Program-made: the position numbers and the translations under genes
Shown: positions 1 through 64,000 of the stretch, one piece after another
How the letters are laid out: each line of letters starts with the position of its first letter
Position numbering within the stretch: position 1 is the first letter of the stretch
The notes under the pieces: generated by a model
What the model was told of the DNA's origin: nothing
Database searches by the model: none
The model's input: only the letters and a program-made list of their open reading frames with translations
Assembly: GCF_000185805.1 (NCBI RefSeq)
Contig: NC_014926.1
Coordinates: forward strand, 1,010,418 to 1,074,417
Direction: 5' to 3'
Source: Thermovibrio ammonificans HB-1
GTDB lineage: Bacteria; Aquificota; Aquificia; Desulfurobacteriales; Desulfurobacteriaceae
Length of the DNA stretch: 64,000 nucleotides

Positions 1-368
1 GAAAGGTTAAGAAGGTTAAGCTGGTTCCGCCGGTTACGGTGCCGGTAACGGTGAAGGAGAAGCTCGACGCAATCCACGCCGTTTACGCCGAAAGCGAAAA
101 AGGGCTTACCGTTTACGAAGCTCCGGAGCTGATAACCCCCGAAGAGATTAAAAAGCTTGAGAGTCAACCGCTTGAAACCGTTGCCTCCGTTGCCTGCAGA
201 CGGGCCGTAAAGGCCGGCTACGTTTTTAAAGAGTTTAAAGAGCTTGAATCCCTTTTCAACCGCTACCTCCGGTGTGCCGAGAAGGAAAGGTGCCCCCACG
301 GCAGGCCGATATACTATAAAGTGAGGAAGCAGGTAATCTACTCCCACCTGGGGAGGAAACGGATTTAG
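1..368 (+). CDS. mutL: DNA mismatch repair protein MutL, C-terminal end (5' truncated by window edge)
   Basis: The reading frame is open from base 3, so the gene begins outside the window and about 121 C-terminal residues are visible. They contain the late MutL motifs: an A-C-R-R-A-V-K-A-G segment (usual form A-C-H-x-A-V-R-A), then C-P-H-G-R-P near the end, a zinc/endonuclease-site motif of the MutL C-terminal dimerisation domain. MutL couples MutS mismatch recognition to strand processing, and in species without MutH this domain nicks DNA. I cannot see the ATPase domain or the DQHA nuclease motif. The next gene follows after 9 bases, suggesting co-transcription. Confidence is good because C-P-H-G-R-P in this setting is characteristic. 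Confidence 0.85.
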   Translation, partial: KVKKVKLVPPVTVPVTVKEKLDAIHAVYAESEKGLTVYEAPELITPEEIKKLESQPLETVASVACRRAVKAGYVFKEFKELESLFNRYLRCAEKERCPHGRPIYYKVRKQVIYSHLGRKRI

Positions 369-377
369 GCGGCCGCC

Positions 378-1625
378 GTGGAGAGAGAGGAGCTAAAGAG
401 AGAGGTCCTTGCCGGCCTCACAACCTTCTTCACGATGTCTTACATACTGGTTGTTAACCCGGCCATCCTCTCTGCAGCCGGAATGCCGAAAGAGGGGGTG
501 ATTTTCGCAACCGCCGTTTCGGCGGCGATAGCAACGTTCCTCATGGGGGTTTACGCCAAGCTCCCGTTTGCCCTTGCTCCCGGAATGGGGCTAAACGCCT
601 ACTTCGCCTATACAGTTTGCGGCCAGATGGGAATTCCGTGGCAGACCGCCCTTGCCGCCGTTTTCTTAGAGGGCGTTATCTTCCTCGTTCTGGCCCTGTT
701 CGGGGCCCGAAGGGCCATATTCCGCTCCATTCCCCGCTCCCTTGCCTATGCGATATCGGCGGGTATAGGGCTCTTCATAGCCCTTATAGGACTGAAGAAC
801 GCCGGAATAGTAACCTACTCAAAGGCTACGCTCCTTCAGCTGGGGAACCTGAAAGAGCCGCAGGCGGTGATAACACTCCTATCTCTCATACTCATAACGC
901 TCCTTGTAAAGAAGGGGGTGAAGGGGAGTCTGCTAATAGGTATAGGGTTTGCAACGGCGCTTGCGGCAGCCCTCGGTATGGTAAAGGCTCCCCACGCGGT
1001 TTTTGGGTTTCCCCACCCGGAAACGGCCTTTAAGCTCAGCTTCCACCAGATATTCAGCCTTCAGATAGTTCCGGTGATAACGGCATTTTTGCTGGTTGAC
1101 GTTTTCGATACCGTGGGAACGCTGTCGGCACTGTGTACCCGGCTCGGCATAGAGCTTCACGACAAGAGGGTGGGCAGGGCCCTAACCTGCGACGCGGTAG
1201 GAACAACCGTAGGCGGGCTCCTGGGAACTTCAACGGTTACAACATACGTAGAGAGCGCAAGTGGCGTTGCGGCCGGAGGCAAAACGGGACTCACGGCAGT
1301 AACCGTGGCGGTTCTCTTTGCCCTGTCGCTCTTCCTATACCCTCTGATAAGCGTTGTTCCCGAGTTTGCAACCTCGGCGGTTCTGATATTCGTGGGCTAC
1401 TTTATGGTTGAGTCGCTGAAGAACGTAGAGTGGTCGGACGTAACAGAGGCCCTTCCGGCCTTCGTTACGCTGATAGGCATTCCGCTGACTTTTAGTATCT
1501 CGGACGGAATGGGGTTGGGGTTCATAACCTATACGGCGGTGAAGCTCCTCTCTGGAAAATTCAAAGATTTAAACTATATTATCATCTTAATCTCACTAAT
1601 CTTCGCGGCGAAGTTCTTCGCCTAA
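378..1625 (+). CDS. NCS2-family nucleobase permease (AzgA/PbuG-like)
   Basis: A 415-residue inner-membrane protein with about 12-14 hydrophobic segments. The N-terminal R-E-V-L-A-G-L-T-T-F-F-T-M stretch and the G-T-S-T-V-T-T-Y-V-E-S-A-S-G-V motif around residue 275 are hallmarks of the AzgA branch of the NCS2 family, which imports adenine, guanine or hypoxanthine with protons. Substrate choice cannot be read from sequence alone. The GTG start is set by family length; its upstream ribosome-binding site is weak (AGGCGG). It sits 9 bases after mutL and 18 bases before htpX in a same-strand run of five genes. Confidence 0.88.
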   Translation: MEREELKREVLAGLTTFFTMSYILVVNPAILSAAGMPKEGVIFATAVSAAIATFLMGVYAKLPFALAPGMGLNAYFAYTVCGQMGIPWQTALAAVFLEGVIFLVLALFGARRAIFRSIPRSLAYAISAGIGLFIALIGLKNAGIVTYSKATLLQLGNLKEPQAVITLLSLILITLLVKKGVKGSLLIGIGFATALAAALGMVKAPHAVFGFPHPETAFKLSFHQIFSLQIVPVITAFLLVDVFDTVGTLSALCTRLGIELHDKRVGRALTCDAVGTTVGGLLGTSTVTTYVESASGVAAGGKTGLTAVTVAVLFALSLFLYPLISVVPEFATSAVLIFVGYFMVESLKNVEWSDVTEALPAFVTLIGIPLTFSISDGMGLGFITYTAVKLLSGKFKDLNYIIILISLIFAAKFFA

Positions 1626-1643
1626 ACCCCTTTGGAGGTGTTG

Positions 1644-2555
1644 ATGAACTGGAACTCGGTAAAGACTGCCCTTTTACTGGGATTCTTAACGGGACTGCTA
1701 CTGCTCTTCGGAAAGCTGCTGGGCGGAAACGCCGGAATGGTTATCGCCCTGTTTATGGCCGCAATAATGAACTTCGGCAGCTGGTACTTCTCCGACAAGA
1801 TAGTTCTCTCCATGTACGGGGTGAAGCTCCTGAGCGAAGAGGAGGCCCCCTGGCTCCACGAGATGGTTGAGAGGCTGGCAAAGAACGCCGGCATTCCCAA
1901 GCCAAAAGTGGGAATAGCTCCCATGGACGTTCCCAACGCCTTTGCAACCGGAAGGAACCCCGAACACGGCGTAGTTGTTGTTACGCCGACAATCGTGGAG
2001 ATACTCGACAGGGACGAGCTCGAGGGCGTTCTTGCCCATGAAATCTCCCACATAAAGAACAGGGATACTCTCATTCAGGCGGTTGCAGCAACGCTCGCAG
2101 GAGCGATAACAACCCTTGCAAACATGGCCCAGTGGTTCTTCATCTTCGGGAGGAGAGACGACGAAGAGGGGGGCTGGGCAGAGACAATCGGCCTCCTTGC
2201 AATGGTCATAGTGGCCCCGATTGCCGCTGCCCTCATCCAGATGGCAATCTCGAGGGCAAGGGAGTACAAGGCAGACGAAACCGGAGGGATAATCTCTGGA
2301 AAGCCGGAAGCCCTTGCCAGCGCCCTCAAAAAGCTGGAGGAGTACAGCCGCAGGATTCCCGAAGAGCTTGTAAGGCAAGAGGTTAACCCTGCAACGAGCC
2401 ACCTGTTCATAGTGAACCCCCTCAAAGGGGACTTTATAGCGAGCCTGTTCTCTACACACCCTCCCACCGAAAAGAGGGTGGCAAGGCTACTGGAGCTTGC
2501 AAGGAAGCTCTTTGGTAGAATAAGGGAGACCTTCTGGAAGTGGGGAACGCCGTAA
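1644..2555 (+). CDS. htpX: HtpX-type membrane zinc metalloprotease (M48)
   Basis: A 303-residue protein. Two transmembrane helices lie near the N-terminus (about residues 8-50). The catalytic H-E-I-S-H motif is at about residues 132-136, the third zinc ligand lies in A-R-E-Y-K-A-D-E (about 207), and a further hydrophobic pair lies between them. HtpX degrades damaged membrane proteins, usually as part of the envelope or heat stress response. I chose the ATG at 1644 because GGAGGTG at 1634-1640 sits in front of it; an in-frame TTG at 1632 would overlap that site. Length matches the family (about 285-300). Confidence 0.92.
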   Translation: MNWNSVKTALLLGFLTGLLLLFGKLLGGNAGMVIALFMAAIMNFGSWYFSDKIVLSMYGVKLLSEEEAPWLHEMVERLAKNAGIPKPKVGIAPMDVPNAFATGRNPEHGVVVVTPTIVEILDRDELEGVLAHEISHIKNRDTLIQAVAATLAGAITTLANMAQWFFIFGRRDDEEGGWAETIGLLAMVIVAPIAAALIQMAISRAREYKADETGGIISGKPEALASALKKLEEYSRRIPEELVRQEVNPATSHLFIVNPLKGDFIASLFSTHPPTEKRVARLLELARKLFGRIRETFWKWGTP

Positions 2556-2558
2556 ACT

Positions 2559-3899
2559 ATGGAAAACGAGAAGGGGCGGTGGGATTTCTTCTGGCGCTAC
2601 CTTAAAGGGTGCGCAACAACGAACCTCACCCACCGCTTTGACCTTTCCTCCATTTCCGTTTTCTTCGGCAGGTGGATTCCCTTCGCCTTCGCAGTGGGCA
2701 TAACAACGGGGGCGATAGCCTCCTTCATGGATATTCTCATTGTAGGGCTCAACGACCTCTTGGTTAAAAACCTGCCGGTTCTTCTGCTCTACCCCCTTGT
2801 GGTTTCAGCGTTTGTAGGCTACGCCCTGGCAGTAGACCCGATAATAGGCGGCCCGGGAATCGGCTACGCGATTTTGCACCTGAAGACAAAGAGCTACATA
2901 AAGGTAAAAACCGTTCTGCTGAAGCTGCTGACCTCCACTTTCGTGCTGTCGGGGGGCTTTATAGCCGGAAGGGAAGGGCCCTCTTTCTTCATAGGGGTTG
3001 CCGTAGGGGAGTGGTTCGGTAAGGCCTACGGACTCGGGAAGAAGTACAAGCAGCTTCTCGGACTCATCGGCGGAGGAGCTTTTACCGGAGCGCTCCTGAA
3101 GGCCCCTCTGGGAAGTGCCATATTCGCAATGGAACTGGAGGAGATGTACAACCTCGACTACAGGCCTTTCGTTCCCATGATTATCGCCTCTATAGTCAGC
3201 TACCTCACCTTCTCGTTCTTCAGAGGGGAGAGCGCCTTTATCCACCTGCAGATGCTCCCCCAGTGGAACCTGAAAACGATACCTTACATTGTAGTTATGG
3301 GGCTTGCAATAAGCGTTGTGATATACGCATACACTTTCCTGTTCCACACATGCGTGTGCGTCTCTAAGTTCTTCGAACCCAAGATAAGGCCTTTAATCGG
3401 AACGGCCGCAGCACTGCCGTTTCTGGTTCTGCTCTACCTGTTCACAAGGGATACCGACTTCCTGTCGGCACCGGCACACATGGGAGTTGTTTCCAAGCTG
3501 GCACAGGTGCCCCTGCCGATTTGGACCGACCTCTTCGTTGTGGTTGCCGTTCTCGTGATAACGAGCCTGACGCTGGGTTTCGGGATACCGGGAGGACTCG
3601 TCCTTCCCAACCTGCTGATAGGGGCGGCCGTAGGGAACATGTTCGGCCACCTGTTCCCCCAGGAGATAGTGACTTTTACCCTTGCAGGTATGGGAGCGGC
3701 ACTCGCCGCCGGAGCAAAGACGCCTCTTGCGGCCATAGTGATGATTACCGAGATGACCCACGCAGACGTTGTCATACCGATGACTGCGGCAATCATCACA
3801 AGCTACGCAACGAGCTTCGGCTTCAGCCTCTACTTGGGCCAGGAGATAAGGCTTAAACCCATGGTAGGGCGCGTGCAGGAGGGGGAAGAGGAGAGTTGA
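2559..3899 (+). CDS. ClC-family chloride channel/antiporter
   Basis: A 446-residue polytopic protein. It carries G-R-E-G-P (about residues 137-141), whose glutamate is the external gate of proton-coupled ClC exchangers, and a G-F-G-I-P-G-G segment (about 342-348) in place of the common G-x-F-x-P. The first selectivity motif G-S-G-I-P appears as G-G-P-G-I-G. No CBS domains follow the membrane part, so it is the short prokaryotic form. The gate glutamate suggests anion/H+ exchange rather than a passive channel (inference). The ATG lies 3 bases after htpX, and the stop overlaps the coaBC start (TTGA). Confidence 0.88.
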   Translation: MENEKGRWDFFWRYLKGCATTNLTHRFDLSSISVFFGRWIPFAFAVGITTGAIASFMDILIVGLNDLLVKNLPVLLLYPLVVSAFVGYALAVDPIIGGPGIGYAILHLKTKSYIKVKTVLLKLLTSTFVLSGGFIAGREGPSFFIGVAVGEWFGKAYGLGKKYKQLLGLIGGGAFTGALLKAPLGSAIFAMELEEMYNLDYRPFVPMIIASIVSYLTFSFFRGESAFIHLQMLPQWNLKTIPYIVVMGLAISVVIYAYTFLFHTCVCVSKFFEPKIRPLIGTAAALPFLVLLYLFTRDTDFLSAPAHMGVVSKLAQVPLPIWTDLFVVVAVLVITSLTLGFGIPGGLVLPNLLIGAAVGNMFGHLFPQEIVTFTLAGMGAALAAGAKTPLAAIVMITEMTHADVVIPMTAAIITSYATSFGFSLYLGQEIRLKPMVGRVQEGEEES

Positions 3900-5071
3900 T
3901 AGCCAAGAGGAAGATAGTTTTAGGCGTAACCGGGAGCATAGCCGCATACAAGGCCGTAGAGCTTTTAAGGGCCCTTCAGAAAAAGGGCGCAGAGGTAAGA
4001 GTTGCTCAAACACCTGCAGCGTGCAGGTTCGTATCCTCCCTCACCTTCGAGGCGATTTCCGGCTACCCGGTTTACACCGAGGTGGTTCCCGAGAGCTCCC
4101 CGGAAATCCGCCACACCACCCTCTCCAGCTGGGGAGAGCTCCTCGTTGTGGCCCCCGCAACGGCAAACACGATAGCGAAGATAGCCCACGGCATAGCCGA
4201 CACCTCCGTTTCGGAGCTTGCACTCTGTATGGGAAAAGGAATTGTGTGCCCGGCAATGAACGTGAAGATGTTCGAGAACCGGGTGACTCAGGAAAACCTT
4301 CAAAAGCTAAAAGAGCTGGGCTGGGAGGTTGTTGAGCCGGAAGAGGGATACCTTGCGTGCGGCGAGGTGGGGAAGGGCAGGCTCGCGGCTACCGAGGAGA
4401 TAGTAGAGGCGGTAGAGTACTGGTTCACACCGAAGCTCTTAAAGGGCAAGAAAGTGGTGGTTACCGCCGGCCCCACCCGGGAGTACATAGACCCGGTTAG
4501 GTTCATATCGAACCCTTCAAGCGGGAAGATGGGCTACGCAGTTGCGAAGGCGGCAGCAGCGGCGGGAGCAGAGGTAACGCTCATAAGCGGCCCCACCTGC
4601 CTGAAGACACCCTACAGGGTGAAAAGAGTGGAGGTTGAATCGGTAGAGGAGATGAGAGAGGCGGCACTCAAGGCCTTTAAGGAGGCCGACGTTTACATAT
4701 CGGCGGCGGCGATAGGGGACTATAGGCCGAAAGAGCGCCACAGCTCAAAGATAAAAAAGGGAAAGGGCGGGCTTATACTCGAGCTGGTGAGGACTCCGGA
4801 TATCCTCAGGGAGGTTGCCTCCCTTAAGAGGGAGGGACAGGTTGTTGTGGGCTTTGCCGCCGAAACGGATAACGTTATAGAGAACGCAAGGGAGAAGCTC
4901 TTCAGGAAAAGGCTGGACGCAGTGGTTGCAAACAGCGTAAGGAGCGGAGTGTTCGGCTCGGATTCAACCAGGGCCTTTTTCATAACCGCAAAGGAGTGCA
5001 GGGAGCTTCAGGGGAGCAAAGAGGAGGTGGCCCTCAAGATAGTGGAGTTAACGGCTAAGCTCCTCTCCTGA
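3896..5071 (+). CDS. coaBC: Bifunctional phosphopantothenoylcysteine decarboxylase/synthetase CoaBC
   Basis: This makes 4'-phosphopantetheine for coenzyme A in two steps: CTP-dependent joining of cysteine to phosphopantothenate (CoaB), then FMN-dependent decarboxylation (CoaC). The CoaC half (about residues 1-180) has G-S-I-A-A-Y-K, P-A-M-N-V and the catalytic cysteine in G-Y-L-A-C-G-E. The CoaB half (about 185-391) starts with V-T-A-G-P-T-R-E-Y-I-D and has S-S-G-K-M-G-Y and S-S-K-I-K-K. The length of 391 fits the fused family (about 400). The TTG start overlaps the ClC stop, implying translational coupling. The 3' end overlaps convergent rlmB by 17 bases. Confidence 0.95.
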   Translation: MIAKRKIVLGVTGSIAAYKAVELLRALQKKGAEVRVAQTPAACRFVSSLTFEAISGYPVYTEVVPESSPEIRHTTLSSWGELLVVAPATANTIAKIAHGIADTSVSELALCMGKGIVCPAMNVKMFENRVTQENLQKLKELGWEVVEPEEGYLACGEVGKGRLAATEEIVEAVEYWFTPKLLKGKKVVVTAGPTREYIDPVRFISNPSSGKMGYAVAKAAAAAGAEVTLISGPTCLKTPYRVKRVEVESVEEMREAALKAFKEADVYISAAAIGDYRPKERHSSKIKKGKGGLILELVRTPDILREVASLKREGQVVVGFAAETDNVIENAREKLFRKRLDAVVANSVRSGVFGSDSTRAFFITAKECRELQGSKEEVALKIVELTAKLLS

Positions 5072-5765
5072 AAATCTCCCAGGCGGCTATTCCGGCAGCA
5101 ACGGAAACGTTAAGGGAAGGGAGCTTCCCAACTGTGGGAATGGTCACCGTAAGGTCTGCAAGCTCTACAAGCTCAGCGTCTATCCCCTTCCCCTCAGAGC
5201 CCAAGATGAAGGCCAGCGGCCTCTTCAGCTGAGAGTCCCGGATATCCCTGCCTCCGGTTTCAAGGGCGTAAACGTTACCGCCGCTCTCTTTAAAGGCCAA
5301 AAGCCCCTCCTCCAGAAAGTCAACCCTTACAACCTTTAGGTGGAGCAGAGCTCCGGCAGAGGCCTTTACGGCGACTTCGTTAATCGGGGCGCTCCCCCTC
5401 TGGGGAAGTAGCAGCCCTACACCTCCGAACAGCTCAACGCTCCTTGCAATGGCCCCGAGGTTCTGGGGCTCGGTTATGCCGTTTAAGGCAAAAAAGAAGG
5501 AGTTCCTGTTAACCGTTTCCTCAACAAGCTCCTGTAAGGTGGCGTACTCTATAGGGGAGATAATGGCCACAACTCCCTGGTGTTTGCCGGTTCCCGCCAG
5601 CCTGTCGAGCTGGGGACGCTTGGCCCACTGGAACCGCACCCCCCTTTCCTGAAGGAGGCTCAAGAACTCCGGCTCGAAGAACTTCCCGTGGAGGAGGTAG
5701 ACCTTCTCTATGTTGCGGCCCGACCTTACGGCCTCTTCAACTGCATTTCTACCGTAAATCACCAT
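5055..5765 (-). CDS. rlmB: 23S rRNA (guanosine-2'-O-)-methyltransferase, RlmB/TrmH family (SpoU)
   Basis: A 236-residue SPOUT methyltransferase. An N-terminal substrate-binding domain (Y-G-R-N-A-V-E-E-A) is followed by the SAM-binding knot motifs: motif 1 E-P-Q-N-L-G-A-I-A-R-S, motif 2 L-G-S-E-G-K-G-I, and motif 3 L-N-V-S-V-A-A-G-I. These are diagnostic of the RlmB/TrmH group, which in E. coli methylates G2251 of 23S rRNA. I prefer the ATG at 5765, with GGAG about 7 bases upstream, over the TTG at 5777, which has no such site. It is convergent with coaBC. Confidence 0.9.
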   Translation of the reverse strand: MVIYGRNAVEEAVRSGRNIEKVYLLHGKFFEPEFLSLLQERGVRFQWAKRPQLDRLAGTGKHQGVVAIISPIEYATLQELVEETVNRNSFFFALNGITEPQNLGAIARSVELFGGVGLLLPQRGSAPINEVAVKASAGALLHLKVVRVDFLEEGLLAFKESGGNVYALETGGRDIRDSQLKRPLAFILGSEGKGIDAELVELADLTVTIPTVGKLPSLNVSVAAGIAAWEIFRRGA

Positions 5766-5833
5766 AGGGCGCTCCAAAAGGCGGTATCTGGCTATAAGTT
5801 TAGAATACTACTTTCGGTCGAAAGGGAGAAGTG

Positions 5834-5965
5834 TTGAAGGAGAAGCTAAGTCAAGCTCTGCAGAGGTTAAAGGCGGTTCCCAAGTGGAAGCTGGCCCTGT
5901 TTTCGGCAGCGGTGAAGGTTTTAGAGGTGGCGGCGGTGGGGTACTTGGTTAAGAAGCTCTTTTAA
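5834..5965 (+). CDS. Possible 43-residue single-span membrane protein
   Basis: A short ORF with a TTG start behind AGGGAG (5823-5828); a GTG one codon earlier is also possible. The protein has a basic N-terminal third (K-E-K-L-S-Q-A-L-Q-R-L-K) and then one hydrophobic stretch (about residues 20-39) ending in K-K-L-F. It lies divergent from rlmB and its last codons overlap the convergent GNAT gene. A TATAAG/TAGAAT-like AT-rich stretch lies about 30-40 bases upstream. I recognise no family. The start site, composition and span make it plausible, but without comparison it could be chance. Confidence 0.4.
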   Translation: MKEKLSQALQRLKAVPKWKLALFSAAVKVLEVAAVGYLVKKLF

Positions 5966-6374
5966 CAACAAACCATTTTATACCGTCTTCCTCGTAACCT
6001 CCCTCAACCGTAAAACCCCAGGACTTAAAAGCCTCAACCGCTCCCTCGTGAGTTTCGGCAACGAGGGGGCCTCCGGCCAGCTTTTCCACCTCATCCACTA
6101 AAGCCCTGCCCACCCCCCTTTTCCTGAACTCGGGTTTAACGAAGATGTCGTAGATGTAGGTGTGGTCCTTCTTCCGCCTTGCGTAGAGCCAGCCTACAGG
6201 CTCTCCTCCGACGGTTGCCACAAGCAGGTAGGAGTTGGGGCGTACACGGTAGTTCCTGTAGTAGTCAACGGCCCTGTAGCGACTCTGGTATATAGAGAGT
6301 CCCCTCTCTGCCGAGCCGTAGATGTCGGCCAGAAAGCGCCTGAGCATCGGGTAAAAGGAGTCGAAGTTTTTCAT
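5949..6374 (-). CDS. GNAT-family N-acetyltransferase
   Basis: About 141 residues with the GNAT core. A central strand (T-Y-I-Y-D-I-F-V-K-P) is followed by the acetyl-CoA loop R-K-R-G-V-G-R-A-L-V (Q/R-x-x-G-x-G/A motif), then the C-terminal W-G-F region. The substrate cannot be told; relatives acetylate amino groups of antibiotics, peptides or proteins. Of several possible starts I chose the ATG at 6374 (M-K-N-F-D-S-F), because longer versions run into the divergent MATE gene and lack homology-like sequence. The ribosome-binding site (TGGA) is weak, so the start is uncertain. Confidence 0.75.
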   Translation of the reverse strand: MKNFDSFYPMLRRFLADIYGSAERGLSIYQSRYRAVDYYRNYRVRPNSYLLVATVGGEPVGWLYARRKKDHTYIYDIFVKPEFRKRGVGRALVDEVEKLAGGPLVAETHEGAVEAFKSWGFTVEGGYEEDGIKWFVVKRAS

Positions 6375-6411
6375 AAAATTCCATCGCTCAATCCTAACGG
6401 GGAGCAGAGTT

Positions 6412-7650
6412 TTGGAGCTTCTTCGGCTTGCCATTCCCATTCTCCTCTCCAACTGGCTCTACTCGGTTCAGAGCCTTGTGACCCTTGCTGTGGTTTCTGC
6501 CTACGGTGAGGATATTATTGCCGGCGTGGGCTTTGCGTCAACGCTGGTTTGGCTCCTCTACAGCCTCCACGAAGGGGTTTACGCGGCAACCGCCACGGTG
6601 GCGGCAAGAAGGGTAGGGGAAGGTAGGGGAGTAGGGGAGGTTCTCGCGGCAAGCCTGCTCATATCTGCGGCAGTTGCCGCCCCCTTTTCGCTGTTTGGGG
6701 AAGAGGCGGCCAAGCTCTTCCTCGAGAGCTTCTCGGTTAAGGGGAAAGCCCTCGAAGCGGCCCTAAGCTACTTAAGGCCGGTTCTACTTGCGGCACCCCT
6801 GTTACTGTGGGTCAACACCCTTAACGCCGCTTTCACCGGAGTAGGCAAGAGCAGAGCGGTCTTCTGGTCTACAGGGGCGGTTTTTATATCGGGAACTCTA
6901 CTTTTACTGCTCCTCGTGCCCCGGCTGGGAGCAGAAGGGGCGGGACTTGCGGTTGTGGCCTCGGAGCTTACAGGTGGAGCCGTATACCTGCTGAAGCTGA
7001 GAGAGCTTCCACTGAAGCCCGGCAGGGGCCTCTCAAAAGGGGAGGTAAGGCTCGGGCTAAAGGTGGGGTTGCCGGCGGCGGCAGAGTCCCTTTTGTCGTC
7101 TGTCTCCTTTAACCTGTTCTCGGGAGTGGTTGCAGCCTGCGGAACGGCACCCCTTGCAGGCTACCAGCTCGCCCTCAGAGTTGAAGGCTTTGCCACGGCG
7201 CTGGGCTACGCCCTCCTCGAGGCGGCGGTGCCGTTTGTAGGAGCAGCCGGCGGCAAGATGGCGGAAAGGGCAAGGGAGGCGGTAAAGGTGGGCCTCATCA
7301 GCGGAGCGGCGGCAGGGGCAGTACTCCTTTTAACGGCACTCATCCGGCCGGTAGGCGGGGAAGCGGGCAGGTGGTTCTCCCTCTACCTGCTTACGGCGGC
7401 AGCGGCCCAGCCGGCCGTTTGCGGCTCATTTGCGGCAACCGGAACCTTAAGGGCTACGGGTTTGGGACCCGAGGAGGCTGCTGTTAACGTGGGGAGCTAC
7501 TGGCTCTTCAGGCTTTTGCCTGCGTGGCTGGCGGTAAAGGCGGTTAAAACGCCCCTTATTCCCTGGGGTTTCGCTGCGGCAGAGAGCTGGCTGAGGTTCG
7601 CCCTGCTGAGGCTGGTTCTAAAGGTGCGGCTCAGATGGGAAGCTCTATAA
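6412..7650 (+). CDS. MATE-family multidrug/sodium antiporter
   Basis: A 412-residue, 12-span inner-membrane protein with the two-fold MATE architecture (polysaccharide/MATE flippase superfamily). N-terminal L-A-I-P-I-L-L-S-N-W begins the first repeat, and a second related half starts near residue 210 (R-L-G-L-K-V-G-L-P-A-A-A-E-S). MATE proteins expel cationic compounds in exchange for Na+ or H+. The TTG start has GGGGAG about 7 bases upstream. The gene is divergent from the GNAT gene, sharing a 37-base gap, and convergent with the histidine kinase, whose stop it overlaps by 20 bases. Confidence 0.82.
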   Translation: MELLRLAIPILLSNWLYSVQSLVTLAVVSAYGEDIIAGVGFASTLVWLLYSLHEGVYAATATVAARRVGEGRGVGEVLAASLLISAAVAAPFSLFGEEAAKLFLESFSVKGKALEAALSYLRPVLLAAPLLLWVNTLNAAFTGVGKSRAVFWSTGAVFISGTLLLLLLVPRLGAEGAGLAVVASELTGGAVYLLKLRELPLKPGRGLSKGEVRLGLKVGLPAAAESLLSSVSFNLFSGVVAACGTAPLAGYQLALRVEGFATALGYALLEAAVPFVGAAGGKMAERAREAVKVGLISGAAAGAVLLLTALIRPVGGEAGRWFSLYLLTAAAAQPAVCGSFAATGTLRATGLGPEEAAVNVGSYWLFRLLPAWLAVKAVKTPLIPWGFAAAESWLRFALLRLVLKVRLRWEAL

Positions 7651-9589
7651 CGAAGGTGTTCTTGTCAACGGTGTAAATTTTGCCGCCATGGTCTTCAACA
7701 ATCTTCTTAACTATTGAAAGGCCCAGCCCCCAGCCGTCGTCTTTGCCGGAAACGTAAGGGGCAAAGAGCTTCTCCATTATCTCGTCGGGAATTCCGGGGC
7801 CGTCGTCTTTAAAAACGATAAAGACCTTATCGTCTTTCCGGGTGGTCGATACCCTGACCTCCTTCGCCCCGGCCTCTACGCTGTTAGATACGAGGTTGAC
7901 CAGAACCTCCCTCGTAAGGTTCCTGTCGAGGGGGATTTTCGGTATCTCCTCAAACTCAAAGGAGAGCTTCACCTTCCCCTCGTAGGGCTCCAAAGTGCTC
8001 CTTATGAGCTCGTTAAGGTCGGTGAGCCTCTTTTCGGGAAGGGGCAGCCGGGTGAACTTCCTGAATTCGTTTATGAGCCGCTTTATAACTTCAACCTCCG
8101 CAACTATGGAGTCTACGGCTTTAAGTACCTTCTCCTTGTAACCGGGGCTCTGCCGCTCAAGGAGCCGCTTTATCCGCTCGGCGTTCAAAACTATGGGGGT
8201 TAAGGGATTTTTAATCTCGTGGGCAATCCTCTGGGCCACCTCCCTCCAGGCCTCGGCTTTCTGGGCCCTCACAAGGTCCGTCATATCCTCAATTATGAGG
8301 ATTCTGTCTTCAATGCCGGGGCTCGAGAGAAGCTCAACGGTGAGGAACTTCTCCCTGCCCCCTATCTCCTCCCTTACGTCGCAGCGGCTTCTGTCTTCGG
8401 CCACCAGCCTCTCCACAGCGGCCCTAAGGTTGGGGTATGGGGAGAGGAGCTCCCAGATGGTACTGCCCTTTAGGGAGTCGGAAAGGCCGAGAAGCTCCTT
8501 GGCCTGCTTGTTACACGAGATTACCTTGCCGCCGTAGTCGAAGGTAACTATCGCCGGAGATATGGAGTTAAGCACCTCCTCAAGGTAGCGCTTGTTGTCC
8601 TCGAGGCTCTTCCTAAGGAGTTGAAGCTGCTCTACCATTGAGTTGAAGGCCTGGATAACGTGGCGAAGTTCATCGGTGGCCTCGTCTTCGGGAATTCTGA
8701 CCGAGAGGTCTCCCCGGGAGATGCGCTGGGTGGCGTTATAAAGGGCCTCAACCGGTATGGATATCCTCTTTTCAAAGTAGCGGGCAAACCACAGGGCCCC
8801 AAAGAGAACGGCAAGTCCCATAACGGCGAAAGTTACCGTGTATATGGCCTTTATGGGAGTTTTGTAGGCCACAAGGCTCTTGTAGTCGGTCTGAAGCTCC
8901 CTTATCTGCCTCACCCGTTTAACGAGGTCGGGGGGAAGCTCTTTAGAAACGCAGGTGATGTTCCACTTCCTCTTAACGCAGGCAACGAGCTGACCGGAGC
9001 GGTAATCGAGGAAGGCGTAGTTTTTCAGCTTCTCAAGCTGTTTAATCTCGCTCTTCTTAAGGGGGAAATCGCCTACCCTCTCCACCTTTTTACCGGTAAG
9101 CCGAAGGAAGCCGTTAACGCCGTAAACTTTCAGCGTATAGGGATAAACCCGCTTTTTAACCGAAAGCTCCCGCGCCTTCCTCTCAAGGTCTCTCTCTATG
9201 AAGCTGAGGAACTGCTCGGTTGTTTCGCCCGATGTCTCAACTATCCGCTTTACCTGAATCCTCAAGAGCCTGTCGAGCCCCTGGTTTATGACCCCGGAGG
9301 CGAGGAATATGGAAAAGAGGGCCGGGCCGAGGATGAGAAGGAGGAAAGCGGTGAATATCTTCATCCGGAGCTTCGTTTTAAAGTAGGGAAAGAAAAAGAG
9401 GGCAAGGTTCCTCACGAAGAGGACTATGAGAACCGTTATGACTATTAGCGTTAAAGCAAAGAGCACGTGGAAGAGGGGGTTGTTAAGGTAAAACTCCCCC
9501 ATAGAGGAGGAGATAAAGGAGACCCCGAAGTAGGCAACTGCAAAAATGAGAAGGAGGAAGCCTAAAAGTAGAGCCAGCTGCCTAAACAC
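7631..9589 (-). CDS. NtrY-like membrane sensor histidine kinase
   Basis: A 652-residue sensor kinase. The N-terminus holds about three closely spaced hydrophobic segments (residues 1-110), then a periplasmic sensor region (about 110-250) and another membrane span. A HAMP linker (about 275-325) and PAS domain (about 340-440) follow. The HisKA box has the phospho-accepting H in H-E-I-K-N-P-L-T-P-I (about 456). The HATPase carries N-x-x-S-N (N box), D-D-G-P-G-I-P and G-W-G-L-G-L-S. H-E-I-K-N-P-L-T-P-I and the overall layout are typical of NtrY. No response regulator is adjacent. The GTG start overlaps the end of nnr by 8 bases, so the two are co-transcribed. Confidence 0.88.
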   Translation of the reverse strand: MFRQLALLLGFLLLIFAVAYFGVSFISSSMGEFYLNNPLFHVLFALTLIVITVLIVLFVRNLALFFFPYFKTKLRMKIFTAFLLLILGPALFSIFLASGVINQGLDRLLRIQVKRIVETSGETTEQFLSFIERDLERKARELSVKKRVYPYTLKVYGVNGFLRLTGKKVERVGDFPLKKSEIKQLEKLKNYAFLDYRSGQLVACVKRKWNITCVSKELPPDLVKRVRQIRELQTDYKSLVAYKTPIKAIYTVTFAVMGLAVLFGALWFARYFEKRISIPVEALYNATQRISRGDLSVRIPEDEATDELRHVIQAFNSMVEQLQLLRKSLEDNKRYLEEVLNSISPAIVTFDYGGKVISCNKQAKELLGLSDSLKGSTIWELLSPYPNLRAAVERLVAEDRSRCDVREEIGGREKFLTVELLSSPGIEDRILIIEDMTDLVRAQKAEAWREVAQRIAHEIKNPLTPIVLNAERIKRLLERQSPGYKEKVLKAVDSIVAEVEVIKRLINEFRKFTRLPLPEKRLTDLNELIRSTLEPYEGKVKLSFEFEEIPKIPLDRNLTREVLVNLVSNSVEAGAKEVRVSTTRKDDKVFIVFKDDGPGIPDEIMEKLFAPYVSGKDDGWGLGLSIVKKIVEDHGGKIYTVDKNTFVIELPI

Positions 9590-11195
9590 CTACCGCTTCT
9601 CTCAAGGAAGTTACAAAGGGAAGCTCTCCCCTTAAAGGCTCAACTTCGAGCTCTTTTATCCTCTTTATGGCCTCGGGGAGGAAAGTTATAAGGTCGGTAG
9701 CCTTCATACCCTCCTGGGTCAGGCGCTCGGCCGCTATGTCGCCGGCCAGCGAGTGGAGGAAAACGCCGAACTTGGCGGCATCTTCGGCATCTATCCCCAT
9801 GGCCAAGAGGGCACCAATAACGCCTGCAAGAACGTCGCCGGTTCCGGCGGTGGCCATACCCGGGTTGCCTATAACGTTTACAAAAACCTGACCCTCGGGA
9901 GTTGCAACAACCGTTCTGCCGCTTTTAAGAACCACAACCACCCTGTGAGAGCGGGCAAACTCAAGGGCGTGACGCCAAGGCTCCTTTAAGACCTCTTCTT
10001 TAGGAACCCCCGAAAGCCTCACAAACTCACCTACGTGGGGCGTAATAACAACGGGCGTCTCCTTGAGCTTCAGCGGGGATGTATCTTCCGCAAGGGCGTT
10101 CAGGCCGTCTGCATCTATAACCATCGGCAGGTTACACTCCTTTATGAACTCCCTTGCAAACTCAAAGGTTGAAGGGTCGCTGCCCAAGCCGGGCCCCACA
10201 ACCACCGCCGAGAACTTGCCGTTCCTAACGAGCTTCAACGCCTCATCAAGACTCTCAACGGCGAAAATCCCCCTGCCGCCGTCGTCAACGGGCAGGGACA
10301 TCACCTCGGTCAGCTTCACCTCAAACACGCCGTTTAAGCTCTCGGGAACCATAACGGTTGAAAGCCCCACTCCGGCCCTCAGGGCCGCATCGGCCGCCAT
10401 GGAAGGAGCGCCGGTTTTACCCTTTGAGCCACCCACAACGAGAAGGTGGCCGAAGGTGTACTTGTGGTCCATCACCTCCCGCAACGGGTAGGTAAAGGCC
10501 ACCTCGTCAAGGGTGAGCAGGTAGCGCTCGGGGCCCAAAAAGAAGGGGATATCCTCCGGAATGGAGATGTCCACTATAAAGAGCTTCCCCACGTAGTCGC
10601 AGGCCGGAGGCATAACGTGGGCGATTTTCGGGAAGGCAAAGGTAACGGTGTAGTCGGCCTTAACGTGGGGACCTATAATCTGGCCGGTATCGGCACTGAT
10701 ACCCGAGGGGATATCCACAGAGACAACCTGCTTTGCCGCTCTGTTCACAACGTCAACGAGCTCGGCGTAAAAGCCCGAAAGGGGCTTTGAAAGGCCGGTG
10801 CCGAAAAGGGCGTCAACAACGAAGTCGGCCTCCTTCAGCAGGGAGTAGACCTCGAGGAGCTGAGACTCCTCCCTCACAACGTGGATAGGAACCGGCAACC
10901 TCGAGAGGATTTCGCCGTTTACCCGGGCATCTCCCTTCAGCTCCTCTACGGGAGCGGTGAGGATAACTTCAACGTCGTAACCCAAGTTGTAGAGGTTCCT
11001 CGCAACGGCAAGGCTGTCGCCCCCGTTGTTTCCCTTGCCGCACACAACAACGGCAGAGGTTCCCTTAACCTCACGGTATATAACCTCTGTAACGCCCCGG
11101 GCGGCGTTCTCCATAAGGACAACGCCCGGCACTCCCAAGGTGTTTATCGTTTCGGCGTCTATCTGTGCCATCTCCTTGGCCGTTAAGAGCCTCAT
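9582..11195 (-). CDS. nnr: Bifunctional NAD(P)H-hydrate epimerase / ADP-dependent NAD(P)H-hydrate dehydratase
   Basis: Repairs damaged NAD(P)H hydrates. The N-terminal YjeF_N epimerase domain (about residues 1-215) has G-N-N-G-G-D and D-A-L-F-G-T-G-L motifs. The C-terminal ribokinase-like dehydratase domain (about 225-520) has G-G-S-x-G-x-T-G-A, V-V-G-P-G-L-G and the phosphate-binding G-T-G-D-V-L-A-G. The length of 537 is usual for the fusion. Its ATG overlaps the def stop, so isomerase-def-nnr-kinase form a tightly packed minus-strand operon. Such heat-damage repair suits a thermophile (inference). Confidence 0.93.
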   Translation of the reverse strand: MRLLTAKEMAQIDAETINTLGVPGVVLMENAARGVTEVIYREVKGTSAVVVCGKGNNGGDSLAVARNLYNLGYDVEVILTAPVEELKGDARVNGEILSRLPVPIHVVREESQLLEVYSLLKEADFVVDALFGTGLSKPLSGFYAELVDVVNRAAKQVVSVDIPSGISADTGQIIGPHVKADYTVTFAFPKIAHVMPPACDYVGKLFIVDISIPEDIPFFLGPERYLLTLDEVAFTYPLREVMDHKYTFGHLLVVGGSKGKTGAPSMAADAALRAGVGLSTVMVPESLNGVFEVKLTEVMSLPVDDGGRGIFAVESLDEALKLVRNGKFSAVVVGPGLGSDPSTFEFAREFIKECNLPMVIDADGLNALAEDTSPLKLKETPVVITPHVGEFVRLSGVPKEEVLKEPWRHALEFARSHRVVVVLKSGRTVVATPEGQVFVNVIGNPGMATAGTGDVLAGVIGALLAMGIDAEDAAKFGVFLHSLAGDIAAERLTQEGMKATDLITFLPEAIKRIKELEVEPLRGELPFVTSLREAVGV

Positions 11196-11725
11196 TTCCC
11201 CTCCGCTGCCAGCTTCCTGAGGTAGTTCCTCTTCAGTTTCTTAAACTTCTCAAGGGCAAGGCGCTTCTGAAGGGGAGAGAGCCTGTCTATGAAAACTACA
11301 CCGTTAAGGTGGTCTATCTCGTGCTGAAGGGCCCGGGCAAGGAGTCCCTCCCCTTCAATCTCAATCTCCTCGCCGTCGAGGTTCTGGGCCTTCACCTTTA
11401 CCCACTGGGCCCTCTTTACCTTCCTGTAAAGCCCCGGCAGGGAGAGACACCCTTCCTCTTTAACAACCTCCCCCTCAGAGGCCACTATCTCGGGGTTCAC
11501 GAGGACTATCGGGTTCTTACCCTGCTCCTCGGTTCCTGCCTTAAGGTCCAGAATCAACACCCTTTTAAGAACGCCCACCTGGTTGGCGGCAAGCCCTACG
11601 CCTCCGCGCTTGTACATAGTTTCAAACATGCCGTTTACAAGGTCAACAAGCTCCTGGTTGAACTCCTCTACCTTCTGGGCCTTGCTCTTTAAGGCTTCGT
11701 CCGGGTATATCCTGATATCAAACAC
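11192..11725 (-). CDS. def: Peptide deformylase
   Basis: Removes the formyl group from nascent protein N-termini using a ferrous or zinc ion. The three family motifs are intact: G-V-G-L-A-A-N-Q-V-G (I), E-G-C-L-S-L-P-G (II, metal-binding Cys) and H-E-I-D-H-L-N-G (III, two His ligands and catalytic Glu). The protein starts F-D-I-R-I-Y-P-D-E-A-L, typical of Def. I chose the GTG at 11725 because GGAGG stands about 7 bases before it; the longer reading from 11761 adds residues foreign to the family. The start overlaps the end of the upstream isomerase gene. Confidence 0.95.
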   Translation of the reverse strand: MFDIRIYPDEALKSKAQKVEEFNQELVDLVNGMFETMYKRGGVGLAANQVGVLKRVLILDLKAGTEEQGKNPIVLVNPEIVASEGEVVKEEGCLSLPGLYRKVKRAQWVKVKAQNLDGEEIEIEGEGLLARALQHEIDHLNGVVFIDRLSPLQKRLALEKFKKLKRNYLRKLAAEGK

Positions 11726-12473
11726 CTTCCAACCTCCGCAAGTTCTCAAGCGCCCTGGCAACAGCCCGGGGGCTCTTGTTTTCCAGGTTAAATATATAGT
11801 CGTGTCTGAAGGATTTAACCTCCCCGATAAACTCCTTAAAAGGAAAAGTGCCCTCTCCTAAAGGGGCGTGAAGGTCGGAGAGGCCGTCGTTATCGTGAAC
11901 GTGAAACTCAAAGAGCCGCCCGCCGAAGGAGAGCCACTCCTTTAGGGGAACCGTTGAGAAGAGGTTAACGTGGCCCGTATCGAGGCAGACGCCGACGTTT
12001 TCGGGAAGCTCTAAAAGAAGCTTGGCGAGAACCGAAGGGGTGGGGTCGAAGACGTTCTCGAGGGCAATACGCCCGGGGTAGGCGGCGGCAATTTCCGAAA
12101 AAGTCTCAACCGCCCGCTTAAACCAGGAGTCGAATATCGGGTCTACCTTTTTGGGGTGGTAGCCGGTGTGGAACACGACAACCTGAGCCTCAAGAACCGT
12201 TGCGGCGGCAAGGGCCTCTGCGAAGCGCCGCCGGGTGGCCTCAAGAACGTAAGGGTCGGAAGCTCCCGGGTTAAGGTCCATAAAGGGGGCGTGAACCGTA
12301 ACGGGAAGGTTTCCCACCTCTCTTTTAATGGCCCCGAACTCCTTAAGGGTTAACGTCTCCAGAACCTCGGCTGTGAGCTGAAGCTCAACCCCTATCCCCA
12401 GCGAAATTACCTCTTTAACGGCATCGAGGCCTCTTAAGAGCTCACCGCCGGAAACGTGACCTACGAGCTTCAA
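11718..12473 (-). CDS. Sugar phosphate isomerase/epimerase-like TIM-barrel protein
   Basis: A protein of about 251 residues of the xylose isomerase-like/AP endonuclease 2 TIM-barrel superfamily. Metal-ligand segments typical of the fold are visible: T-V-H-A-P-F, V-V-F-H-T-G-Y-H, I-A-L-E-N-V-F, C-L-D-T-G-H-V-N and F-H-V-H-D-N-D-G. The true substrate is unknown; relatives are endonuclease IV and sugar epimerases. Two in-frame TTGs (12479, 12473) follow AAAAGGAG. The second gives normal spacing (about 6 bases), so I start at 12473. It heads the minus-strand operon with def, nnr and the NtrY-like kinase. Confidence 0.75.
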   Translation of the reverse strand: MKLVGHVSGGELLRGLDAVKEVISLGIGVELQLTAEVLETLTLKEFGAIKREVGNLPVTVHAPFMDLNPGASDPYVLEATRRRFAEALAAATVLEAQVVVFHTGYHPKKVDPIFDSWFKRAVETFSEIAAAYPGRIALENVFDPTPSVLAKLLLELPENVGVCLDTGHVNLFSTVPLKEWLSFGGRLFEFHVHDNDGLSDLHAPLGEGTFPFKEFIGEVKSFRHDYIFNLENKSPRAVARALENLRRLEGV

Positions 12474-12541
12474 CTTCAACTCCTTTTCGAAATTAAACGA
12501 AATTAAGTATTATTTATAAGCCTACCCCTTCCGGAGGAAAG

Positions 12542-14587
12542 TTGAGACGAGCTCTCCTGGCAGCCCTGCTACTGCTGCCGACCCCCGTGGCCGGAGCAGA
12601 ACTGAACTTAGACGTCTCGGTGTTTAAGCTAAAGGATACCAGAAACTACCGCCGCCAGGTGGGGTACGAGCGGTGGCGGGGAGAACACTCCGGAGTTCTG
12701 CTGCTGTGGCAGCTGAGCCAGAAGTTTAAGATTAAAAGGGGAGCCTGGCTGAAGCTCACAATCACAAGCGGAACGGCAAAAGTTCCCTACGTAACGCTCT
12801 TTACCTCCCCGGAAGACTCCCTCTTCGGAACCGGCAAACAGTTCACGGTTAAAGAGCTCTACTTCCACAAGGACAATTTCATCTTCAACGGCCTCATCGG
12901 GAGCTTCGGTAAACAGCACTTTGAAGTCCCCGCCGTTTACAACGACTACCTGTGGGGAGGCAGGTTCATCTACCGCTACAGTAAAAGGCTTTCGCTCTTT
13001 TGGAACCAGGTTGCAGGCTATGAAGGGCGCTACCTGCTGACCGAGAACAAAAAGGAAGACGACGTAGACCTATTTGCCGCCGGCATCAACTACAGGTGGA
13101 GGAAAGCCTTAATCTCCTTCGGCGTTTACAGAATATCCGACGCCCTCGGGCCACAGCCCGGCATTGCCTACAACGGCCTCTTCCTGAAGGCAGACTACGG
13201 CCAAGCAGAGCTTCAGGCCGCAACCCAAAACGGGAAAAAGGCCTTCATAGCCGACGGCCGCCTGAAGGGCATTAAGGTAAAGCTGGGATACGCCCAGAAA
13301 GGCTTTACCTCCTACGGCTACAGAGAGGCCGTGTTCAACCTGGGGACCGTGTTCAAACCCGACTTCTCAAACCTGAAGTTTGCGAAGCTCTCAACATCGC
13401 TCAACCTTTACCCTTTCACCGTAAAACCCTACGTACTGAGCCTTAAAGAGGTATCGGGCAAAAAAGTGGGAGACGAGGCGGGAGCCGAAATAGACTACCC
13501 GTTAGCGGGAGGCTGGCTCTACCTGAAGGCGGGGGCGGGGAGTTCCGGCTCCTACGGCTACTTCTTCGGTTACAAAAGGGGGTTAAAAGTTCCCGTAAAC
13601 AGTTTACCCCAAGAGGTAAAGGTAAAGAACAGCTTCTCCCTCACCGGGGAGTATACAGACCTTCCCCACCATTACTACAGACCTCAGCTGGGGTACGAAG
13701 GCTGGGAGAGGGCCCTCCACGTAGGCTACTGGCACACCACCTACAGGCTAACGGTTAAAGGGGAGAACTGGAAGGCCCAGGTGGCAACCGGCCCCTCCTC
13801 TAAGGTAGACTACCTGGTGTGGGGCAACACCCACGACAACTACATCCACAGGGTTAAAGAGGGGAAGGAGTGGCACCTTGAGGAGCTCTTCCTCTCAAAA
13901 GAAAGGCTCAAACTCGGAATGCAGAGGCTCAGCCTCCCGTCTTACGTAGACGACTACCTGACCGGCATGTCGGGCGAATACAGGGGGGTTTACGGATTCC
14001 TGCTCTACACATCTCCCTACGGCAGCCGACCCCAAATAGAGAGCGAAGCCGTGGCGGGGGTAAAAAGGAAGTTCTCCAACCTCGGCTTCTACGCGGTTTT
14101 CCAGGGGAACGGCTTTAAAAGGGCGGTTACGGCGGCTGCCACTTTGAAGCTCGGCAAAGGAAGGGTTACGCTGCTGAAGCAGAGCGGCAGGGGCTGGGGC
14201 TTAGCGGCAACCGCGAAGGCCCGTTACGGCGAGGTAAAGGGGAGAGCAAAGCTCCTCATCTACTCCGACAGGTTTACCACCTTTGGGGTGAAGGAGTTCT
14301 ACCGTGACCTGGCATACACCTTTAGGCCAACCTTAAGCGATATGAGGTTTTTCTCCCTCGAGGCTGCAAAGCCCCTCCACTTTGGCTCTAAAAAGCTCTC
14401 AAGGCTCAAGCCCCGGTTTGCCCTCTTCTACCACAGGCTCAACAGGTTCTCCGGGAAGTTCGTGGCCCAAGAGGCAGGATTCAGACTCTCTGTGAAGCCC
14501 GGCCGCTTCTGTAGGCTATCCCTCGTGGGAGCCGTTGGTAGTAATAGTTCTTACTACGAAGCTTTAAACTTTTCGGTTAACTGGTAG
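12542..14587 (+). CDS. Large outer-membrane beta-barrel protein of unknown role
   Basis: A 681-residue protein with a signal peptide ([13 protein letters not shown] then cleavage near A-G-A-E). The mature part is rich in alternating hydrophobic/aromatic beta strands with Tyr, Lys and Gly. It ends in S-V-N-W, an aromatic C-terminus of the kind recognised by the BAM machinery. I do not recognise a named family; alginate-export/OprB-like or capsule-associated barrels are conceivable. TTG start with GGAGG 5-9 bases before. It stands alone between the divergent isomerase operon and hisI. An AT-rich gap upstream (TATTATTTATAAG) probably holds promoters for both directions. Confidence 0.7.
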
Positions 14588-14590
14588 ATG

Positions 14591-14596
14591 TATAAT
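14591..14596 (+). promoter_or_regulatory. Likely -10 box for hisI-hisE
   Basis: A perfect TATAAT begins 1 base after the end of the upstream barrel gene and 25 bases before the hisI GTG, with CGGAGG between them. No good -35 is seen at the usual distance, so this is a half-supported promoter call. Confidence 0.45.
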
Positions 14597-14621
14597 ATTC
14601 ACTCACCTAACGGAGGTTACC

Positions 14622-14966
14622 GTGAAGGTTAACCCTGACCTGCTGAGCAAGGTCGACTTTGAAAAGGGTGGAGGACTTGTACCCGTTGTGGTTCAGGATG
14701 CCTCAACGAAAGAGGTTCTGATGGTTGCCTACGCCAACAGGGAAGCCCTCGAGGAGACAATTAAAACCGGGTTTGCCCACTATTACTCCCGCTCGAGGGG
14801 GAAGCTCTGGAAAAAGGGGGAGACCTCGGGCAACACCCAACGAGTTAAAGAGGTCAGGCTCGACTGCGACGGGGATACTCTGCTCTACATTGTTGAGCAG
14901 AAAGGGGTTGCCTGCCACACGGGAGCCTACAGCTGTTTCTTTCGGACGGTAGCAGAGGAGGAGTAA
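14622..14966 (+). CDS. hisI: Phosphoribosyl-AMP cyclohydrolase
   Basis: Third step of histidine synthesis, opening the adenine ring of phosphoribosyl-AMP. The 114-residue protein has the metal-binding segment L-D-C-D-G-D (about residues 84-89) and the C-terminal cysteine region [12 protein letters not shown], plus [15 protein letters not shown], the family signature. GTG start behind GGAGG. It is a single-domain HisI followed after 3 bases by a separate hisE; in many bacteria these two are fused. Confidence 0.95.
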
Positions 14967-14969
14967 CTG

Positions 14970-15257
14970 TTGAAGATGGAAGAGGTTCTCAGTAAGCTCT
15001 ACCAAGTTGTCAAGCAGCGTAAAGAGGAGATGCCCGAGAACTCCTACACGGCGGAGCTCTTCCGCCGCGGGGAGGACAGAATCCTGCAGAAAGTCGGCGA
15101 GGAAGCCGTTGAGACGATACTGGCCCTTAAATCTGAGGACAAGCAGAAGGGAATCTACGAAACCGCAGACCTTCTCTACCACCTGATAGTTGCCCTCGTA
15201 AACAGGGGCATTACCCTCGACGAGGTTGCCCAGGAGCTGAAAAGGCGTATGAGGTAG
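14970..15257 (+). CDS. hisE: Phosphoribosyl-ATP pyrophosphatase
   Basis: Second step of histidine synthesis, hydrolysing phosphoribosyl-ATP to phosphoribosyl-AMP; it works just before HisI. The 95-residue all-helical MazG-like protein has N-S-Y-T-A-E-L-F, K-V-G-E-E-A-V-E-T and D-L-L-Y-H-L-I-V motifs that carry the Mg-binding acidic residues. A TTG (14970) or the ATG two codons later can serve as start; GGAGGAG lies at 14957-14963. Confidence 0.94.
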   Translation: MKMEEVLSKLYQVVKQRKEEMPENSYTAELFRRGEDRILQKVGEEAVETILALKSEDKQKGIYETADLLYHLIVALVNRGITLDEVAQELKRRMR

Positions 15258-15260
15258 TTT

Positions 15261-16463
15261 ATGGAGTTAACGGTAAGGCCTCTGGCCGACTTTTTCAAAC
15301 CCGAGGAGGTGGGCAGACACCTCCAGAAGTTCTTCGCCCACATCGGCGGCTCGTCGATGGTGTGGGACGAGAAGGGAGAGCTGAAGTTCGTAGATTTCGT
15401 TTCGCCCTACTGCGAGGTAATCTACAGTAAAGTCCCCCACCGGTGTGAGGCCGACAGGAAGGAGCGGTTTGAGAAGGCCCTGAAAATCGGTAGACCCTTC
15501 CTGCACAGGTGCTTCGCCCAGAAGTTGAACTACGTAATTCCCCTCGTTATAGAGGAGAAGTTCTTTATAGGTGTAGGGGGCGGCTGACAGGGGTTGTACA
15601 GACTCTCCCGGCGGGAGATTTTGAAAATCAGGGAGCTGGCCCTGGAGATAGGAGAAGACCCCGACAAGCTCCTCCTGCTGGCCCAGGAGGATTACGACTA
15701 CGGCTGTAGGCGCGACGACGGCGGCGTTCTGAAGCTCTCGAGGAGGAAGGAGATTCTCCTCCACCAGAGCAGGCTCTTTTTAAGGAGCCTCAATAGGCTC
15801 TGGAGGGCGAAAAAGGAGAACGTTCCGAAGGAGAAGCTGAAGCTCCTGCTGAGGGTAGAGGAGATAGTTGCCGGGAACCTAATCAAACGGTTCCCCGTGG
15901 AAAAGGGGCAAGATGTGCTGGTCTACGAAGCTCTAAACGACCTTGTAGACGCCGTCTCCTTCCTGCTGAAAGTTGTTGCGCCGGCAAAGCTCAGGTACTA
16001 CGCCTACAGAGACCAGCTTACAGAGGTTTACAACAGACACTACCTAAAGGAGCAGGTGGACTTTTTCAGGGCAAGGCCCGAGAACTTCCCGGTCGGCGTT
16101 ATCTTCATAGATATGGACGACCTAAAGAAAATCAACGACACCTACGGCCACAACTTGGGAGACTGCTACCTGAGGAAGCTCGTTGAGGTTCTGAGGGTTT
16201 CGCTAAGGGGAGGGGACCTCATATTCCGCGTAGGCGGAGACGAGTTCGTACTCTTAGTGCCCGGGGCAAACGAGCGGATAACAAGGAGAATAGTGGAGCG
16301 GATAAGACAGAACATAAAGATGATAAACGAGATGGAGCACCTGAGACCTCCCCTTTCGGTCTCTATAGGGTATCAGGTGTGGGAGTCTCCCAGCCAGGAC
16401 TTCTGGGAGGTCCTGGCCAGGGCCGACGAGGCGATGTACAGGGAGAAAAGGGCGAAGGATTAG
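15261..16463 (+). CDS. PocR-like sensor domain + GGDEF diguanylate cyclase, read through one in-frame TGA (candidate selenoprotein)
   Basis: The frame runs 400 codons with a single TGA at 15585-15587 (residue 109). Residues 1-112 resemble a PocR ligand-binding domain with Cys51, Cys62 and Cys84, then P-L-V-I-E-E-K-F-F-I-G-V-G-G-G directly before the TGA. A helical linker (about 115-245) leads to a complete GGDEF domain (about 255-400). Its active site is G-G-D-E-F, an R-G-G-D inhibitory site lies five residues before it, and D-Q-L-T-E-V-Y-N-R is its entry motif, so it should make cyclic di-GMP. Both halves are intact in the same frame and the only in-frame start after the TGA (TTG 15594) lacks a spaced ribosome site. 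I therefore favour one recoded gene, with Sec as the likely residue 109. A plain nonsense mutation or two separate proteins remain possible. Confidence 0.6.
15585..15618 (+). promoter_or_regulatory. Candidate bacterial SECIS element following in-frame TGA
   Basis: After the TGA (15585-15587) there is a hairpin with stem TCTCCC (15604-15609) / GGGAGA (15613-15618) and a three-base loop GGC. The stem can extend downward by A-U, G-U and A-U pairs past a bulged C at 15603. The loop begins 23 bases after the TGA and starts with G. Both properties fit the general bacterial SECIS pattern as I remember it (apical loop roughly 16-37 bases from TGA, G among its first two bases). Whether SelB binds it is unknown. 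Confidence 0.45.
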
Positions 16464-16801
16464 CGGCAAACCATAGGACCTAAGGGCTTCCCTCCGAGTA
16501 GGTGGAAGTGAAGGTGGTAAATTTCCTGCCCGCCGTCGCTGTTACAGTTAACGAGTACCCTGTAACCGCTTTCGGCTATGCCGAGCTCCTTGGCAATTTT
16601 CTTAATAACGAGGAAGATGTGCCCTATCAGCTCGGCGTGCTCCTCTTTAAGGTCGTTTACGGTGGGGATGTGCTCCTTGGGAATAACCAAAACGTGTACC
16701 GGAGCCTGGGGATTAATGTCGTGAAAGGCCATCACTCTATCGTCTTCGTAAACGACTTTGGCGGGAAGCTCCCCCTTCACTATTTTGCAGAAGACGCACA
16801 C
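16460..16801 (-). CDS. HIT-family nucleotide-binding protein (HinT-like)
   Basis: A 113-residue histidine-triad protein. C-V-F-C-K-I-V-K-G-E-L starts it, H-V-L-V-I-P-K-E-H lies in the middle and the triad H-L-H-F-H-L-L is near the C-terminus. HinT enzymes hydrolyse AMP-lysine and related adenosine phosphoramidates. GTG start behind GGAGGG. Its 3' end overlaps the GGDEF gene's stop convergently, and its start overlaps the upstream penicillin-binding gene by 22 bases, so the two are likely translated from one message. Confidence 0.92.
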   Translation of the reverse strand: MCVFCKIVKGELPAKVVYEDDRVMAFHDINPQAPVHVLVIPKEHIPTVNDLKEEHAELIGHIFLVIKKIAKELGIAESGYRVLVNCNSDGGQEIYHLHFHLLGGKPLGPMVCR

Positions 16802-18030
16802 GGCTCTCCCTCCAGTTTGGCGTAGTTCTGGTATAGTTTAGCAAAGTCCATAGCGGCAACAGCTGCAATCTCATAACCGCTTATGTAGTAGAGCCAATTG
16901 TTAACCGCAACCGAAGATAGAGCAATCGTTCGGTCTCCAACTTTGAGAAACCCGGTAAACCACTCACACCTACCCTCCGGGTAGCTCTTCTCGGTGAGAG
17001 TTCCGGTCTTTCCACCTATAACGGCATCGGGGTAGCGGCGCCTCAGCTGGAGGAAGTAGCGCCTGCGGGAAACGGTTCCCAGTTTAACAGTGAGCTCCAT
17101 CATACGCTCAATCTCTTTGGCCGTTTCCGGCTTTACAACCCGCCTTATAACTTCCGGCTTAAAAGTGTAAACCACTTTCCCTGTTTTGTTATCGATGATT
17201 TTCTCGATAAAGGTGGGCTTTAACATAACGCCGTTGTTGAGTATCGTTTGGGCGATAACCGCCTGATGAAAAGGGCTCGTGGTTGTATCCCCGAGCCCCG
17301 CGGCCATAAGGGCAAGTTCGTAGCCGTCAAGGGGCTCTCTGTAAATTCCCCAGGGGAAGTTGTAGAGCTTGCTGTTAAAGCCAAAGAGCCTTGCGTATTT
17401 AAGGAGCTTCTCCTTCCCTATGAGCCTGCCGAGGTTGCCGAAAAAGGGGTTGGCAGAGGTGGCAAAAGATTGGGCAAACTCTCTTTTTACCTTAAAGGGA
17501 CTGTTGAGCCAAACGGAGGGAGAACACGAATCTCCAACGCCTCCGCAGACGAGCTCCGTTTTTGGGGTTGCAAGGCCGGAATCTAAGGCGGCGGCGGCAG
17601 TCACTATTTTAAAGGTGGAAGCGGTGGGGTAGGAGCGCTTCATGGCCATATCGGGGTATTCAAGGCTGGAGACAACGGCAACTATCTTACCGGTGTAGGG
17701 TTCCTCCGCGACAAAGGCTCCATACTTTACTTTAAACCTTTTAAATTCGGCCTCTACCTTCTGCTGGAACTGGGGGTCTACGGTGAAAACAACGGTATAA
17801 CGGCCGTTGTTATAGGTGTACCTGCCGTTTTCTAAGGTTGCCTTTTTGAAGAGGCGATACTGCATAGAGAAGTCGGATAGAAGCTCCTTAACAAAGGAGG
17901 GCTCTTTCTGACGGGACTTTACAGGTTTGGTAGGAGCTTCCGGCTTCGTCTCCGTTCCGGTTGTAATAAGGGAGATTCCGAAGGCAAAAACGGTAAGCGT
18001 AAGGAGAATCAGGATAAACTTTCGGCTCAT
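16780..18030 (-). CDS. Penicillin-binding transpeptidase (single-domain class B-like)
   Basis: A 416-residue protein with one N-terminal membrane anchor (about residues 5-22) and a serine transpeptidase domain. The active-site S-T-F-K tetrad (S-x-x-K) is near residue 137, S-A-N (S-x-N) near 191 and G-G-K-T-G-T (K-T-G) near 350. It lacks the long dimerisation/PASTA regions of typical division PBPs, so it resembles short PbpA/MrdA-like or D-D-transpeptidase relatives. It should cross-link peptidoglycan in the periplasm. ATG start with GGAGGAG; divergent from nurA across a 56-base gap. Confidence 0.85.
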   Translation of the reverse strand: MSRKFILILLTLTVFAFGISLITTGTETKPEAPTKPVKSRQKEPSFVKELLSDFSMQYRLFKKATLENGRYTYNNGRYTVVFTVDPQFQQKVEAEFKRFKVKYGAFVAEEPYTGKIVAVVSSLEYPDMAMKRSYPTASTFKIVTAAAALDSGLATPKTELVCGGVGDSCSPSVWLNSPFKVKREFAQSFATSANPFFGNLGRLIGKEKLLKYARLFGFNSKLYNFPWGIYREPLDGYELALMAAGLGDTTTSPFHQAVIAQTILNNGVMLKPTFIEKIIDNKTGKVVYTFKPEVIRRVVKPETAKEIERMMELTVKLGTVSRRRYFLQLRRRYPDAVIGGKTGTLTEKSYPEGRCEWFTGFLKVGDRTIALSSVAVNNWLYYISGYEIAAVAAMDFAKLYQNYAKLEGEPCASSAK

Positions 18031-18050
18031 TACGCTCCTCCTTGCACAGC

Positions 18051-18056
18051 TATAAT
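18051..18056 (+). promoter_or_regulatory. Likely -10 box of nurA operon in PBP/nurA divergent region
   Basis: TATAAT stands 31 bases before the nurA ATG in the short gap separating it from the divergent PBP gene. The complementary strand reads TATTATAG at nearly the same place, so the two promoters may overlap. No strong -35 is visible on either strand. Confidence 0.4.
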
Positions 18057-18086
18057 ATATGCGCCACCTCCGGAGGTTCTACGAAA

Positions 18087-19214
18087 ATGGTAAGAAGAGG
18101 CATAAAGCCCCTCCTCGTTGAAACGGTTATCAAGAGAAAAGAGAAGCTGCTGAAGGCCCTCTCCTTCCTCGACGACTCCTCAAAGAGGGAGATTGAGAAT
18201 ATCTGGAACGAATTTCAAATAGAAAACAGAGAAACTCCGCCGCCTTACACGGTAGCCGCCGTAGACGGAAGCAGAAACAGCGTGCTGTTTGCCGGCTACG
18301 TTGTATACGCCGTAGGGGCCACATCGGTTTTAATCGTCAACGGCAGGAAAGAGGAGAGCTGGGAAAGCTTCTCGGTAGATGTAGACGTCCTAAAGCCCGA
18401 CGAGTTCTCGGAGGCGAGACTAAGAATCCTTATGGGAATCCTCGAGTTTAAAGAGCTCTTAAAGGCCTCCAAGGAGAGCAACATCCTGCTGGTAGACGGC
18501 TCAATCTTAGGGGCAATTCTTCGGCCTACGGTGTTCAACCACGAGCTTCCGCAGGAGCTAAAGAGCCTTGCCTTAGAGCTTTTCAGTCGGGAGGAGCCAG
18601 AACTCCAAGAGCCCATCTGCTCAAAGTCCCTATACGGGGAGCTTGCAAGTTCCCCCTTCATAACCAACAGCAGGGAGTACGCGGCAACGGCCGGCTACCT
18701 GGAGTACCTTGAATACCTGGATACCCTCAGGAGGCTCCTTGAGAGCTTCCCCGGCGACGTTGTTGCCGTTTCCAAACGCTCAAGCTCGAGCCTTTACAGG
18801 CTCAGTCCGTCGCTTTCAGACGTGGCCCTGCTCAACGCCGCCCAACTCCCCCCGGGCTTTTCAGACCCCGTAGACATAACCCTCGACCAGGAGAAGAAAT
18901 TCCAGTTCCCCGACCCCTTCGAGGAGGCCTTCAGGGGGCTTTCGTTCATCACCTTTTTCGTGAAACTCAAGCCCGGAGCACCGGTCCTGAAGGTTGAGCT
19001 CCTTACAGGAAAAAGGTCGGTTCTGCTTGCGGAAGAGAAAAAAGAGGTGTGCAAAAAGGTACTGGAACTCCTTGGTTACTTCGAGATAGACGGATACCCC
19101 TGGCCTCTGAGGGAGGTTCACGAGCTCGTGAAAATTAAAAACGGCGACGTCCAAGAGCTTCTAAACATCCTAAAATTCCAAGGGATAACCGGGAGGGAAG
19201 GCCTTGGGGAGTAA
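18087..19214 (+). CDS. nurA: NurA-domain 5'-3' nuclease
   Basis: A 375-residue protein with the NurA metal-site motifs. A-A-V-D-G-S (about residue 55) and I-L-L-V-D-G-S (about 135) each supply an acidic ligand, and V-A-V-S-K-R-S-S-S-S-L-Y follows near 230. NurA trims DNA ends for recombination, in archaea together with the HerA helicase. No herA is in this window. I start at the ATG at 18087 (GGAGG at 18072-18076); a longer TTG-started reading extends across the promoter. The operon continues with a methyltransferase and mnmH. Presence in a bacterium suggests old exchange with archaea (inference). Confidence 0.78.
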   Translation: MVRRGIKPLLVETVIKRKEKLLKALSFLDDSSKREIENIWNEFQIENRETPPPYTVAAVDGSRNSVLFAGYVVYAVGATSVLIVNGRKEESWESFSVDVDVLKPDEFSEARLRILMGILEFKELLKASKESNILLVDGSILGAILRPTVFNHELPQELKSLALELFSREEPELQEPICSKSLYGELASSPFITNSREYAATAGYLEYLEYLDTLRRLLESFPGDVVAVSKRSSSSLYRLSPSLSDVALLNAAQLPPGFSDPVDITLDQEKKFQFPDPFEEAFRGLSFITFFVKLKPGAPVLKVELLTGKRSVLLAEEKKEVCKKVLELLGYFEIDGYPWPLREVHELVKIKNGDVQELLNILKFQGITGREGLGE

Positions 19215-19884
19215 CCCCTTCAACGGGGGAGCTTTCGAGTACGACGCCTTCTACTCAACTCCCTTCGGGAGAAAGCTCCTGAGGCTGGAGGGTCGGCTCC
19301 TGGAGGAACTACTGAAACCTTACAGGGCCGGCCCCCTGCTCGAAGTGGGCTGCGGAACCGGAGCCTGGATGGAGTTCCTGAAGGGGAAGGGTTTTACCCC
19401 GGTGGTAGGGGTCGATATTTCCCTCCAGATGGTGAAAGTAGCCCGCTCAAAGGGGTTAGAAGTTGTAGTCGGCAACGCCACAGACCTTCCCTTCAAAAAC
19501 CGCTCCTTTAAGGCCTCCTACTTTGTAACGAGCTTAGAGTTCATTGAAAACCCGCTGAAGGCCCTATCGGAGGCGATAAGGGTAACCGAAAAGGCCCTGC
19601 TCATAGGGTTCCTAAACAGACACTCTCTCCTAAACCTGAAAAGGAGGTTAAAGGCCTTACTCGGCCTCAAAACGGTTTACAGACACGCCCGGTTCTTTAC
19701 CCTGAAAGAGGTTAAAGAGCTTGTGGCGAAAGCCGCGGCCCTCTGCGGCACAAGGGTGACCTTTGAAAAATCGCTCTCAACGCTTAATTTCACATTCGGA
19801 AACTTTGCAGTTGAACCGTTAGAGAGGCTCTCTGAAAGGCTACCCACCGGAGCCTTTAAGGCGGCACTGTTCAGGCTGAGGTAG
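19204..19884 (+). CDS. Class I SAM-dependent methyltransferase
   Basis: A 226-residue Rossmann-fold methyltransferase. Motif I L-L-E-V-G-C-G-T-G-A-W is near residue 50, the acidic ribose-binding V-V-G-V-D-I-S follows near 77, and D-L-P-F (post I) near 103. It is of the UbiE/Methyltransf_11 type; the substrate cannot be inferred. The TTG start overlaps the nurA end by 11 bases, with GGGAGGG upstream, and mnmH follows after 2 bases. Confidence 0.85.
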   Translation: MGSNPFNGGAFEYDAFYSTPFGRKLLRLEGRLLEELLKPYRAGPLLEVGCGTGAWMEFLKGKGFTPVVGVDISLQMVKVARSKGLEVVVGNATDLPFKNRSFKASYFVTSLEFIENPLKALSEAIRVTEKALLIGFLNRHSLLNLKRRLKALLGLKTVYRHARFFTLKEVKELVAKAAALCGTRVTFEKSLSTLNFTFGNFAVEPLERLSERLPTGAFKAALFRLR

Positions 19885-19886
19885 AG

Positions 19887-20927
19887 ATGGAGCTCGTAAA
19901 AGAGATAACCGTTGAAGAGGCCCTTAAACGGAAAGTTGCCCTTGTAGACGTTAGAACAAGGGAGGAGTTTGAACAGTTCAGGATACCGGGAGCCTACAAC
20001 GTTCCCCTCTTCACAAAAGAGGAGAAGGAGAAGGTATCAAAGGTCTACTACGAAAAAGGGGAAAAGGCCGCAAGGCTCTACGCCTTAGAGCTTGTGGGGC
20101 CGAAGCTCCACAGAATAGTCCGCTCCATTAAGGAGATAAAGGAGAAAGAAGGGGCAACGGCCGTTTACTGCTGGAGGGGAGGCCTGAGGAGCCTTGCCGT
20201 TGCAACCATATGCAACCTAACGGGGGTGTTCGTCTTCAGGCTGCAGGGGGGCTACAGGGCCTTCAGGCAGTACATCCTCAGGAGAATAGAGGAGATATCG
20301 AAAGAGCTCAACCTGGTTGTTGTTTACGGGCCTACGGGAGTGGGTAAAACCCGTATGCTCAGGGAGCTTCAAGCCGAAGGCCTCCCGATTATAGACCTCG
20401 AAGGCCTTGCCGGCCACAGGGGCTCGGTATTCGGGGGAATCGGACTCAAACAGCCCACACAGAAAATGTTCGACGCCCTACTTTGGCAGGAACTCGAAAG
20501 GCTCAAGAACGCCCCGTTCGTAGTAGTTGAGGGAGAGAGCAAGAAGATAGGGAACCTCCACCTGCCCGACCCCTTCTGGAAGGCCATGGAGCGCGGGCAC
20601 AAACTTTTAATCACCCTTCCCCTCCAGGAGCGGGTCAAAATCTCCATGGAAGACTACATGGTAAACCGGTTCCAGCCGGAGGTCTACCTCAAAGCCCTGA
20701 AGAGAATAGAGAAAATACTGGGAAACGAAAAGTACAGGGAGATTGCAAAGCTCATACAGGAGAGGAACTACCCCGAGGCCGTGAAAGAGCTCATGGTTAA
20801 CTACTACGATAAGCTCTACAGCCGCTCCATTCCCGAAACGGACTCGGTAATAGAGGCCTCAAACTACGAAGAAGCCAAGGAGAGGCTCAAAAACTACCTG
20901 CTCTCCTTGGGAAAGACCCAGCGCTGA
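19887..20927 (+). CDS. mnmH: tRNA 2-selenouridine synthase (SelU/MnmH)
   Basis: This enzyme replaces sulfur of 2-thiouridine at the tRNA wobble base with selenium, using selenophosphate. An N-terminal rhodanese domain (about residues 1-130) has D-V-R-T-R-E-E-F and the catalytic Cys in Y-C-W-R-G-G-L-R-S (about 97). A P-loop domain follows with G-P-T-G-V-G-K-T (about 149-156) and D-L-E-G-L-A-G-H-R-G-S, both family signatures. The length of 346 is typical. Its presence means the organism makes selenophosphate, which bears on the TGA-containing GGDEF gene at 15261. The end overlaps the convergent SPOR gene by 34 bases. Confidence 0.95.
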   Translation: MELVKEITVEEALKRKVALVDVRTREEFEQFRIPGAYNVPLFTKEEKEKVSKVYYEKGEKAARLYALELVGPKLHRIVRSIKEIKEKEGATAVYCWRGGLRSLAVATICNLTGVFVFRLQGGYRAFRQYILRRIEEISKELNLVVVYGPTGVGKTRMLRELQAEGLPIIDLEGLAGHRGSVFGGIGLKQPTQKMFDALLWQELERLKNAPFVVVEGESKKIGNLHLPDPFWKAMERGHKLLITLPLQERVKISMEDYMVNRFQPEVYLKALKRIEKILGNEKYREIAKLIQERNYPEAVKELMVNYYDKLYSRSIPETDSVIEASNYEEAKERLKNYLLSLGKTQR

Positions 20928-22018
20928 GGCCTGTAGGCGCAGTCCCTAACGAAACCTCCCCTTACAACTCTGTTTACACGCCTTTTAAGCCTTTCGGCAT
21001 CCTTAAAGTGCTCCTCAAAGCCCACCCTCAAGGTGTAGAGGTGCCCTATCTTCTCTACCCTTACGTAGGGAAGACCGGCTTTTTGAAGCTTCTCGGCCTT
21101 CCTCTCAAGGGCCCTGAGGTTGGTTCCAGAGGCAACCTGAACGCAGTAGTAGTCCCTTTCGGTAGAGAGAGAAGCTCCCTGGAGCCCCGCCTGAGAGGCT
21201 TCTTTCCTCTGAACAGAAGCGTTTTCGGGCCGGCGGCCGGCCGCAACTTTCTCTCCTTGAGAGAGCTTATACTTGGGAGGCAGAATAATGGGTGTGGGCT
21301 CTTCCTGCACCGCCTCTTTGGCCTCGACTTTCCTCTCAGTTCCCTCCGAGCCCCCTTTTCGAACGGTCTCCTCCTTTGAAACCGGCTCTTCCTTAACGGA
21401 GCTCCGAGGCGGCTCCGGGACGGTTTTGGCAGTTTTACCGGCAGATTCCCTTTCAGCCGGGGCCTCTTCAGTCTGCGACGGGCTCTGCTCTCGGGATTTT
21501 TTACCCGTATCGGTGTAAGTAACAGAAAGGGTGTTGCCGCTTTTCATAAGACCGTTTATAACTTTTGGGGAGAAAAAGAGTATCACGGCAGCCGCCACAA
21601 CCCCTAAGCCTATCAAGAGGAACTTGAGCTTCTTCTTAAACTGGGCGCCCTTTGTGTAGGCCAGAAGCTCCTCCCTAACGGCCTCGTCCTGAGTGTAGTT
21701 CATAAACTCGCTGGGAATGGCAACTATCCGACGCCACAGGTACTCCCTAACGATGAACTTCACTATCCAGTCCTGCTCCTTGTCAAGGTCTGTAAACTCA
21801 CAGTACGTTCCCTCCTCCGTCTTCGTACACCGGAGCTTCAAATCGGGAATAACCACCTCGTAGTAGTTATCAAACGGCACGAGAAGGTCGGCCTCTACCT
21901 CCCCCTCCAGCGGAGCCTCAAGCAAAAGCCCCTTAACTCCCCACTTCTTAACTTTTAACTTCTCTCCCTTAACAATCAGGTAAGCCGGAATCTCAAAAAG
22001 CGGGTTATTTTCCCCCAT
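20894..22018 (-). CDS. SPOR-domain membrane protein
   Basis: 374 residues: a cytoplasmic N-terminal region (about 1-130) of unknown fold, one transmembrane helix (about 132-152), then a low-complexity Glu/Lys/Ser-rich periplasmic linker (about 165-290). A C-terminal SPOR domain (about 297-372) begins Y-Y-C-V-Q-V-A-S-G. SPOR domains bind denuded peptidoglycan glycans at division sites. The long soluble N-terminus is unlike FtsN or DamX, so the full architecture is unassigned. ATG start behind GGGGAG; divergent from amrS. Confidence 0.8.
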   Translation of the reverse strand: MGENNPLFEIPAYLIVKGEKLKVKKWGVKGLLLEAPLEGEVEADLLVPFDNYYEVVIPDLKLRCTKTEEGTYCEFTDLDKEQDWIVKFIVREYLWRRIVAIPSEFMNYTQDEAVREELLAYTKGAQFKKKLKFLLIGLGVVAAAVILFFSPKVINGLMKSGNTLSVTYTDTGKKSREQSPSQTEEAPAERESAGKTAKTVPEPPRSSVKEEPVSKEETVRKGGSEGTERKVEAKEAVQEEPTPIILPPKYKLSQGEKVAAGRRPENASVQRKEASQAGLQGASLSTERDYYCVQVASGTNLRALERKAEKLQKAGLPYVRVEKIGHLYTLRVGFEEHFKDAERLKRRVNRVVRGGFVRDCAYRPQRWVFPKESR

Positions 22019-22067
22019 CGTACTCCCCTTCAGCTTAACTGAGTTTGGTAAGCAATTTTACTACTCT

Positions 22068-22096
22068 TTGAACTTTAAAGTTTTCTAACTTAAATT
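22068..22096 (+). promoter_or_regulatory. Promoter of amrS (TTGAAC-17-TAAATT)
   Basis: TTGAAC (22068-22073) and TAAATT (22091-22096) are separated by exactly 17 bases, upstream of amrS (ATG 22139, GGAGGG before it). The same TAAATT -10 spelling recurs at the hspR promoter (36327), which supports it as a local housekeeping variant. Confidence 0.55.
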
Positions 22097-22138
22097 GAGT
22101 TCCAGAGGGGTAAAGTCCAAACAGATAAGGAGGGAGAG

Positions 22139-23146
22139 ATGCCCACCGTAGAGGCCCGATACTGGGAGAAGTTAGAAGGCGGAAAAGTAAAGTGCACCTT
22201 ATGTCCCAGAAACTGTGTAATACCCGAAGGGGGCAGAGGGTTCTGTTTAGTAAGGCGCAACGCCGGCGGTAAGCTGGTAACAACCGTTTACGGCGAGATA
22301 ACCTCTGCCAACTACGACCCCGTAGAGAAAAAGCCCCTCTACCACTTCTACCCGGGCGCCGTTATCTTCTCGATAGGAACAAACGGCTGCAACCTGGATT
22401 GTAAGTCGTGCCAGAACTGGGAGATTTCCCGACAGGACACACCCCACCTAAGGCAAGTTTTGCCGCCAAACGCCCTGCCCGAGCTTGCCTCCAGGTACGG
22501 CTCAATAGGGGTTGCCTACACCTACAACGACCCGATAATCTGGTTTGAGTTCGTAAAAGACGCGGCCGAAAAAGTGAAAGAGGCCGGCCTGAAGAACGTG
22601 CTCGTAACAAACGGAAACATCTCAATCGAGGCCCTCAGGGAGCTCCTGCCCCTGATAGACGCCTTCAACGTAGACCTCAAAGGCATGGACAGGGAATACT
22701 ACCTTAAGTTCTCCTCCTTCCCGAACCCCAACGTGTGGCAGGTGTGCGAGGAGGTAAAAAAGGCCGGTAAACACTTGGAGCTGACAAAACTGATAGTGCC
22801 GGGGTTCGACAACTTCACGCCGGAGTACTTCGAACGCTTCGGCAGGTGGATAGCCGAAAACCTCGGTAAAGACACTCCGATTCACTACTCCCGCTTCTTC
22901 CCGGCCTACAAGCTCCTAAACACGCCCCCCACACCGGTAGAGGTGATAGACCTTGCCTACGACGTCACAAGAGAGTTCCTCTGGTACGTTTACGTCGGGA
23001 ACGTTATAGAGCCCGAAAGGGAGTCTACCTACTGTCCGCAGTGTGGAGCGCTCCTTGTAAAGAGGGCGGGCTACTCGGTAGAGGTCCTATTTACCCCCGA
23101 CGGCAGGTGTCCCGAGTGCGGCAGGCCGGTAGATTTTGTGTTTTAA
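22139..23146 (+). CDS. amrS: AmmeMemoRadiSam-system radical SAM enzyme
   Basis: A 335-residue PflA-like radical SAM protein. An N-terminal cysteine cluster (C-T-L-C-P-R-N-C) precedes the 4Fe-4S motif C-N-L-D-C-K-S-C (about residues 82-89, C-x3-C-x2-C). A C-terminal zinc-finger-like Y-C-P-Q-C-G ... C-P-E-C-G closes it. These features define the radical SAM member of the AmmeMemoRadiSam group, whose reaction is unknown to me. The AMMECR1 and Memo partners are not in this window. The next gene (PEBP) is 34 bases downstream on the same strand. Confidence 0.9.
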   Translation: MPTVEARYWEKLEGGKVKCTLCPRNCVIPEGGRGFCLVRRNAGGKLVTTVYGEITSANYDPVEKKPLYHFYPGAVIFSIGTNGCNLDCKSCQNWEISRQDTPHLRQVLPPNALPELASRYGSIGVAYTYNDPIIWFEFVKDAAEKVKEAGLKNVLVTNGNISIEALRELLPLIDAFNVDLKGMDREYYLKFSSFPNPNVWQVCEEVKKAGKHLELTKLIVPGFDNFTPEYFERFGRWIAENLGKDTPIHYSRFFPAYKLLNTPPTPVEVIDLAYDVTREFLWYVYVGNVIEPERESTYCPQCGALLVKRAGYSVEVLFTPDGRCPECGRPVDFVF

Positions 23147-23179
23147 AATGGTTTAAAACCCTATCGGGAGAGTGAGAAG

Positions 23180-23638
23180 ATGAGGCTTTTCAGCCCGGCT
23201 TTCGGAAACGGTGAGTACATACCGATTAAATACACCTGCGACGGCGAAAACATCTCTCCGCCGCTGCTGTTCCTCGACCCCCCTTCGGAGGCGGAGAGCT
23301 TCGCCCTGCTGGTAGACGACCCCGACGCCCCCGGAGGGCTCTTTACCCACTGGATAGTCTACGACATACCGGCAGAATTTGAAGGCCTACCGGAAGACCT
23401 CCCTCCGGCCCCCGAGCTGGAGTACGGAATAAAACAGGGGGTAAACGACTTCGGCCGGATAGGCTACGGAGGTCCCTGCCCGCCGCCGGGTAGACCCCAC
23501 AGGTACTTCTTCGTAGTTTTCGCCCTGTCGGTTCCGACCCTGGGGCTGCCTGCCGGAGCAGACAGGCAGGAGTTCTTAAGGGCCCTTGAGGGCAAAGTGA
23601 TAGACCAGGACGAACTTGTAGGCCTATACGGCAGATGA
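23180..23638 (+). CDS. YbhB/YbcL-family PEBP (Raf kinase inhibitor-like) protein
   Basis: A 152-residue phosphatidylethanolamine-binding-protein fold. Markers are P-I-K-Y-T-C-D-G-E-N-I-S-P-P, D-D-P-D-A-P-G-G-L-F-T-H-W (ligand pocket), and G-Y-G-G-P-C-P-P-P-G-R-P-H-R-Y-F-F. Its bacterial function is not established. No signal peptide, so it is cytoplasmic. ATG behind GGGAG. Confidence 0.93.
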   Translation: MRLFSPAFGNGEYIPIKYTCDGENISPPLLFLDPPSEAESFALLVDDPDAPGGLFTHWIVYDIPAEFEGLPEDLPPAPELEYGIKQGVNDFGRIGYGGPCPPPGRPHRYFFVVFALSVPTLGLPAGADRQEFLRALEGKVIDQDELVGLYGR

Positions 23639-23653
23639 TAAATTCTCCCTGCC

Positions 23654-24913
23654 ATGAAGAACTTCTTTATACCCATAGGCGGCGGAAACGAGATAGGGGC
23701 AAGCTGCTACTTTTACAGCGTAAACGGCGTTAACATAGTTGTAGATGCGGGCATCAGGTTCTCAAAGGAGAACCCCTACCCCGACTTCGACCTTTTGAAG
23801 GCCCTTGCCCCGAAGCTCGACGCAATAGTGGTAACCCACGCCCACGTAGACCACTGCGGAGCGGTTCACCTGCTCTCGGAGCTCTACCCGGACACCCCCA
23901 TATACGCAACCTTTGAAACGGCCCAGCTCCTTTCGCTTATGGTCGAAGACGCAATAAAAGTAAGGTACATAGGCGGGGAATCCCAGGAAGAGTGGAGGGA
24001 GTACTCTCTCCTCGACAAGGCCCTCTCCAGGCTCGAGAGGCGGGAGTTTCACGACAAAATAACGGTTAAAGACGTAGAGATAGAGCTCTTCCCCGCAGGC
24101 CACATCCTCGGAGCGGCATCTGTGGTTATCCGCTACGGGGAAGGGGAGTCGGTTTACCACACCGGAGACATCTCCCTCTTCGAACAGAGAACGGTGGGAG
24201 CCGCAGAGCTCCCCGAGCCCAACCCTTCGCTCCTGGTCAGCGAGTCCACCTACCTCCACACCCCCAAGAGGAAGAGCCGCGAAGAGCAGGAAGAGGAGTT
24301 CTACACCGCAGTAAGGCGAACCGTAGAGGGCGGAGGGAAGGTTCTCATACCGGTGTTTGCCCTGGGTAGGGCCCAAGAGATACTGCTCCTGCTCACCGAG
24401 GGGATGAGAAGCGGCAGAATTCCGCCGGTGAGAGTTTTAGTGGACGGCCTGGCAAAAGAGGTCTCCACAATATACGGCTCCTTCCTCGGGAGGTCGTTCT
24501 TCAACTACTACGTGCAGCCCTCTCCGGGCTACGCGGGGGTCCCGTTTAAGGAGGCCTGCAAGCAGAACCTTAAAAGTGCAGACTGCATAGTTTCAACGTC
24601 GGGCATGCTTATGGAGGGCACCCCCTCTTACGTTTACGCCTCTTTACTGGCTCAGGACCCAAAGAGCGCCATACTCTTCAGCGGCTACATGGTGGAAGAG
24701 AGCTTCGGCTACCGACTGCTGAAAGATAGGGAGCTCCTCAGGGCCTTTCGCTGCCGGCTGGAGCGCCACCACTTCTCGGCCCACTCCGGGCAGGAGGAGC
24801 TCAAAAGGCTAACGGAGGAGCTCTCTCCTAAGAAGCTCGCCTTTGTCCACGGCTTCCCGCTCCACACCGGTCAGTCGGAATTCGCCTTCAACAGGGAGGT
24901 GGTGAAGTTTTGA
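23654..24913 (+). CDS. Beta-CASP metallo-beta-lactamase RNase (CPSF/TTHA0252-like)
   Basis: A 419-residue protein with the metallo-beta-lactamase motif H-A-H-V-D-H-C-G-A (about residues 56-64), G-H-I-L-G-A (motif 3) and T-G-D-I-S (motif 4). Beta-CASP motifs follow: P-V-F-A-L-G-R-A-Q-E (A/B region), S-T-S-G-M-L and H-H-F-S-A-H-S-G. It is shorter than RNase J (about 550) and matches the stand-alone CPSF73-like RNases of archaea and some bacteria. Expected role: endo/exonucleolytic RNA processing. Its TGA overlaps the TTG of the next gene, so the two are translationally coupled. Confidence 0.88.
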   Translation: MKNFFIPIGGGNEIGASCYFYSVNGVNIVVDAGIRFSKENPYPDFDLLKALAPKLDAIVVTHAHVDHCGAVHLLSELYPDTPIYATFETAQLLSLMVEDAIKVRYIGGESQEEWREYSLLDKALSRLERREFHDKITVKDVEIELFPAGHILGAASVVIRYGEGESVYHTGDISLFEQRTVGAAELPEPNPSLLVSESTYLHTPKRKSREEQEEEFYTAVRRTVEGGGKVLIPVFALGRAQEILLLLTEGMRSGRIPPVRVLVDGLAKEVSTIYGSFLGRSFFNYYVQPSPGYAGVPFKEACKQNLKSADCIVSTSGMLMEGTPSYVYASLLAQDPKSAILFSGYMVEESFGYRLLKDRELLRAFRCRLERHHFSAHSGQEELKRLTEELSPKKLAFVHGFPLHTGQSEFAFNREVVKF

Positions 24914-26343
24914 GGGCCTACCTGGGATACCCGGATTCGTCGTTTAGAGGGGAAGAGTTCAGGCTGAAGAACCTCTTCCTGAACGAAGTGGGGGTAGACT
25001 ACAGCTCGGTGCCGGTGGAGGTTAAAAAGAAGCTCTTAGCGCTGCTGGACGGCCTTGAAAAGCCCCGATACCTCTTCATAGGAGACGTTGTTTACGACGG
25101 TATAGACCTCTTGGAGTTCGCCCTCTTCTCACTGGAGCCTACAGACTTAACGGAGCTCGTCCTACCGGGCTACCTGTACGGGAAACCCACGTTCCTGATA
25201 AGGGAGCTTCTGAAAAACACATTCGGCAGAAAGGTCAAAATCTTCTACGACTTCAACCTCTTCCCTCCGGACTCCTTAGTTGTAAACGTAGGCTACACCA
25301 AAAGCTCGGTCTCTTTGGGCGGACAGCTCCTCCTGATGGTGCCGATAGGGGAGTTCCACCTTGTAGACCTCTTCGGCAACTACCTCTTCAACAGGTTCAT
25401 ATCGGAATCGGGGGCCTCAAACGCAAAACTGCGGAAAGAGGGTTTAAGGGGCGAAGTGCTGGACAGGTGCAGGGGAGAGGGGGCAAGGGTGCTTTTCGGC
25501 AGGAGCAACAGAGTTGAGATTCCCGAGTTCAACTACAGCCGCAAAGTTGCACCGGAAGAGGCGGAGCTGGCCCTAACTCCGCTAACAGGCGAGAGCCAGT
25601 TCGGAGACTGGATAGAGCGGCCCTTCGACTTCTCCTCGGCCCTCGTTTACTCCCTCTACAGGTTTCATGAGCAGTTCAAAGAGGAGTTTCGCCCTTCCCA
25701 GATAACGGTAATAGGCAGGCTCACGTGGCCCTTCGTTCAGGCGCTTCAGAGGATATTCCCGCTGCCCGTATCGACCCTGGCCGGGCCGGAGCTTACCGAG
25801 ATGGAGGTAAAAAACGGCTCCTTCAGGGCAACAATCTCAAACGTTGTCCTTCCCAACAGGGTTCCGAGGAGCTACTTTGAAGCCCCCGAACCTACAGAGA
25901 GCTCGGTAGAAGCTCTGAGGCTGGCCTTCAGAAAAAGGGAGTGGCAGGGGCTCAAAATCATCGAGAACCTCTCCAAAACCGCTTCGGGAAAAGAGCTCGA
26001 GAGTTTCACTTACGAGCTGATTAACATAATGAAGAGGACCTCCTTCCAAACGAAGCTGGAGGTGGCCTACCTCAACTACTCCATAGCGGCCCTGTCGAAA
26101 ATGAAACCACCGGAAAGGCTCTTCCCGAAGGTGGTAAAAGAGCTCGAAAGGGTAGCATTCAACTGGCTTCTACCCTTCGATACGAAGATGAACCTGCTCT
26201 TTTTCTGCTACTCCCACAAAAAGCGCCTGAAGGGGACGAAGTTAGAGTTCTTCCCTCCGCTGATGCTCACCTACATCAGGGATAAAAAGATATCCGAAGG
26301 GGAGCGGAACTTTGTAAGGACCGTGGCAGAGAGCTTCTTCTAA
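24910..26343 (+). CDS. Uncharacterised protein coupled to beta-CASP RNase
   Basis: 477 residues with no family that I recognise. It is soluble (no signal peptide or convincing membrane span) with a mixed alpha/beta first half (Y-L-F-I-G-D-V-V-Y-D-G-I-D-L, S-L-V-V-N-V-G-Y) and a helical C-terminal third. L-L-E-F and V-N-V-G segments resemble Rossmann strands, but no nucleotide-binding glycine motif is evident. Its TTG start overlaps the RNase stop (TTTTGA), which argues for coupled synthesis and a shared process. It converges head-on with a small membrane gene (26340). Confidence 0.75.
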   Translation: MRAYLGYPDSSFRGEEFRLKNLFLNEVGVDYSSVPVEVKKKLLALLDGLEKPRYLFIGDVVYDGIDLLEFALFSLEPTDLTELVLPGYLYGKPTFLIRELLKNTFGRKVKIFYDFNLFPPDSLVVNVGYTKSSVSLGGQLLLMVPIGEFHLVDLFGNYLFNRFISESGASNAKLRKEGLRGEVLDRCRGEGARVLFGRSNRVEIPEFNYSRKVAPEEAELALTPLTGESQFGDWIERPFDFSSALVYSLYRFHEQFKEEFRPSQITVIGRLTWPFVQALQRIFPLPVSTLAGPELTEMEVKNGSFRATISNVVLPNRVPRSYFEAPEPTESSVEALRLAFRKREWQGLKIIENLSKTASGKELESFTYELINIMKRTSFQTKLEVAYLNYSIAALSKMKPPERLFPKVVKELERVAFNWLLPFDTKMNLLFFCYSHKKRLKGTKLEFFPPLMLTYIRDKKISEGERNFVRTVAESFF

Positions 26344-26705
26344 TCCCTGTAGTTAACCTCTATAAGGGAAAAGGCCACAAGGGCAACCATAACAACAGTT
26401 GTTATGGTTGCGGCAAGGCAGGGAAACAGAAGGAAGAAGAGCTTCACCCCCAAGTAGAGCAGGGCCGTTAAGGCCCCGAAAAAACCGACAAGGGCCAGCC
26501 TCCTAAACCTTCCCCCCTCAAGGAGCAGGAAGAGGGCAGCAGAGAGGGAGTCCAGAACCAGACACCGAAGGGCAAGCATCCCCAGATACCTGTTGGGCAG
26601 AATGTTAAAGTAGAAAAAAGGCGTTAGAGCAACCATAAGAGAGAAGAGAAGAACCAGGGCAACTACAAAGTGGTTCTCCTTAATAATCCGGGAGAGCCTG
26701 TTCAT
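26340..26705 (-). CDS. Small four-span membrane protein, unknown
   Basis: 121 residues, about four hydrophobic helices (near 13-33, 42-62, 68-88, 92-113). No family recognised. The gene overlaps the 3' end of lpxC by 26 bases and is likely co-transcribed with it, which hints at an envelope role (inference only). Confidence 0.6.
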   Translation of the reverse strand: MNRLSRIIKENHFVVALVLLFSLMVALTPFFYFNILPNRYLGMLALRCLVLDSLSAALFLLLEGGRFRRLALVGFFGALTALLYLGVKLFFLLFPCLAATITTVVMVALVAFSLIEVNYRD

Positions 26706-27603
26706 TACCGAGGACCGGAATCTGTCTCAGCTGGCCGCCCTTCTCTTCAAACTCAACAAGCTCGTAGAGGCCTTCGGCGTGAATCCTCTTAACGAGAGCG
26801 GCGTTCAGAGCGTGACCGGTTTTGTAGGCGGTAATTTTCGCAAGGAGCGGGTAACCGAGAACGTAAAGGTCTCCTATAAGGTCGAGGGTCTTGTGGGCTA
26901 CGAACTCGTTCTCCATCCTGAGGCCGCCCTCGTTGAGAATGCCGTAATCGTCTATAACCACGGCGTTCTCAAGGCTTCCCCCCTTTGCAAGGCCGGCGGC
27001 CCTCAGGGCCTCTACCTCCTGGTAGAAGCAGAAAGTCCGGGCCTTGGCAATCTCCTTGAAGCTCTCAAGGGAGTGGGTGTAAACCATACGTTGGAAGCGA
27101 ACCTTCTTGTAGGTGTGGTTAAAGGAAATGGTGTTGTCTATTACCAGGGTATCGGCCGGCTCGGCCTCTATTCTCTTGTCTTCGTGGGAAACGGAAACGG
27201 GCCTTTTAAGCCTGGCGTAACGGCGCTTACGGTTCTGCTCCTTAACTCCGCTCTCCTCAAAGAGGAGGATGTAGGGGGCAGAGCTGCCGTCGAGGATGGG
27301 AAGCTCCTCAGAGTCGAGGTAGACAAAGAGGTTATCTATACCGAAGGCGGAAAGTGCAGCCATAAGGTGCTCAACGGTTTGAACGCTAACGCCGTTGCTG
27401 GAGAGGTTGGTGGCGTAAAAAAGGCGGCTCAAGGCCTCGGGAGCTGCCTTCACCGACGGAGAGCCGGGAAGGTCGACCCTAACAAAAACAATGCCGGTAT
27501 CGGGAGGTGCAGGAACAAGCCTAACGTTCACCTTTTTCCCAGTGTGAAGCCCGATACCGCTGAAAGCGACTTCCCTCTCCAGAGTCCTCTGGTATACCTG
27601 CAT
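26680..27603 (-). CDS. lpxC: UDP-3-O-acyl-N-acetylglucosamine deacetylase
   Basis: The committed zinc-dependent step of lipid A synthesis, so the cell has an LPS outer membrane. The 307-residue protein shows S-G-I-G-L-H-T-G-K near the start, V-E-H-L-M-A-A-L-S-A (zinc His), F-V-A-H-K-T-L-D-L-I-G-D (second zinc site) and G-H-A-L-N-A-A-L-V near the C-terminus. ATG behind GGAG, about 7 bases. An upstream 9-bp inverted repeat flanks its putative TATAAT (see findings). Confidence 0.96.
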   Translation of the reverse strand: MQVYQRTLEREVAFSGIGLHTGKKVNVRLVPAPPDTGIVFVRVDLPGSPSVKAAPEALSRLFYATNLSSNGVSVQTVEHLMAALSAFGIDNLFVYLDSEELPILDGSSAPYILLFEESGVKEQNRKRRYARLKRPVSVSHEDKRIEAEPADTLVIDNTISFNHTYKKVRFQRMVYTHSLESFKEIAKARTFCFYQEVEALRAAGLAKGGSLENAVVIDDYGILNEGGLRMENEFVAHKTLDLIGDLYVLGYPLLAKITAYKTGHALNAALVKRIHAEGLYELVEFEEKGGQLRQIPVLGNEQALPDY

Positions 27604-27701
27604 CTAACTCTCCAGCACGGTTTTGCAACTCCCATTATATTCGCAAAAAACTTTCAATAGGAGCAGAGCAGGCACAACCCCGTTGCAAAATTGCCACCGG
27701 A

Positions 27702-29363
27702 CTACCTGCCGACGGCTTCGGCCGGGGCAACCATCTGAAGCTCGTCGCTGCACAGGCCGCAGGCCCTACAGCCGGGAAAGCAGGCCGGAGAAGAGCGCCT
27801 CTCGTAGGTGAGCCGGTACTCCCTCCAGAGGTAGTCCCTCCTGATTCCGCTCTCAACCAGCTCCCAGGGGAAGAGTTCATCCCTTTCCCTCTCCCTGGTG
27901 TAGAGCTCCTCAAAGGGTAGTCCCGCCTCCTTTAGGGCCCTCCTGAAGTTTACTCCCTCAACAACGCTCCTAACGGCGGCCTCACCAACCCTTGCATCTG
28001 CCCGGGAAACGATTGCCTGTAAAACGGCATCCTTCACCTTCTCGTGGGTGAGTCTCACGCCGGGAACTTTGCGGGAAAGCTTCGCAAGGAGCTTCAACTT
28101 CCTCTCCACAACCGACTTCGGGTTTAAACCGTACCACTGAAACGGCGTAAACGGCTTTGCTATAACCGGATTTACCGAAAGGTGTATCTCCCCCTTCACT
28201 CCCCGCTCCCTCCAGTAGGGAAGGGCAAGCTCCCTGAACTCCTTTGCCATCTCAACTATGGCCTTAACGTCCTCCTCCGTTTCCGTAGGGAGGCCTACAA
28301 GGAAGTAGAGCTTCACGTTCTCGGCCCCCATCTCAAGGAGCCTGCTGGCCTGCTCAAAGAAGCGCTCGTTGGGAACCTTCTTATTTATGGCGAAACGGAG
28401 CTCCTCGCTGGCGGCCTCCGGCGCAAGGGTAACGGTCTTCTGCCCCGACTCCCTGATAATCTCGTAAAGATAGGGGGAGCTCGAAGAGGCCTTAATCGAA
28501 GAGAAAGAGGCCTTCACTCCGTACTTCTTAAGGAGCTTATAGAGCTCCTCCATCTTGCTGTAGTCGCTTACGCCGGCCCCTATAAGGCCAACCCGGTCGC
28601 CGTACTTTGCGGCCGTAGCTATCTCCCTTTCAAGAACCTCAACGCTCTTCTCCCGGTAGGGAAGGCCCATATAAGTTGCAACGCAGAAGCGGCACTTCTC
28701 TATACAGCCCCTGTTGAGCTCTATCAGGAACATATCCTTAAAGGCCGCATCACCCGAGAGGAAGCAGGAGTGGCACTCGGTAGAGGCGAACTCGGCAGAC
28801 CTGTAAATAGAGCGCTTGGGGCCCTGAATCTCAACAACAACCTGCCCGTCGTACTTAAACGAGTACTCCCCGCTCACAACAACGTTGTCGAAGGCTCCCA
28901 AAGAGTCTAATGTGGGGGAGTCTCTGAAAGCCTCCATAACCTTTTGAAGCCGCCCTTCGGCCTCCCCCAGGTAAATAGCGTCGAAAACCGGAAGGAAAGG
29001 AGCGGGGTTGTAATAGAGCCCTATCCCCCCTCCAAGGAGCAAGGGAGCGTTAGAGCGGCGCTCCCTTAAGGGCTCTATTCCCCACTTCTTAAGAAGCCTT
29101 GCAACCTCAAACAGGTGGTTCTCGTAAGTAACGCTGAAGGCCAGAAGGTCGAAGTCGGAAGGGTTGAGGCCGAGGAAAAGGGAGACATCGGAGTCCGAAA
29201 AGAGGAGGTCGCAGGCCACCCCTTCAACCGAATTGATAATAGAGTAAACCCTGTGAACGGCAAGGCTCGAAAGCCCAACCCTCTCCTGACCCGGGTAAAC
29301 AAGGGCTACCTTTAAATCCCCCTTCTGGTAGGTCAGGTGGTCACACTCATTTATGATAACCAG
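27702..29363 (-). CDS. B12-binding-like / radical SAM protein (TIGR03960-like), probable CTG start
   Basis: A radical SAM protein with an N-terminal Rossmann-like region (V-A-L-V-Y-P-G-Q-E-R-V-G-L) and the cluster motif R-G-C-I-E-K-C-R-F-C (C-x3-C-x2-C). It belongs to the large family with TIGR03960-type architecture, whose reaction is unknown to me. The first ATG/GTG/TTG in frame is at 29219, but homologous-looking sequence continues 48 codons upstream to a stop. Immediately after that stop is CTG (29363) with GGAGG exactly 6 bases before it. I therefore take 29363 as the start, giving 553 residues. It ends with a Cys-rich tail (C-F-P-G-C-R-A-C-G-L-C). Confidence 0.75.
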   Translation of the reverse strand: MVIINECDHLTYQKGDLKVALVYPGQERVGLSSLAVHRVYSIINSVEGVACDLLFSDSDVSLFLGLNPSDFDLLAFSVTYENHLFEVARLLKKWGIEPLRERRSNAPLLLGGGIGLYYNPAPFLPVFDAIYLGEAEGRLQKVMEAFRDSPTLDSLGAFDNVVVSGEYSFKYDGQVVVEIQGPKRSIYRSAEFASTECHSCFLSGDAAFKDMFLIELNRGCIEKCRFCVATYMGLPYREKSVEVLEREIATAAKYGDRVGLIGAGVSDYSKMEELYKLLKKYGVKASFSSIKASSSSPYLYEIIRESGQKTVTLAPEAASEELRFAINKKVPNERFFEQASRLLEMGAENVKLYFLVGLPTETEEDVKAIVEMAKEFRELALPYWRERGVKGEIHLSVNPVIAKPFTPFQWYGLNPKSVVERKLKLLAKLSRKVPGVRLTHEKVKDAVLQAIVSRADARVGEAAVRSVVEGVNFRRALKEAGLPFEELYTRERERDELFPWELVESGIRRDYLWREYRLTYERRSSPACFPGCRACGLCSDELQMVAPAEAVGR

Positions 29364-29406
29364 CTACTACCTCCTACTTAATGAAAACTGTTCCTAAAAA
29401 ATATAT

Positions 29407-29425
29407 GGCCCGCCTTCGGCGGGCC
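29407..29425 (-). terminator. Intrinsic terminator of hsp20
   Basis: A perfect 8-bp hairpin (GGCCCGCC / GGCGGGCC, 3-base loop). Read on the minus strand it is followed by ATATATTTTTTA. It lies 38 bases past the hsp20 stop and before the next minus-strand gene. Confidence 0.9.
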
Positions 29426-29462
29426 ACACTGCCGAGAAAACTCCTCTTAAGGTTCAATCAGG

Positions 29463-29969
29463 TTACTTCTCTTCCTTACCCTTACCCTTCTTGCCCTTAT
29501 CCTCCTCGGGCTCTTTAACGATAATCTTCACCTCTTTACGGGCGGCATCGGCCTTGGGAAGCCTAATCTCAAGGATTCCTTTATCGTAGTAAGCCTCTAT
29601 GCCGTCTTCTTTAACCTCAACCGGCAGGGGAATTACCCTCTGGAACTCGCCGTAGAAGGTCTCGCTGAAGAAAACGTTGTCCTTCTCCTCTTTCTCCTCC
29701 TGCTTCTTAACGCCCCTTATAATCAGGTAGTTGCCCCTTACTTTAACGTCTATGCTGTCCTTATCGAGACCGGGCATCTCGGCCCTTACAACAATTTCAT
29801 CGGGGGTCTCGTACATCTCGATGCGGGGCTCAAATCCCATCTCAAAGCCGGGGAACTCCCTGCCGAAACCCCGCATCATCTCGGCCATCATCATCTCCAT
29901 CTGCCTGAAGATATCCTCAAAGGGGTCAAACCCGAATCCCCTTCTCCTTCCGAAAAATCCTCCGAACAT
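29463..29969 (-). CDS. Hsp20/alpha-crystallin small heat shock protein
   Basis: A 168-residue ATP-independent holdase. A Gly/Phe/Arg-rich N-terminal arm (F-G-G-F-F-G-R-R-R-G-F-G-F) precedes an alpha-crystallin domain (about 50-150) with V-R-A-E-M-P-G-L-D-K-D and G-I-L-E-I-R-L-P-K (I-x-I-like strand). A charged Glu/Lys tail follows. I use the ATG at 29969 (AAGGAGG 5 bases before) rather than the TTG at 29984, which lies on top of that site. Monocistronic, with its own promoter and terminator; its promoter shares CTTAAAA motifs with hspR. Confidence 0.95.
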   Translation of the reverse strand: MFGGFFGRRRGFGFDPFEDIFRQMEMMMAEMMRGFGREFPGFEMGFEPRIEMYETPDEIVVRAEMPGLDKDSIDVKVRGNYLIIRGVKKQEEKEEKDNVFFSETFYGEFQRVIPLPVEVKEDGIEAYYDKGILEIRLPKADAARKEVKIIVKEPEEDKGKKGKGKEEK

Positions 29970-30016
29970 CTCTCCCTCCTTCAATTAAGTTTTAAGGAAT
30001 CTACAATTCTATTTTA

Positions 30017-30045
30017 AGAATAGGGTCGCACGCCCCCTCTGTCAA
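30017..30045 (-). promoter_or_regulatory. hsp20 promoter (TTGACA-17-TATTCT)
   Basis: On the minus strand TTGACA (30045-30040) and TATTCT (30022-30017) are spaced by 17 bases, about 48 bases before the hsp20 ATG. CTTAAAA occurs twice downstream of the -35, once overlapping the -10. It overlaps the very end of polX. Confidence 0.75.
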
Positions 30046-31773
30046 CTATAAAACCCCGAACTTTTTACGCTTTGCGGCAACGAAGGCCTTCAGCTCGGAC
30101 AAGGGGCGAGTGTTTAAAACGGAGCGGCCCTCAACCCAACCCCTTCGGGCAGTTCCCACGCCAAGCTTCATCATCCACATGTGGTCCGTGTGGTGGGAGT
30201 CGGTGTTGATAACCAGTGTTACTCCCGCCTTAACCGCCATTCGGCAGTGGGCGTCCCGAAGGTCGAGCCTGTTGTAGTAGGAGTTAACCTCGAGGGCAGT
30301 TCCCGTTTCCGCCGCCGCCTTTATAACCTTTTCGATATCCAGCGGGTAGCCTTCCCTCTGGCCTATTATCCGGCCGGTAGGGTGGGCTATGGCGTTAACG
30401 TAGGGGTTGTTTATTGCCTTCAGAATGCGCTCGGTGTTATCCTGGTTAAACCGGGAGTGAACGGCGGCAATTACAAAGTCGAGCTGTACAAGTATCTCGT
30501 CGGGGTAGTCTAAGGAGCCGTCGGGGAGGATGTCCACCTCGGCACCTTTGAGAACTGTAATTTTGCCTCCGAGGCGCTCGTTCAGCTTGTCTATTTCGTA
30601 GTTGCGCTTCAGAAGCTCCTCTTCGGTAAGGCCGCCGGCAACTCTGAGGCTCTTTGAATGGTCGGATATGGCTATGTAGCTGTAGCCCATCTCAAGGGCC
30701 CTCTTAACGTAGTCCTCTATGGTAGAGGCTCCGTCGCTCCAGGTAGAGTGGAGGTGAAGGTCTCCCCTGATTTCGTTGTAGCCGACGAGTTTGGGCAAGC
30801 GGTGCTCCTGAGCCGCCTCTATCTCGCCGGTATCCTCTCTTATCTCGGGAGGGGGGGTATCCATTCCGAGGGCGCTGTATATCTCCTCCTCGGTTCGACC
30901 CGCAATCCTCTTGTCCCCCTTGAATAGGCCGTACTCGTTGAGCTTGTAGCCCATTTTCAGACATATGGTTCTCAGGTGAATGTTGTGGGCCTTAGAGCCG
31001 GTAAAGTACTGGAGGGCAGCTCCGTAGGAGTCGGGCTCTATCACCCTTAAATCTACCTGCTCCCCTTCTTCGACTATTACGGTGGCCTTTTTCGGCCCCT
31101 TCCAGAGGACCTCTTTTACGTTGGGCAGGTTTACAAAGGCCTCAACTATCTCCAGGTTGTTCTTTCCGCTTGCGAGGATATCTATGTCCCCAACGGTCTC
31201 CTTCATCCTGCGGGTGGAGCCGCAGACCGATATCCTCTCAACGGCAGAGTGCTCCTTCAGGTGGTTAACTATCCTGTCGGCTATAAAGACGGCAACGCCC
31301 AGGAGTATCCGACCGCCGCTCTTTTCAAGGAGCTCTATCCCCTTTTTTATTTTCTCCACCCGTTTCGGGCCGAAGCCGGGGAGCTTCAGGAGCTCTCCCC
31401 TTTCTATGGCCCTTTTGAGGTCCTCTATGCTCCTTATGCCGAGCTCTTCGTAAAGGAGCTTCACCGTTTTCGGACCAACCCCGGGAATGTCCAGCAGGGT
31501 GAAGATGGTATCGGGAACCTGCTGCTTGAGCTTCTCGAACTCTTCAATCTTGCCGGTTCTCAGGAACTCAAGGATTTTCGCTTGGAGCCTCTGGCCTATG
31601 CCGGGAAGCTGGGAGAGCTTCCCCTCCCTTGCAAGGACCTCTATATCCTCTGAGAGGTCGTTTATGAGCCGGGCCGCGTTCCGGTAAGCCCTAACGTGGT
31701 AGGGGTTGTCTCCCATGAACTCCAGTATATCCGCCCACTTTTCGAATATCTGAGCGAGCTCCTTGTTCTTCAT
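30046..31773 (-). CDS. polX: Family X DNA polymerase with PHP domain (PolX)
   Basis: 575 residues. Helix-hairpin-helix and fingers region (about 1-150; I-P-G-V-G-P-K-T, L-P-G-F-G-P-K-R), then a palm with the D-x-D pair in T-V-G-D-I-D-I-L (about 195) and a further Asp. A C-terminal PHP domain (about 340-575) opens with G-D-L-H-L-H-S-T-W-S-D-G and has H-x-H metal sites. Bacterial PolX fills gaps in base-excision repair and its PHP domain gives 3'-5' exonuclease activity. ATG start behind GGAGGGAG. Confidence 0.95.
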   Translation of the reverse strand: MKNKELAQIFEKWADILEFMGDNPYHVRAYRNAARLINDLSEDIEVLAREGKLSQLPGIGQRLQAKILEFLRTGKIEEFEKLKQQVPDTIFTLLDIPGVGPKTVKLLYEELGIRSIEDLKRAIERGELLKLPGFGPKRVEKIKKGIELLEKSGGRILLGVAVFIADRIVNHLKEHSAVERISVCGSTRRMKETVGDIDILASGKNNLEIVEAFVNLPNVKEVLWKGPKKATVIVEEGEQVDLRVIEPDSYGAALQYFTGSKAHNIHLRTICLKMGYKLNEYGLFKGDKRIAGRTEEEIYSALGMDTPPPEIREDTGEIEAAQEHRLPKLVGYNEIRGDLHLHSTWSDGASTIEDYVKRALEMGYSYIAISDHSKSLRVAGGLTEEELLKRNYEIDKLNERLGGKITVLKGAEVDILPDGSLDYPDEILVQLDFVIAAVHSRFNQDNTERILKAINNPYVNAIAHPTGRIIGQREGYPLDIEKVIKAAAETGTALEVNSYYNRLDLRDAHCRMAVKAGVTLVINTDSHHTDHMWMMKLGVGTARRGWVEGRSVLNTRPLSELKAFVAAKRKKFGVL

Positions 31774-31804
31774 CTTCTCCCTCCTTTCTACAGATTATAG
31801 TGTT

Positions 31805-31810
31805 TATAAT
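31805..31810 (+). promoter_or_regulatory. -10 box placing transcription start at or near a leaderless ATG
   Basis: TATAAT ends 9 bases before the thioesterase ATG (31820). Transcription would start at about the A of that ATG, and no ribosome-binding site is seen. The -35 region is poor. Confidence 0.5.
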
Positions 31811-31819
31811 TGTGCTGCT

Positions 31820-32227
31820 ATGGATGGCAGGGAGCTTCGAAGGGACAACTACTGTTTCGTCTGCGGGCCCGAAAACCCGAAGGGAATGCACCTGAAGTTT
31901 GAGAAGCGGCCCGACGGCGTTTACGCAAGGTTCTCACTCCCCAAGTACTACCAAGGTTACGACGGCGTTATCCACGGCGGAATCATCACCCTGCTGCTGG
32001 ACGAGGCCATGGCCTACCTGCAGACCTACCACGAGCGGTTCCTCACCGGAAGGCTCACGGTAAGGTTCCACAAGCCGCTTCTGGTGGGAGAAGAGGTAGA
32101 GGTTAGAGCCTGGATAGAGAAGGAGCGGGGAAGGACAAAGGTAACGAAGGCGGTTATGGAGAAAACCTCCGGCGAGAAGGTCGCCGAAGCGGAAGCCCTC
32201 ATGTTCGTAGTAAGGGAGAAGGAATGA
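31820..32227 (+). CDS. PaaI-family hotdog thioesterase
   Basis: A 135-residue hotdog-fold acyl-CoA thioesterase candidate. Y-C-F-V-C-G-P-E-N-P-K-G-M-H opens it, G-V-I-H-G-G-I-I-T-L-L-L-D-E-A-M carries the catalytic-helix acid, and R-L-T-V-R-F-H-K-P-L is the following strand. The substrate is unknown. The ATG at 31820 lacks a ribosome-binding site but has TATAAT 10 bases upstream, which suggests a leaderless message. The stop overlaps the next gene's ATG (ATGA). Confidence 0.85.
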   Translation: MDGRELRRDNYCFVCGPENPKGMHLKFEKRPDGVYARFSLPKYYQGYDGVIHGGIITLLLDEAMAYLQTYHERFLTGRLTVRFHKPLLVGEEVEVRAWIEKERGRTKVTKAVMEKTSGEKVAEAEALMFVVREKE

Positions 32228-33303
32228 GAAAGGCTATTTTGGCACTGGCCCTAACCGCAGCAACGAGCTACGCTGCAAGTGCCGGGAGCGCAACCGTTTT
32301 AACCAACCAGCTCTCGCTACGGAGCTACCCCAACGGGGAGCTAACCGAAACGGTGGAGTCGGGCCAGAGCCTTGAGCTGAGCTCACTCTTCAACTTCTGG
32401 GGCCTGAGCGAGAAGGGGTGGTTCGGCGTTGACTACACAGAGTTCTCCTTCCCGAAGCTGCTGAAAACGGGCTCAATAGAATTGAAGCTCTGCACGCTAA
32501 ACGAGAGCCTGGGAACGGTAAAGGAGGGAACCACCGGCGTTGTGGCCGGAGAAACCGAAGATTACTACGAAGTGGCCTTCGGGGGGAAGCTCTACAGGGT
32601 TCCCAAAAACAGCTGCACCCCATTTTCCGACACCTTTTCGATAGAGGTTGTTAACTTTAAGGCCACTTTAAAAGGGCCCGAAGGCAACAGAGATGTACCC
32701 TCCGGAACGGCGCTCCTTCAAGACTCAAGCGGCAGATTCTTCTTCAAGGGTCGGTTTTACAACTCGATAGAGTTTCCCCAGCTGAAAGGGGAGGTAGATA
32801 GGGAGATTCTCCTGAAGGAAATCAACCGAATCATAGATATATTCAACAGCGCCAAGTTCTCTTCGCCCCTTGCCGACAGGCTCGGCTACTACGTAAAAAC
32901 CCTGCCCGTAAGGAACGAAGACCTCAGAATTGTGAAAACTCCAAACGGAGTGGGCGTTTTCGTAAAGCTCAAGTACCGCTTCTTCACCAAAGAAGGAAAA
33001 CCCATAGACGACAGAAAAACCCGCCTCTTTCTGAAGAGGTCCAACTTTATATTCTGGAAGAACCTGACCCAGGAGCTCTTCGGTCTTGGCGTGAACAAGT
33101 TTGTTGAGTTAGACATCTACAGGTTCAACGGCTCGGGAGGCTACGAAAACTGCGGGTTTGTTGCATCGAGCTACCACTTCTACAGGCTCTACGGCTTTAA
33201 AAACTGGAGGGACTTCATAGACCACTCGGAGTCCAACCTGAGCGAAGACCTGTGGTTCTTCGCAGACCAGGTTTACGAGAGGGTAGAGGGCAATGGGGAT
33301 TAG
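32224..33303 (+). CDS. Secreted protein of unknown function
   Basis: 359 residues with a clear signal peptide (M-R-K-A-I-L-A-L-A-L-T-A-A, cleavage near S-Y-A-A-S-A). The first mature part (about 25-130) is strand-rich and resembles two bacterial SH3-like segments (A-T-V-L-T-N-Q-L-S-L-R-S-Y; G-T-V-K-E-G-T-T-G-V-V). This is only a resemblance. Two cysteines (C-T-L-N..., N-S-C-T-P) might form a disulfide. It is coupled to the thioesterase by ATGA and overlaps the YggS gene by 11 bases. Confidence 0.65.
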   Translation: MRKAILALALTAATSYAASAGSATVLTNQLSLRSYPNGELTETVESGQSLELSSLFNFWGLSEKGWFGVDYTEFSFPKLLKTGSIELKLCTLNESLGTVKEGTTGVVAGETEDYYEVAFGGKLYRVPKNSCTPFSDTFSIEVVNFKATLKGPEGNRDVPSGTALLQDSSGRFFFKGRFYNSIEFPQLKGEVDREILLKEINRIIDIFNSAKFSSPLADRLGYYVKTLPVRNEDLRIVKTPNGVGVFVKLKYRFFTKEGKPIDDRKTRLFLKRSNFIFWKNLTQELFGLGVNKFVELDIYRFNGSGGYENCGFVASSYHFYRLYGFKNWRDFIDHSESNLSEDLWFFADQVYERVEGNGD

Positions 33304-33979
33304 GGAAAACGTTGAGAAAGTCTTAAAACAGATAGAGGAGGCCGCCTTACGGGCCGGCCGAAGGCCGGAGGAAGTGAAGCTCCTTGCCGCCTCTAAAACG
33401 AGAACCCCTCAGGAGATAAAAGAGGCCTACGAAGCCGGCGTTAAGCTGTTCGGCGAAAACAGGGTACAGGAAGCCCGGGAGAAGATTCCCCAACTGGCAG
33501 ACCTGAAAGCGCAGTGGCACATGATAGGCCACCTCCAGACCAACAAGGTAAAGTACGCTGTGAAGCTCTTTGACTGCATAGAGAGCGTAGACAGGGAAGG
33601 GCTCGTTGAGGAGCTTCAAAAACGCCTCTCCCGCGAGGGGAAGGTGATGCCCGTTCTCATAGAGGTGAAGCTCTCGCCCGAGGAGAGCAAACACGGCTGC
33701 CTTCCACAAGAGCTTCCCCGCTTAACAGAAAAAGTTTTAAACTCTCCCAACCTTAAACTAAAAGGGCTCATGACCGTTCCCCCCTACTTTGAAGACCCCG
33801 AAAAGGTCAGGCCCTACTTTGCCGAGCTCCGCAGGCTGAGAGACGAGCTTCAAGAAAAGTTCAAGGTTGAACTCCCCGAGCTCTCAATGGGAATGAGCCA
33901 CGACTTCCCCGTTGCAGTGGAAGAGGGGGCAACAATCGTCAGGGTGGGAACCGCCATTTTCGGACCGAGAAACTACTAA
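33293..33979 (+). CDS. YggS/PLPBP-family pyridoxal phosphate homeostasis protein
   Basis: A 228-residue alanine-racemase-like barrel. The PLP lysine lies in L-L-A-A-S-K-T (about residue 34), followed by L-F-G-E-N-R-V-Q-E and W-H-M-I-G-H-L-Q-T-N-K. M-G-M-S-H-D-F-P-V-A-V and V-R-V-G-T-A-I-F-G-P-R are the phosphate-binding end. It buffers PLP rather than catalysing a known reaction. Confidence 0.95.
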   Translation: MGIRENVEKVLKQIEEAALRAGRRPEEVKLLAASKTRTPQEIKEAYEAGVKLFGENRVQEAREKIPQLADLKAQWHMIGHLQTNKVKYAVKLFDCIESVDREGLVEELQKRLSREGKVMPVLIEVKLSPEESKHGCLPQELPRLTEKVLNSPNLKLKGLMTVPPYFEDPEKVRPYFAELRRLRDELQEKFKVELPELSMGMSHDFPVAVEEGATIVRVGTAIFGPRNY

Positions 33980-33990
33980 AGGAGGAGACA

Positions 33991-34998
33991 ATGGAGAAGA
34001 AAGAGCTGATAGTGTTCATCAGAAACCCCGAGAACAAAAAAGTGGTAACCGCGGCGCTTGAGTCGGGCGTTTCTGCACTGCTCCTTGAAAAACCCGAGAG
34101 TAAAAAGGTAAAAAGGCTTGCAAAGGTAAAAACAATAGCCCCCGACGGCGACTACAAACTGGGAGAGGAGTTCGTAATAGTAGAGATAAAAGGTAAAGAG
34201 GACGAAGAGAGGGCGGCGAAGCTCCTCAAACAGGGCAAAAAAGTGATAGTCAAAACAACCGACTGGACGATAATCCCCCTCGAAAACCTCCTTGCCCAAG
34301 GGGACGAAGTTTACGCATGGGTAAGAAACGCTGAAGAGGCAAAAACGGCAATAACAATCCTCGAAAAGGGCGTTAAAGGCGTTGTTCTCGATACCGAAGA
34401 GGTAAACCAGATAAAAGAGGCCGGAGAGGCCATAGCCCTCGCAGGAGAAAAAGTAGAGCTCGAAACCGCCAAGATAAAGAGGGTAAAGCCCATAGGCATG
34501 TGCGACAGAGTCTGCATAGACACCTGCTCAAACATGACAAGGGGAGAAGGGGCACTCGTAGGGAACTCCTCTGCCGGGATGTTCCTCGTTCACGCCGAAA
34601 CAGAGTCGAACCCCTACGTTGCCGCAAGGCCTTTCAGGGTTAACGCAGGAGCGGTCCACATGTACGTTAAAGTTCCCGGCGGGAAAACTAAGTACCTTGC
34701 CGAAATAGAGAGCGGTGACGAGGTGATGATATACAACCACAAGGGAGAAGGCCGAATAGCCTACGTTGGAAGGGCAAAAGTGGAAAAGAGGCCGATGCTC
34801 CTGATAGAGGCCGAAACGAAAGACGGCAAAAAAGTTTCGGCAATCCTTCAAAACGCAGAAACCATCAGGCTGACAAGGCCCGACGGAACACCCATATCGG
34901 TGGTAGAGCTGAAAGAGGGCGATGAAGTCCTCGTTTACACAGAAGAGCCGGGAAGGCACTTCGGAATGAAGGTGAAAGAGAGCATCGTTGAAAAGTAG
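33991..34998 (+). CDS. 3-dehydroquinate synthase II (archaeal type)
   Basis: A 335-residue NAD-dependent enzyme. In archaea it makes 3-dehydroquinate from 2-amino-3,7-dideoxy-D-threo-hept-6-ulosonate, replacing the classical DAHP/AroB start of the shikimate pathway. Signature stretches are R-V-C-I-D-T-C-S, G-E-G-A-L-V-G-N-S-S-A-G-M-F-L-V-H-A-E-T, P-Y-V-A-A-R-P-F-R-V-N-A-G and G-R-H-F-G. It is unrelated to bacterial AroB. Aquificota are known to use this route (memory). ATG behind GGAGGAG, 11 bases after yggS. Confidence 0.93.
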   Translation: MEKKELIVFIRNPENKKVVTAALESGVSALLLEKPESKKVKRLAKVKTIAPDGDYKLGEEFVIVEIKGKEDEERAAKLLKQGKKVIVKTTDWTIIPLENLLAQGDEVYAWVRNAEEAKTAITILEKGVKGVVLDTEEVNQIKEAGEAIALAGEKVELETAKIKRVKPIGMCDRVCIDTCSNMTRGEGALVGNSSAGMFLVHAETESNPYVAARPFRVNAGAVHMYVKVPGGKTKYLAEIESGDEVMIYNHKGEGRIAYVGRAKVEKRPMLLIEAETKDGKKVSAILQNAETIRLTRPDGTPISVVELKEGDEVLVYTEEPGRHFGMKVKESIVEK

Positions 34999-35007
34999 GA
35001 GGGCAAA

Positions 35008-35319
35008 GTGGTAGGAGACGAGTTTTTCAGGGAGCTGATGGCCGATGCTCTCGGAAAATCCCCCGAGGAGCTCCAAGAGTACCTCGGGGAGAGCCAGAAA
35101 ATCTGCGACATCTTCGTCCAAAGGGTCTACTTAGACGAAAACCTCAGGGACTTCGACTGGGGAGTATCCGTTATCCGCTTTAACGGCAACGAGCTTGAGG
35201 AAGCGGCCACCTACGCAACCTTTAGGAGCTGGAAGCTCGCCAAAGAGTACGGAAACGCCCTGAAAGAGTTCTTCAAGAGCAAGGGCTACGAAGCACACCT
35301 TAAGGGGGAGCTGGGATAA
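35008..35319 (+). CDS. Small conserved-looking protein of unknown function
   Basis: 103 residues, acidic, mainly helical (E-F-F-R-E-L-M-A-D-A-L; E-A-A-T-Y-A-T-F-R-S-W-K-L-A-K-E-Y), with no motif I can name. GTG start behind AGGAGGG. It sits in the tight run DHQ synthase II - this - hldD, and its stop overlaps the hldD ATG, so it is surely translated with hldD. Confidence 0.75.
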   Translation: MVGDEFFRELMADALGKSPEELQEYLGESQKICDIFVQRVYLDENLRDFDWGVSVIRFNGNELEEAATYATFRSWKLAKEYGNALKEFFKSKGYEAHLKGELG

Positions 35320-36263
35320 TGAGAGCGGTCATAACAGGAGGAGCCGGATTCATAGGCTCAAACCTCATCTTAGAACTCCAAAAACGGTTTCCGGACTGGG
35401 AGCTATTCGTCGTAGACGACTTCTCAAGCGGCAACTTCAAAAACCTGCGCACCTTCAACGGCGAAGTGATAACCGGCTCAATCACCGAAGAGAAAACCAT
35501 CCAGAAAATAGAGAAGCTGAAGCCCGACGTCATCTTCCACCAGGGAGCCATAGTAGACACAACCCTAACCGACCAGCGAAGAATGATGGAGGTCAACTGC
35601 GAGGCCTTCAAAGAGCTGCTCGAGGTCGCAAGAAAGAGCCGCTCGGCCGTAGTATACGCCTCCTCCGGTGCCGTTTACGGCAACACCGAACCTCCGATGG
35701 TTGTGGGGAAAGGCGAGCTTCCCGAAAACGTCTACGGTTACTCAAAACTGGCCATGGACCGCTACGCCCGAAAGTTCATGAAGGAGAACCCAACAGTTCC
35801 GGTAGTAGGCCTGCGATACTTCAACGTTTACGGCCCCAGAGAAGAGCACAAGGGCAAAATGGCCAGCATGGTCCTCCAGCTCACAGTTCAGATACTAAAG
35901 GGGAAAAGGCCCAGGCTCTTCAAGTGGGGCGAGCAGAAGAGAGACTTCGTTTACGTAAAAGACTGCGTAGAGGCAAACATCAAGGCCTTTGAAAGCGGGA
36001 AAAGCGGCATAGTAAACGTGGGGACCGGCAACGCAAGAAGCTTCAACGAAGTGGTTGAAACCATAAAAAAAGCCCTCAGGACCGACGTTGAAGTTGAGTA
36101 CTTCGACAACCCCTACAAGTTCTACCAGAACTTCACCCAGGCCGACCTCACCCACACGAAAGAGCTCCTAAACTGGACCCCCCAAACCCAGATAGAGGAG
36201 GGCATTCCCGAGTACGTTAACTGGATTAAGGAAAACGTTGACTGGGAGGAGCTCCCCTACTAA
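35319..36263 (+). CDS. hldD: ADP-L-glycero-D-manno-heptose 6-epimerase
   Basis: Makes the L,D-heptose donor for the LPS inner core. A 314-residue short-chain dehydrogenase with N-terminal T-G-G-A-G-F-I-G-S-N, a Y-x-x-x-K pair in Y-G-Y-S-K (about 147-151), and the HldD-specific F-N-V-Y-G-P-R-E-x-H-K-G and F-Y-Q-N-F-T-Q-A-D-L-T. It pairs functionally with waaF at 41988. The stop is 6 bases from one arm of a 14-bp inverted repeat that reaches the hspR start. Confidence 0.93.
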   Translation: MRAVITGGAGFIGSNLILELQKRFPDWELFVVDDFSSGNFKNLRTFNGEVITGSITEEKTIQKIEKLKPDVIFHQGAIVDTTLTDQRRMMEVNCEAFKELLEVARKSRSAVVYASSGAVYGNTEPPMVVGKGELPENVYGYSKLAMDRYARKFMKENPTVPVVGLRYFNVYGPREEHKGKMASMVLQLTVQILKGKRPRLFKWGEQKRDFVYVKDCVEANIKAFESGKSGIVNVGTGNARSFNEVVETIKKALRTDVEVEYFDNPYKFYQNFTQADLTHTKELLNWTPQTQIEEGIPEYVNWIKENVDWEELPY

Positions 36264-36280
36264 CGGAGAATCACCGCCCA

Positions 36281-36299
36281 CTTAAAAAAACATTTTAAG
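36281..36299. promoter_or_regulatory. Candidate HspR operator (CTTAAAA-5-TTTTAAG)
   Basis: A perfect 7-bp dyad with a 5-base spacer lies just upstream of the hspR -35 box. It resembles in outline the CTTGAGT-7-ACTCAAG operator of actinobacterial HspR. CTTAAAA half-sites also occur in the hsp20 promoter. Binding is inference. Confidence 0.45.
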
Positions 36300-36303
36300 A
36301 TAG

Positions 36304-36332
36304 TTGACACTCCTCTTAAACAAACCTAAATT
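36304..36332 (+). promoter_or_regulatory. hspR-clpC promoter (TTGACA-17-TAAATT)
   Basis: A consensus TTGACA at 36304-36309 and TAAATT at 36327-36332 are spaced by 17 bases, 28 bases before the hspR GTG. GGAGGAG stands between the promoter and the start. Confidence 0.75.
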
Positions 36333-36360
36333 GATACACAAGCCAAAGGAGGAGTGGGCG

Positions 36361-36732
36361 GTGATTGACAAGGACACACCCGTATACATGATAAGCATAG
36401 TGGCCAAAATAGCGGGGGTTCACCCCCAAACCCTCAGGTTCTACGAAAACGAAGGCCTCATTCGTCCCTCAAGAACCGAGGGGAAAACCAGGCTCTACTC
36501 CGAAAACGACCTAATCCGCATAAAGCGGATAGTAGCCCTCACAAGGGAGAGGGGCGTAAACGTTGCCGGAACGAGCCTCATTCTGAAGCTCGAAGACGAC
36601 ATAGAGCGCCTCTTCGAGGAGATGGCAAGACGCCTCAACGAAGAGGCACTAAAAGCGATAGTTGAAATGCTTCAAGAGCTCCACTTTGATGAACTAAATC
36701 GTGATAAACTAATCAAAATACTACAAAAGTAA
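36361..36732 (+). CDS. hspR: MerR-family heat shock regulator HspR
   Basis: A 123-residue repressor. A MerR winged helix (I-A-G-V-H-P-Q-T-L-R-F-Y-E-N-E-G-L-I-R-P-S) is followed by the basic L-Y-S-E-N-D-L-I-R-I-K-R-I and a short helical C-terminus. V-H-P-Q-T-L-R-x-Y-E is the HspR signature. HspR normally represses heat shock genes together with DnaK as co-repressor. I use the GTG at 36361 (GGAGGAG upstream); the longer TTG-started version would include the promoter. clpC follows after 15 bases, so the pair is an autoregulated operon, probably also controlling hsp20. Confidence 0.9.
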   Translation: MIDKDTPVYMISIVAKIAGVHPQTLRFYENEGLIRPSRTEGKTRLYSENDLIRIKRIVALTRERGVNVAGTSLILKLEDDIERLFEEMARRLNEEALKAIVEMLQELHFDELNRDKLIKILQK

Positions 36733-36747
36733 GTGAGGAGGAGAGAG

Positions 36748-39291
36748 ATGAACATCTGGGACGTTTTAAGTGGAAGAGCAAAGGACGCAATACTCCTTTC
36801 CCAAGAAATCGCCAAACAGCTGGGTGAAAGGTACGTAGATACAGAGCACCTTTTACTTGCAATGGTAGAACTGCCCGGTTCTCCCATACTCGACATATTC
36901 ACGCTTGCAGGCTTCGACCCCATAAGGGCCAAAAAGTTCATAAGGGAGCAGGTAGATAGGGTAGGACGTTTAGGACTTCCCTCTACCCACTACGCAGGGT
37001 ACGAAGAGATATACATCACCCCTACACTTAAAAAAGTCCTCGACGCCGCCTTCGACATTGCCCGTCAGATGAAGGCCCGCAGCGTAGACCTCGAACACCT
37101 TTTCCTCGGCTTCTACGAAGTTCCCGAGAGCATGGCCTACAGGATTCTCCTTAAACTCGGCCTGGAGAAGGAAGACGCCCTTAAGGCCGTTAAAAAGTAC
37201 AGGGAAGGCAGGGCAAAAGTATCCCGCGACATCAGCGCAAAGGCAAAAGCTGCAGGCAAGCAGCTTCCGGAAGTTCTTCGCAAGTACGGTATAGACCTTA
37301 CGGGCCTTGCTGAAGAGGGCAAGCTCGATCCCGTTATCGACCGTGAAACCGAGATAAAGAGGGTAATCCAAATCCTCTCCCGTAGGACCAAGAACAACCC
37401 GGTTCTCGTTGGTCCTGCAGGTGTAGGTAAAACCGCTATTGTAGAGGGTGTTGCCCAGAAAATCGCAAACGGCGAAGTGCCCGAAAACCTCAAAGACAAG
37501 CGCATAGTAGCCCTCGATATGGCGGCACTCGTTGCCGGAACCAAGTACAGGGGCGAGTTCGAAGAGCGCCTTAAGCAGGTTCTCGACGCAGTTAAGGAAG
37601 AGGGCAACATAATCCTCTTCATAGACGAGCTCCACACCGTAGTGGGTGCCGGTGCAGCCGAAGGCTCTATGGACGCAGCAAACATCATGAAACCGGCACT
37701 TGCAAGGGGTGAAATAAGGGTAATCGGTGCAACAACCACCGACGAGTTCCGCAAGTACATAGAGAAAGACCCTGCACTCGAAAGGCGCTTTGCCCCCGTT
37801 TGGGTAGACGAGCCCGATATAGAAACGGCCATTCTCATGCTCAAAGGCCTCAGGCCCAAGCTCGAAGAGCACCACAAAGTTAAGATTACAGACGAGGCCA
37901 TAGAGGCCGCTGTAAAACTCTCCAAGAAGTACATACAGGGCAGATACCTACCCGACAAGGCAATAGACGTCCTCGACGAAGCGTGTGCAAGGAAGAAACT
38001 GGAGGCTACATACAGCTCTCCGGAGCTTGCAGAGCTGAAGGAGAAGCTCCACAACCTCAGGGCCGAGCTCGACGAAGCCGTTAAGGCTGAAGAATTCGAC
38101 AAGGCTGCGAAGCTCAAAAAGGAGATTAAAGAGATTGAGGCCCGCATAAAAGAGCTCGAGGAGAAAGTCGAGAAGGCCAAAGAGAAAGGAGAGGAGCTTC
38201 CCGTAGTTACAGCAGAAGACGTTGCAGAAGTAATCTCCGAAATGACCGGTATTCCCGCTTCCAAACTTCAAGAGGAAGAGATTAAGAAGCTCCTCAGAAT
38301 GGAAGAGGAGCTCCACAAACGGGTAATCGGCCAAGAAAGGGCCATAAAAGCCATCTCTGAAGCCATAAGGCGTGCAAGGGCAGGCCTTCAGCCGCCCAAC
38401 AGGCCGCTGGGTAGCTTCCTCTTCCTCGGACCTACAGGTGTAGGTAAAACCGAGCTTGCAAAAGCTCTGGCCGAGTACCTCTTCGGCGACGAGAGCGCGA
38501 TAATCAGGCTCGACATGTCCGAGTACATGGAGAAACACGCAGTATCCAAGCTCATCGGTGCACCTCCGGGCTACGTAGGCTACGAAGAGGGCGGTCAGCT
38601 TACCGAGGCTGTAAGGCGTAAGCCCTACTCCGTAATACTCCTCGACGAAATAGAGAAAGCTCACCCGGACGTATTCAACATCCTGCTCCAGATACTCGAC
38701 GACGGCCGCCTGACAGACGCAAAAGGACGCACGGTAGACTTCAGCAACACCGTGATAATCATGACCAGCAACGTAGGCTCCGAGTACCTTATGAACCTCT
38801 CCAAAGAGGAGTTCGAGAAGAACTATGACAAGATAAAAGAGCAGATAATGGAGGAACTAAAGCGCCGCTTCAGGCCCGAGTTCCTCAACAGGATAGACGA
38901 GATAATCATCTTCCATCCGCTTGCCGAAGAGGAGATTAAGAAAATCGTTGACCTCCTCATTGCCAAGCTCAACAAACGCCTCGAAGAGAGAGGCATTAAG
39001 GTTAAACTCACAGAAGCCGCAAAGAGCGAGCTCGCCAAGAGGGGCTACGTTCCCGAGTTCGGAGCAAGACCCCTCAGGAGAACCATCCAGAGGGAAGTTG
39101 AAACGCCGCTTTCGGTTAAGATTCTCGAAGGCAGCGTGAAAGAAGGCGACACAGTAGTGGTAGACTACGACAAAGAAAAGGGTGAGTTCACCTTCAAAGT
39201 AGAGAAGGAAGAACTTCCACCCAAAGAGGCGAAGCTCAAAACGCCTGAAGAAGAGGAGAAGAAAGAAGAAAAGGGCGATAGCGATAAATAA
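36748..39291 (+). CDS. clpC: ClpC-type AAA+ protease ATPase/chaperone
   Basis: 847 residues. Double Clp_N repeat (about 1-145), first AAA+ module with G-P-A-G-V-G-K-T and the Walker B D-E-L-H. A short middle region with a UVR-like motif ([13 protein letters not shown]) marks ClpC rather than ClpB, whose coiled M domain is much longer. The second AAA+ module has G-P-T-G-V-G-K-T, and the C-terminal tail is rich in Glu/Lys. It unfolds proteins for ClpP. The ATG at 36748 has GAGGAGGAG in front. It forms an operon with hspR and ends at a strong terminator. Confidence 0.92.
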
Positions 39292-39314
39292 CTCTTCACT
39301 GCGCATACCCTAAA

Positions 39315-39333
39315 GGGGGGCTTTTAGCCCCTC
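39315..39333 (+). terminator. Intrinsic terminator of hspR-clpC
   Basis: A G-rich 8-bp hairpin (39315-39322 / 39326-39333, 3-base T loop, one G-T pair) is followed by TTTTTATTTTCTTTTT, 23 bases after the clpC stop. Confidence 0.92.
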
Positions 39334-39543
39334 TTTTTATTTTCTTTTTAGAAAATCTACTGCATTCCATCATAAAATCTTCAAAACCGGGCTTGTAGCT
39401 TGGGCCGCAATCCACTTAGAGTTTATATTAGATTATCATCATAAACTTAATGGAGGTCCGCTGCACTTAACCCCTTTCTCAGAGGTTTGTTATAATGGAG
39501 AAAGTGTTGTAGTTCTTTAACTTGAGAATATGGCCAAAGGTTG
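39334..39543 (+). other. CRISPR leader-like AT-rich non-coding region
   Basis: About 210 bases between the clpC terminator and the first CRISPR repeat, with no ORF worth calling. It is richer in A+T than its surroundings and holds TATAAT at 39491-39496, suited to transcribe the array on the plus strand. Its side agrees with the degenerate repeat being at the other end. Confidence 0.5.
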
Positions 39544-39766
39544 GTTTTATCTGAACAAGTGGGATTTAAACCTCTTCTTTAAGAACTCCCTTACGGTCTC
39601 AAGGTCGCCGTTTTATCTGAACAAGTGGGATTTAAACGTCGTCATATAGGGAACGCAAGTTCATCTCCTCCCCCGGTTTTATCTGAACAAGTGGGATTTA
39701 AACTTGCGCTAAAACGTCGTTCCGTAGGCCCTGTTAAAGCTTTATCTGAACAAGTGGGCTCTAATC
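39544..39766 (+). CRISPR. Orphan CRISPR array, 4 repeats / 3 spacers
   Basis: Three identical 28-base repeats (39544-39571, 39610-39637, 39676-39703), beginning GTTTTATCTGAAC and ending GGGATTTAAAC, and a fourth at 39739-39766 with four substitutions. Spacers are 38, 38 and 35 bases (39572-39609, 39638-39675, 39704-39738) and unrelated to each other. The decayed last repeat marks the leader-distal end, so transcription should be on the plus strand. No cas genes are in the window; the repeat would have to be served by a locus elsewhere. No spacer visibly matches the neighbouring phage remnant. Confidence 0.95.
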
Positions 39767-39819
39767 ACTCACAGTTTCCCAACATACCCCAGCTCTTCAA
39801 GTGAGATTAATTTCTTTCC

Positions 39820-39975
39820 CTATTTATCTACCTCAAAGCTGACCCCCATATCAGCGTTAAAATAACCCTGAGTAACTGGGATTTTACCTCTGAAACTCCT
39901 AACTACCTACCTTAATTCCTCTTTTATTAGAACCTGGCCATTCCAGTTGCCGGCCCTTGCAAGCTCTATCCTCAA
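39820..39975 (-). pseudogene. Remnant of Mu-like phage protease/scaffold gene (gpI-like) with in-frame TAG
   Basis: From a TTG at 39975 (GGAGG 5 bases before) the frame reads R-I-E-L-A-R-A-G-N-W-N-G-Q-V-L-I-K-E-E-L-R. It then meets TAG at 39907-39909 and continues V-V-R-S-F-R-G-K-I-P-V-T-Q-G-Y to a second TAG at 39820. The pattern (I-E-x-A-R-x-G-x-W-N-G, E-E-L, F-x-G-K-I-P-V-T-x-G) resembles the N-terminus of Mu-type head maturation proteases. The rest of the gene is missing. Its place after a gpF-like gene matches the Mu order, which supports the call. 39767-39819 shows nothing I can assign. Confidence 0.5.
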
Positions 39976-40011
39976 TTGCGCCTCCAGCTCTCTTTTAGTT
40001 GAGGATAGAGC
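39963..40011. repeat. 13-bp perfect inverted repeat around the phage remnant start
   Basis: GCTCTATCCTCAA (39963-39975) and TTGAGGATAGAGC (39999-40011) are exact reverse complements with a 23-base spacer. On the minus strand the ribosome site lies in the loop and the putative TTG start in one arm. A second, 9-bp inverted repeat (TTTCGTTTC 40046-40054, GAAACGAAA 40071-40079) lies just beyond. Origin unknown. Confidence 0.65.
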
Positions 40012-40117
40012 AGACAAAAGAAAAAAGTGGCAGGAATTGACAGGTTTTCGTTTCGGATAGCAGAAATTTTGAAACGAAAGAAGGGTTTTATTTCAAAGGA
40101 TGAAGAAAAATGGGAAA

Positions 40118-40133
40118 GCCGGCCTCGGCCGGC
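40118..40133 (-). terminator. Hairpin terminator after the phage remnant genes
   Basis: GCCGGCC / GGCCGGC hairpin on the minus strand, 4 bases beyond the stop of the 112-residue gene, followed by TTTCCCATTTTTC. It suggests these genes are or were expressed as a closed unit. Confidence 0.65.
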
Positions 40134-40137
40134 CAGA

Positions 40138-40476
40138 TTAGGCGGTTTTGACAGGTTGTTTAGAAGAAGAGTTTTTTGCTAACTTTATAATATCTTCAAG
40201 AAAGGCTTTGGCTATTTTGTTGTAAGGAACTTCAGGGTCTACATTTTTAACTTTCTCCCAAGTTTCAAGAAATCTCCTGTCAGCTTCTTCTAAAACAGCA
40301 AGCTCTTCCGCGGTAAGCATACCCTTATATTTCTCAAGACGTTCTCTAAAAAGTGCTGCCTCATTTATCGGATAGTCTATTCCCCAATCGTTAAGTATTC
40401 TTTCAGGTGTTAACCTTCTACTTCTTACCTCGTAAAGCCTTAAGGACTCCCTCAGCTTCTCTCTTAAGTTCCTCAT
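40138..40476 (-). CDS. Small helical protein downstream of phage head gene (unknown; possibly phage-derived)
   Basis: 112 residues, strongly helical and charged (L-R-E-K-L-R-E-S-L-R-L-Y; L-T-A-E-E-L-A-V-L-E-E-A-D-R-R-F), ending in a Lys/Ser/Pro tail. ATG at 40476 behind GAGGA. It overlaps the preceding phage gene by 59 bases, an unusually long overlap that forces co-translation. By position it could be a Mu G-like virion protein, or an immunity partner if the preceding C-terminus is a nuclease. I cannot choose from sequence alone. Confidence 0.6.
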   Translation of the reverse strand: MRNLREKLRESLRLYEVRSRRLTPERILNDWGIDYPINEAALFRERLEKYKGMLTAEELAVLEEADRRFLETWEKVKNVDPEVPYNKIAKAFLEDIIKLAKNSSSKQPVKTA

Positions 40477-41815
40477 TAGTCTTTCCTCTATGAATTTCAA
40501 GGGTTTGCTTATCCCTCTTCGCCTTCTGAATGTGCCTGTCAAAAAGCTCTTTCAACTTTTCGTTTACCTTCATACTTGAAATTATACGTCCCTTCTCTGT
40601 CAAGACAACCATCCACTGACGCTTCCTATCGTAAAGTATTCTATCCCAAGACTCACTGTATACTTCGTAATATACTCCACTATAGAGCGCAAGGGTTTCA
40701 AGAGTTTTTTCCAAGTAATCTTTCCAGCCCGAAATAACTCCTTCATCAAGGCGGTCTCTAAGGTGATTTTGATAGGTCCTCTCGCTCACCCACAACTTCT
40801 TAAATGACTCTTCTGGCTTTTCAACGTCAAACTCTTTAAGAACTTTAAGGAATTCTTTTTCTGCCTTTTGCTGTTTCTCTACAATTTCCTCGGCATCCCG
40901 TAAGTATCTTTCCACTTCCTTATACTCCTCACACCAGTCATCTGAAAGGTTTTTCTGACAGAGTTTTTTGGCTTTCTCTAAGATTTCATCTTTAAGCCCG
41001 TATTTTACGACCCTCCTTGCCATAGAGTCTATTAGTTTCCACCAGCTACTAAGAGGGGAGCTCCTGAAACCTTCCGGGAGCTCCGGCAAATCCCGGGGAG
41101 CTCTCTTTCTAACTTTCCCGGCCTCGTTTGAGCCTTTAAAGATGGCCCTCACAGTTGAGCGGCAGTTAAAGTGGTTAGGAGGGGTGTAGGTTGCCCAGAA
41201 GGGGTCGTCGGGAGGAAGTTTCGTTCCGTCAAGCCTTTTGCATATTGGCGTGGTCCTTCCGTCGTCTATTGCAACGTATTCAAGGTACTTGATTTTGTCT
41301 TTGGAGCGGGCAAACTGCATAAACCTGCCTGCATTGTAGGCAGTTGAAATGTTAGTGCGGAACACGGTTTCAAGATACCAGGGGTTGGACTGGTGAAAGC
41401 CCACGGCCTTCAATATTCCGTCCTCTCCAAGCTCCTCTATCCATTCCTTGAGGGTTTTCCCTTCTTCTATGGCTTTAAGGAGTTTCTCTTTCACCCTTTC
41501 TATTGCGCCAAGCCCCGTGAGCTTTGCAACGGTAAAAGCGCGGAAGCGGGCCTTTGCGTCAAGCTCGTAAAACTCCTCCGGCTTCAGGGAGAGCTTTTCC
41601 TTCATAAACTCCACGGCTTCCTCAAAGGTGGCATCAAAGTCGTGGTCAAAAAAGAGCTTCTGCTCCTCTTTTTCCTTTACGTGGGTCATCCCAAAGAGAA
41701 GGGAGAGAATGAGGATTTTGTAAGTCGTAGTCTCAAGCTCCTTAAAAAGCTCCCTCGGGACATTTTTCCTGCGGGTATTAATGGGGAAAGAGGCTAAGGG
41801 CTTGAAATTTTCCAT
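40418..41815 (-). CDS. Mu gpF-like phage head morphogenesis protein with extra C-terminal domain
   Basis: About 465 residues from the ATG at 41815. The gpF/SPP1-gp7 region covers roughly residues 60-240: helices E-F-Y-E-L-D-A-K-A-R-F-R-A-F-T-V, then T-N-I-S-T-A-Y-N-A-G-R and the hallmark D-D-G-R-T-T-P-I-C ... P-P-N-H-F-N-C-R-S-T. Beyond about 330 a separate domain appears (R-T-Y-Q-N-H-L-R-D-R, I-L-Y-D-R-K-R-Q-W-M-V-V-L, G-R-I-I-S-S-M-K). It resembles the BECR-fold nuclease tails attached to such proteins in other phages (inference). No ribosome-binding site is seen and no portal or tail genes flank it, so this is a prophage fragment. It abuts tRNA-Pro (30 bases). Confidence 0.8.
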   Translation of the reverse strand: MENFKPLASFPINTRRKNVPRELFKELETTTYKILILSLLFGMTHVKEKEEQKLFFDHDFDATFEEAVEFMKEKLSLKPEEFYELDAKARFRAFTVAKLTGLGAIERVKEKLLKAIEEGKTLKEWIEELGEDGILKAVGFHQSNPWYLETVFRTNISTAYNAGRFMQFARSKDKIKYLEYVAIDDGRTTPICKRLDGTKLPPDDPFWATYTPPNHFNCRSTVRAIFKGSNEAGKVRKRAPRDLPELPEGFRSSPLSSWWKLIDSMARRVVKYGLKDEILEKAKKLCQKNLSDDWCEEYKEVERYLRDAEEIVEKQQKAEKEFLKVLKEFDVEKPEESFKKLWVSERTYQNHLRDRLDEGVISGWKDYLEKTLETLALYSGVYYEVYSESWDRILYDRKRQWMVVLTEKGRIISSMKVNEKLKELFDRHIQKAKRDKQTLEIHRGKTNEELKREAEGVLKALRGKK

Positions 41816-41844
41816 AAGAACGGCTAACTTTATTGGCGCAGGAA

Positions 41845-41922
41845 CGGGGCGTGGCGCAGCCTGGTCAGCGCGCTTGGTTCGGGACCAAGAGGTCGGGGGT
41901 TCAAATCCCCCCGCCCCGACCA
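41845..41922 (+). tRNA. tRNA-Pro (anticodon CGG)
   Basis: A complete cloverleaf. Acceptor stem CGGGGCG / CGCCCCG, anticodon arm CTTGG-TTCGGGA-CCAAG with CGG at the anticodon, T arm with GGTTCAAATC, discriminator A and encoded CCA at 41920-41922. It lies between the phage fragment and waaF. Confidence 0.97.
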
Positions 41923-41987
41923 CCCACCTCAGCTCACATCCCCTCCGAGTTAAAATTCCGGATTAAACCCCTCCGGAGAGCTTCCAA

Positions 41988-42980
41988 ATGGAGAAAATCG
42001 TCGTATTTCAAACCGCCTTCTTAGGAGACCTGATACTCACAGCACCCCTTCTAAAGTCTCTGAAAAGGACGTTCCCGTCTGGAGAGCTCCACCTGGTTGT
42101 AAGAAAGGGGTTAGAAACCGTTTTTGAGGGTTTCTGGCCGGTAGATAGGGTGATTCCGTTTGATAAAAGAGGCATTTGGAAGTTTGCCCAGGAGCTACGA
42201 AGAGAAAAGTACACACTGGCAGTATCTCCCCACAGGTCCCACAGGACAAGCCTGATACTGTTCCTCTCGGGAGCCAAAAGGCGTATAGGGTACGACAAGG
42301 CCGGCTTTTCGTTTCTCTACACAGACCGGGTAAAACATGAGTTCAAAGAGGGACTCCACGAAATCGACAGGCAGTTAAGGTTACTGGAGCCGTTAGAGCA
42401 GGAGGTAGAGGTTACCTACGACAAAGAGCCGGAGCTCCCCGTGAGCCAAGAGGAGGTAGAGAGGGTAAAGGGCAAGTTCTCCCTTAAAACTCCTTATGCG
42501 GTTTTGGCCCCGGGCTCGGTTTGGCCGACAAAGGCGTGGCTGCCGGAATACTACGCAGAGGTTGCCAACTTCCTGTTAAAAAGGGGAATAACCCCGGTTC
42601 TTGTGGGAGGCAAGGGGGACAGTACCTACTGCAACAGGTGCTTCTCTTTTATGGAGGGGGGTGTTAACCTGTGCGGCAGAACAGACCTCAAGGAGTTTTT
42701 CGCGGTAGTTAAGGGAGCGAAAGTGGTGGTCTCCAACGACTCGTCGCCGGTCCACGTTGCCGTTTCTGTGAAAACGCCGGTTGTTGAAGTTTACGGCCCA
42801 ACAGTTCCGGCCTTCGGCTTTTTCCCATACGGCAGGGGAAACTGGGTGGAGCTGGAGCTCCCCTGCAGGCCCTGCGGTATCCACGGGGGAAAGCGCTGCC
42901 CCGAGGGGCACTTTAGGTGTATGAAGGAGCTAAAACCGGAAGCCGTAATAGAGAAGGTGAGAGAGCTTCTCTCAGTGTGA
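41988..42980 (+). CDS. waaF: ADP-heptose:LPS heptosyltransferase II (GT9)
   Basis: A 330-residue glycosyltransferase that adds the second heptose of the LPS inner core. It opens with V-F-Q-T-A-F-L-G-D-L-I-L-T-A-P-L. The C-terminal half has L-A-P-G-S-V-W-P-T-K-A-W (sugar nucleotide site) and V-V-S-N-D-S-S-P-V-H-V-A. Four cysteines (P-C-R-P-C-G-I-H, R-C-P-E-G-H-F-R-C) near the end are common in this group. ATG behind GGAG. Confidence 0.92.
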   Translation: MEKIVVFQTAFLGDLILTAPLLKSLKRTFPSGELHLVVRKGLETVFEGFWPVDRVIPFDKRGIWKFAQELRREKYTLAVSPHRSHRTSLILFLSGAKRRIGYDKAGFSFLYTDRVKHEFKEGLHEIDRQLRLLEPLEQEVEVTYDKEPELPVSQEEVERVKGKFSLKTPYAVLAPGSVWPTKAWLPEYYAEVANFLLKRGITPVLVGGKGDSTYCNRCFSFMEGGVNLCGRTDLKEFFAVVKGAKVVVSNDSSPVHVAVSVKTPVVEVYGPTVPAFGFFPYGRGNWVELELPCRPCGIHGGKRCPEGHFRCMKELKPEAVIEKVRELLSV

Positions 42981-43030
42981 ATTTCTGATATATTTTGCCT
43001 ACCTAAACTTGTTATAGGGAGGACCGGTAA

Positions 43031-44227
43031 ATGAACGTTAGAGTAACTCCTCTGGATACCCAGCCCGTTTGGGAGCAGGAGATTGAAATCGTTGAGAGGA
43101 AAGGGCTGGGGCACCCAGATACCATATGCGATGCGCTGGCCGAGAAGCTCTCTGCCGAGCTGTGTAAGTTCTACTACGAGAAGTTCGGCTTTGTTCTCCA
43201 CCACAACGTAGATAAGAACCTCTTGGTTGGGGGAAGCGCACTCCCGAGATTCGGAGGAGGAGAGGTAACAGAGCCCATTGAGATATTCCTCTCCGGCAGG
43301 GCAATTAAAGAGTACAAAGGGGTAAAGATACCCGTTGATGAAATAGCCGTTGAGAGTGCCAAGGAGTGGCTGAGGGAGAACATCCACGCAATAGACCCGG
43401 ACAGGCACGTGAGAATACACACCTACATAAGGCCCGGCTCTGTAGACCTTGTAGACATCTACATGAGGCAGCTTAAAGAGGGCGTTCCCCTCTCAAACGA
43501 CACCTCCTTCGGCGTAGGCTACGCTCCCTTTGACGACCTTGAGAGCGTGGTGTTCAACGTGGAGAAGAAGCTCAACTCTAAGGAGATAAAGGAGAAACAC
43601 CCCGAAATCGGCGAAGACGTTAAGGTAATGGGCGTTAGGGTAGGCGAGAAGATGAAGATAACAATCGCCTGCGCCTTTGTGGATAGATTCGTGAAAGACG
43701 TTGAGGACTACGCCCAGAAGAGGGAGAACGTAAGGAAAATAGCCCTCGAGGTTGCCAAGCAGTTCACAAACAGGGAAGTGGAAGTAGAGGTTAACACAGG
43801 CGACGACCTTGAGAGTGGAAACGTGTACATAACGGTTACCGGCACGAGCGCCGAGGCCGGAGACGACGGAGAAGTGGGAAGGGGCAACAGGGTCAACGGC
43901 CTTATCACTCCCTACAGGCCTATGAGCCTGGAGGCGGCAGCCGGAAAGAACCCGATAACCCACGTGGGGAAGCTCTACAACATAACCGCAAACGAAATAG
44001 CAAAGGGCGTAGTATCTGAAATAGAGGGAATCGAAGAGGCCTACGTTTACATGGTAAGCCAGATAGGTAAGCCCGTTAACCAACCCCTTGCCGTAGACGT
44101 TAAGGTTAGAAGCCAAGAGCCCGCCCAAGCCTTCCAGGGGAAGGTAGAAGAGATAGTTAAAGAGCACCTTGCCCAGATGAAGGAGATTTGGAAGAGACTT
44201 GTAAACGGCGAAATCACCGTTTACTAA
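43031..44227 (+). CDS. mat: Methionine adenosyltransferase, archaeal type
   Basis: Makes S-adenosylmethionine from methionine and ATP. The 398-residue protein belongs to the archaeal family, not MetK. It has V-E-R-K-G-L-G-H-P-D-T-I-C-D near residue 22, H-N-V-D-K-N-L-L-V-G-G, the glycine/acid-rich G-D-D-G-E-V-G-R-G-N-R-V-N-G-L-I, and G-K-L-Y-N-I-T-A. ATG behind GGGAGGA. No SAM riboswitch or long leader is seen in the 50-base gap upstream. It ends at a strong hairpin shared with the convergent gene. Confidence 0.95.
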   Translation: MNVRVTPLDTQPVWEQEIEIVERKGLGHPDTICDALAEKLSAELCKFYYEKFGFVLHHNVDKNLLVGGSALPRFGGGEVTEPIEIFLSGRAIKEYKGVKIPVDEIAVESAKEWLRENIHAIDPDRHVRIHTYIRPGSVDLVDIYMRQLKEGVPLSNDTSFGVGYAPFDDLESVVFNVEKKLNSKEIKEKHPEIGEDVKVMGVRVGEKMKITIACAFVDRFVKDVEDYAQKRENVRKIALEVAKQFTNREVEVEVNTGDDLESGNVYITVTGTSAEAGDDGEVGRGNRVNGLITPYRPMSLEAAAGKNPITHVGKLYNITANEIAKGVVSEIEGIEEAYVYMVSQIGKPVNQPLAVDVKVRSQEPAQAFQGKVEEIVKEHLAQMKEIWKRLVNGEITVY

Positions 44228-44228
44228 T

Positions 44229-44252
44229 AGTAGGGGGCAGGGGCCCCCTACT
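44229..44252. terminator. Bidirectional terminator between mat and the DUF255 gene
   Basis: A perfect 10-bp stem (AGTAGGGGGC / GCCCCCTACT, loop AGGG) right after the mat stop. It overlaps the last codon region of the convergent gene. The T-run is short (TTTATCT) on the plus strand. Confidence 0.8.
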
Positions 44253-46140
44253 TTATCTCTCTGCAGACTCCCCGCTCACACACCTTTACCCCTTCAACTT
44301 CCGGGTTTAACCTGAAGAACCTGTAAGGCCTGAACTCCTTCAAGAGCTTCCCGAGAGCCTCTTGGGAGGCCGACTCAACAACGGAGAGCTCACCGCCTTC
44401 CATTAAAACGGCCTCCACCAGGGAGACAACTCCGGAAGGATACCTGTTAACGGCCTCTGAGTAACTCCTCAGAACGTTTTCGGCAACTTTTTTAAACTCA
44501 TTTAAGCCCAAAAGCTCCGACATTATAAGCAGGTTCTGAACCATAACGGCAACTCCGGAAGGGTAGGCGCCGTCGAAGGGGTCGGCCAGGTTAAAGGTGT
44601 TATCGGATGAGCCGTACAGGCGGCCGCCTCTGTAGAAGGCTTTAACGGCAATATCGGCAAGCTCGGCTGCGGCAGAGTAGAAGTCGTCGTTTAAAGTGGC
44701 AGAGCCGAGTTCGAGTAGCCCCCTTATCAGAAATGCGTAGTCGTCGAGTAAGGCCTCTACCGCCGGCTCACTCCCGTAGAGAACGTGGTAGAGCTTCCCA
44801 TCCCTGTAAGAGCGCTCAAGGAGGGAGGTTGCAAGGGCAACGGCCCTTTCCTTTGCCGCAGGCTCAACAAACCGTGAAGCTACGGCAAGCCCCCACAGCA
44901 GGTAGCCGTTCCAGTCGGTAAGGGCCTTTTCATCGGTTGCGGGAGGGACCTTCTTGCCTCTGAGGGAGAGGAGTTTAGAGTCGACAAGGGCCTTCTTCTT
45001 TAGGAGGTCTTCAAGGCTCAAGCCGAGCTTCTCGGCCTTTACCTCAAACTCCTCCGCCGGGTAGAGGAGGTTAAGCCCCTCCTCCCAGTTGCCCTCGGGA
45101 GAGAGGTTGTAGAGCTGGCGGGCAAACTCAAGCTCCTCGGGGGTAAGGGCCTCCTTAAGCTCACCCCAGGTAAAGGCGTAGTAGCGCCCCTCCCCTTCGG
45201 GGGAGTCGGCATCCTGGGAGGAGGCAAAGAGGCCGTTTGAAAGGAGAAGCTCTCTCTCAAGGTAGGAGATGAGCTCTTTAACGGTCTCTTTAAAGAGCCA
45301 GTATCCGCTCAAGGCGTAAGCCTCTGAATAGATCACAAGCAGGCCGGCCTGGTCGTAGAGCATCTTCTCAAAGTGGGGCACAAACCAGGCGGCATCGGTG
45401 CTGTAGCGGTGAAAGCCGCCCCCTATCTGGTCGTAAACGGAGCCCAGCCTCATGGCTTTTAGGGTGAAGGCTGCAGATTCAAAGGCCCTACCGGAACCTC
45501 CCAGGGAGAAGTAGCGCAGGAGGAACCAGTTGAAGTGGGGAAGGGGGAACTTGGGAGGAGGAGAGTAGCCGCCGTTAACCGGGTCGAGGCGGCTTTCAAT
45601 CTCTTTAAAGCAGTTTGCGGCGGCCGAGGGGCCGGGAAGCTCGCCTTCCAACCCCTCAAGTAGGGAGGCAAGCCTTTTAACCACCTCTTTGGCGCCTTTA
45701 ACAACCGAATCGGGCTTCTTCTCCCACAGCTCTGCCACTTCAAGGAGCAACCTTTTAAAACGTTCTTTGGGAACGTAGGTGGCTATGAAGAAGGGCTCTC
45801 CTTCCGGGGTGGCAAAAACGGAAAGGGGCCACCCGCAGCTGCCGCCCATTGCCCGGCAGGCCTCCATGTAGAAACGGTCTACGTGGGGAAGCTCCTCCCT
45901 GTCTACCTTTACGGGAACGAAGCGGCTGTTTAGAATTCGGGCCACTTCTTCGTCTTGAAAAGACTCTTCCTCCATAACGTGGCACCAGTGGCAGGAGGAG
46001 TAGCCGATGGATATAAAGAGGGGTTTGTTTTCTTTCCCGGCTTTCTCAAAGGCTTCTTTACCGAAAGGGAACCAGTTTACCGGGTTGTCTGCGTGCTGCC
46101 GCAGGTAGAGGGATTTTTCAAAAGCGAGCCTGTTGGCCAT
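44248..46140 (-). CDS. DUF255/YyaL-type thioredoxin-domain protein
   Basis: 630 residues. An N-terminal thioredoxin-like domain has [14 protein letters not shown] (C-x-x-C about residue 48-51). A long alpha/alpha barrel of the six-hairpin glycosidase type follows ([20 protein letters not shown]). This is the spermatogenesis-associated protein 20/YyaL family, whose function is not settled. Length is normal (about 650). ATG behind AGGAGG. Confidence 0.93.
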
Positions 46141-46181
46141 AACAGGTAGCCTCCTAATCGAGAATGGTTCTTAATTTATGG

Positions 46182-47213
46182 CTACCTATCGGGCATGGTA
46201 AAGTAGCGACCGGAGAAGCTCCTGAAACGGTACACGCTCCCCAGCTTTTCAAACCGAACGGGGAGCATGGGAACCTTCCCGTAACCTCCCGGCCCGTCTA
46301 CCGCGTAGTAGGGGAGGGCAAGGGGAGAGAGGCGGGTTTGAAGCTCCTCAAGGAGTTTAAGGCCCAAACTTATAGGGGTTGAAAAGTGCATAACCCCCTC
46401 AACGGGGTCGCAGTGAAAGAGGTAGTAGGGGCGCACCTTTATCCTCTGAAGCCCCCTGAAGAGCCTCTCAAGAACAGAAACGGAGTCGTTAACCCCCTTC
46501 AAGAGAACTGTTTGGTTGTTAACGGGAACGCCGCACTTTAAAAGGGCCTTTACCGCTTCGGCCGCCTCTGCAGTAAGTTCGTCGGGGTGGTTAAAGTGGG
46601 TGTTTACCCAAACTTTTTGGGCCCTCTCAAGGAGCGAAAGGAGCTCACTCCTCAGAACCGCAGAGGGCTCAACAACAGGCAGCCGGGTGCCTATCCGAAC
46701 AACCTCAACGCTCTCTATTTTCTTCAGACCCAAGAGCAGCCTCTCCAGAAGCTCTAATGGCAGAAGGAGGGGCTCTCCGCCGGAGATGAGGACGTCCCGA
46801 ACCTGAGGGTTTCTCCGCACGTAGGAGAGAACTGCATCTACCTCATCTTCTGAGATTGTAAAGAGAGGCCTCCTCCAGTTACGCTTACGCATACAGAACC
46901 GGCACAGAACCGGACAGTAGTTGGTTGTTACAACGAGAACCCTATCGGGGTAACGGTGGGTTAGGCAAGGAGCTTTCCTGTCGCGCTCCTCCCTTAAGGG
47001 GTCGGGCTCCCCGAGGTTCTGAAGCTCAGGGTTAAGCTCTTCAAGGGAAGGAAGGAGCATACGCCTTACGGCGAAGCTCTCGGCCGCCAGCCGGGCGTAG
47101 TACTCGGTTGTAGAAAAAGGGTATACGGGAACAACGGCCCTGAAGGCCTCCCTCTCTCGGGGAGAGAGGGGTAAAAGCCCTTCAAGGGCTTCAAGGCTTG
47201 TAATTACCCTCAT
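46182..47213 (-). CDS. KamA-family radical SAM protein (lysine 2,3-aminomutase-like)
   Basis: A 343-residue protein with N-Y-C-P-V-L-C-R-F-C (C-x3-C-x2-C, about residues 102-109), D-V-L-I-S-G-G-E-P-L-L-L, and a PLP-site-like D-G-P-G-G-Y-G-K-V-P near the C-terminus. The length is nearer to EpmB (about 340) than to clostridial KamA (about 415). It may be an aminomutase acting on lysine or on EF-P, but no epmA or efp gene is near. It overlaps the coiled-coil gene upstream by 4 bases. Confidence 0.82.
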   Translation of the reverse strand: MRVITSLEALEGLLPLSPREREAFRAVVPVYPFSTTEYYARLAAESFAVRRMLLPSLEELNPELQNLGEPDPLREERDRKAPCLTHRYPDRVLVVTTNYCPVLCRFCMRKRNWRRPLFTISEDEVDAVLSYVRRNPQVRDVLISGGEPLLLPLELLERLLLGLKKIESVEVVRIGTRLPVVEPSAVLRSELLSLLERAQKVWVNTHFNHPDELTAEAAEAVKALLKCGVPVNNQTVLLKGVNDSVSVLERLFRGLQRIKVRPYYLFHCDPVEGVMHFSTPISLGLKLLEELQTRLSPLALPYYAVDGPGGYGKVPMLPVRFEKLGSVYRFRSFSGRYFTMPDR

Positions 47214-47962
47214 TCAAACTTCCACCCGCAGGCATCGAGCTCTTGGTAGATGGAGTCTCTCTGGCCGAACCGGACAAACTTAACCGTTTCTCCCTCCATC
47301 TTCAGGTAGATGGCCCTGTACTCACCGTAGGGAGAGGTTACCCTGAGCCTGTAGATGTCGTGTTTAGAGTCCCTCCTCAGTAGCCGGGAGGTGCTCTCTA
47401 TCCGTGAAAGGGCAGATACGAAGCTATCGAACAGGAAGGGTTTAACGGAAACCTCTTTAACCATATCTTTCCTGAACCGCTTAGAGAAGAGAACCTTGAG
47501 CTTCCCTCCCTTACCCTCAACAAGCTCGGTAAGGGCGTTAAGGGCAACCTCTATGAAGAGCTCAACCTTGGGCTTTGGGACTTCCTGAGCCTTCAGGTTC
47601 TCTATCTGACGCTCCTTCTGGGCAACTTCGCCCTTCAGGCGGGATATCTCTATCTGGAGGTCCTCTATTTTGGCCCTGTAACGGTCTATGTCTTTAAGCT
47701 CCTGCTCTCTCTTTCTGAACTCCTCCTCCCGCTTTTTCAGCTGTTGAAGTTGGGAGCGAAGCTCCCCTATCTCCTGATAGAGCTCCTTTATTTTCCTGTC
47801 CTTACCTTTAAGCTTCTCGTTCAGGTTCTTAATCTGCCTTACAAGGCTATCCCTACTCTGGAACCGCCTCTCCTTCCGTTGAACCTGCTGAGACTGCCGT
47901 TGCCGCTGCTCGGCCTCTACCCTTAGGAAGTACTCCTCAATGTCCCTGAACCCCTTTTCCAT
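47210..47962 (-). CDS. Coiled-coil protein of unknown function
   Basis: 250 residues. A long coiled coil (about residues 20-130, heptads rich in Lys/Glu/Gln/Leu) is followed by a globular C-terminal part (about 135-250) with V-E-L-F-I-E-V-A-L-N-A-L and Y-R-L-R-V-T-S-P-Y-G-E-Y. No family known to me. I start at the ATG at 47962 (GGGAGAG before it) because the longer reading would overlap the divergent MBL gene. Confidence 0.65.
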   Translation of the reverse strand: MEKGFRDIEEYFLRVEAEQRQRQSQQVQRKERRFQSRDSLVRQIKNLNEKLKGKDRKIKELYQEIGELRSQLQQLKKREEEFRKREQELKDIDRYRAKIEDLQIEISRLKGEVAQKERQIENLKAQEVPKPKVELFIEVALNALTELVEGKGGKLKVLFSKRFRKDMVKEVSVKPFLFDSFVSALSRIESTSRLLRRDSKHDIYRLRVTSPYGEYRAIYLKMEGETVKFVRFGQRDSIYQELDACGWKFE

Positions 47963-47996
47963 TGTTCTCTCCCGAAAAGTTGATAAATTGAACTCC

Positions 47997-48743
47997 ATGA
48001 CACTACAGATAGAAAATTTAGGTCACTCCACCTTTACGGTAAAGATTGGAAGTTTGGAGGTCCTAACAGACCCCTTCTTAACCGAGTGTGCAGGGGGAAT
48101 AAAGAGGGCAGTGCCGGCTGCCAAAAGGCCGGAGGAGGTAACCCCGAAAGTTGTCATCGTATCCCACGCCCACTACGACCACCTGGACCTTAAAACCGTA
48201 AAAAGGCTAAAAGGAAAGCCCGTATACCTGACTCCGGAAAACTGTAAAAAGGTGATAAAAAGGGAAGAGGTAATAGAGCTGAAAAACTTTGAGTCGGTAG
48301 AGATTGAAGGGGTAAGGTTCTGGAAAGTTCCGGCCCACCACAACCGGGGCCGAAACCTACTCCACCCCGACACCGGGGTAGGCGGGTTCGTAATAGAACA
48401 CGGAGGGGTTACCGTTTACTTTGCCGGGGATACAGCCTTCTCGGAGCACCTCTACAGCTCCATAGGGGAGAAGTTCAAGATAGATGTGGCAATGCTCCCC
48501 ATAGGAGGGTTCTTCCCCGTTTTCAGGAAGTTCCACCAAACGCCGGAGGAGGCAGTTAAAGGTTTCAAAATCCTTAAAGCTCGCCGCCTCGTTCCCATAC
48601 ACTTCGGGAGCTGGCACCTGATTCCCCTCTTCCTTAGGTTAGAAAGGGCACTCGAAAGACTGATGGCCTGCAGCCTAACATCGGGAATAACAGACCGGGT
48701 AACAGTAATCCAACCGGGGGAGAGGGTCACCTTTGACATTTAG
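47997..48743 (+). CDS. UPF0173-type metal-dependent hydrolase (MBL fold)
   Basis: A 248-residue metallo-beta-lactamase fold. The metal motif is S-H-A-H-Y-D-H-L-D-L (about residues 56-65); further ligands are in V-P-A-H-H-N-R-G, F-A-G-D-T-A-F-S and I-P-I-H-F-G-S-W-H. The substrate is unknown. The ATG at 47997 has no ribosome-binding site but TAAATT ends 7 bases before it (with TTGTTC 16 bases further up), pointing to a leaderless message. Confidence 0.85.
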   Translation: MTLQIENLGHSTFTVKIGSLEVLTDPFLTECAGGIKRAVPAAKRPEEVTPKVVIVSHAHYDHLDLKTVKRLKGKPVYLTPENCKKVIKREEVIELKNFESVEIEGVRFWKVPAHHNRGRNLLHPDTGVGGFVIEHGGVTVYFAGDTAFSEHLYSSIGEKFKIDVAMLPIGGFFPVFRKFHQTPEEAVKGFKILKARRLVPIHFGSWHLIPLFLRLERALERLMACSLTSGITDRVTVIQPGERVTFDI

Positions 48744-48770
48744 GAGCAACTATAGTAGTTTTAGTGTGCA

Positions 48771-49046
48771 ATGAGACTGAGCAGGCTGATATTCGGAATT
48801 ATCCTTCTAACAATAACGGTGTGTGCCGCACCGGCCGCCGAAGCGGCGGTTCAGTTTACAGACCGTCCGGTCTGCTCTTCCCTTTTAACTCATACGCTCT
48901 GCGAAGTTAAAACCTTCAAAGAGGAAAGAGTAACCGCCTCCGAGAGCCGGGAACTCCCGGTTCCTTTAAAGACAGAGGCCGTTTTTAAAGGGAGCCCACT
49001 AAACCTTAATGCCCCTTCAAGAGCATCCCCCACCCCTGCCCGCTAA
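48771..49046 (+). CDS. Small exported protein upstream of secA; candidate SecM-like secretion monitor
   Basis: A 91-residue ORF with a signal peptide (basic R-L-S-R then hydrophobic about residues 6-20, A-rich cleavage region to about 26). The polar remainder ends S-R-A-S-P-T-P-A-R. R-A-S-P (84-87) is followed by four residues and stop. The E. coli SecM arrest peptide ends R-A-G-P plus four residues. A Phe at 72 and P-L-N-L (76-79) also fall close to the Phe and P-V-W-I of the SecM arrest motif. The gene stops 52 bases before secA. Start: ATG without a clear ribosome site; TTGACA at 48733. Function is inferred from context and tail only. Confidence 0.6.
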   Translation: MRLSRLIFGIILLTITVCAAPAAEAAVQFTDRPVCSSLLTHTLCEVKTFKEERVTASESRELPVPLKTEAVFKGSPLNLNAPSRASPTPAR

Positions 49047-49092
49047 CCTCCGGCCGAATCGACTTCCAACCACTTTAAAGCCTATCGGGAGG
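49047..49092 (+). promoter_or_regulatory. Possible RNA fold hiding the secA ribosome-binding site
   Basis: CCTCC (49047-49051) directly after the stop of the 91-residue ORF is complementary to GGAGG (49088-49092), the secA ribosome site. An alternative register pairs CCTC and CCGA (49047-49050, 49054-49057) with TCGGGAGG (49085-49092). A ribosome halted at the end of the small ORF would lie against the left strand and could open the fold. Confidence 0.4.
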
Positions 49093-49098
49093 ACCACT

Positions 49099-51708
49099 AT
49101 GATAAATGCCATATTGACAAAGATTCTCGGCAGCAGAAACGAAAGGGTTATAAAAAAGCTCAAGCCCATAGTAGAGAAAATCAACAGTCTCGAAAAGGAG
49201 TTTGAGAAAAAGAGCAAGGAAGAGCTTCAATCCCTCACCGCCAAGTGGCGCTCCGAGCTCCAAAAGCTCCAAACGGCCCAGGAACAGTTCAAGTACATGG
49301 ACAAAATACTCCCCGAGGCCTTTGCAGCCGTTAGAGAAGCCGCAAAGCGAACCCTCGGAATGCGCCACTACGACGTCCAGCTGATAGGCGGCATCGTTCT
49401 CCACCAGGGAAAAATCGCCGAAATGAAAACAGGCGAAGGTAAAACTCTGGTTGCAACCCTGCCTTCCTACCTCAACGCACTTGCAGGCAGGGGCGTCCAC
49501 GTTGTAACCGTAAACGACTACCTGGCCAAAAGGGACGCAGAGTGGATGGGCCCCGTTTACAACTACCTGGGGTTAACCGTAGGCTACCTCCAGAACCAGA
49601 TGGAGCCTCCCCAGCGGAAAGAGATGTACGCCCGCGACATCACCTACGGAACAAACTCCGAGTTCGGATTCGACTACCTCAGAGACAACATGGTCTTCTC
49701 AAAAGAGGAGAAAGTCCAGAGGGAGCTCTTCTACGCAATAGTAGACGAGGCCGACTCAATCCTCATAGACGAAGCCCGAACTCCCCTTATAATCTCCGGC
49801 CCCTCCGAAGAGAGTGTAGACGTTTACTACATAGCCGATGCCATAGTCCGCCAGCTCAAAAAAGAGAAAGACTTCAAGCTCGAAGAGAAGACAAAAACGG
49901 CAACCCTCACCGACGAAGGCATCCGCCACGTAGAAGAGATAGTCAAGAAAATGACGGGAATGAAGGAGTTCAACCTTTACGACCCCAAATTCTCAGACCT
50001 CCTCCACGCGATAATACAGTCCCTCAGGGCCCACCACCTCTTCAAAAGGGACGTAGACTACGTTGTAAAAGACGGCAAAGTGATAATCGTAGACGAGTTC
50101 ACCGGCCGGATTATGCCAGGCCGACGCTGGAGCGACGGTCTCCACCAAGCTGTAGAGGCCAAGGAAGGGGTAAAGATAGAGGCGGAAAACCAGACACTTG
50201 CAACCATTACCCTCCAGAACTACTTCAGGCTCTACAAAAAGCTCGCCGGCATGACGGGAACGGCAGAAACGGAAGCGGCAGAGCTTAAAGAGATTTACGG
50301 CCTCGACGTAGTCGTTATCCCCACAAACAAACCGGTAATCAGGAAAGACCACCCCGACCTCATATTCAAAACAAAGAGGGCAAAGTTCAACGCAGTGATA
50401 AAGGAGATAGAGAAGAACTACAAAATCGGCCGACCGGTTCTCGTGGGAACAAACTCCATAGAGGACTCTGAGTACCTCTCCAGACTCTTAAAACAGAGGG
50501 GCATTCCCCACCAGGTACTAAACGCCAAATACCACGAGAAAGAGGCAGAGATTGTTGCCCAGGCGGGAAGGTTGGGAGCGGTAACAATAGCCACCAACAT
50601 GGCCGGTAGGGGAACCGACATCCTCCTTGGCGGCAATCCCGAGTTCCTCGCCAAAAAGGAGCTTAAGGAAAGGGGGATTACCCCGGAAAAGGTGGGTGAG
50701 GAGAAGTACCAAGAGATATACCAGGAAACTCTGAAAAAGTACAAGGAAATCACCGAGAAGGAGAAGGAGAAAGTTAAGGAACTAGGAGGCCTCTACATCA
50801 TTGGAACCGAGCGGAACGAGTCAAGGCGTATAGATAACCAGCTCAGGGGAAGGGCCGGCAGGCAGGGAGACCCGGGAGAGTCCAGGTTCTTCCTCTCACT
50901 GGAGGATAACCTGCTGAGGCTCTTTGGTTCCGACCGCATAAAGAAGCTGATGGAGATGATGAACGTTCCCGAAGACGAGCCCATAACCCATAAGATGGTG
51001 AGCAAGGCCCTTGAAAACGCCCAGAGGAGAGTGGAGGAGCAGAACTTCCAGATTAGAAAGAGACTCCTTGAGTACGACGAGGTCTACAACGTTCAGAGGA
51101 AGGTTATATACGAGCAGAGGAACAAAATACTGGAAGGGGAAAACTTCAAGGAGGAGATTTTAGGTTTCATGGAGGACGTAGCCTGGGAGCTTGTTGACTC
51201 CTTCGCCCCCGAAAACGTCCTGCCCGACGAGTGGGACCTTGAAGGGCTCAAGAAAACCCTTGAGACGCGGTTCGGATTTGAGTTCCCGATACCAACAAAA
51301 TACGAAGAGCTTATGAACCTTGAAGTTGAAGGGGCTCCTACCGACAGGGAGAAGCTGGCGAAGCTCATATACGACACGCTTGCTGAGAAGTACAACGAGC
51401 TGGAGAAACTGGTCGGAGAGGGTCAGCTCAGGGAGATAGAGAGGGTTGTAATGCTCGACAGGCTCGACCAATACTGGAGGGAGCACCTGAGAGCCCTGGA
51501 CCACATAAAGGAGAGTATAGGCTGGAGGGGATACGGCCAGCGGGACCCGGTTGTAGAGTTCAAGAAGGAGGCCTTCCAGCTGTTTGAAGACCTTATCTCC
51601 AACATAGAGAACGGCGTTGTAGATTCACTCTTCAACTACTACAGGTATGCAAAAGAGCAGGTGCAAGAAGCTCAGCACTCCCAAGACTCAAATCTACAAA
51701 CGGTTTGA
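49099..51708 (+). CDS. secA: Preprotein translocase ATPase SecA
   Basis: An 869-residue motor of the Sec pathway. Walker A M-K-T-G-E-G-K-T (about 110), V-D-E-A-D-S-I-L-I-D-E-A-R-T-P (DEAD-like motif), the preprotein cross-linking domain, and helicase motifs T-N-M-A-G-R-G-T-D-I and G-R-A-G-R-Q-G-D-P-G are all present. The C-terminal zinc-binding tail (C-x-C-x8-C-H/C) is absent; the protein ends in Q-D-S-N-L-Q-T-V. ATG with GGGAGG 6 bases before. It leads an envelope/stress run: NlpC/P60, degP-like protease and a sigma factor. Confidence 0.97.
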   Translation: MINAILTKILGSRNERVIKKLKPIVEKINSLEKEFEKKSKEELQSLTAKWRSELQKLQTAQEQFKYMDKILPEAFAAVREAAKRTLGMRHYDVQLIGGIVLHQGKIAEMKTGEGKTLVATLPSYLNALAGRGVHVVTVNDYLAKRDAEWMGPVYNYLGLTVGYLQNQMEPPQRKEMYARDITYGTNSEFGFDYLRDNMVFSKEEKVQRELFYAIVDEADSILIDEARTPLIISGPSEESVDVYYIADAIVRQLKKEKDFKLEEKTKTATLTDEGIRHVEEIVKKMTGMKEFNLYDPKFSDLLHAIIQSLRAHHLFKRDVDYVVKDGKVIIVDEFTGRIMPGRRWSDGLHQAVEAKEGVKIEAENQTLATITLQNYFRLYKKLAGMTGTAETEAAELKEIYGLDVVVIPTNKPVIRKDHPDLIFKTKRAKFNAVIKEIEKNYKIGRPVLVGTNSIEDSEYLSRLLKQRGIPHQVLNAKYHEKEAEIVAQAGRLGAVTIATNMAGRGTDILLGGNPEFLAKKELKERGITPEKVGEEKYQEIYQETLKKYKEITEKEKEKVKELGGLYIIGTERNESRRIDNQLRGRAGRQGDPGESRFFLSLEDNLLRLFGSDRIKKLMEMMNVPEDEPITHKMVSKALENAQRRVEEQNFQIRKRLLEYDEVYNVQRKVIYEQRNKILEGENFKEEILGFMEDVAWELVDSFAPENVLPDEWDLEGLKKTLETRFGFEFPIPTKYEELMNLEVEGAPTDREKLAKLIYDTLAEKYNELEKLVGEGQLREIERVVMLDRLDQYWREHLRALDHIKESIGWRGYGQRDPVVEFKKEAFQLFEDLISNIENGVVDSLFNYYRYAKEQVQEAQHSQDSNLQTV

Positions 51709-51740
51709 TAGAATAGTTGGCTGAAAGTTTAAGAGAGGGG

Positions 51741-52598
51741 ATGGTGAAGAGAATCCTTGCAGCCTTAACTCTCGTTCTGATAGGCGTTAGCTCCGCCCAG
51801 GCCCGGATTTATACGGTAAAAAGGGGCGATTCACTGTACAAAATCGCCCACCGGTTCCACATCTCCATAAGGGAGCTTAAGCGGGCCAATCACCTGCGCT
51901 CAAACATACTGAGGCCCGGCCAGCGGCTCTACATACCGCCGCGCTTCCACAGCAGGGCTTGGTACCGCCAGTTTCGCCCGGAAAAGAGCACCGAAACCAT
52001 CTCTTTCATAGAGAAAAAGTCGGAAGTTGAGAGGAACATATCATCGATAAGCAGCGAGATGGTTCCCCTTACCAACGCTGTTTACCAGGAGGCCGAAGAG
52101 CTTTCCGACGTGCTTTCAACTCCCCTAAACGTGAAGTACGACAACTGGAGCCTCTCTATCCTCAACAACCCCGAGTATAAGGGGATATTCTTTAAAACGC
52201 TCGCTCAGGTGTTTAAAGAGCTTAAAAACACCCCTTACGTTTTCGGGGGGAACAACCCCAAGTTCGGCCTCGACTGCTCGTCGTTCACGATGTATGTTTA
52301 CAGGAAGCTGGGGGTAAAGCTTCCGAGAACGGCAAGAGCCCAGTACAACTTCGGAATTCCCATAGACAGGCACCACTTAAAGGTCGGAGATTTGGTCTTC
52401 TTCAGAACTTACGCCCGCTACCCCTCTCACGTGGGAATCTACATAGGAAACGGCAAGTTCATCCACTTCTCCTCTATGTACCACGGCTTGGCAATTTCGT
52501 CCCTTAACGACAGGTACTTCAGGAGGAGGTTTATCGGGGCAAGGAGAGTTCTATCTGAGAAGAAGATAAAACAGTTAATCTACGCCCAGACAAAATAA
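51741..52598 (+). CDS. LysM + NlpC/P60 peptidoglycan hydrolase
   Basis: About 285 residues: signal peptide, a LysM glycan-binding domain (about 25-70, Y-T-V-K-R-G-D-S-L-Y-K-I-A), a linker, then a C-terminal NlpC/P60 cysteine peptidase. The catalytic Cys is in L-D-C-S-S-F (about 180), His in Y-P-S-H-V-G-I-Y and the third residue in F-I-H-F. It should cut cell-wall peptides. The start (ATG 51741 or GTG 51744) is ambiguous because GAGAGGGG directly adjoins it. Confidence 0.9.
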   Translation: MVKRILAALTLVLIGVSSAQARIYTVKRGDSLYKIAHRFHISIRELKRANHLRSNILRPGQRLYIPPRFHSRAWYRQFRPEKSTETISFIEKKSEVERNISSISSEMVPLTNAVYQEAEELSDVLSTPLNVKYDNWSLSILNNPEYKGIFFKTLAQVFKELKNTPYVFGGNNPKFGLDCSSFTMYVYRKLGVKLPRTARAQYNFGIPIDRHHLKVGDLVFFRTYARYPSHVGIYIGNGKFIHFSSMYHGLAISSLNDRYFRRRFIGARRVLSEKKIKQLIYAQTK

Positions 52599-52616
52599 GA
52601 ACAGGAGGTAAGTGCG

Positions 52617-54062
52617 ATGAACACAAGACAGCTTCTAAAAGGGTGTGTCGCCGCGGCTTTTACGCTCGTGGCAGCCTCTGCTCCGGTTATGGCCCAGGTT
52701 GAGGCCACACAGCAGGACTACCAGGTTGTTCAGTCTCTACAGAGGGTATTCGAGAGCGTAGCCGAGAAGGTTAAACCGGCGGTTGTAAACATCAGCACGG
52801 TTTCCGAGATAAAGTTTAAGCACCCTCCTATTCCGCCCCAGTTCAGGGACTTCTTCCACCAGTTCGGAATACCTTTCCCCTTTCCCAACTTCCCCGACTC
52901 GTTCCAGACAAGGGCTTTAGGCTCGGGTTTCATCGTTAAGGTAAAAGACGGCTGGGCCTACATACTCACCAACAACCACGTTGTAGCCCACGCCAAGAAG
53001 ATAAGGGTGAAGCTCAGCGACGGCACGGTCTACAGGGCAAAAGTTGTTGGAACAGACCCAAAAACCGACGTTGCCCTGATAAAAATCCACGTTGGGAACA
53101 AAAAGGTTCCCGTTCTCCAGTTGGGAGACTCCGACAAGATTAAAGTCGGCGAGTTTGTTATAGCGGTGGGGAACCCCTACGGCCTGAACTGGACTGTAAC
53201 CCACGGGATAATATCTGCAAAGGGCAGACACGGACTCGGCCTCAACCCCATCGAGGACTTTATCCAGACCGATGCCGCAATTAACCCCGGTAACAGCGGC
53301 GGTCCGCTGTGCGATATTCACGGCAGGGTAATAGGTATAAACACCGCAATCGTCAGAAACGCCCAAGGGCTCGGCTTTGCCGTTCCCATAAACATCGCAA
53401 AGAAGGTAATGGAAGACCTCCTGAAGTACGGTAAGGTCATAAGGGGCTGGCTCGGCGTCTATATTGAAGACATCAGCGGAGAGCTCGCCCAGAAGTTCGG
53501 CGTTAAGGAAGGAGTACTTGTTACAAAGGTTATGCCTGGCTCTCCGGCGGAGAAGGGAGGCCTGAAGAGCGGGGATATTATTGTTGAGTTCAACGGAAAG
53601 CCGGTTAAAAACGTTGCAGACTTACAGCTCAAAGTTATAAACACCAAGCCCGGCACCAAGGTCAAGATTACCGTAATCAGGGACGGAGAGCGTAAAACTC
53701 TAACGGTTAAGATAGGGCAGATGCCGGGCAGCCAGCAGCTTGCGTCTGCAGACCTTCTCAGTAAGTACGGCTTCTCCGTTCAGAAGCTCACGCCGGAGCT
53801 CAGGGAGAAGCTCGGCCTTCCCAAGTGGATTAAGACGGGACTTGTAGTAACCGAGGTCAAGCCCGGCTCTCCGGCAGACGACGCCGGCCTCCAGGAGGGA
53901 GACGTAATAGTCAAGGCCGGAACCACCCCGAGAAACATGAGGCCGGTTAAGTCGGTAGACGACCTCTTGGCCGTTCTAAGGAAGGGAGGCGACTCTGGAG
54001 CCCTCCTCAAGGTTATTAGAGGAGAAGGGGTAATTTACGTCGTTTTAAATCCACAGGAGTAG
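52617..54062 (+). CDS. degP: DegP/HtrA-type periplasmic serine protease (Do family)
   Basis: 481 residues: signal peptide (about 1-27, A-P-V-M-A-Q), trypsin-like domain with H in N-N-H-V-V-A-H, D in K-T-D-V-A-L-I and S in G-N-S-G-G-P-L, then two PDZ domains (about 275-365 and 390-475). Periplasmic quality control of misfolded proteins. ATG behind AGGAGG; the sigma factor gene follows after 9 bases. Confidence 0.95.
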   Translation: MNTRQLLKGCVAAAFTLVAASAPVMAQVEATQQDYQVVQSLQRVFESVAEKVKPAVVNISTVSEIKFKHPPIPPQFRDFFHQFGIPFPFPNFPDSFQTRALGSGFIVKVKDGWAYILTNNHVVAHAKKIRVKLSDGTVYRAKVVGTDPKTDVALIKIHVGNKKVPVLQLGDSDKIKVGEFVIAVGNPYGLNWTVTHGIISAKGRHGLGLNPIEDFIQTDAAINPGNSGGPLCDIHGRVIGINTAIVRNAQGLGFAVPINIAKKVMEDLLKYGKVIRGWLGVYIEDISGELAQKFGVKEGVLVTKVMPGSPAEKGGLKSGDIIVEFNGKPVKNVADLQLKVINTKPGTKVKITVIRDGERKTLTVKIGQMPGSQQLASADLLSKYGFSVQKLTPELREKLGLPKWIKTGLVVTEVKPGSPADDAGLQEGDVIVKAGTTPRNMRPVKSVDDLLAVLRKGGDSGALLKVIRGEGVIYVVLNPQE

Positions 54063-54071
54063 GAGTGAGAG

Positions 54072-55028
54072 ATGGAGGAGAAGGAGTTTTTCTTAGAAGA
54101 TGAAGAGAACCTCGGACTTGAAGGTATAGAAGAGGGGGAAAGCGCCGAGCTTTCCCTCTTTAACCAGGAGATAGACCCTTCGCTTATCGAGAGCTTCGTC
54201 CCCGATAAGGACTCCCTCGACGCTTTTTTAAAGTCTATCTCCAAGATTCCCCTCCTGTCGCGGGAAGAGGAGATAGAGCTTGCGAAGAGGGCAAAGGCAG
54301 GAGATAAAGAGGCGCTGAAGAAGCTCGTAGAGTCCAACCTCAGATTCGTTGTAAGCGTTGCCAAAAAGTACCTGGGGTGCGGACTGCCCCTCCACGACCT
54401 AATAGCGGAGGGAATCCTGGGGCTCATAGAGGCGGCAAGGCGCTTCGACCCTGACAAAGGGGTGAAGTTCATCTCCTACGCCGTATGGTGGATAAGGCAG
54501 TCCATAATGCAGGCACTGGCCCAGCAGACCGGAGCGGTAAAAATCCCGGTGAAACAGGCCGTTTTGGTAAATAAAATCACCCGCTCTTACGGCGAACTCT
54601 TAAAGAAACTGGGCAGAGAGCCCACAATCGAAGAGCTTGCCGACTACGTAGGTATGGAACCCAAAGAAGTTGAAAGGCTCCTCTCAATATGCCAAGTGCC
54701 CCTATCCCTCGATACTCCAATAGGTGACGAAGAGGACACTACTTTTAAAGACTTCCTGAAGGGAGAGGGCACAGCTGAAGTAGAAGAGAAAGTTGTCCAG
54801 GAGGAGCTTAAACAGAGCATCCAGGAGATGCTCGAGCAGCTCACACCCCAGGAGAAGAAGATAATAATAATGCGCTTTGGACTCGACGGTAACGAGCCGA
54901 AAACCCTCAGAGAAATAGGAGAGAAGCTCGGCATAAGCCGCGAAAGGGTTCGCCAGCTCGAAACGAGGGCTAAGAAAAAAATGAAAGAGTACGCACTAAG
55001 GAAGAAACTTAACGTTTTCCTGAACTAA
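54072..55028 (+). CDS. Sigma-70 family RNA polymerase sigma factor (RpoD/RpoS-like, short)
   Basis: 318 residues with regions 1.2 to 4.2. D-L-I-A-E-G-I-L-G-L-I-E-A and F-I-S-Y-A-V-W-W-I-R-Q-S-I (2.2-2.4), K-I-P-V-K-Q (3), and R-E-I-G-E-K-L-G-I-S-R-E-R-V-R-Q-L-E (4.2 helix-turn-helix). An acidic N-terminal extension of about 55 residues replaces a long region 1.1, so it is either a compact primary factor or a group 2 (RpoS-like) one. Its position behind degP suggests a stress role (inference). The 3' end overlaps convergent motB by 20 bases. Confidence 0.88.
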   Translation: MEEKEFFLEDEENLGLEGIEEGESAELSLFNQEIDPSLIESFVPDKDSLDAFLKSISKIPLLSREEEIELAKRAKAGDKEALKKLVESNLRFVVSVAKKYLGCGLPLHDLIAEGILGLIEAARRFDPDKGVKFISYAVWWIRQSIMQALAQQTGAVKIPVKQAVLVNKITRSYGELLKKLGREPTIEELADYVGMEPKEVERLLSICQVPLSLDTPIGDEEDTTFKDFLKGEGTAEVEEKVVQEELKQSIQEMLEQLTPQEKKIIIMRFGLDGNEPKTLREIGEKLGISRERVRQLETRAKKKMKEYALRKKLNVFLN

Positions 55029-55773
55029 CCTTCCCGGAGGTCTCATTCCCTCCGGGGAGTTTCTCCTTCCTCTTAAACTCCACCTTCTTCCCTTCCTCCT
55101 CCCTGGGAACGGCAACCTGAATATAAATCTCAACCCTCCTATTCCTCGCTTGAAGAATCGGATTGTTCCAAGTATAAAGAGGCCTGGTCGCATCGTAACC
55201 GACGGCCATTAAACGGCTCGGGTCAACCCCCCGAGATATCAGATAACGAACGACAGTAGTAGCCCTTCTTATAGAAAGGTCCCAACTGTCTTGAATATTC
55301 GGCATAGGAACGGTAGGCTCATCTTTACTGGTATGCCCCTCAACCCTAACCATGTAGTTACCCTTCAGGTTCTTTATTATCTTCGCAATCTGGTCGAGAG
55401 CCCTCTTGGCCTCTGGGGTAAGTTCAAGGGAGTTTTGCTTAAACAGAACCTTATTAAAAAGCCTGATAAGAACGTAGTTCTCCGTGACAACAATCTGATA
55501 ACCGTAAATCGGAAGAATCTGTTTAATTATCTTCTTTATCTTCTTCGCAAGGTCGGTAGTGTAAATCTGAATCGGTTTTACAATCGATATCTGCTGGAAA
55601 GTTTGAGCCTTCTCTCCCTGAAAGTAAGAGAGAAACTTCATTGCCTTTGTAATATCAAGCGTCGACATAGAATAAAGAAGAATGAAAAACGTAAGCAGAA
55701 GCGACATAAGGTCGCTAAAACTGGTCAGCCACGCTGGAACAGACTTACACTCCTCCTTCTTTCTCCTCGCCAT
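55009..55773 (-). CDS. motB: MotB-like flagellar stator protein (copy 2)
   Basis: 254 residues. A short cytoplasmic start (M-A-R-R-K-K-E-E-C) is followed by one membrane helix with the proton-carrying Asp in S-F-S-D-L-M-S-L-L-L-T-F-F-I-L-L (about residue 21). A linker leads to an OmpA/MotB peptidoglycan-binding domain (about 120-225, V-E-G-H-T-S-K, R-R-V-E-I). The C-terminal tail is charged. Its N-terminus is almost identical to that of the preceding copy while the periplasmic parts differ greatly. Confidence 0.9.
   Translation of the reverse strand: MARRKKEECKSVPAWLTSFSDLMSLLLTFFILLYSMSTLDITKAMKFLSYFQGEKAQTFQQISIVKPIQIYTTDLAKKIKKIIKQILPIYGYQIVVTENYVLIRLFNKVLFKQNSLELTPEAKRALDQIAKIIKNLKGNYMVRVEGHTSKDEPTVPMPNIQDSWDLSIRRATTVVRYLISRGVDPSRLMAVGYDATRPLYTWNNPILQARNRRVEIYIQVAVPREEEGKKVEFKRKEKLPGGNETSGKVSSGKR
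55033..55056 (+). terminator. Probable terminator of the secA-sigma operon, inside motB coding sequence
   Basis: A perfect 8-bp stem CCCGGAGG / CCTCCGGG with an 8-base loop starts 4 bases after the sigma factor stop, followed by GGAGTTTCTCC. The T-run is weak, so efficiency is uncertain. It lies within the antisense of the motB tail. Confidence 0.5.
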
Positions 55774-55779
55774 ACCAAC

Positions 55780-56481
55780 CTACATGGGAAGGTGGATAAC
55801 TATCTCTATACGCCGGTTTTTGGCCCTACCCTCCGGAGTATTATTCGGAGCTATCGGGTGGTAGGGGCCACAGCCGGCAGCTGAGAGCTTTTTCGGGTCG
55901 TAGCCACACTGAATAAAAAGTCTCAAAATAGCAGTAGCCCTGGCCGCAGAAAGCTCCCAGTTAGAAGGAAAACGCTTGGTATGAATCGGCGTATTATCAG
56001 TATACCCCTCTATGGTTAAAGGAAGGTCAAGCTCTTTAAGTTTCCTGCATATCTCCATGATAATGGGAATAGCCTGAGGATAAGGTCTATCCTCTCCGGG
56101 TGGGAAAAGCTTGTCGGTGTTAATCCTGAGCCTGATGCTGGTCCCGAACTTCGCGACTTCCGAGTTTATCCCCAACCTCTTTAACATCTGCCTTATCTCA
56201 TGGAGCTTCTCCTCTATCTTCTGCCGCGAGCGCATCTTGGGGTACATATCCGGCATCTGAACCGGAATGTTCTTGCCGTTTATCACCCTCTGCTCGTAAA
56301 TAACATAGTGGCCCCCAAAGGCCTCTATAATCCCCTTAATGGCTTGATAGAACTTCTCCAGAGAGATGGTAGACATAGAGTACAGGAGAATAAAGAACGT
56401 CAACAGCAGAGACATCAGGTCACCGAAACTTGTAAGCCAAGCAGGAGGAGCCTTACACTCCTCCTTCTTCTTTCGAGCCAT
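55780..56481 (-). CDS. motB: MotB-like flagellar stator protein (copy 1)
   Basis: 233 residues with the same N-terminal plan as its neighbour (M-A-R-K-K-K-E-E-C, membrane Asp in S-F-G-D-L-M-S-L-L-L). The OmpA/MotB domain (about 115-230) has I-E-G-Y-T-D-N-T-P and N-R-R-I-E-I. Directly downstream of motA (3 bases) and upstream of the second motB (6 bases). One MotA with two MotB-type partners may give two stator variants, or a heteromeric B subunit. Confidence 0.9.
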   Translation of the reverse strand: MARKKKEECKAPPAWLTSFGDLMSLLLTFFILLYSMSTISLEKFYQAIKGIIEAFGGHYVIYEQRVINGKNIPVQMPDMYPKMRSRQKIEEKLHEIRQMLKRLGINSEVAKFGTSIRLRINTDKLFPPGEDRPYPQAIPIIMEICRKLKELDLPLTIEGYTDNTPIHTKRFPSNWELSAARATAILRLFIQCGYDPKKLSAAGCGPYHPIAPNNTPEGRAKNRRIEIVIHLPM

Positions 56482-56484
56482 CCA

Positions 56485-57246
56485 TTAACCCTCTTTCAGT
56501 TCCACTCCGAGAAGTCCCGCAAGCTTCTGCCTTAAAACATTGGGGTTAAGCCCCTTCTCAATAGCCTCTGCAGTAAGCAGGTAAGCTTCAAGGAAGAGAA
56601 GCTTTAAATCCTTGTAATACTTAAGTTTCTTAGATACCGGAATACAGAGAGTGTTTGCCAAAATAGCACCGTACAGAGTCGTAATCATAGCTACCGCCAT
56701 ACCGGGACCAAGGGCGGAAGGGTCGGAAAGGTTTTGAAGCATCTGAATCAAGCCGATAAGCGTTCCAATCATTCCAAAGGCCGGGAAGAGGTCACCTAAA
56801 GACTCCCAAACGGCAACTTCCGTCGAGAGCTTCTGGTCTATCTGGGCCATTGCGCTTTCGGCCGTACTCTTAATCTCCTCTATCTCAAGGCCGTCTATCA
56901 ACATCCTCATAATATCGCCGAGGAAGGGGTCTTTAGCGTAAAAACTATCTATATCGGACTCGAGGGCGAGAATTCCCTCTTTACGGGCCTTCTTGGCAAC
57001 TTCGGTCAGGAAATCTATAAGCTCAATAGGATTTGGCATCCCGGGGTTTAAAGTCTTTAAAATGGCCTTAAGTCCCCCTATAAACTCCCCCATGGGGAAA
57101 CCGGCCATACCGGCAGCTATACCGCCTCCTACGGTAATCAAAAGAGAGGGAACGTTAATAAACGCTCCGGGACTCCCGCCGATGACAATCGAAACGATGA
57201 TAAGCAGGAAGGCACCACCTATACCGATTAGGGTTGCTATATCCAT
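56485..57246 (-). CDS. motA: Flagellar motor stator protein MotA
   Basis: 253 residues with four membrane helices and the large cytoplasmic loop between helices 2 and 3. The MotA/PomA signature is in G-L-E-I-E-E-I and the conserved Pro/Gly segment A-F-G-M-I-G-T-L-I-G-L-I-Q-M-L is in helix 3. With MotB it forms the ion-driven stator that turns the flagellum. The ATG follows a GGTGGGTGG stretch. A terminator separates it from upstream glcD. Confidence 0.93.
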   Translation of the reverse strand: MDIATLIGIGGAFLLIIVSIVIGGSPGAFINVPSLLITVGGGIAAGMAGFPMGEFIGGLKAILKTLNPGMPNPIELIDFLTEVAKKARKEGILALESDIDSFYAKDPFLGDIMRMLIDGLEIEEIKSTAESAMAQIDQKLSTEVAVWESLGDLFPAFGMIGTLIGLIQMLQNLSDPSALGPGMAVAMITTLYGAILANTLCIPVSKKLKYYKDLKLLFLEAYLLTAEAIEKGLNPNVLRQKLAGLLGVELKEG

Positions 57247-57291
57247 ATCCCACCCACCTATCTAAATAGTGAATCTTTATTCAACACAAAA

Positions 57292-57308
57292 GGGGAGAAA
57301 ACCTCCCC
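57292..57308 (-). terminator. Intrinsic terminator of glcD
   Basis: On the minus strand GGGGAG-GTTTT-CTCCCC is followed by TTTTGTGTT, placed directly after the glcD stop and before motA, so the motor genes probably have their own promoter. Confidence 0.75.
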
Positions 57309-57309
57309 C

Positions 57310-58671
57310 TTACAAATCGAACACCTTACCGGGGTTCAAGATGTTCTTCGGGTCAAGTGCACGCTTTACAGCCTTCATCTTCTCAAGGGCAGGACCAACC
57401 TCAAGAGGGAGAAACTCCTTCTTCATCCAGCCTATACCGTGTTCCCCCGATATGGAGCCCTCCAGGGCTACGGTCAACTCGAAAACTTCCCTGACAGCCT
57501 GCTCCACTCTATCCGCCTCGTGGGGTTCATACATAAAGTTAACGTGAATATTGCCGTCCCCGGCATGGCCGAAGTTAACAACCATCAGGTTATACTTATC
57601 GGCAATTCTGTAGACATTTTTAATAAGCTCAGGAATCCGGCTTCTGGGGACAACAACGTCCTCGTTAATCTTTTTGGGCTTAAGCTGCACTATAGCCGGA
57701 GAGACAGCCCTTCTTGCCATCCAGAGCGCCTCCCTCTCCTGCTTGGTAGCCGCAGTCTTAATCTCCTCCGCCCCTGCAGCCTTGCACACCTCAACAGCCC
57801 GAGATATAAGCTCATCTACAACGGCCTCGTAACCGTCAACCTCTATTATTAACAACCCTTCGGCATAAGTAGGGAGGCCTATCTTTGCATACCTCTCAAC
57901 GGCAACTATGGAGTTCTTATCGAGGAACTCGCAGGCCGTGGGTATAACCTTAGCCTTAAACATATCGGCAACCGCCTGGGCAGCCTGCTCAACTTTCGGG
58001 AAAACAGCAAGAGCGGTTCTAACGGCTTCAGGTTTGGGAATCAGCTTCAGATAAGCCTTAGTGATAAAGGCAAGGGTCCCCTCCGAACCCACTATCAAGT
58101 CCTTCAGGTTGTAACCGGCAACCGACTTAACAGCTTTAGAGCCCACCTTGGCAACGGTTCCGTCTGCAAAAACTACTTCAAGCTGCATAACGTAATCCTT
58201 GGTAACACCGTACTTAACACACCTTGGGCCGCCGGCGTTCTCCGCTATATTTCCTCCTATAGTGGAGTACTTATAACTCGATGGGTCGGGAGGGTAAAAG
58301 AGCCCTCTCTTCTCTACTTCCACCTGAAGGTCGTAGGTAACCACTCCCGGCTCAACGAGAACTCCTAAGTTATCCTCGTCAATCTCAACAATCGAGTTCA
58401 TCTTCTCGGTTGAAACAACAATCCCCCCCTCCAAGGGAGCAGCCCCTCCGGTAAGCCCCGAACCTGCGCCTCTGGGGTAAACCGGAATCCCCTCCTCACT
58501 TGCAAAAGCCAAAATTTTCGCAACGTCTTCGGTAGTTTCGGGAAACACAACAACGTCGGGGACTCCCCTGTACCCGGTAGGAGTTCCGTCGTAAGCGTAA
58601 GAGAGCCTCCAACTCTGAGAGTCCTTTACCTTTTCGGATCCGAGTACCTCTCTGAGCTTTTTGCCTAACAT
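57310..58671 (-). CDS. glcD: FAD-linked oxidase, GlcD family (glycolate/lactate dehydrogenase-like)
   Basis: 453 residues. The FAD-binding PCMH domain has V-Y-P-R-G-A-G-S-G-L-T-G-G (about 66-78) and G-G-N-I-A-E-N-A-G-G-P (about 145). The FAD-oxidase C-terminal domain has N-F-G-H-A-G-D-G-N-I-H-V and E-H-G-I-G near the end. Such enzymes oxidise D-2-hydroxy acids. Usually glcE and an iron-sulfur glcF are adjacent; neither is here. ATG with GGAGG; divergent from the polysaccharide operon. Confidence 0.9.
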   Translation of the reverse strand: MLGKKLREVLGSEKVKDSQSWRLSYAYDGTPTGYRGVPDVVVFPETTEDVAKILAFASEEGIPVYPRGAGSGLTGGAAPLEGGIVVSTEKMNSIVEIDEDNLGVLVEPGVVTYDLQVEVEKRGLFYPPDPSSYKYSTIGGNIAENAGGPRCVKYGVTKDYVMQLEVVFADGTVAKVGSKAVKSVAGYNLKDLIVGSEGTLAFITKAYLKLIPKPEAVRTALAVFPKVEQAAQAVADMFKAKVIPTACEFLDKNSIVAVERYAKIGLPTYAEGLLIIEVDGYEAVVDELISRAVEVCKAAGAEEIKTAATKQEREALWMARRAVSPAIVQLKPKKINEDVVVPRSRIPELIKNVYRIADKYNLMVVNFGHAGDGNIHVNFMYEPHEADRVEQAVREVFELTVALEGSISGEHGIGWMKKEFLPLEVGPALEKMKAVKRALDPKNILNPGKVFDL

Positions 58672-58686
58672 AGAGCCTCCTGCAGT

Positions 58687-58716
58687 GTTCTACGAACATA
58701 TGCTTTATGATATACT
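58687..58716 (+). promoter_or_regulatory. Possible promoter and dyad upstream of the polysaccharide operon
   Basis: TATACT at 58711-58716 could be a -10 box; 17 bases upstream is a weak TTCTAC. That hexamer lies in the dyad TGTTC-TAC-GAACA (58687-58699), a possible operator between the divergent glcD and polysaccharide genes. Confidence 0.35.
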
Positions 58717-58743
58717 GCTACTACAAAACGAACAAGGTAACAA

Positions 58744-58756
58744 CGGAGGACCTCCG
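58744..58756 (+). promoter_or_regulatory. Hairpin overlapping the ribosome-binding site of the Wzz-like gene
   Basis: CGGAG-GAC-CTCCG forms a 5-bp hairpin that contains the GGAGG of the ribosome site and ends at the base before the GTG start. It could restrain translation until melted. Confidence 0.5.
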
Positions 58757-59923
58757 GTGTCTGAACCTCAGAACCGTTACCCTTACTACGGGGAAGACGA
58801 CGAAATAGACCTATATGAACTTTGGTTAACACTAAAAAAAAGAAAAAAGATAGTAGCGGCAGTTACCTTAATAATCACAGCAATAGGAGTTGCGTATGCC
58901 TTCCTGGCAACTCCCGTTTACAGAACTCAAACAACCCTAATACCCCTCGGGGGGAAAAGTAGTGGCCTTTCATCCATCCTTTCCTCCCTCCCTATCAGCT
59001 TACCAATTGGAGGCTCGTCATCGGGGCTAACCGTAGAGGCGGTTCTAAAAAGTAGAACCTTAAAAGAGGATATCATTAAACAATTGAATCTCCTTCCTCT
59101 TCTATTTCCAAATAAATGGGACCCAGAGACAAAGAGTTGGAAAGTTGAAGGTAACCAACATCCACCGACCGTTTTAGATGGGGTGAAGAAGCTTCAAAAA
59201 CTCATGAGCACCTCAACAGATAAACAAACAGGCGTGATTACCCTTACCGTAGATTTCCCCAAAAACCCCGAAATCGCATACAAAATCGCAGAAGCAGCAC
59301 TTAAGGACACTCAAAAAATTCTCAACGAAAAGAGTTTTACCGTAGCCAAGAGATACCGTATATACGTCGGTAAGCAACTGGCACTTGCAAAGGCAAAGCT
59401 GAAAGAGCTCGAGAGAATCTATCAAGAGTTTCTCGAAGGAAAGATAAAGGAAGTTCCCCTGATATTTGGCTCCTCGACCGACCTTGCAGACGTATCAAAC
59501 GTGACAGACACAGCCTCAGAACCTGACGTTAAGAGTTTAAAACAGGAGATTGAAAAACTTAGAGAGAGAATCAGGCGGATACAAAGAAGCGCTCCACCGA
59601 GCTTCATCCCCGTGTCCCAGTACCAGATGAACGTTCAAAAGCTCGAAGCTCAGATGGACATCGCATTCAAACTCGTTGGCATGCTCATAAACGAATACGA
59701 AATGGCAAAAGCCCAAGAGATGAAAGAGCAGATATCCTTCCAAGTTATAGACCCCCCTTATATCCCCGAAGAAGACAAACCCTACAAACCCAAAAAAGCT
59801 CTGATAATAGCTATCAGTTTAATTGCTGGCCTCTTCATAGGAGTATTTGCAGCGTTTTTCAAAGAGTGGCTCGAAAACGCAAAAAGAAAGAAGAAGGAGC
59901 TTCCCGAAACGGAGGTTAAATAA
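58757..59923 (+). CDS. Wzz/PCP-type polysaccharide chain-length/export protein
   Basis: 388 residues. A first membrane helix (about 32-52) follows an acidic N-terminus with D-L-Y-E-L-W-L-T-L-K-K-R-K-K, typical of Wzz domains. A long periplasmic region with coiled coil (about 190-330) precedes a second membrane helix (about 345-367) and basic tail. No tyrosine kinase domain follows, so it is the PCP part alone. It should work with the SLBB exporter downstream. GTG start chosen because GGAGG lies 7 bases before it; longer readings cross the promoter. Confidence 0.88.
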   Translation: MSEPQNRYPYYGEDDEIDLYELWLTLKKRKKIVAAVTLIITAIGVAYAFLATPVYRTQTTLIPLGGKSSGLSSILSSLPISLPIGGSSSGLTVEAVLKSRTLKEDIIKQLNLLPLLFPNKWDPETKSWKVEGNQHPPTVLDGVKKLQKLMSTSTDKQTGVITLTVDFPKNPEIAYKIAEAALKDTQKILNEKSFTVAKRYRIYVGKQLALAKAKLKELERIYQEFLEGKIKEVPLIFGSSTDLADVSNVTDTASEPDVKSLKQEIEKLRERIRRIQRSAPPSFIPVSQYQMNVQKLEAQMDIAFKLVGMLINEYEMAKAQEMKEQISFQVIDPPYIPEEDKPYKPKKALIIAISLIAGLFIGVFAAFFKEWLENAKRKKKELPETEVK

Positions 59924-62856
59924 TGCGGCTTCTCATCACGCTTTTAACCCTATCAATAATAGGGCAACAAGCCTTTGCCCAATCAACTGCAGGTGTGGGC
60001 TCAATGGGAACAGTAACGGGCTCAGAAGCTGCCCAGCTCTTACAGAGCCTATCGGGTAGTTCTGCAACCCAATCTACAACCGGTGGTACCACAACAGGCG
60101 GGTTACCCGGACTGCCGGGTGAAATGGGCACAGGCGGAGGTTTAAATCAAAATACGCAAGTAGAAAACCTTAAATCGATGATAAAAAGCCTTGAGTCCCA
60201 AGAAGGAGCTTCTCAATCAGAGTCCCAAGAAAGCCAAAAAGGTGAGACAGAAGAAACACAATCGGTGTCCTCTACTGCAAGCAGCCTAACCCTATCCCCG
60301 GTAGAACAAGGCTTTTTCTCCAGAACGGCAAACCTGGGAATTAAACTTAAACAGTTCGGCTACGATTTCTTCAGAGGAAGGCCGAAAATAGCAACTGCCG
60401 TTCCCGTAGACTCAAGTTACGTTTTAGGCCCCGGAGACCAGCTGATACTCTACGTTATAGGCGCCCCGCCGAACTCAGGGATTCCTCCGGTTTTAACGCT
60501 AAACGTAGACAAAGAGGGAAAAGTCTACGTCCCGGGAGTAGGCGTTTTTTACGTATGGGGAATGACACTCGGAGAGGCTCAAAGGCTAATAGCGCGCTCT
60601 CTGGGACTCAACATAAAACTCACGGTCGGAAAACTGAGGACCTTCCCCGTTTACGTGTCGGGGGAAGTAAACAGACCCGGAGCCGTTGTAGTGACAGGTA
60701 TCAACACTGTAGTTGACGCGTTAATGCTTGCTGGAGGAATTAAAAAGGACGGAACACTGAGGAACGTAATAGTCACAAGGAAAACGCCGAAAGGAATAAA
60801 GAGAATCCACATAGACTTTTACAAGCTGCTCCTCAAAGGTGAACCTGTAGACATCAGACTGAAAGACGGCGACGTCATATTCGTAGGTCCCATAGGAAAA
60901 GTCGCAGGTGTCGGAGGTAGAGTTAAAAGACCTGCCATTTACGAGCTTAAAGGGGGTGAAACCCTTAAAGACCTAATTCAGATGGCAGGAGGAGTTCTCC
61001 CGTCAAGTTACAGGTACAAAGTAACCATTCAGCGCTACGAAAACCACCAGTTCTTAAAACTCATCCAGGGGAACCTGTCTAACCCGGCGTTTATGAACCA
61101 AAAAGTAAAAGACGGAGACCTCGTCCTAATAAAGCAAGTTTTATCGGTTCCGCAAAACGCCGTACTCGTTACCGGGTACACCCCCTACCCGGGAATGTAC
61201 CAGTTTAAACCCGGACTCAAACTCTCCCAGCTCCTCAAGCCCGACTTCTTTTTCAGCGACTCAAACATGAAGTTTGCATACATAAAGAGAATTTATCCGC
61301 CCGGCTCTGAGCCCAGATACATAGCCTTTGCTCCGGAAGATGTCCTTGCAGGAACCTTTGACCTCACCCTTGAACCCCAAGACACAATAGTGCTGTTCAG
61401 ATTCGGCCAAGACCAAGAAATAGACTTCAACAAAATAAGAGACGCATTTGTAGTAAAAGGGGAAATCAACTACCCGGGAGTCTACGCTTACAAGAAAGGG
61501 GAACACATCTCCGATATCCTTAAACCCTCCTTACTTACCCTCAACACAAACCTCGACTACGCCGAAATAGACAGAAGAGACCCAAAAACTTTAGATATAG
61601 TTAAAATAATCGGGTTCTCACCGGCCAAAGTCCTCGCCGGGAAAGAGGACATAGAGATTAAACCTCTGGACGTTATCAGATTCTTCCCTAAGTTCATCTA
61701 CCCGCCGATAAAGGTTTCCGGCCTTGTTAAACACTCCTACTACATTCCCTACCACAAAGGTATAAAGCTCTCTGAAGCGCTTTCAAAGGCCCAGTTTGAA
61801 GGCGATGTAAAGAACCTGAAAGTTGAGATATTCAGAAGCGAGCAGAGCAGCGAAAAGTCACAAACATCTTTAGAGAAGGCCGAAAACATTCAAGTTAAAG
61901 CAACACAGGGAGAAGAGCTTATCAAAGAGAATAAAGGAACGGTATACCTTTACGACCTACTCATAAAACACAACAAAGACGTAGACATCACCCTGAAACC
62001 GGGCGATAGGCTCGTCATCCAGAAAGTTGCTCCGGATGAGATAGTAGAAAAAGTCAGCGTAATGGGATACGTAAACAGGCCCGGCGTCTTCAAGATTAAC
62101 GATAAAACAACCCTTTACGACGTTCTCAAAGCGGCAGGCGGCTTCAGGCCCGATGCCTTCCCCCAAGGAATTATCATCCTGAGAGAGTCTGTAAGAAAAA
62201 TGCAGGAAGAGAGACTCCAGAAGGCCATAGCCCTCATGAAACAGCAGCTTGAGAAAGAAGAAGCAGGGGTAATGCAGTCAGACTTAACAGCTGAAGAGCT
62301 TCGCGCCCGCCAGGCCGCATTTGAGGCTAAGAGGAAACTCCTGGCAGAACTCGAGAAAGTTCAGGTAACGGGAAGGATTTCGGGCATAAAGGTCCCCTTC
62401 GACCTTGAAAAGCTGAAAAACTCACCCTACAACATCCTCCTTGAAGACGGAGACAGGATAATAGTTCCCAAAAGACCCCAAAGCGTGCTGATATTTGGAG
62501 AGGTCTACAACCCGTCGGCGTTCGTATACAAGAAAGGCATAACGGTAAGAGACTGCATAGCACTTGCCGGAGGCTTAACAAGGGATGCAGATAAAGAGAA
62601 CATATTCGTAATAAAGGCAGACGGAACCACGGTTTCCTCAAATGAGGGCAGCAGCCTCATCTCCTGGGACGGAGTTAGAAAGCGGTTCATCTGGGGCGGT
62701 AGCAGCTCCATACTCGACTATAAACTGCAACCGGGAGATGCGGTTATAGTACCCACAAAAATCCACGTTCCGATTATGTGGAGGCCCCTCATAAGGGATG
62801 TTGTGCAGATAATCTACCAGTCCGCACTTACCGTTTACACAATTTCAAAGCTGTGA
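59923..62856 (+). CDS. Multi-SLBB polysaccharide export protein (Wza-like)
   Basis: 977 residues. A signal peptide (about 1-19) and a Ser/Gly/Thr-rich linker precede the export domain with Y-V-L-G-P-G-D-Q-L (about 160). Then come several SLBB domains recognisable by V-x-G-x-V-x-x-P-G (Y-V-S-G-E-V-N-R-P-G, V-K-G-E-I-N-Y-P-G, V-M-G-Y-V-N-R-P-G, I-F-G-E-V-Y-N-P-S). No lipobox Cys is at the N-terminus. It is more than twice the length of Wza because of the extra repeats. The ATG overlaps the Wzz-like stop (TAATG). A membrane-embedding helix is likely at the C-terminal end. Confidence 0.9.
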   Translation: MRLLITLLTLSIIGQQAFAQSTAGVGSMGTVTGSEAAQLLQSLSGSSATQSTTGGTTTGGLPGLPGEMGTGGGLNQNTQVENLKSMIKSLESQEGASQSESQESQKGETEETQSVSSTASSLTLSPVEQGFFSRTANLGIKLKQFGYDFFRGRPKIATAVPVDSSYVLGPGDQLILYVIGAPPNSGIPPVLTLNVDKEGKVYVPGVGVFYVWGMTLGEAQRLIARSLGLNIKLTVGKLRTFPVYVSGEVNRPGAVVVTGINTVVDALMLAGGIKKDGTLRNVIVTRKTPKGIKRIHIDFYKLLLKGEPVDIRLKDGDVIFVGPIGKVAGVGGRVKRPAIYELKGGETLKDLIQMAGGVLPSSYRYKVTIQRYENHQFLKLIQGNLSNPAFMNQKVKDGDLVLIKQVLSVPQNAVLVTGYTPYPGMYQFKPGLKLSQLLKPDFFFSDSNMKFAYIKRIYPPGSEPRYIAFAPEDVLAGTFDLTLEPQDTIVLFRFGQDQEIDFNKIRDAFVVKGEINYPGVYAYKKGEHISDILKPSLLTLNTNLDYAEIDRRDPKTLDIVKIIGFSPAKVLAGKEDIEIKPLDVIRFFPKFIYPPIKVSGLVKHSYYIPYHKGIKLSEALSKAQFEGDVKNLKVEIFRSEQSSEKSQTSLEKAENIQVKATQGEELIKENKGTVYLYDLLIKHNKDVDITLKPGDRLVIQKVAPDEIVEKVSVMGYVNRPGVFKINDKTTLYDVLKAAGGFRPDAFPQGIIILRESVRKMQEERLQKAIALMKQQLEKEEAGVMQSDLTAEELRARQAAFEAKRKLLAELEKVQVTGRISGIKVPFDLEKLKNSPYNILLEDGDRIIVPKRPQSVLIFGEVYNPSAFVYKKGITVRDCIALAGGLTRDADKENIFVIKADGTTVSSNEGSSLISWDGVRKRFIWGGSSSILDYKLQPGDAVIVPTKIHVPIMWRPLIRDVVQIIYQSALTVYTISKL

Positions 62857-62904
62857 TAGGATTTTTGTATATATTTAAGGATGAACACCCTTAAGGAGGG
62901 GACT

Positions 62905-63240
62905 ATGAAGAAATTTCTCGGTATCGTAACAGCACTCATGCTCATGACAACACCTGCCTTTGCAGCAGCCGAAGCCGGAGCAGCAGGTGCAGGCGGTGCC
63001 GGTGGTGCAAGCGCCGGAGCAGCAGGTGCAGCAGGCGCAGCAGCCGGTGCCGGAGCAGGTGTAGGAGCAGGTGCTGCTGCAACCGGAGCCGCAGTAGGAG
63101 CGGCAGCTGCAGGAGCCGCAGCTGCAACATCTGCAGCAATCGCTGCAGGAGCCGTAGTTGCAGCATCCGTTGTTTCTGCTACAGCAGCGGCCGGAAGCGA
63201 CACAACACCTGCACACATCGCAGTTGTAGCTCACCACTAA
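62905..63240 (+). CDS. Ala/Gly-rich small exported protein (GfcA/YjbE-like)
   Basis: 111 residues: signal peptide (M-K-K-F-L-G-I-V-T-A-L-M-L-M-T-T-P-A-F-A) then an almost pure Ala/Gly tract with a few Val, Ser and Thr. The end is polar and His-rich (S-D-T-T-P-A-H-I-A-V-V-A-H-H). E. coli GfcA and YjbE are similarly small, exported and low-complexity, and sit just before YjbH/GfcD-type barrel genes, as here. The mature part may be a fibrous or matrix polypeptide. ATG with AAGGAGGG. Codons use GCA/GCC and GGT/GGA evenly, so this is not a simple DNA repeat. Confidence 0.7.
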   Translation: MKKFLGIVTALMLMTTPAFAAAEAGAAGAGGAGGASAGAAGAAGAAAGAGAGVGAGAAATGAAVGAAAAGAAAATSAAIAAGAVVAASVVSATAAAGSDTTPAHIAVVAHH

Positions 63241-63251
63241 CAACAACTCCC

Positions 63252-63270
63252 GCCGGGCTCTGTGCCCGGC
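63252..63270 (+). terminator. Hairpin between GfcA/YjbE-like and YjbH-like genes
   Basis: A perfect 7-bp stem GCCGGGC / GCCCGGC with loop TCTGT, 11 bases past the small gene's stop. There is no T-run, so it is more likely an mRNA-stabilising or partial attenuation hairpin than a full terminator. Confidence 0.5.
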
Positions 63271-63290
63271 ATACAGGGTAAAAAGGGGTG

Positions 63291-64000
63291 ATGAAAAAAC
63301 TCACAAAGATTCGGGGTTTTGTTTTATTAACTACGCTTTTTGTAACCCTCTCAACAACAAAAAGAGAAGCCCTTGGATACGACATACTCTCAAACTTCGG
63401 TAGAACGGGCCTACTTGAGATACCGACAGCCTACGTAATACAGGACGGACACCTGGCCTTCGGAACCTCTTACGTTTACCCCTACCTCAGGTTCTACGGA
63501 AACGTAGGCTTCTTCCCCGGCCTTGAGCTGGGAGGAGACATAACCGAAATCAGAGATGTAGTTGTAAAGGGAGGCATTTGGACAGGATACGGCTTTTATA
63601 AAGACAAAGCCTTCTTTGCAAAATACCAGATACTACCGGAAACAGAAAAATTTCCTGCAATAGCCGTAGGGTGGGACGACTTTCACGGAACCAAACTATT
63701 TGAATCAAAGTACTTCGTCATCTCAAAGTACATAGACACCGGAATTCCCCAAAACGTAACAATCGGCTATTCTACGGGAGTTTTAAAAGGCCCCCTCTTC
63801 GGTTCTGAAATACTGCTACATCCGAAATTCTCGTTCATAACCGAATACGCCCCGATAAAGAAAAGTAAATACTTCGGCTTAGAAGACAAAAAAATCAGGA
63901 GCAAGTGGAACTTCGGGTTAAAGTGGCAACCCCTCTCCTGGGCCCAGTTTGTCCTCTCCTATCAGAGGGGAAAGGAGATAGGCTTAAACGTTAACGTTAA
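63291..64000 (+). CDS. YjbH-like exopolysaccharide outer-membrane protein (3' truncated by window edge)
   Basis: The frame is open from the ATG at 63291 to the window end (about 236 residues seen). Signal peptide, then F-G-R-T-G-L-L-E-I-P-T-A-Y, the characteristic opening of YjbH/GfcD family barrels, and aromatic beta-strand-like sequence with W-D-D-F-H-G-T. These proteins accompany capsule or exopolysaccharide exporters in the outer membrane. A ribosome site AGGGG precedes the ATG. It completes a Wzz - SLBB - GfcA/YjbE - YjbH arrangement. Confidence 0.8.
   Translation, partial: MKKLTKIRGFVLLTTLFVTLSTTKREALGYDILSNFGRTGLLEIPTAYVIQDGHLAFGTSYVYPYLRFYGNVGFFPGLELGGDITEIRDVVVKGGIWTGYGFYKDKAFFAKYQILPETEKFPAIAVGWDDFHGTKLFESKYFVISKYIDTGIPQNVTIGYSTGVLKGPLFGSEILLHPKFSFITEYAPIKKSKYFGLEDKKIRSKWNFGLKWQPLSWAQFVLSYQRGKEIGLNVNV

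Follow-up and report, generated by a model that had tools for sequence, protein, structure and literature searches.

To our knowledge, the known input domains of diguanylate cyclases of the PleD, WspR and SadC type are without selenocysteine (Sec). The selenoproteins listed for bacteria are mostly redox enzymes, electron carriers and transporters, and no second-messenger enzyme is among them. A 2026 inventory covers 119 families of prokaryotic selenoproteins, and a search of its table and text returned no PocR, GGDEF or cyclase entry (PMC13188914). Among open papers that combine selenoproteins or selenocysteine with GGDEF or diguanylate cyclases, none was found to report such a protein in its title or abstract. 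Here, we describe a gene from Thermovibrio ammonificans HB-1 in a window of 64,000 nucleotides, i.e. the whole stretch of DNA that was analysed. From the comparison of sequences, we conclude that this gene (15261-16463) probably represents a new family of selenoproteins, in which the sensor of a diguanylate cyclase contains Sec. The best explanation overall, and a highly probable one, is that SelB and tRNA-Sec decode UGA 109 as Sec in the PocR sensor of a GGDEF cyclase.

The gene consists of one frame of 400 codons that ends with TAG and, like all features of the window described below, is on the + strand. As claimed in the initial annotation, its translation contains a single in-frame stop, a TGA at residue 109 (15585-15587), with the residues GVGGG before and QGLYRLSRRE after it; the positions given there for the three cysteines ahead of the TGA, i.e. 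Cys51 (TGC, 15411-15413), Cys62 (TGT, 15444-15446) and Cys84 (TGC, 15510-15512), are also correct. The N-terminal part of the protein (15261-15740) is a PocR-type sensor domain (Pfam PF10114). When the TGA is read through, the match to this family spans residues 10-138 with 27.9 bits, which exceeds the curated cut-off of 23.9 bits, while it spans residues 10-101 with 25.3 bits when the sequence is cut at the TGA. Because the match is longer and higher-scoring on read-through, the TGA is internal to a single domain. The sensor is confidently modelled by AlphaFold (mean pLDDT 90-91, with 91 for 15261-15740), which places residue 109 in a strand formed by residues 101-112. A fold search with the sensor only returned weak PAS/GAF-like matches, none of them with E < 0.001, and a sequence search of the PDB returned helical designs and chance matches and no true PocR relative; the fold search with the full-length protein mostly returned GGDEF domains. 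The GGDEF diguanylate cyclase domain (PF00990, residues 248-399; 16002-16457) scores 131-132 bits and is complete with its inhibitory site, as described before. The GGDEF motif (residues 325-329) and the RxxD inhibitory site (residues 316-319) are both invariant in the alignment of relatives. As a consequence, the protein is expected to synthesize cyclic di-GMP and to be subject to inhibition by this product, a role that we infer from these intact motifs.

Among 22 genomes of the family to which the window belongs, 11, including that of the window, have a full-length orthologue, and each orthologue has exactly one in-frame stop, which is a TGA. In the alignment, all 11 TGAs fall on the same codon in 11 species from three genera, an observation far beyond chance. 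Compared along their whole length, the proteins of the ten relatives share 49-55% identity with the window protein. The Gly codons just before the TGA vary silently while the TGA itself is constant, and the true stops of all 11 genes are TAA or TAG, never TGA. No relative was found in the plasmid and viral collections searched.

Two genomes of a fourth genus (genus g7; L021 and L022) have TGT or TGC at the TGA codon. Upstream of both genes is a sequence ending like hisE, as in the window, and we therefore judge L021 and L022 to be syntenic orthologues. Both genomes keep selB, and the one tested in full also keeps a Sec-type selD; the SRRE hairpin segment is missing from both genes. Genus g7 has lost Cys51 and Cys62 and has new cysteines at positions 82 and 91, and thus these Cys orthologues still have four cysteines. 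In genus g4, a more distant group, the residue-109 site is occupied by Ser or Ala. Thus, given the absence of Cys51 and Cys62 in genus g7 and the Ser or Ala of genus g4, the architecture does not strictly require the site. Because the family tree does not settle in which order the Sec and Cys groups branched, we claim no direction of change between Sec and Cys. One Ala-type PocR-GGDEF gene of genus g4 (L024) adjoins an open frame that, as recognised by eye, resembles a flavodiiron-type protein.

The genome contains all four genes for which a check had been proposed in the initial annotation, i.e. selA (616 bits), selB (423 bits), selD and the gene for tRNA-Sec (selC; 80.7 bits vs a gathering score of 47). 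In 21 of the 22 genomes of the family, selD has one in-frame TGA, and this TGA coincides with the position at which SelD is known to have Sec (SGUGAK). Because selD is read through its TGA, these organisms do decode UGA as Sec. The gene mnmH for tRNA 2-selenouridine synthase, which had been placed at 19887, is indeed present (19887-20927; NCBIfam PRK11784, 350 bits) and is separate from the PocR-GGDEF gene; its presence shows that the organism uses selenium. The formate dehydrogenase-like genes of the same genome (L048, L049) have no in-frame stop, and thus formate dehydrogenase, the commonest bacterial selenoprotein, is apparently not one here.

A consensus fold of the 11 regions downstream of the TGA yields a hairpin of 6 bp; its loop of 3 bases begins 23 bases past the TGA, the distance that had been noted originally. 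In the window, this proposed SECIS hairpin is at 15604-15618 and has the stem UCUCCC/GGGAGA and the loop GGC (15610-15612). For bacterial SECIS elements, an apical loop that is small and includes a guanosine has been described (PMC1088965), and the loop found here is of this kind. Synonymous conservation, covariation and likeness to selD all point to this element. Codons 112-118 form the strongest stretch of synonymous conservation in the gene; at codons 114-116, 74% of same-residue pairs have identical codons vs 21% expected, which is the top value among 343 windows of codons; averaged over all these windows, the excess is 0.09. In four sequences, one stem pair is U-A and not C-G, which takes two silent changes located in different codons (CTC..GAG becomes CTT..GAA, or TTC/TTT stands instead of CTC/CTT), and the covariation score was reached by 1 of 500 shuffles, a control that is weakened by the relatedness of the sequences. 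The innermost pair is broken in two of the 11 orthologues. The folding energy of single sequences is unremarkable (z of -1.4 in the window and about 0 in several orthologues), some sequences prefer other folds, and an Rfam search gave no SECIS match. Because folding energy alone is weak, the case for the hairpin is a comparative one, and we propose that this hairpin just downstream of UGA 109 may direct its decoding. In selD from 20 genomes (L055-L074), a strongly conserved CCC-GGUC-GGG hairpin is located 17 bases past the TGA. A second peak of synonymous-codon conservation among the 11 orthologues, at 16335-16364 (codons 359-368), is unexplained.

Sec decoding at UGA 109 is strongly supported by this comparative evidence, and two other explanations have to be weighed against it. 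If UGA 109 were a real stop, the two halves would be separate proteins or the gene would be broken, and a TTG codon six bases past the TGA in the window could be taken to favor this explanation. However, termination would interrupt a beta strand of the PocR domain, start codons downstream of the TGA have no conserved place among the orthologues, and dN/dS values of 0.04-0.15 upstream as well as downstream of the TGA, obtained from the measurable, close-enough pairs, argue for purifying selection on both sides. Moreover, the TGA is never swapped for TAA or TAG in the 11 species, and the syntenic orthologues carry a Cys codon. We therefore regard a real stop as extremely improbable. UGA is the leakiest stop codon and, in principle, could be read as another amino acid, e.g. 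Trp, by near-cognate suppression and without Sec; this is very improbable because homologues have Cys and not Trp or Arg at the site, because a conserved hairpin follows the UGA, and because the Sec machinery is complete with selD also using UGA. In the initial annotation, absence of selB or selC, homologues with neither Cys nor Sec at the site and relatives with varied stop codons had been named as signs of a broken gene or of two separate proteins. Instead, the Sec genes are present, Cys is found at the site in L021, L022 and distant PocR domains, and the stop is TGA in all 11 orthologues; the selenoprotein reading of the gene is thus supported.

In a wide genome sample, a PocR domain from another phylum has the segment GVVGGCQ aligned on the TGA, and many PocR domains of that phylum (19 genomes) have the full set of four cysteines. 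A Cys at each of the aligned positions 51, 62, 84 and 109 was found in 28 distant PocR matches. Small PocR-only proteins of other lineages (L150, L151, L156) contain a GGCG segment, and the segment of this kind that the initial annotation ascribes to PocR domains is therefore real. A four-Cys PocR domain is also present in L119, a distant relative that is a PocR-GAF-GGDEF protein. When Sec and four-Cys PocR domains of two phyla are aligned, Cys84 and Cys/Sec109 show no variation at all, and Cys51 and Cys62, which are conserved except in genus g7, show almost none. Because four-Cys PocR domains are present in other lineages, Sec109 would replace the fourth Cys of an existing subtype. In one genome of another phylum (G281, contig C5), several such PocR proteins, including L093, L119 and neighbours, are encoded close together.

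We suggest the following model for how Sec109 could function. SelB with tRNA-Sec, guided by the downstream hairpin, would decode UGA 109 as Sec, and Sec109 would be located in a beta strand of the N-terminal PocR sensor at the place of the fourth Cys in the set 51, 62, 84, 109. Together, these residues would make up a site that responds to redox state and is either a metal or Fe-S centre of the Cys3-Sec type or a Sec-Cys switch. The state of this site would reach the GGDEF domain through a helical linker (approximately residues 162-249) and thereby control the synthesis of cyclic di-GMP.

Two versions of the inferred chemistry at Sec109 have to be considered. Sec109 together with Cys51, Cys62 and Cys84 may bind a metal or an Fe-S cluster, whose state (O2, redox or metal) would control the cyclase. 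The invariance of Cys84 and Cys/Sec109 and the near-invariance of Cys51 and Cys62 across two phyla argue for this possibility, as does the presence of the first three cysteines in the sampled ordinary PocR domains. By contrast, genus g7 is without Cys51 and Cys62, even though it has Cys at positions 82 and 91, genus g4 has only three of the four cysteines, and the PDB sequence and sensor fold searches revealed no cluster in any structural match. Overall, we give metal or Fe-S binding close to an even chance. Alternatively, Sec109 could be a metal-free redox switch that forms a selenenyl-sulfide, probably with Cys149 or Cys84, and answers to oxidants or sulfur species. Cys149 (TGT, 15705-15707; GC[QR]R), which had been overlooked in the initial annotation, is present in the alignment in all 11 Sec forms and in none of the Cys, Ser and Ala forms, and would be a possible resolving Cys. 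Also in favor of a switch, the majority of known selenoproteins are regarded as redox proteins (PMC13188914). However, the model places Cys149 at the margin of a loop of low confidence, and this residue is missing from the distant four-Cys PocR domains; we consider the metal-free switch plausible but somewhat short of an even chance. With regard to metal or Fe-S binding, we tentatively speculate, at a level clearly short of even, that Sec is the fourth ligand and tunes the potential such that the cyclase answers to redox state. This would be a natural Sec-ligated signalling cofactor.

If true, a sensor with Sec would couple cyclic di-GMP to redox state or to the supply of selenium, and the window species and its ten relatives would apparently have the first bacterial second-messenger signalling protein known to incorporate selenium. 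The natural Cys/Ser/Ala/Sec series at one site makes the benefit of Sec directly measurable, and the finding points to the four-Cys PocR subtype as worth attention.

Several known systems come closest to this protein. With SelD, which exemplifies the bacterial selenoproteins with Sec/Cys pairs in the same genomes, it shares the in-frame UGA, Cys homologues, a downstream hairpin with G at the start of the loop and the selA/B/C/D background, and the CCC-GGUC-GGG of the selD hairpin is close to CCC-GKN-GGG in the PocR-GGDEF gene. However, SelD is an enzyme of selenium metabolism, while the PocR-GGDEF protein is a sensor and predicted second-messenger enzyme. Ordinary PocR domains (e.g. L092, L094) share the overall domain and three conserved cysteines with the Sec protein but carry SGQ or TGQ where the Cys/Sec segment would be. 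The four-Cys PocR domains (PF10114; e.g. L093, L119, L150, L156), which are standalone or fused to GAF or GGDEF domains, resemble it in the four positions and the GGC[Q/G] segment; they differ in having Cys and not Sec at the fourth position, in belonging to other lineages and in being without the SRRE segment that holds the hairpin. Finally, the GGDEF and RxxD motifs are common to PleD, WspR, SadC and the protein described here, and its cyclase part is a confident fold match to such cyclases.
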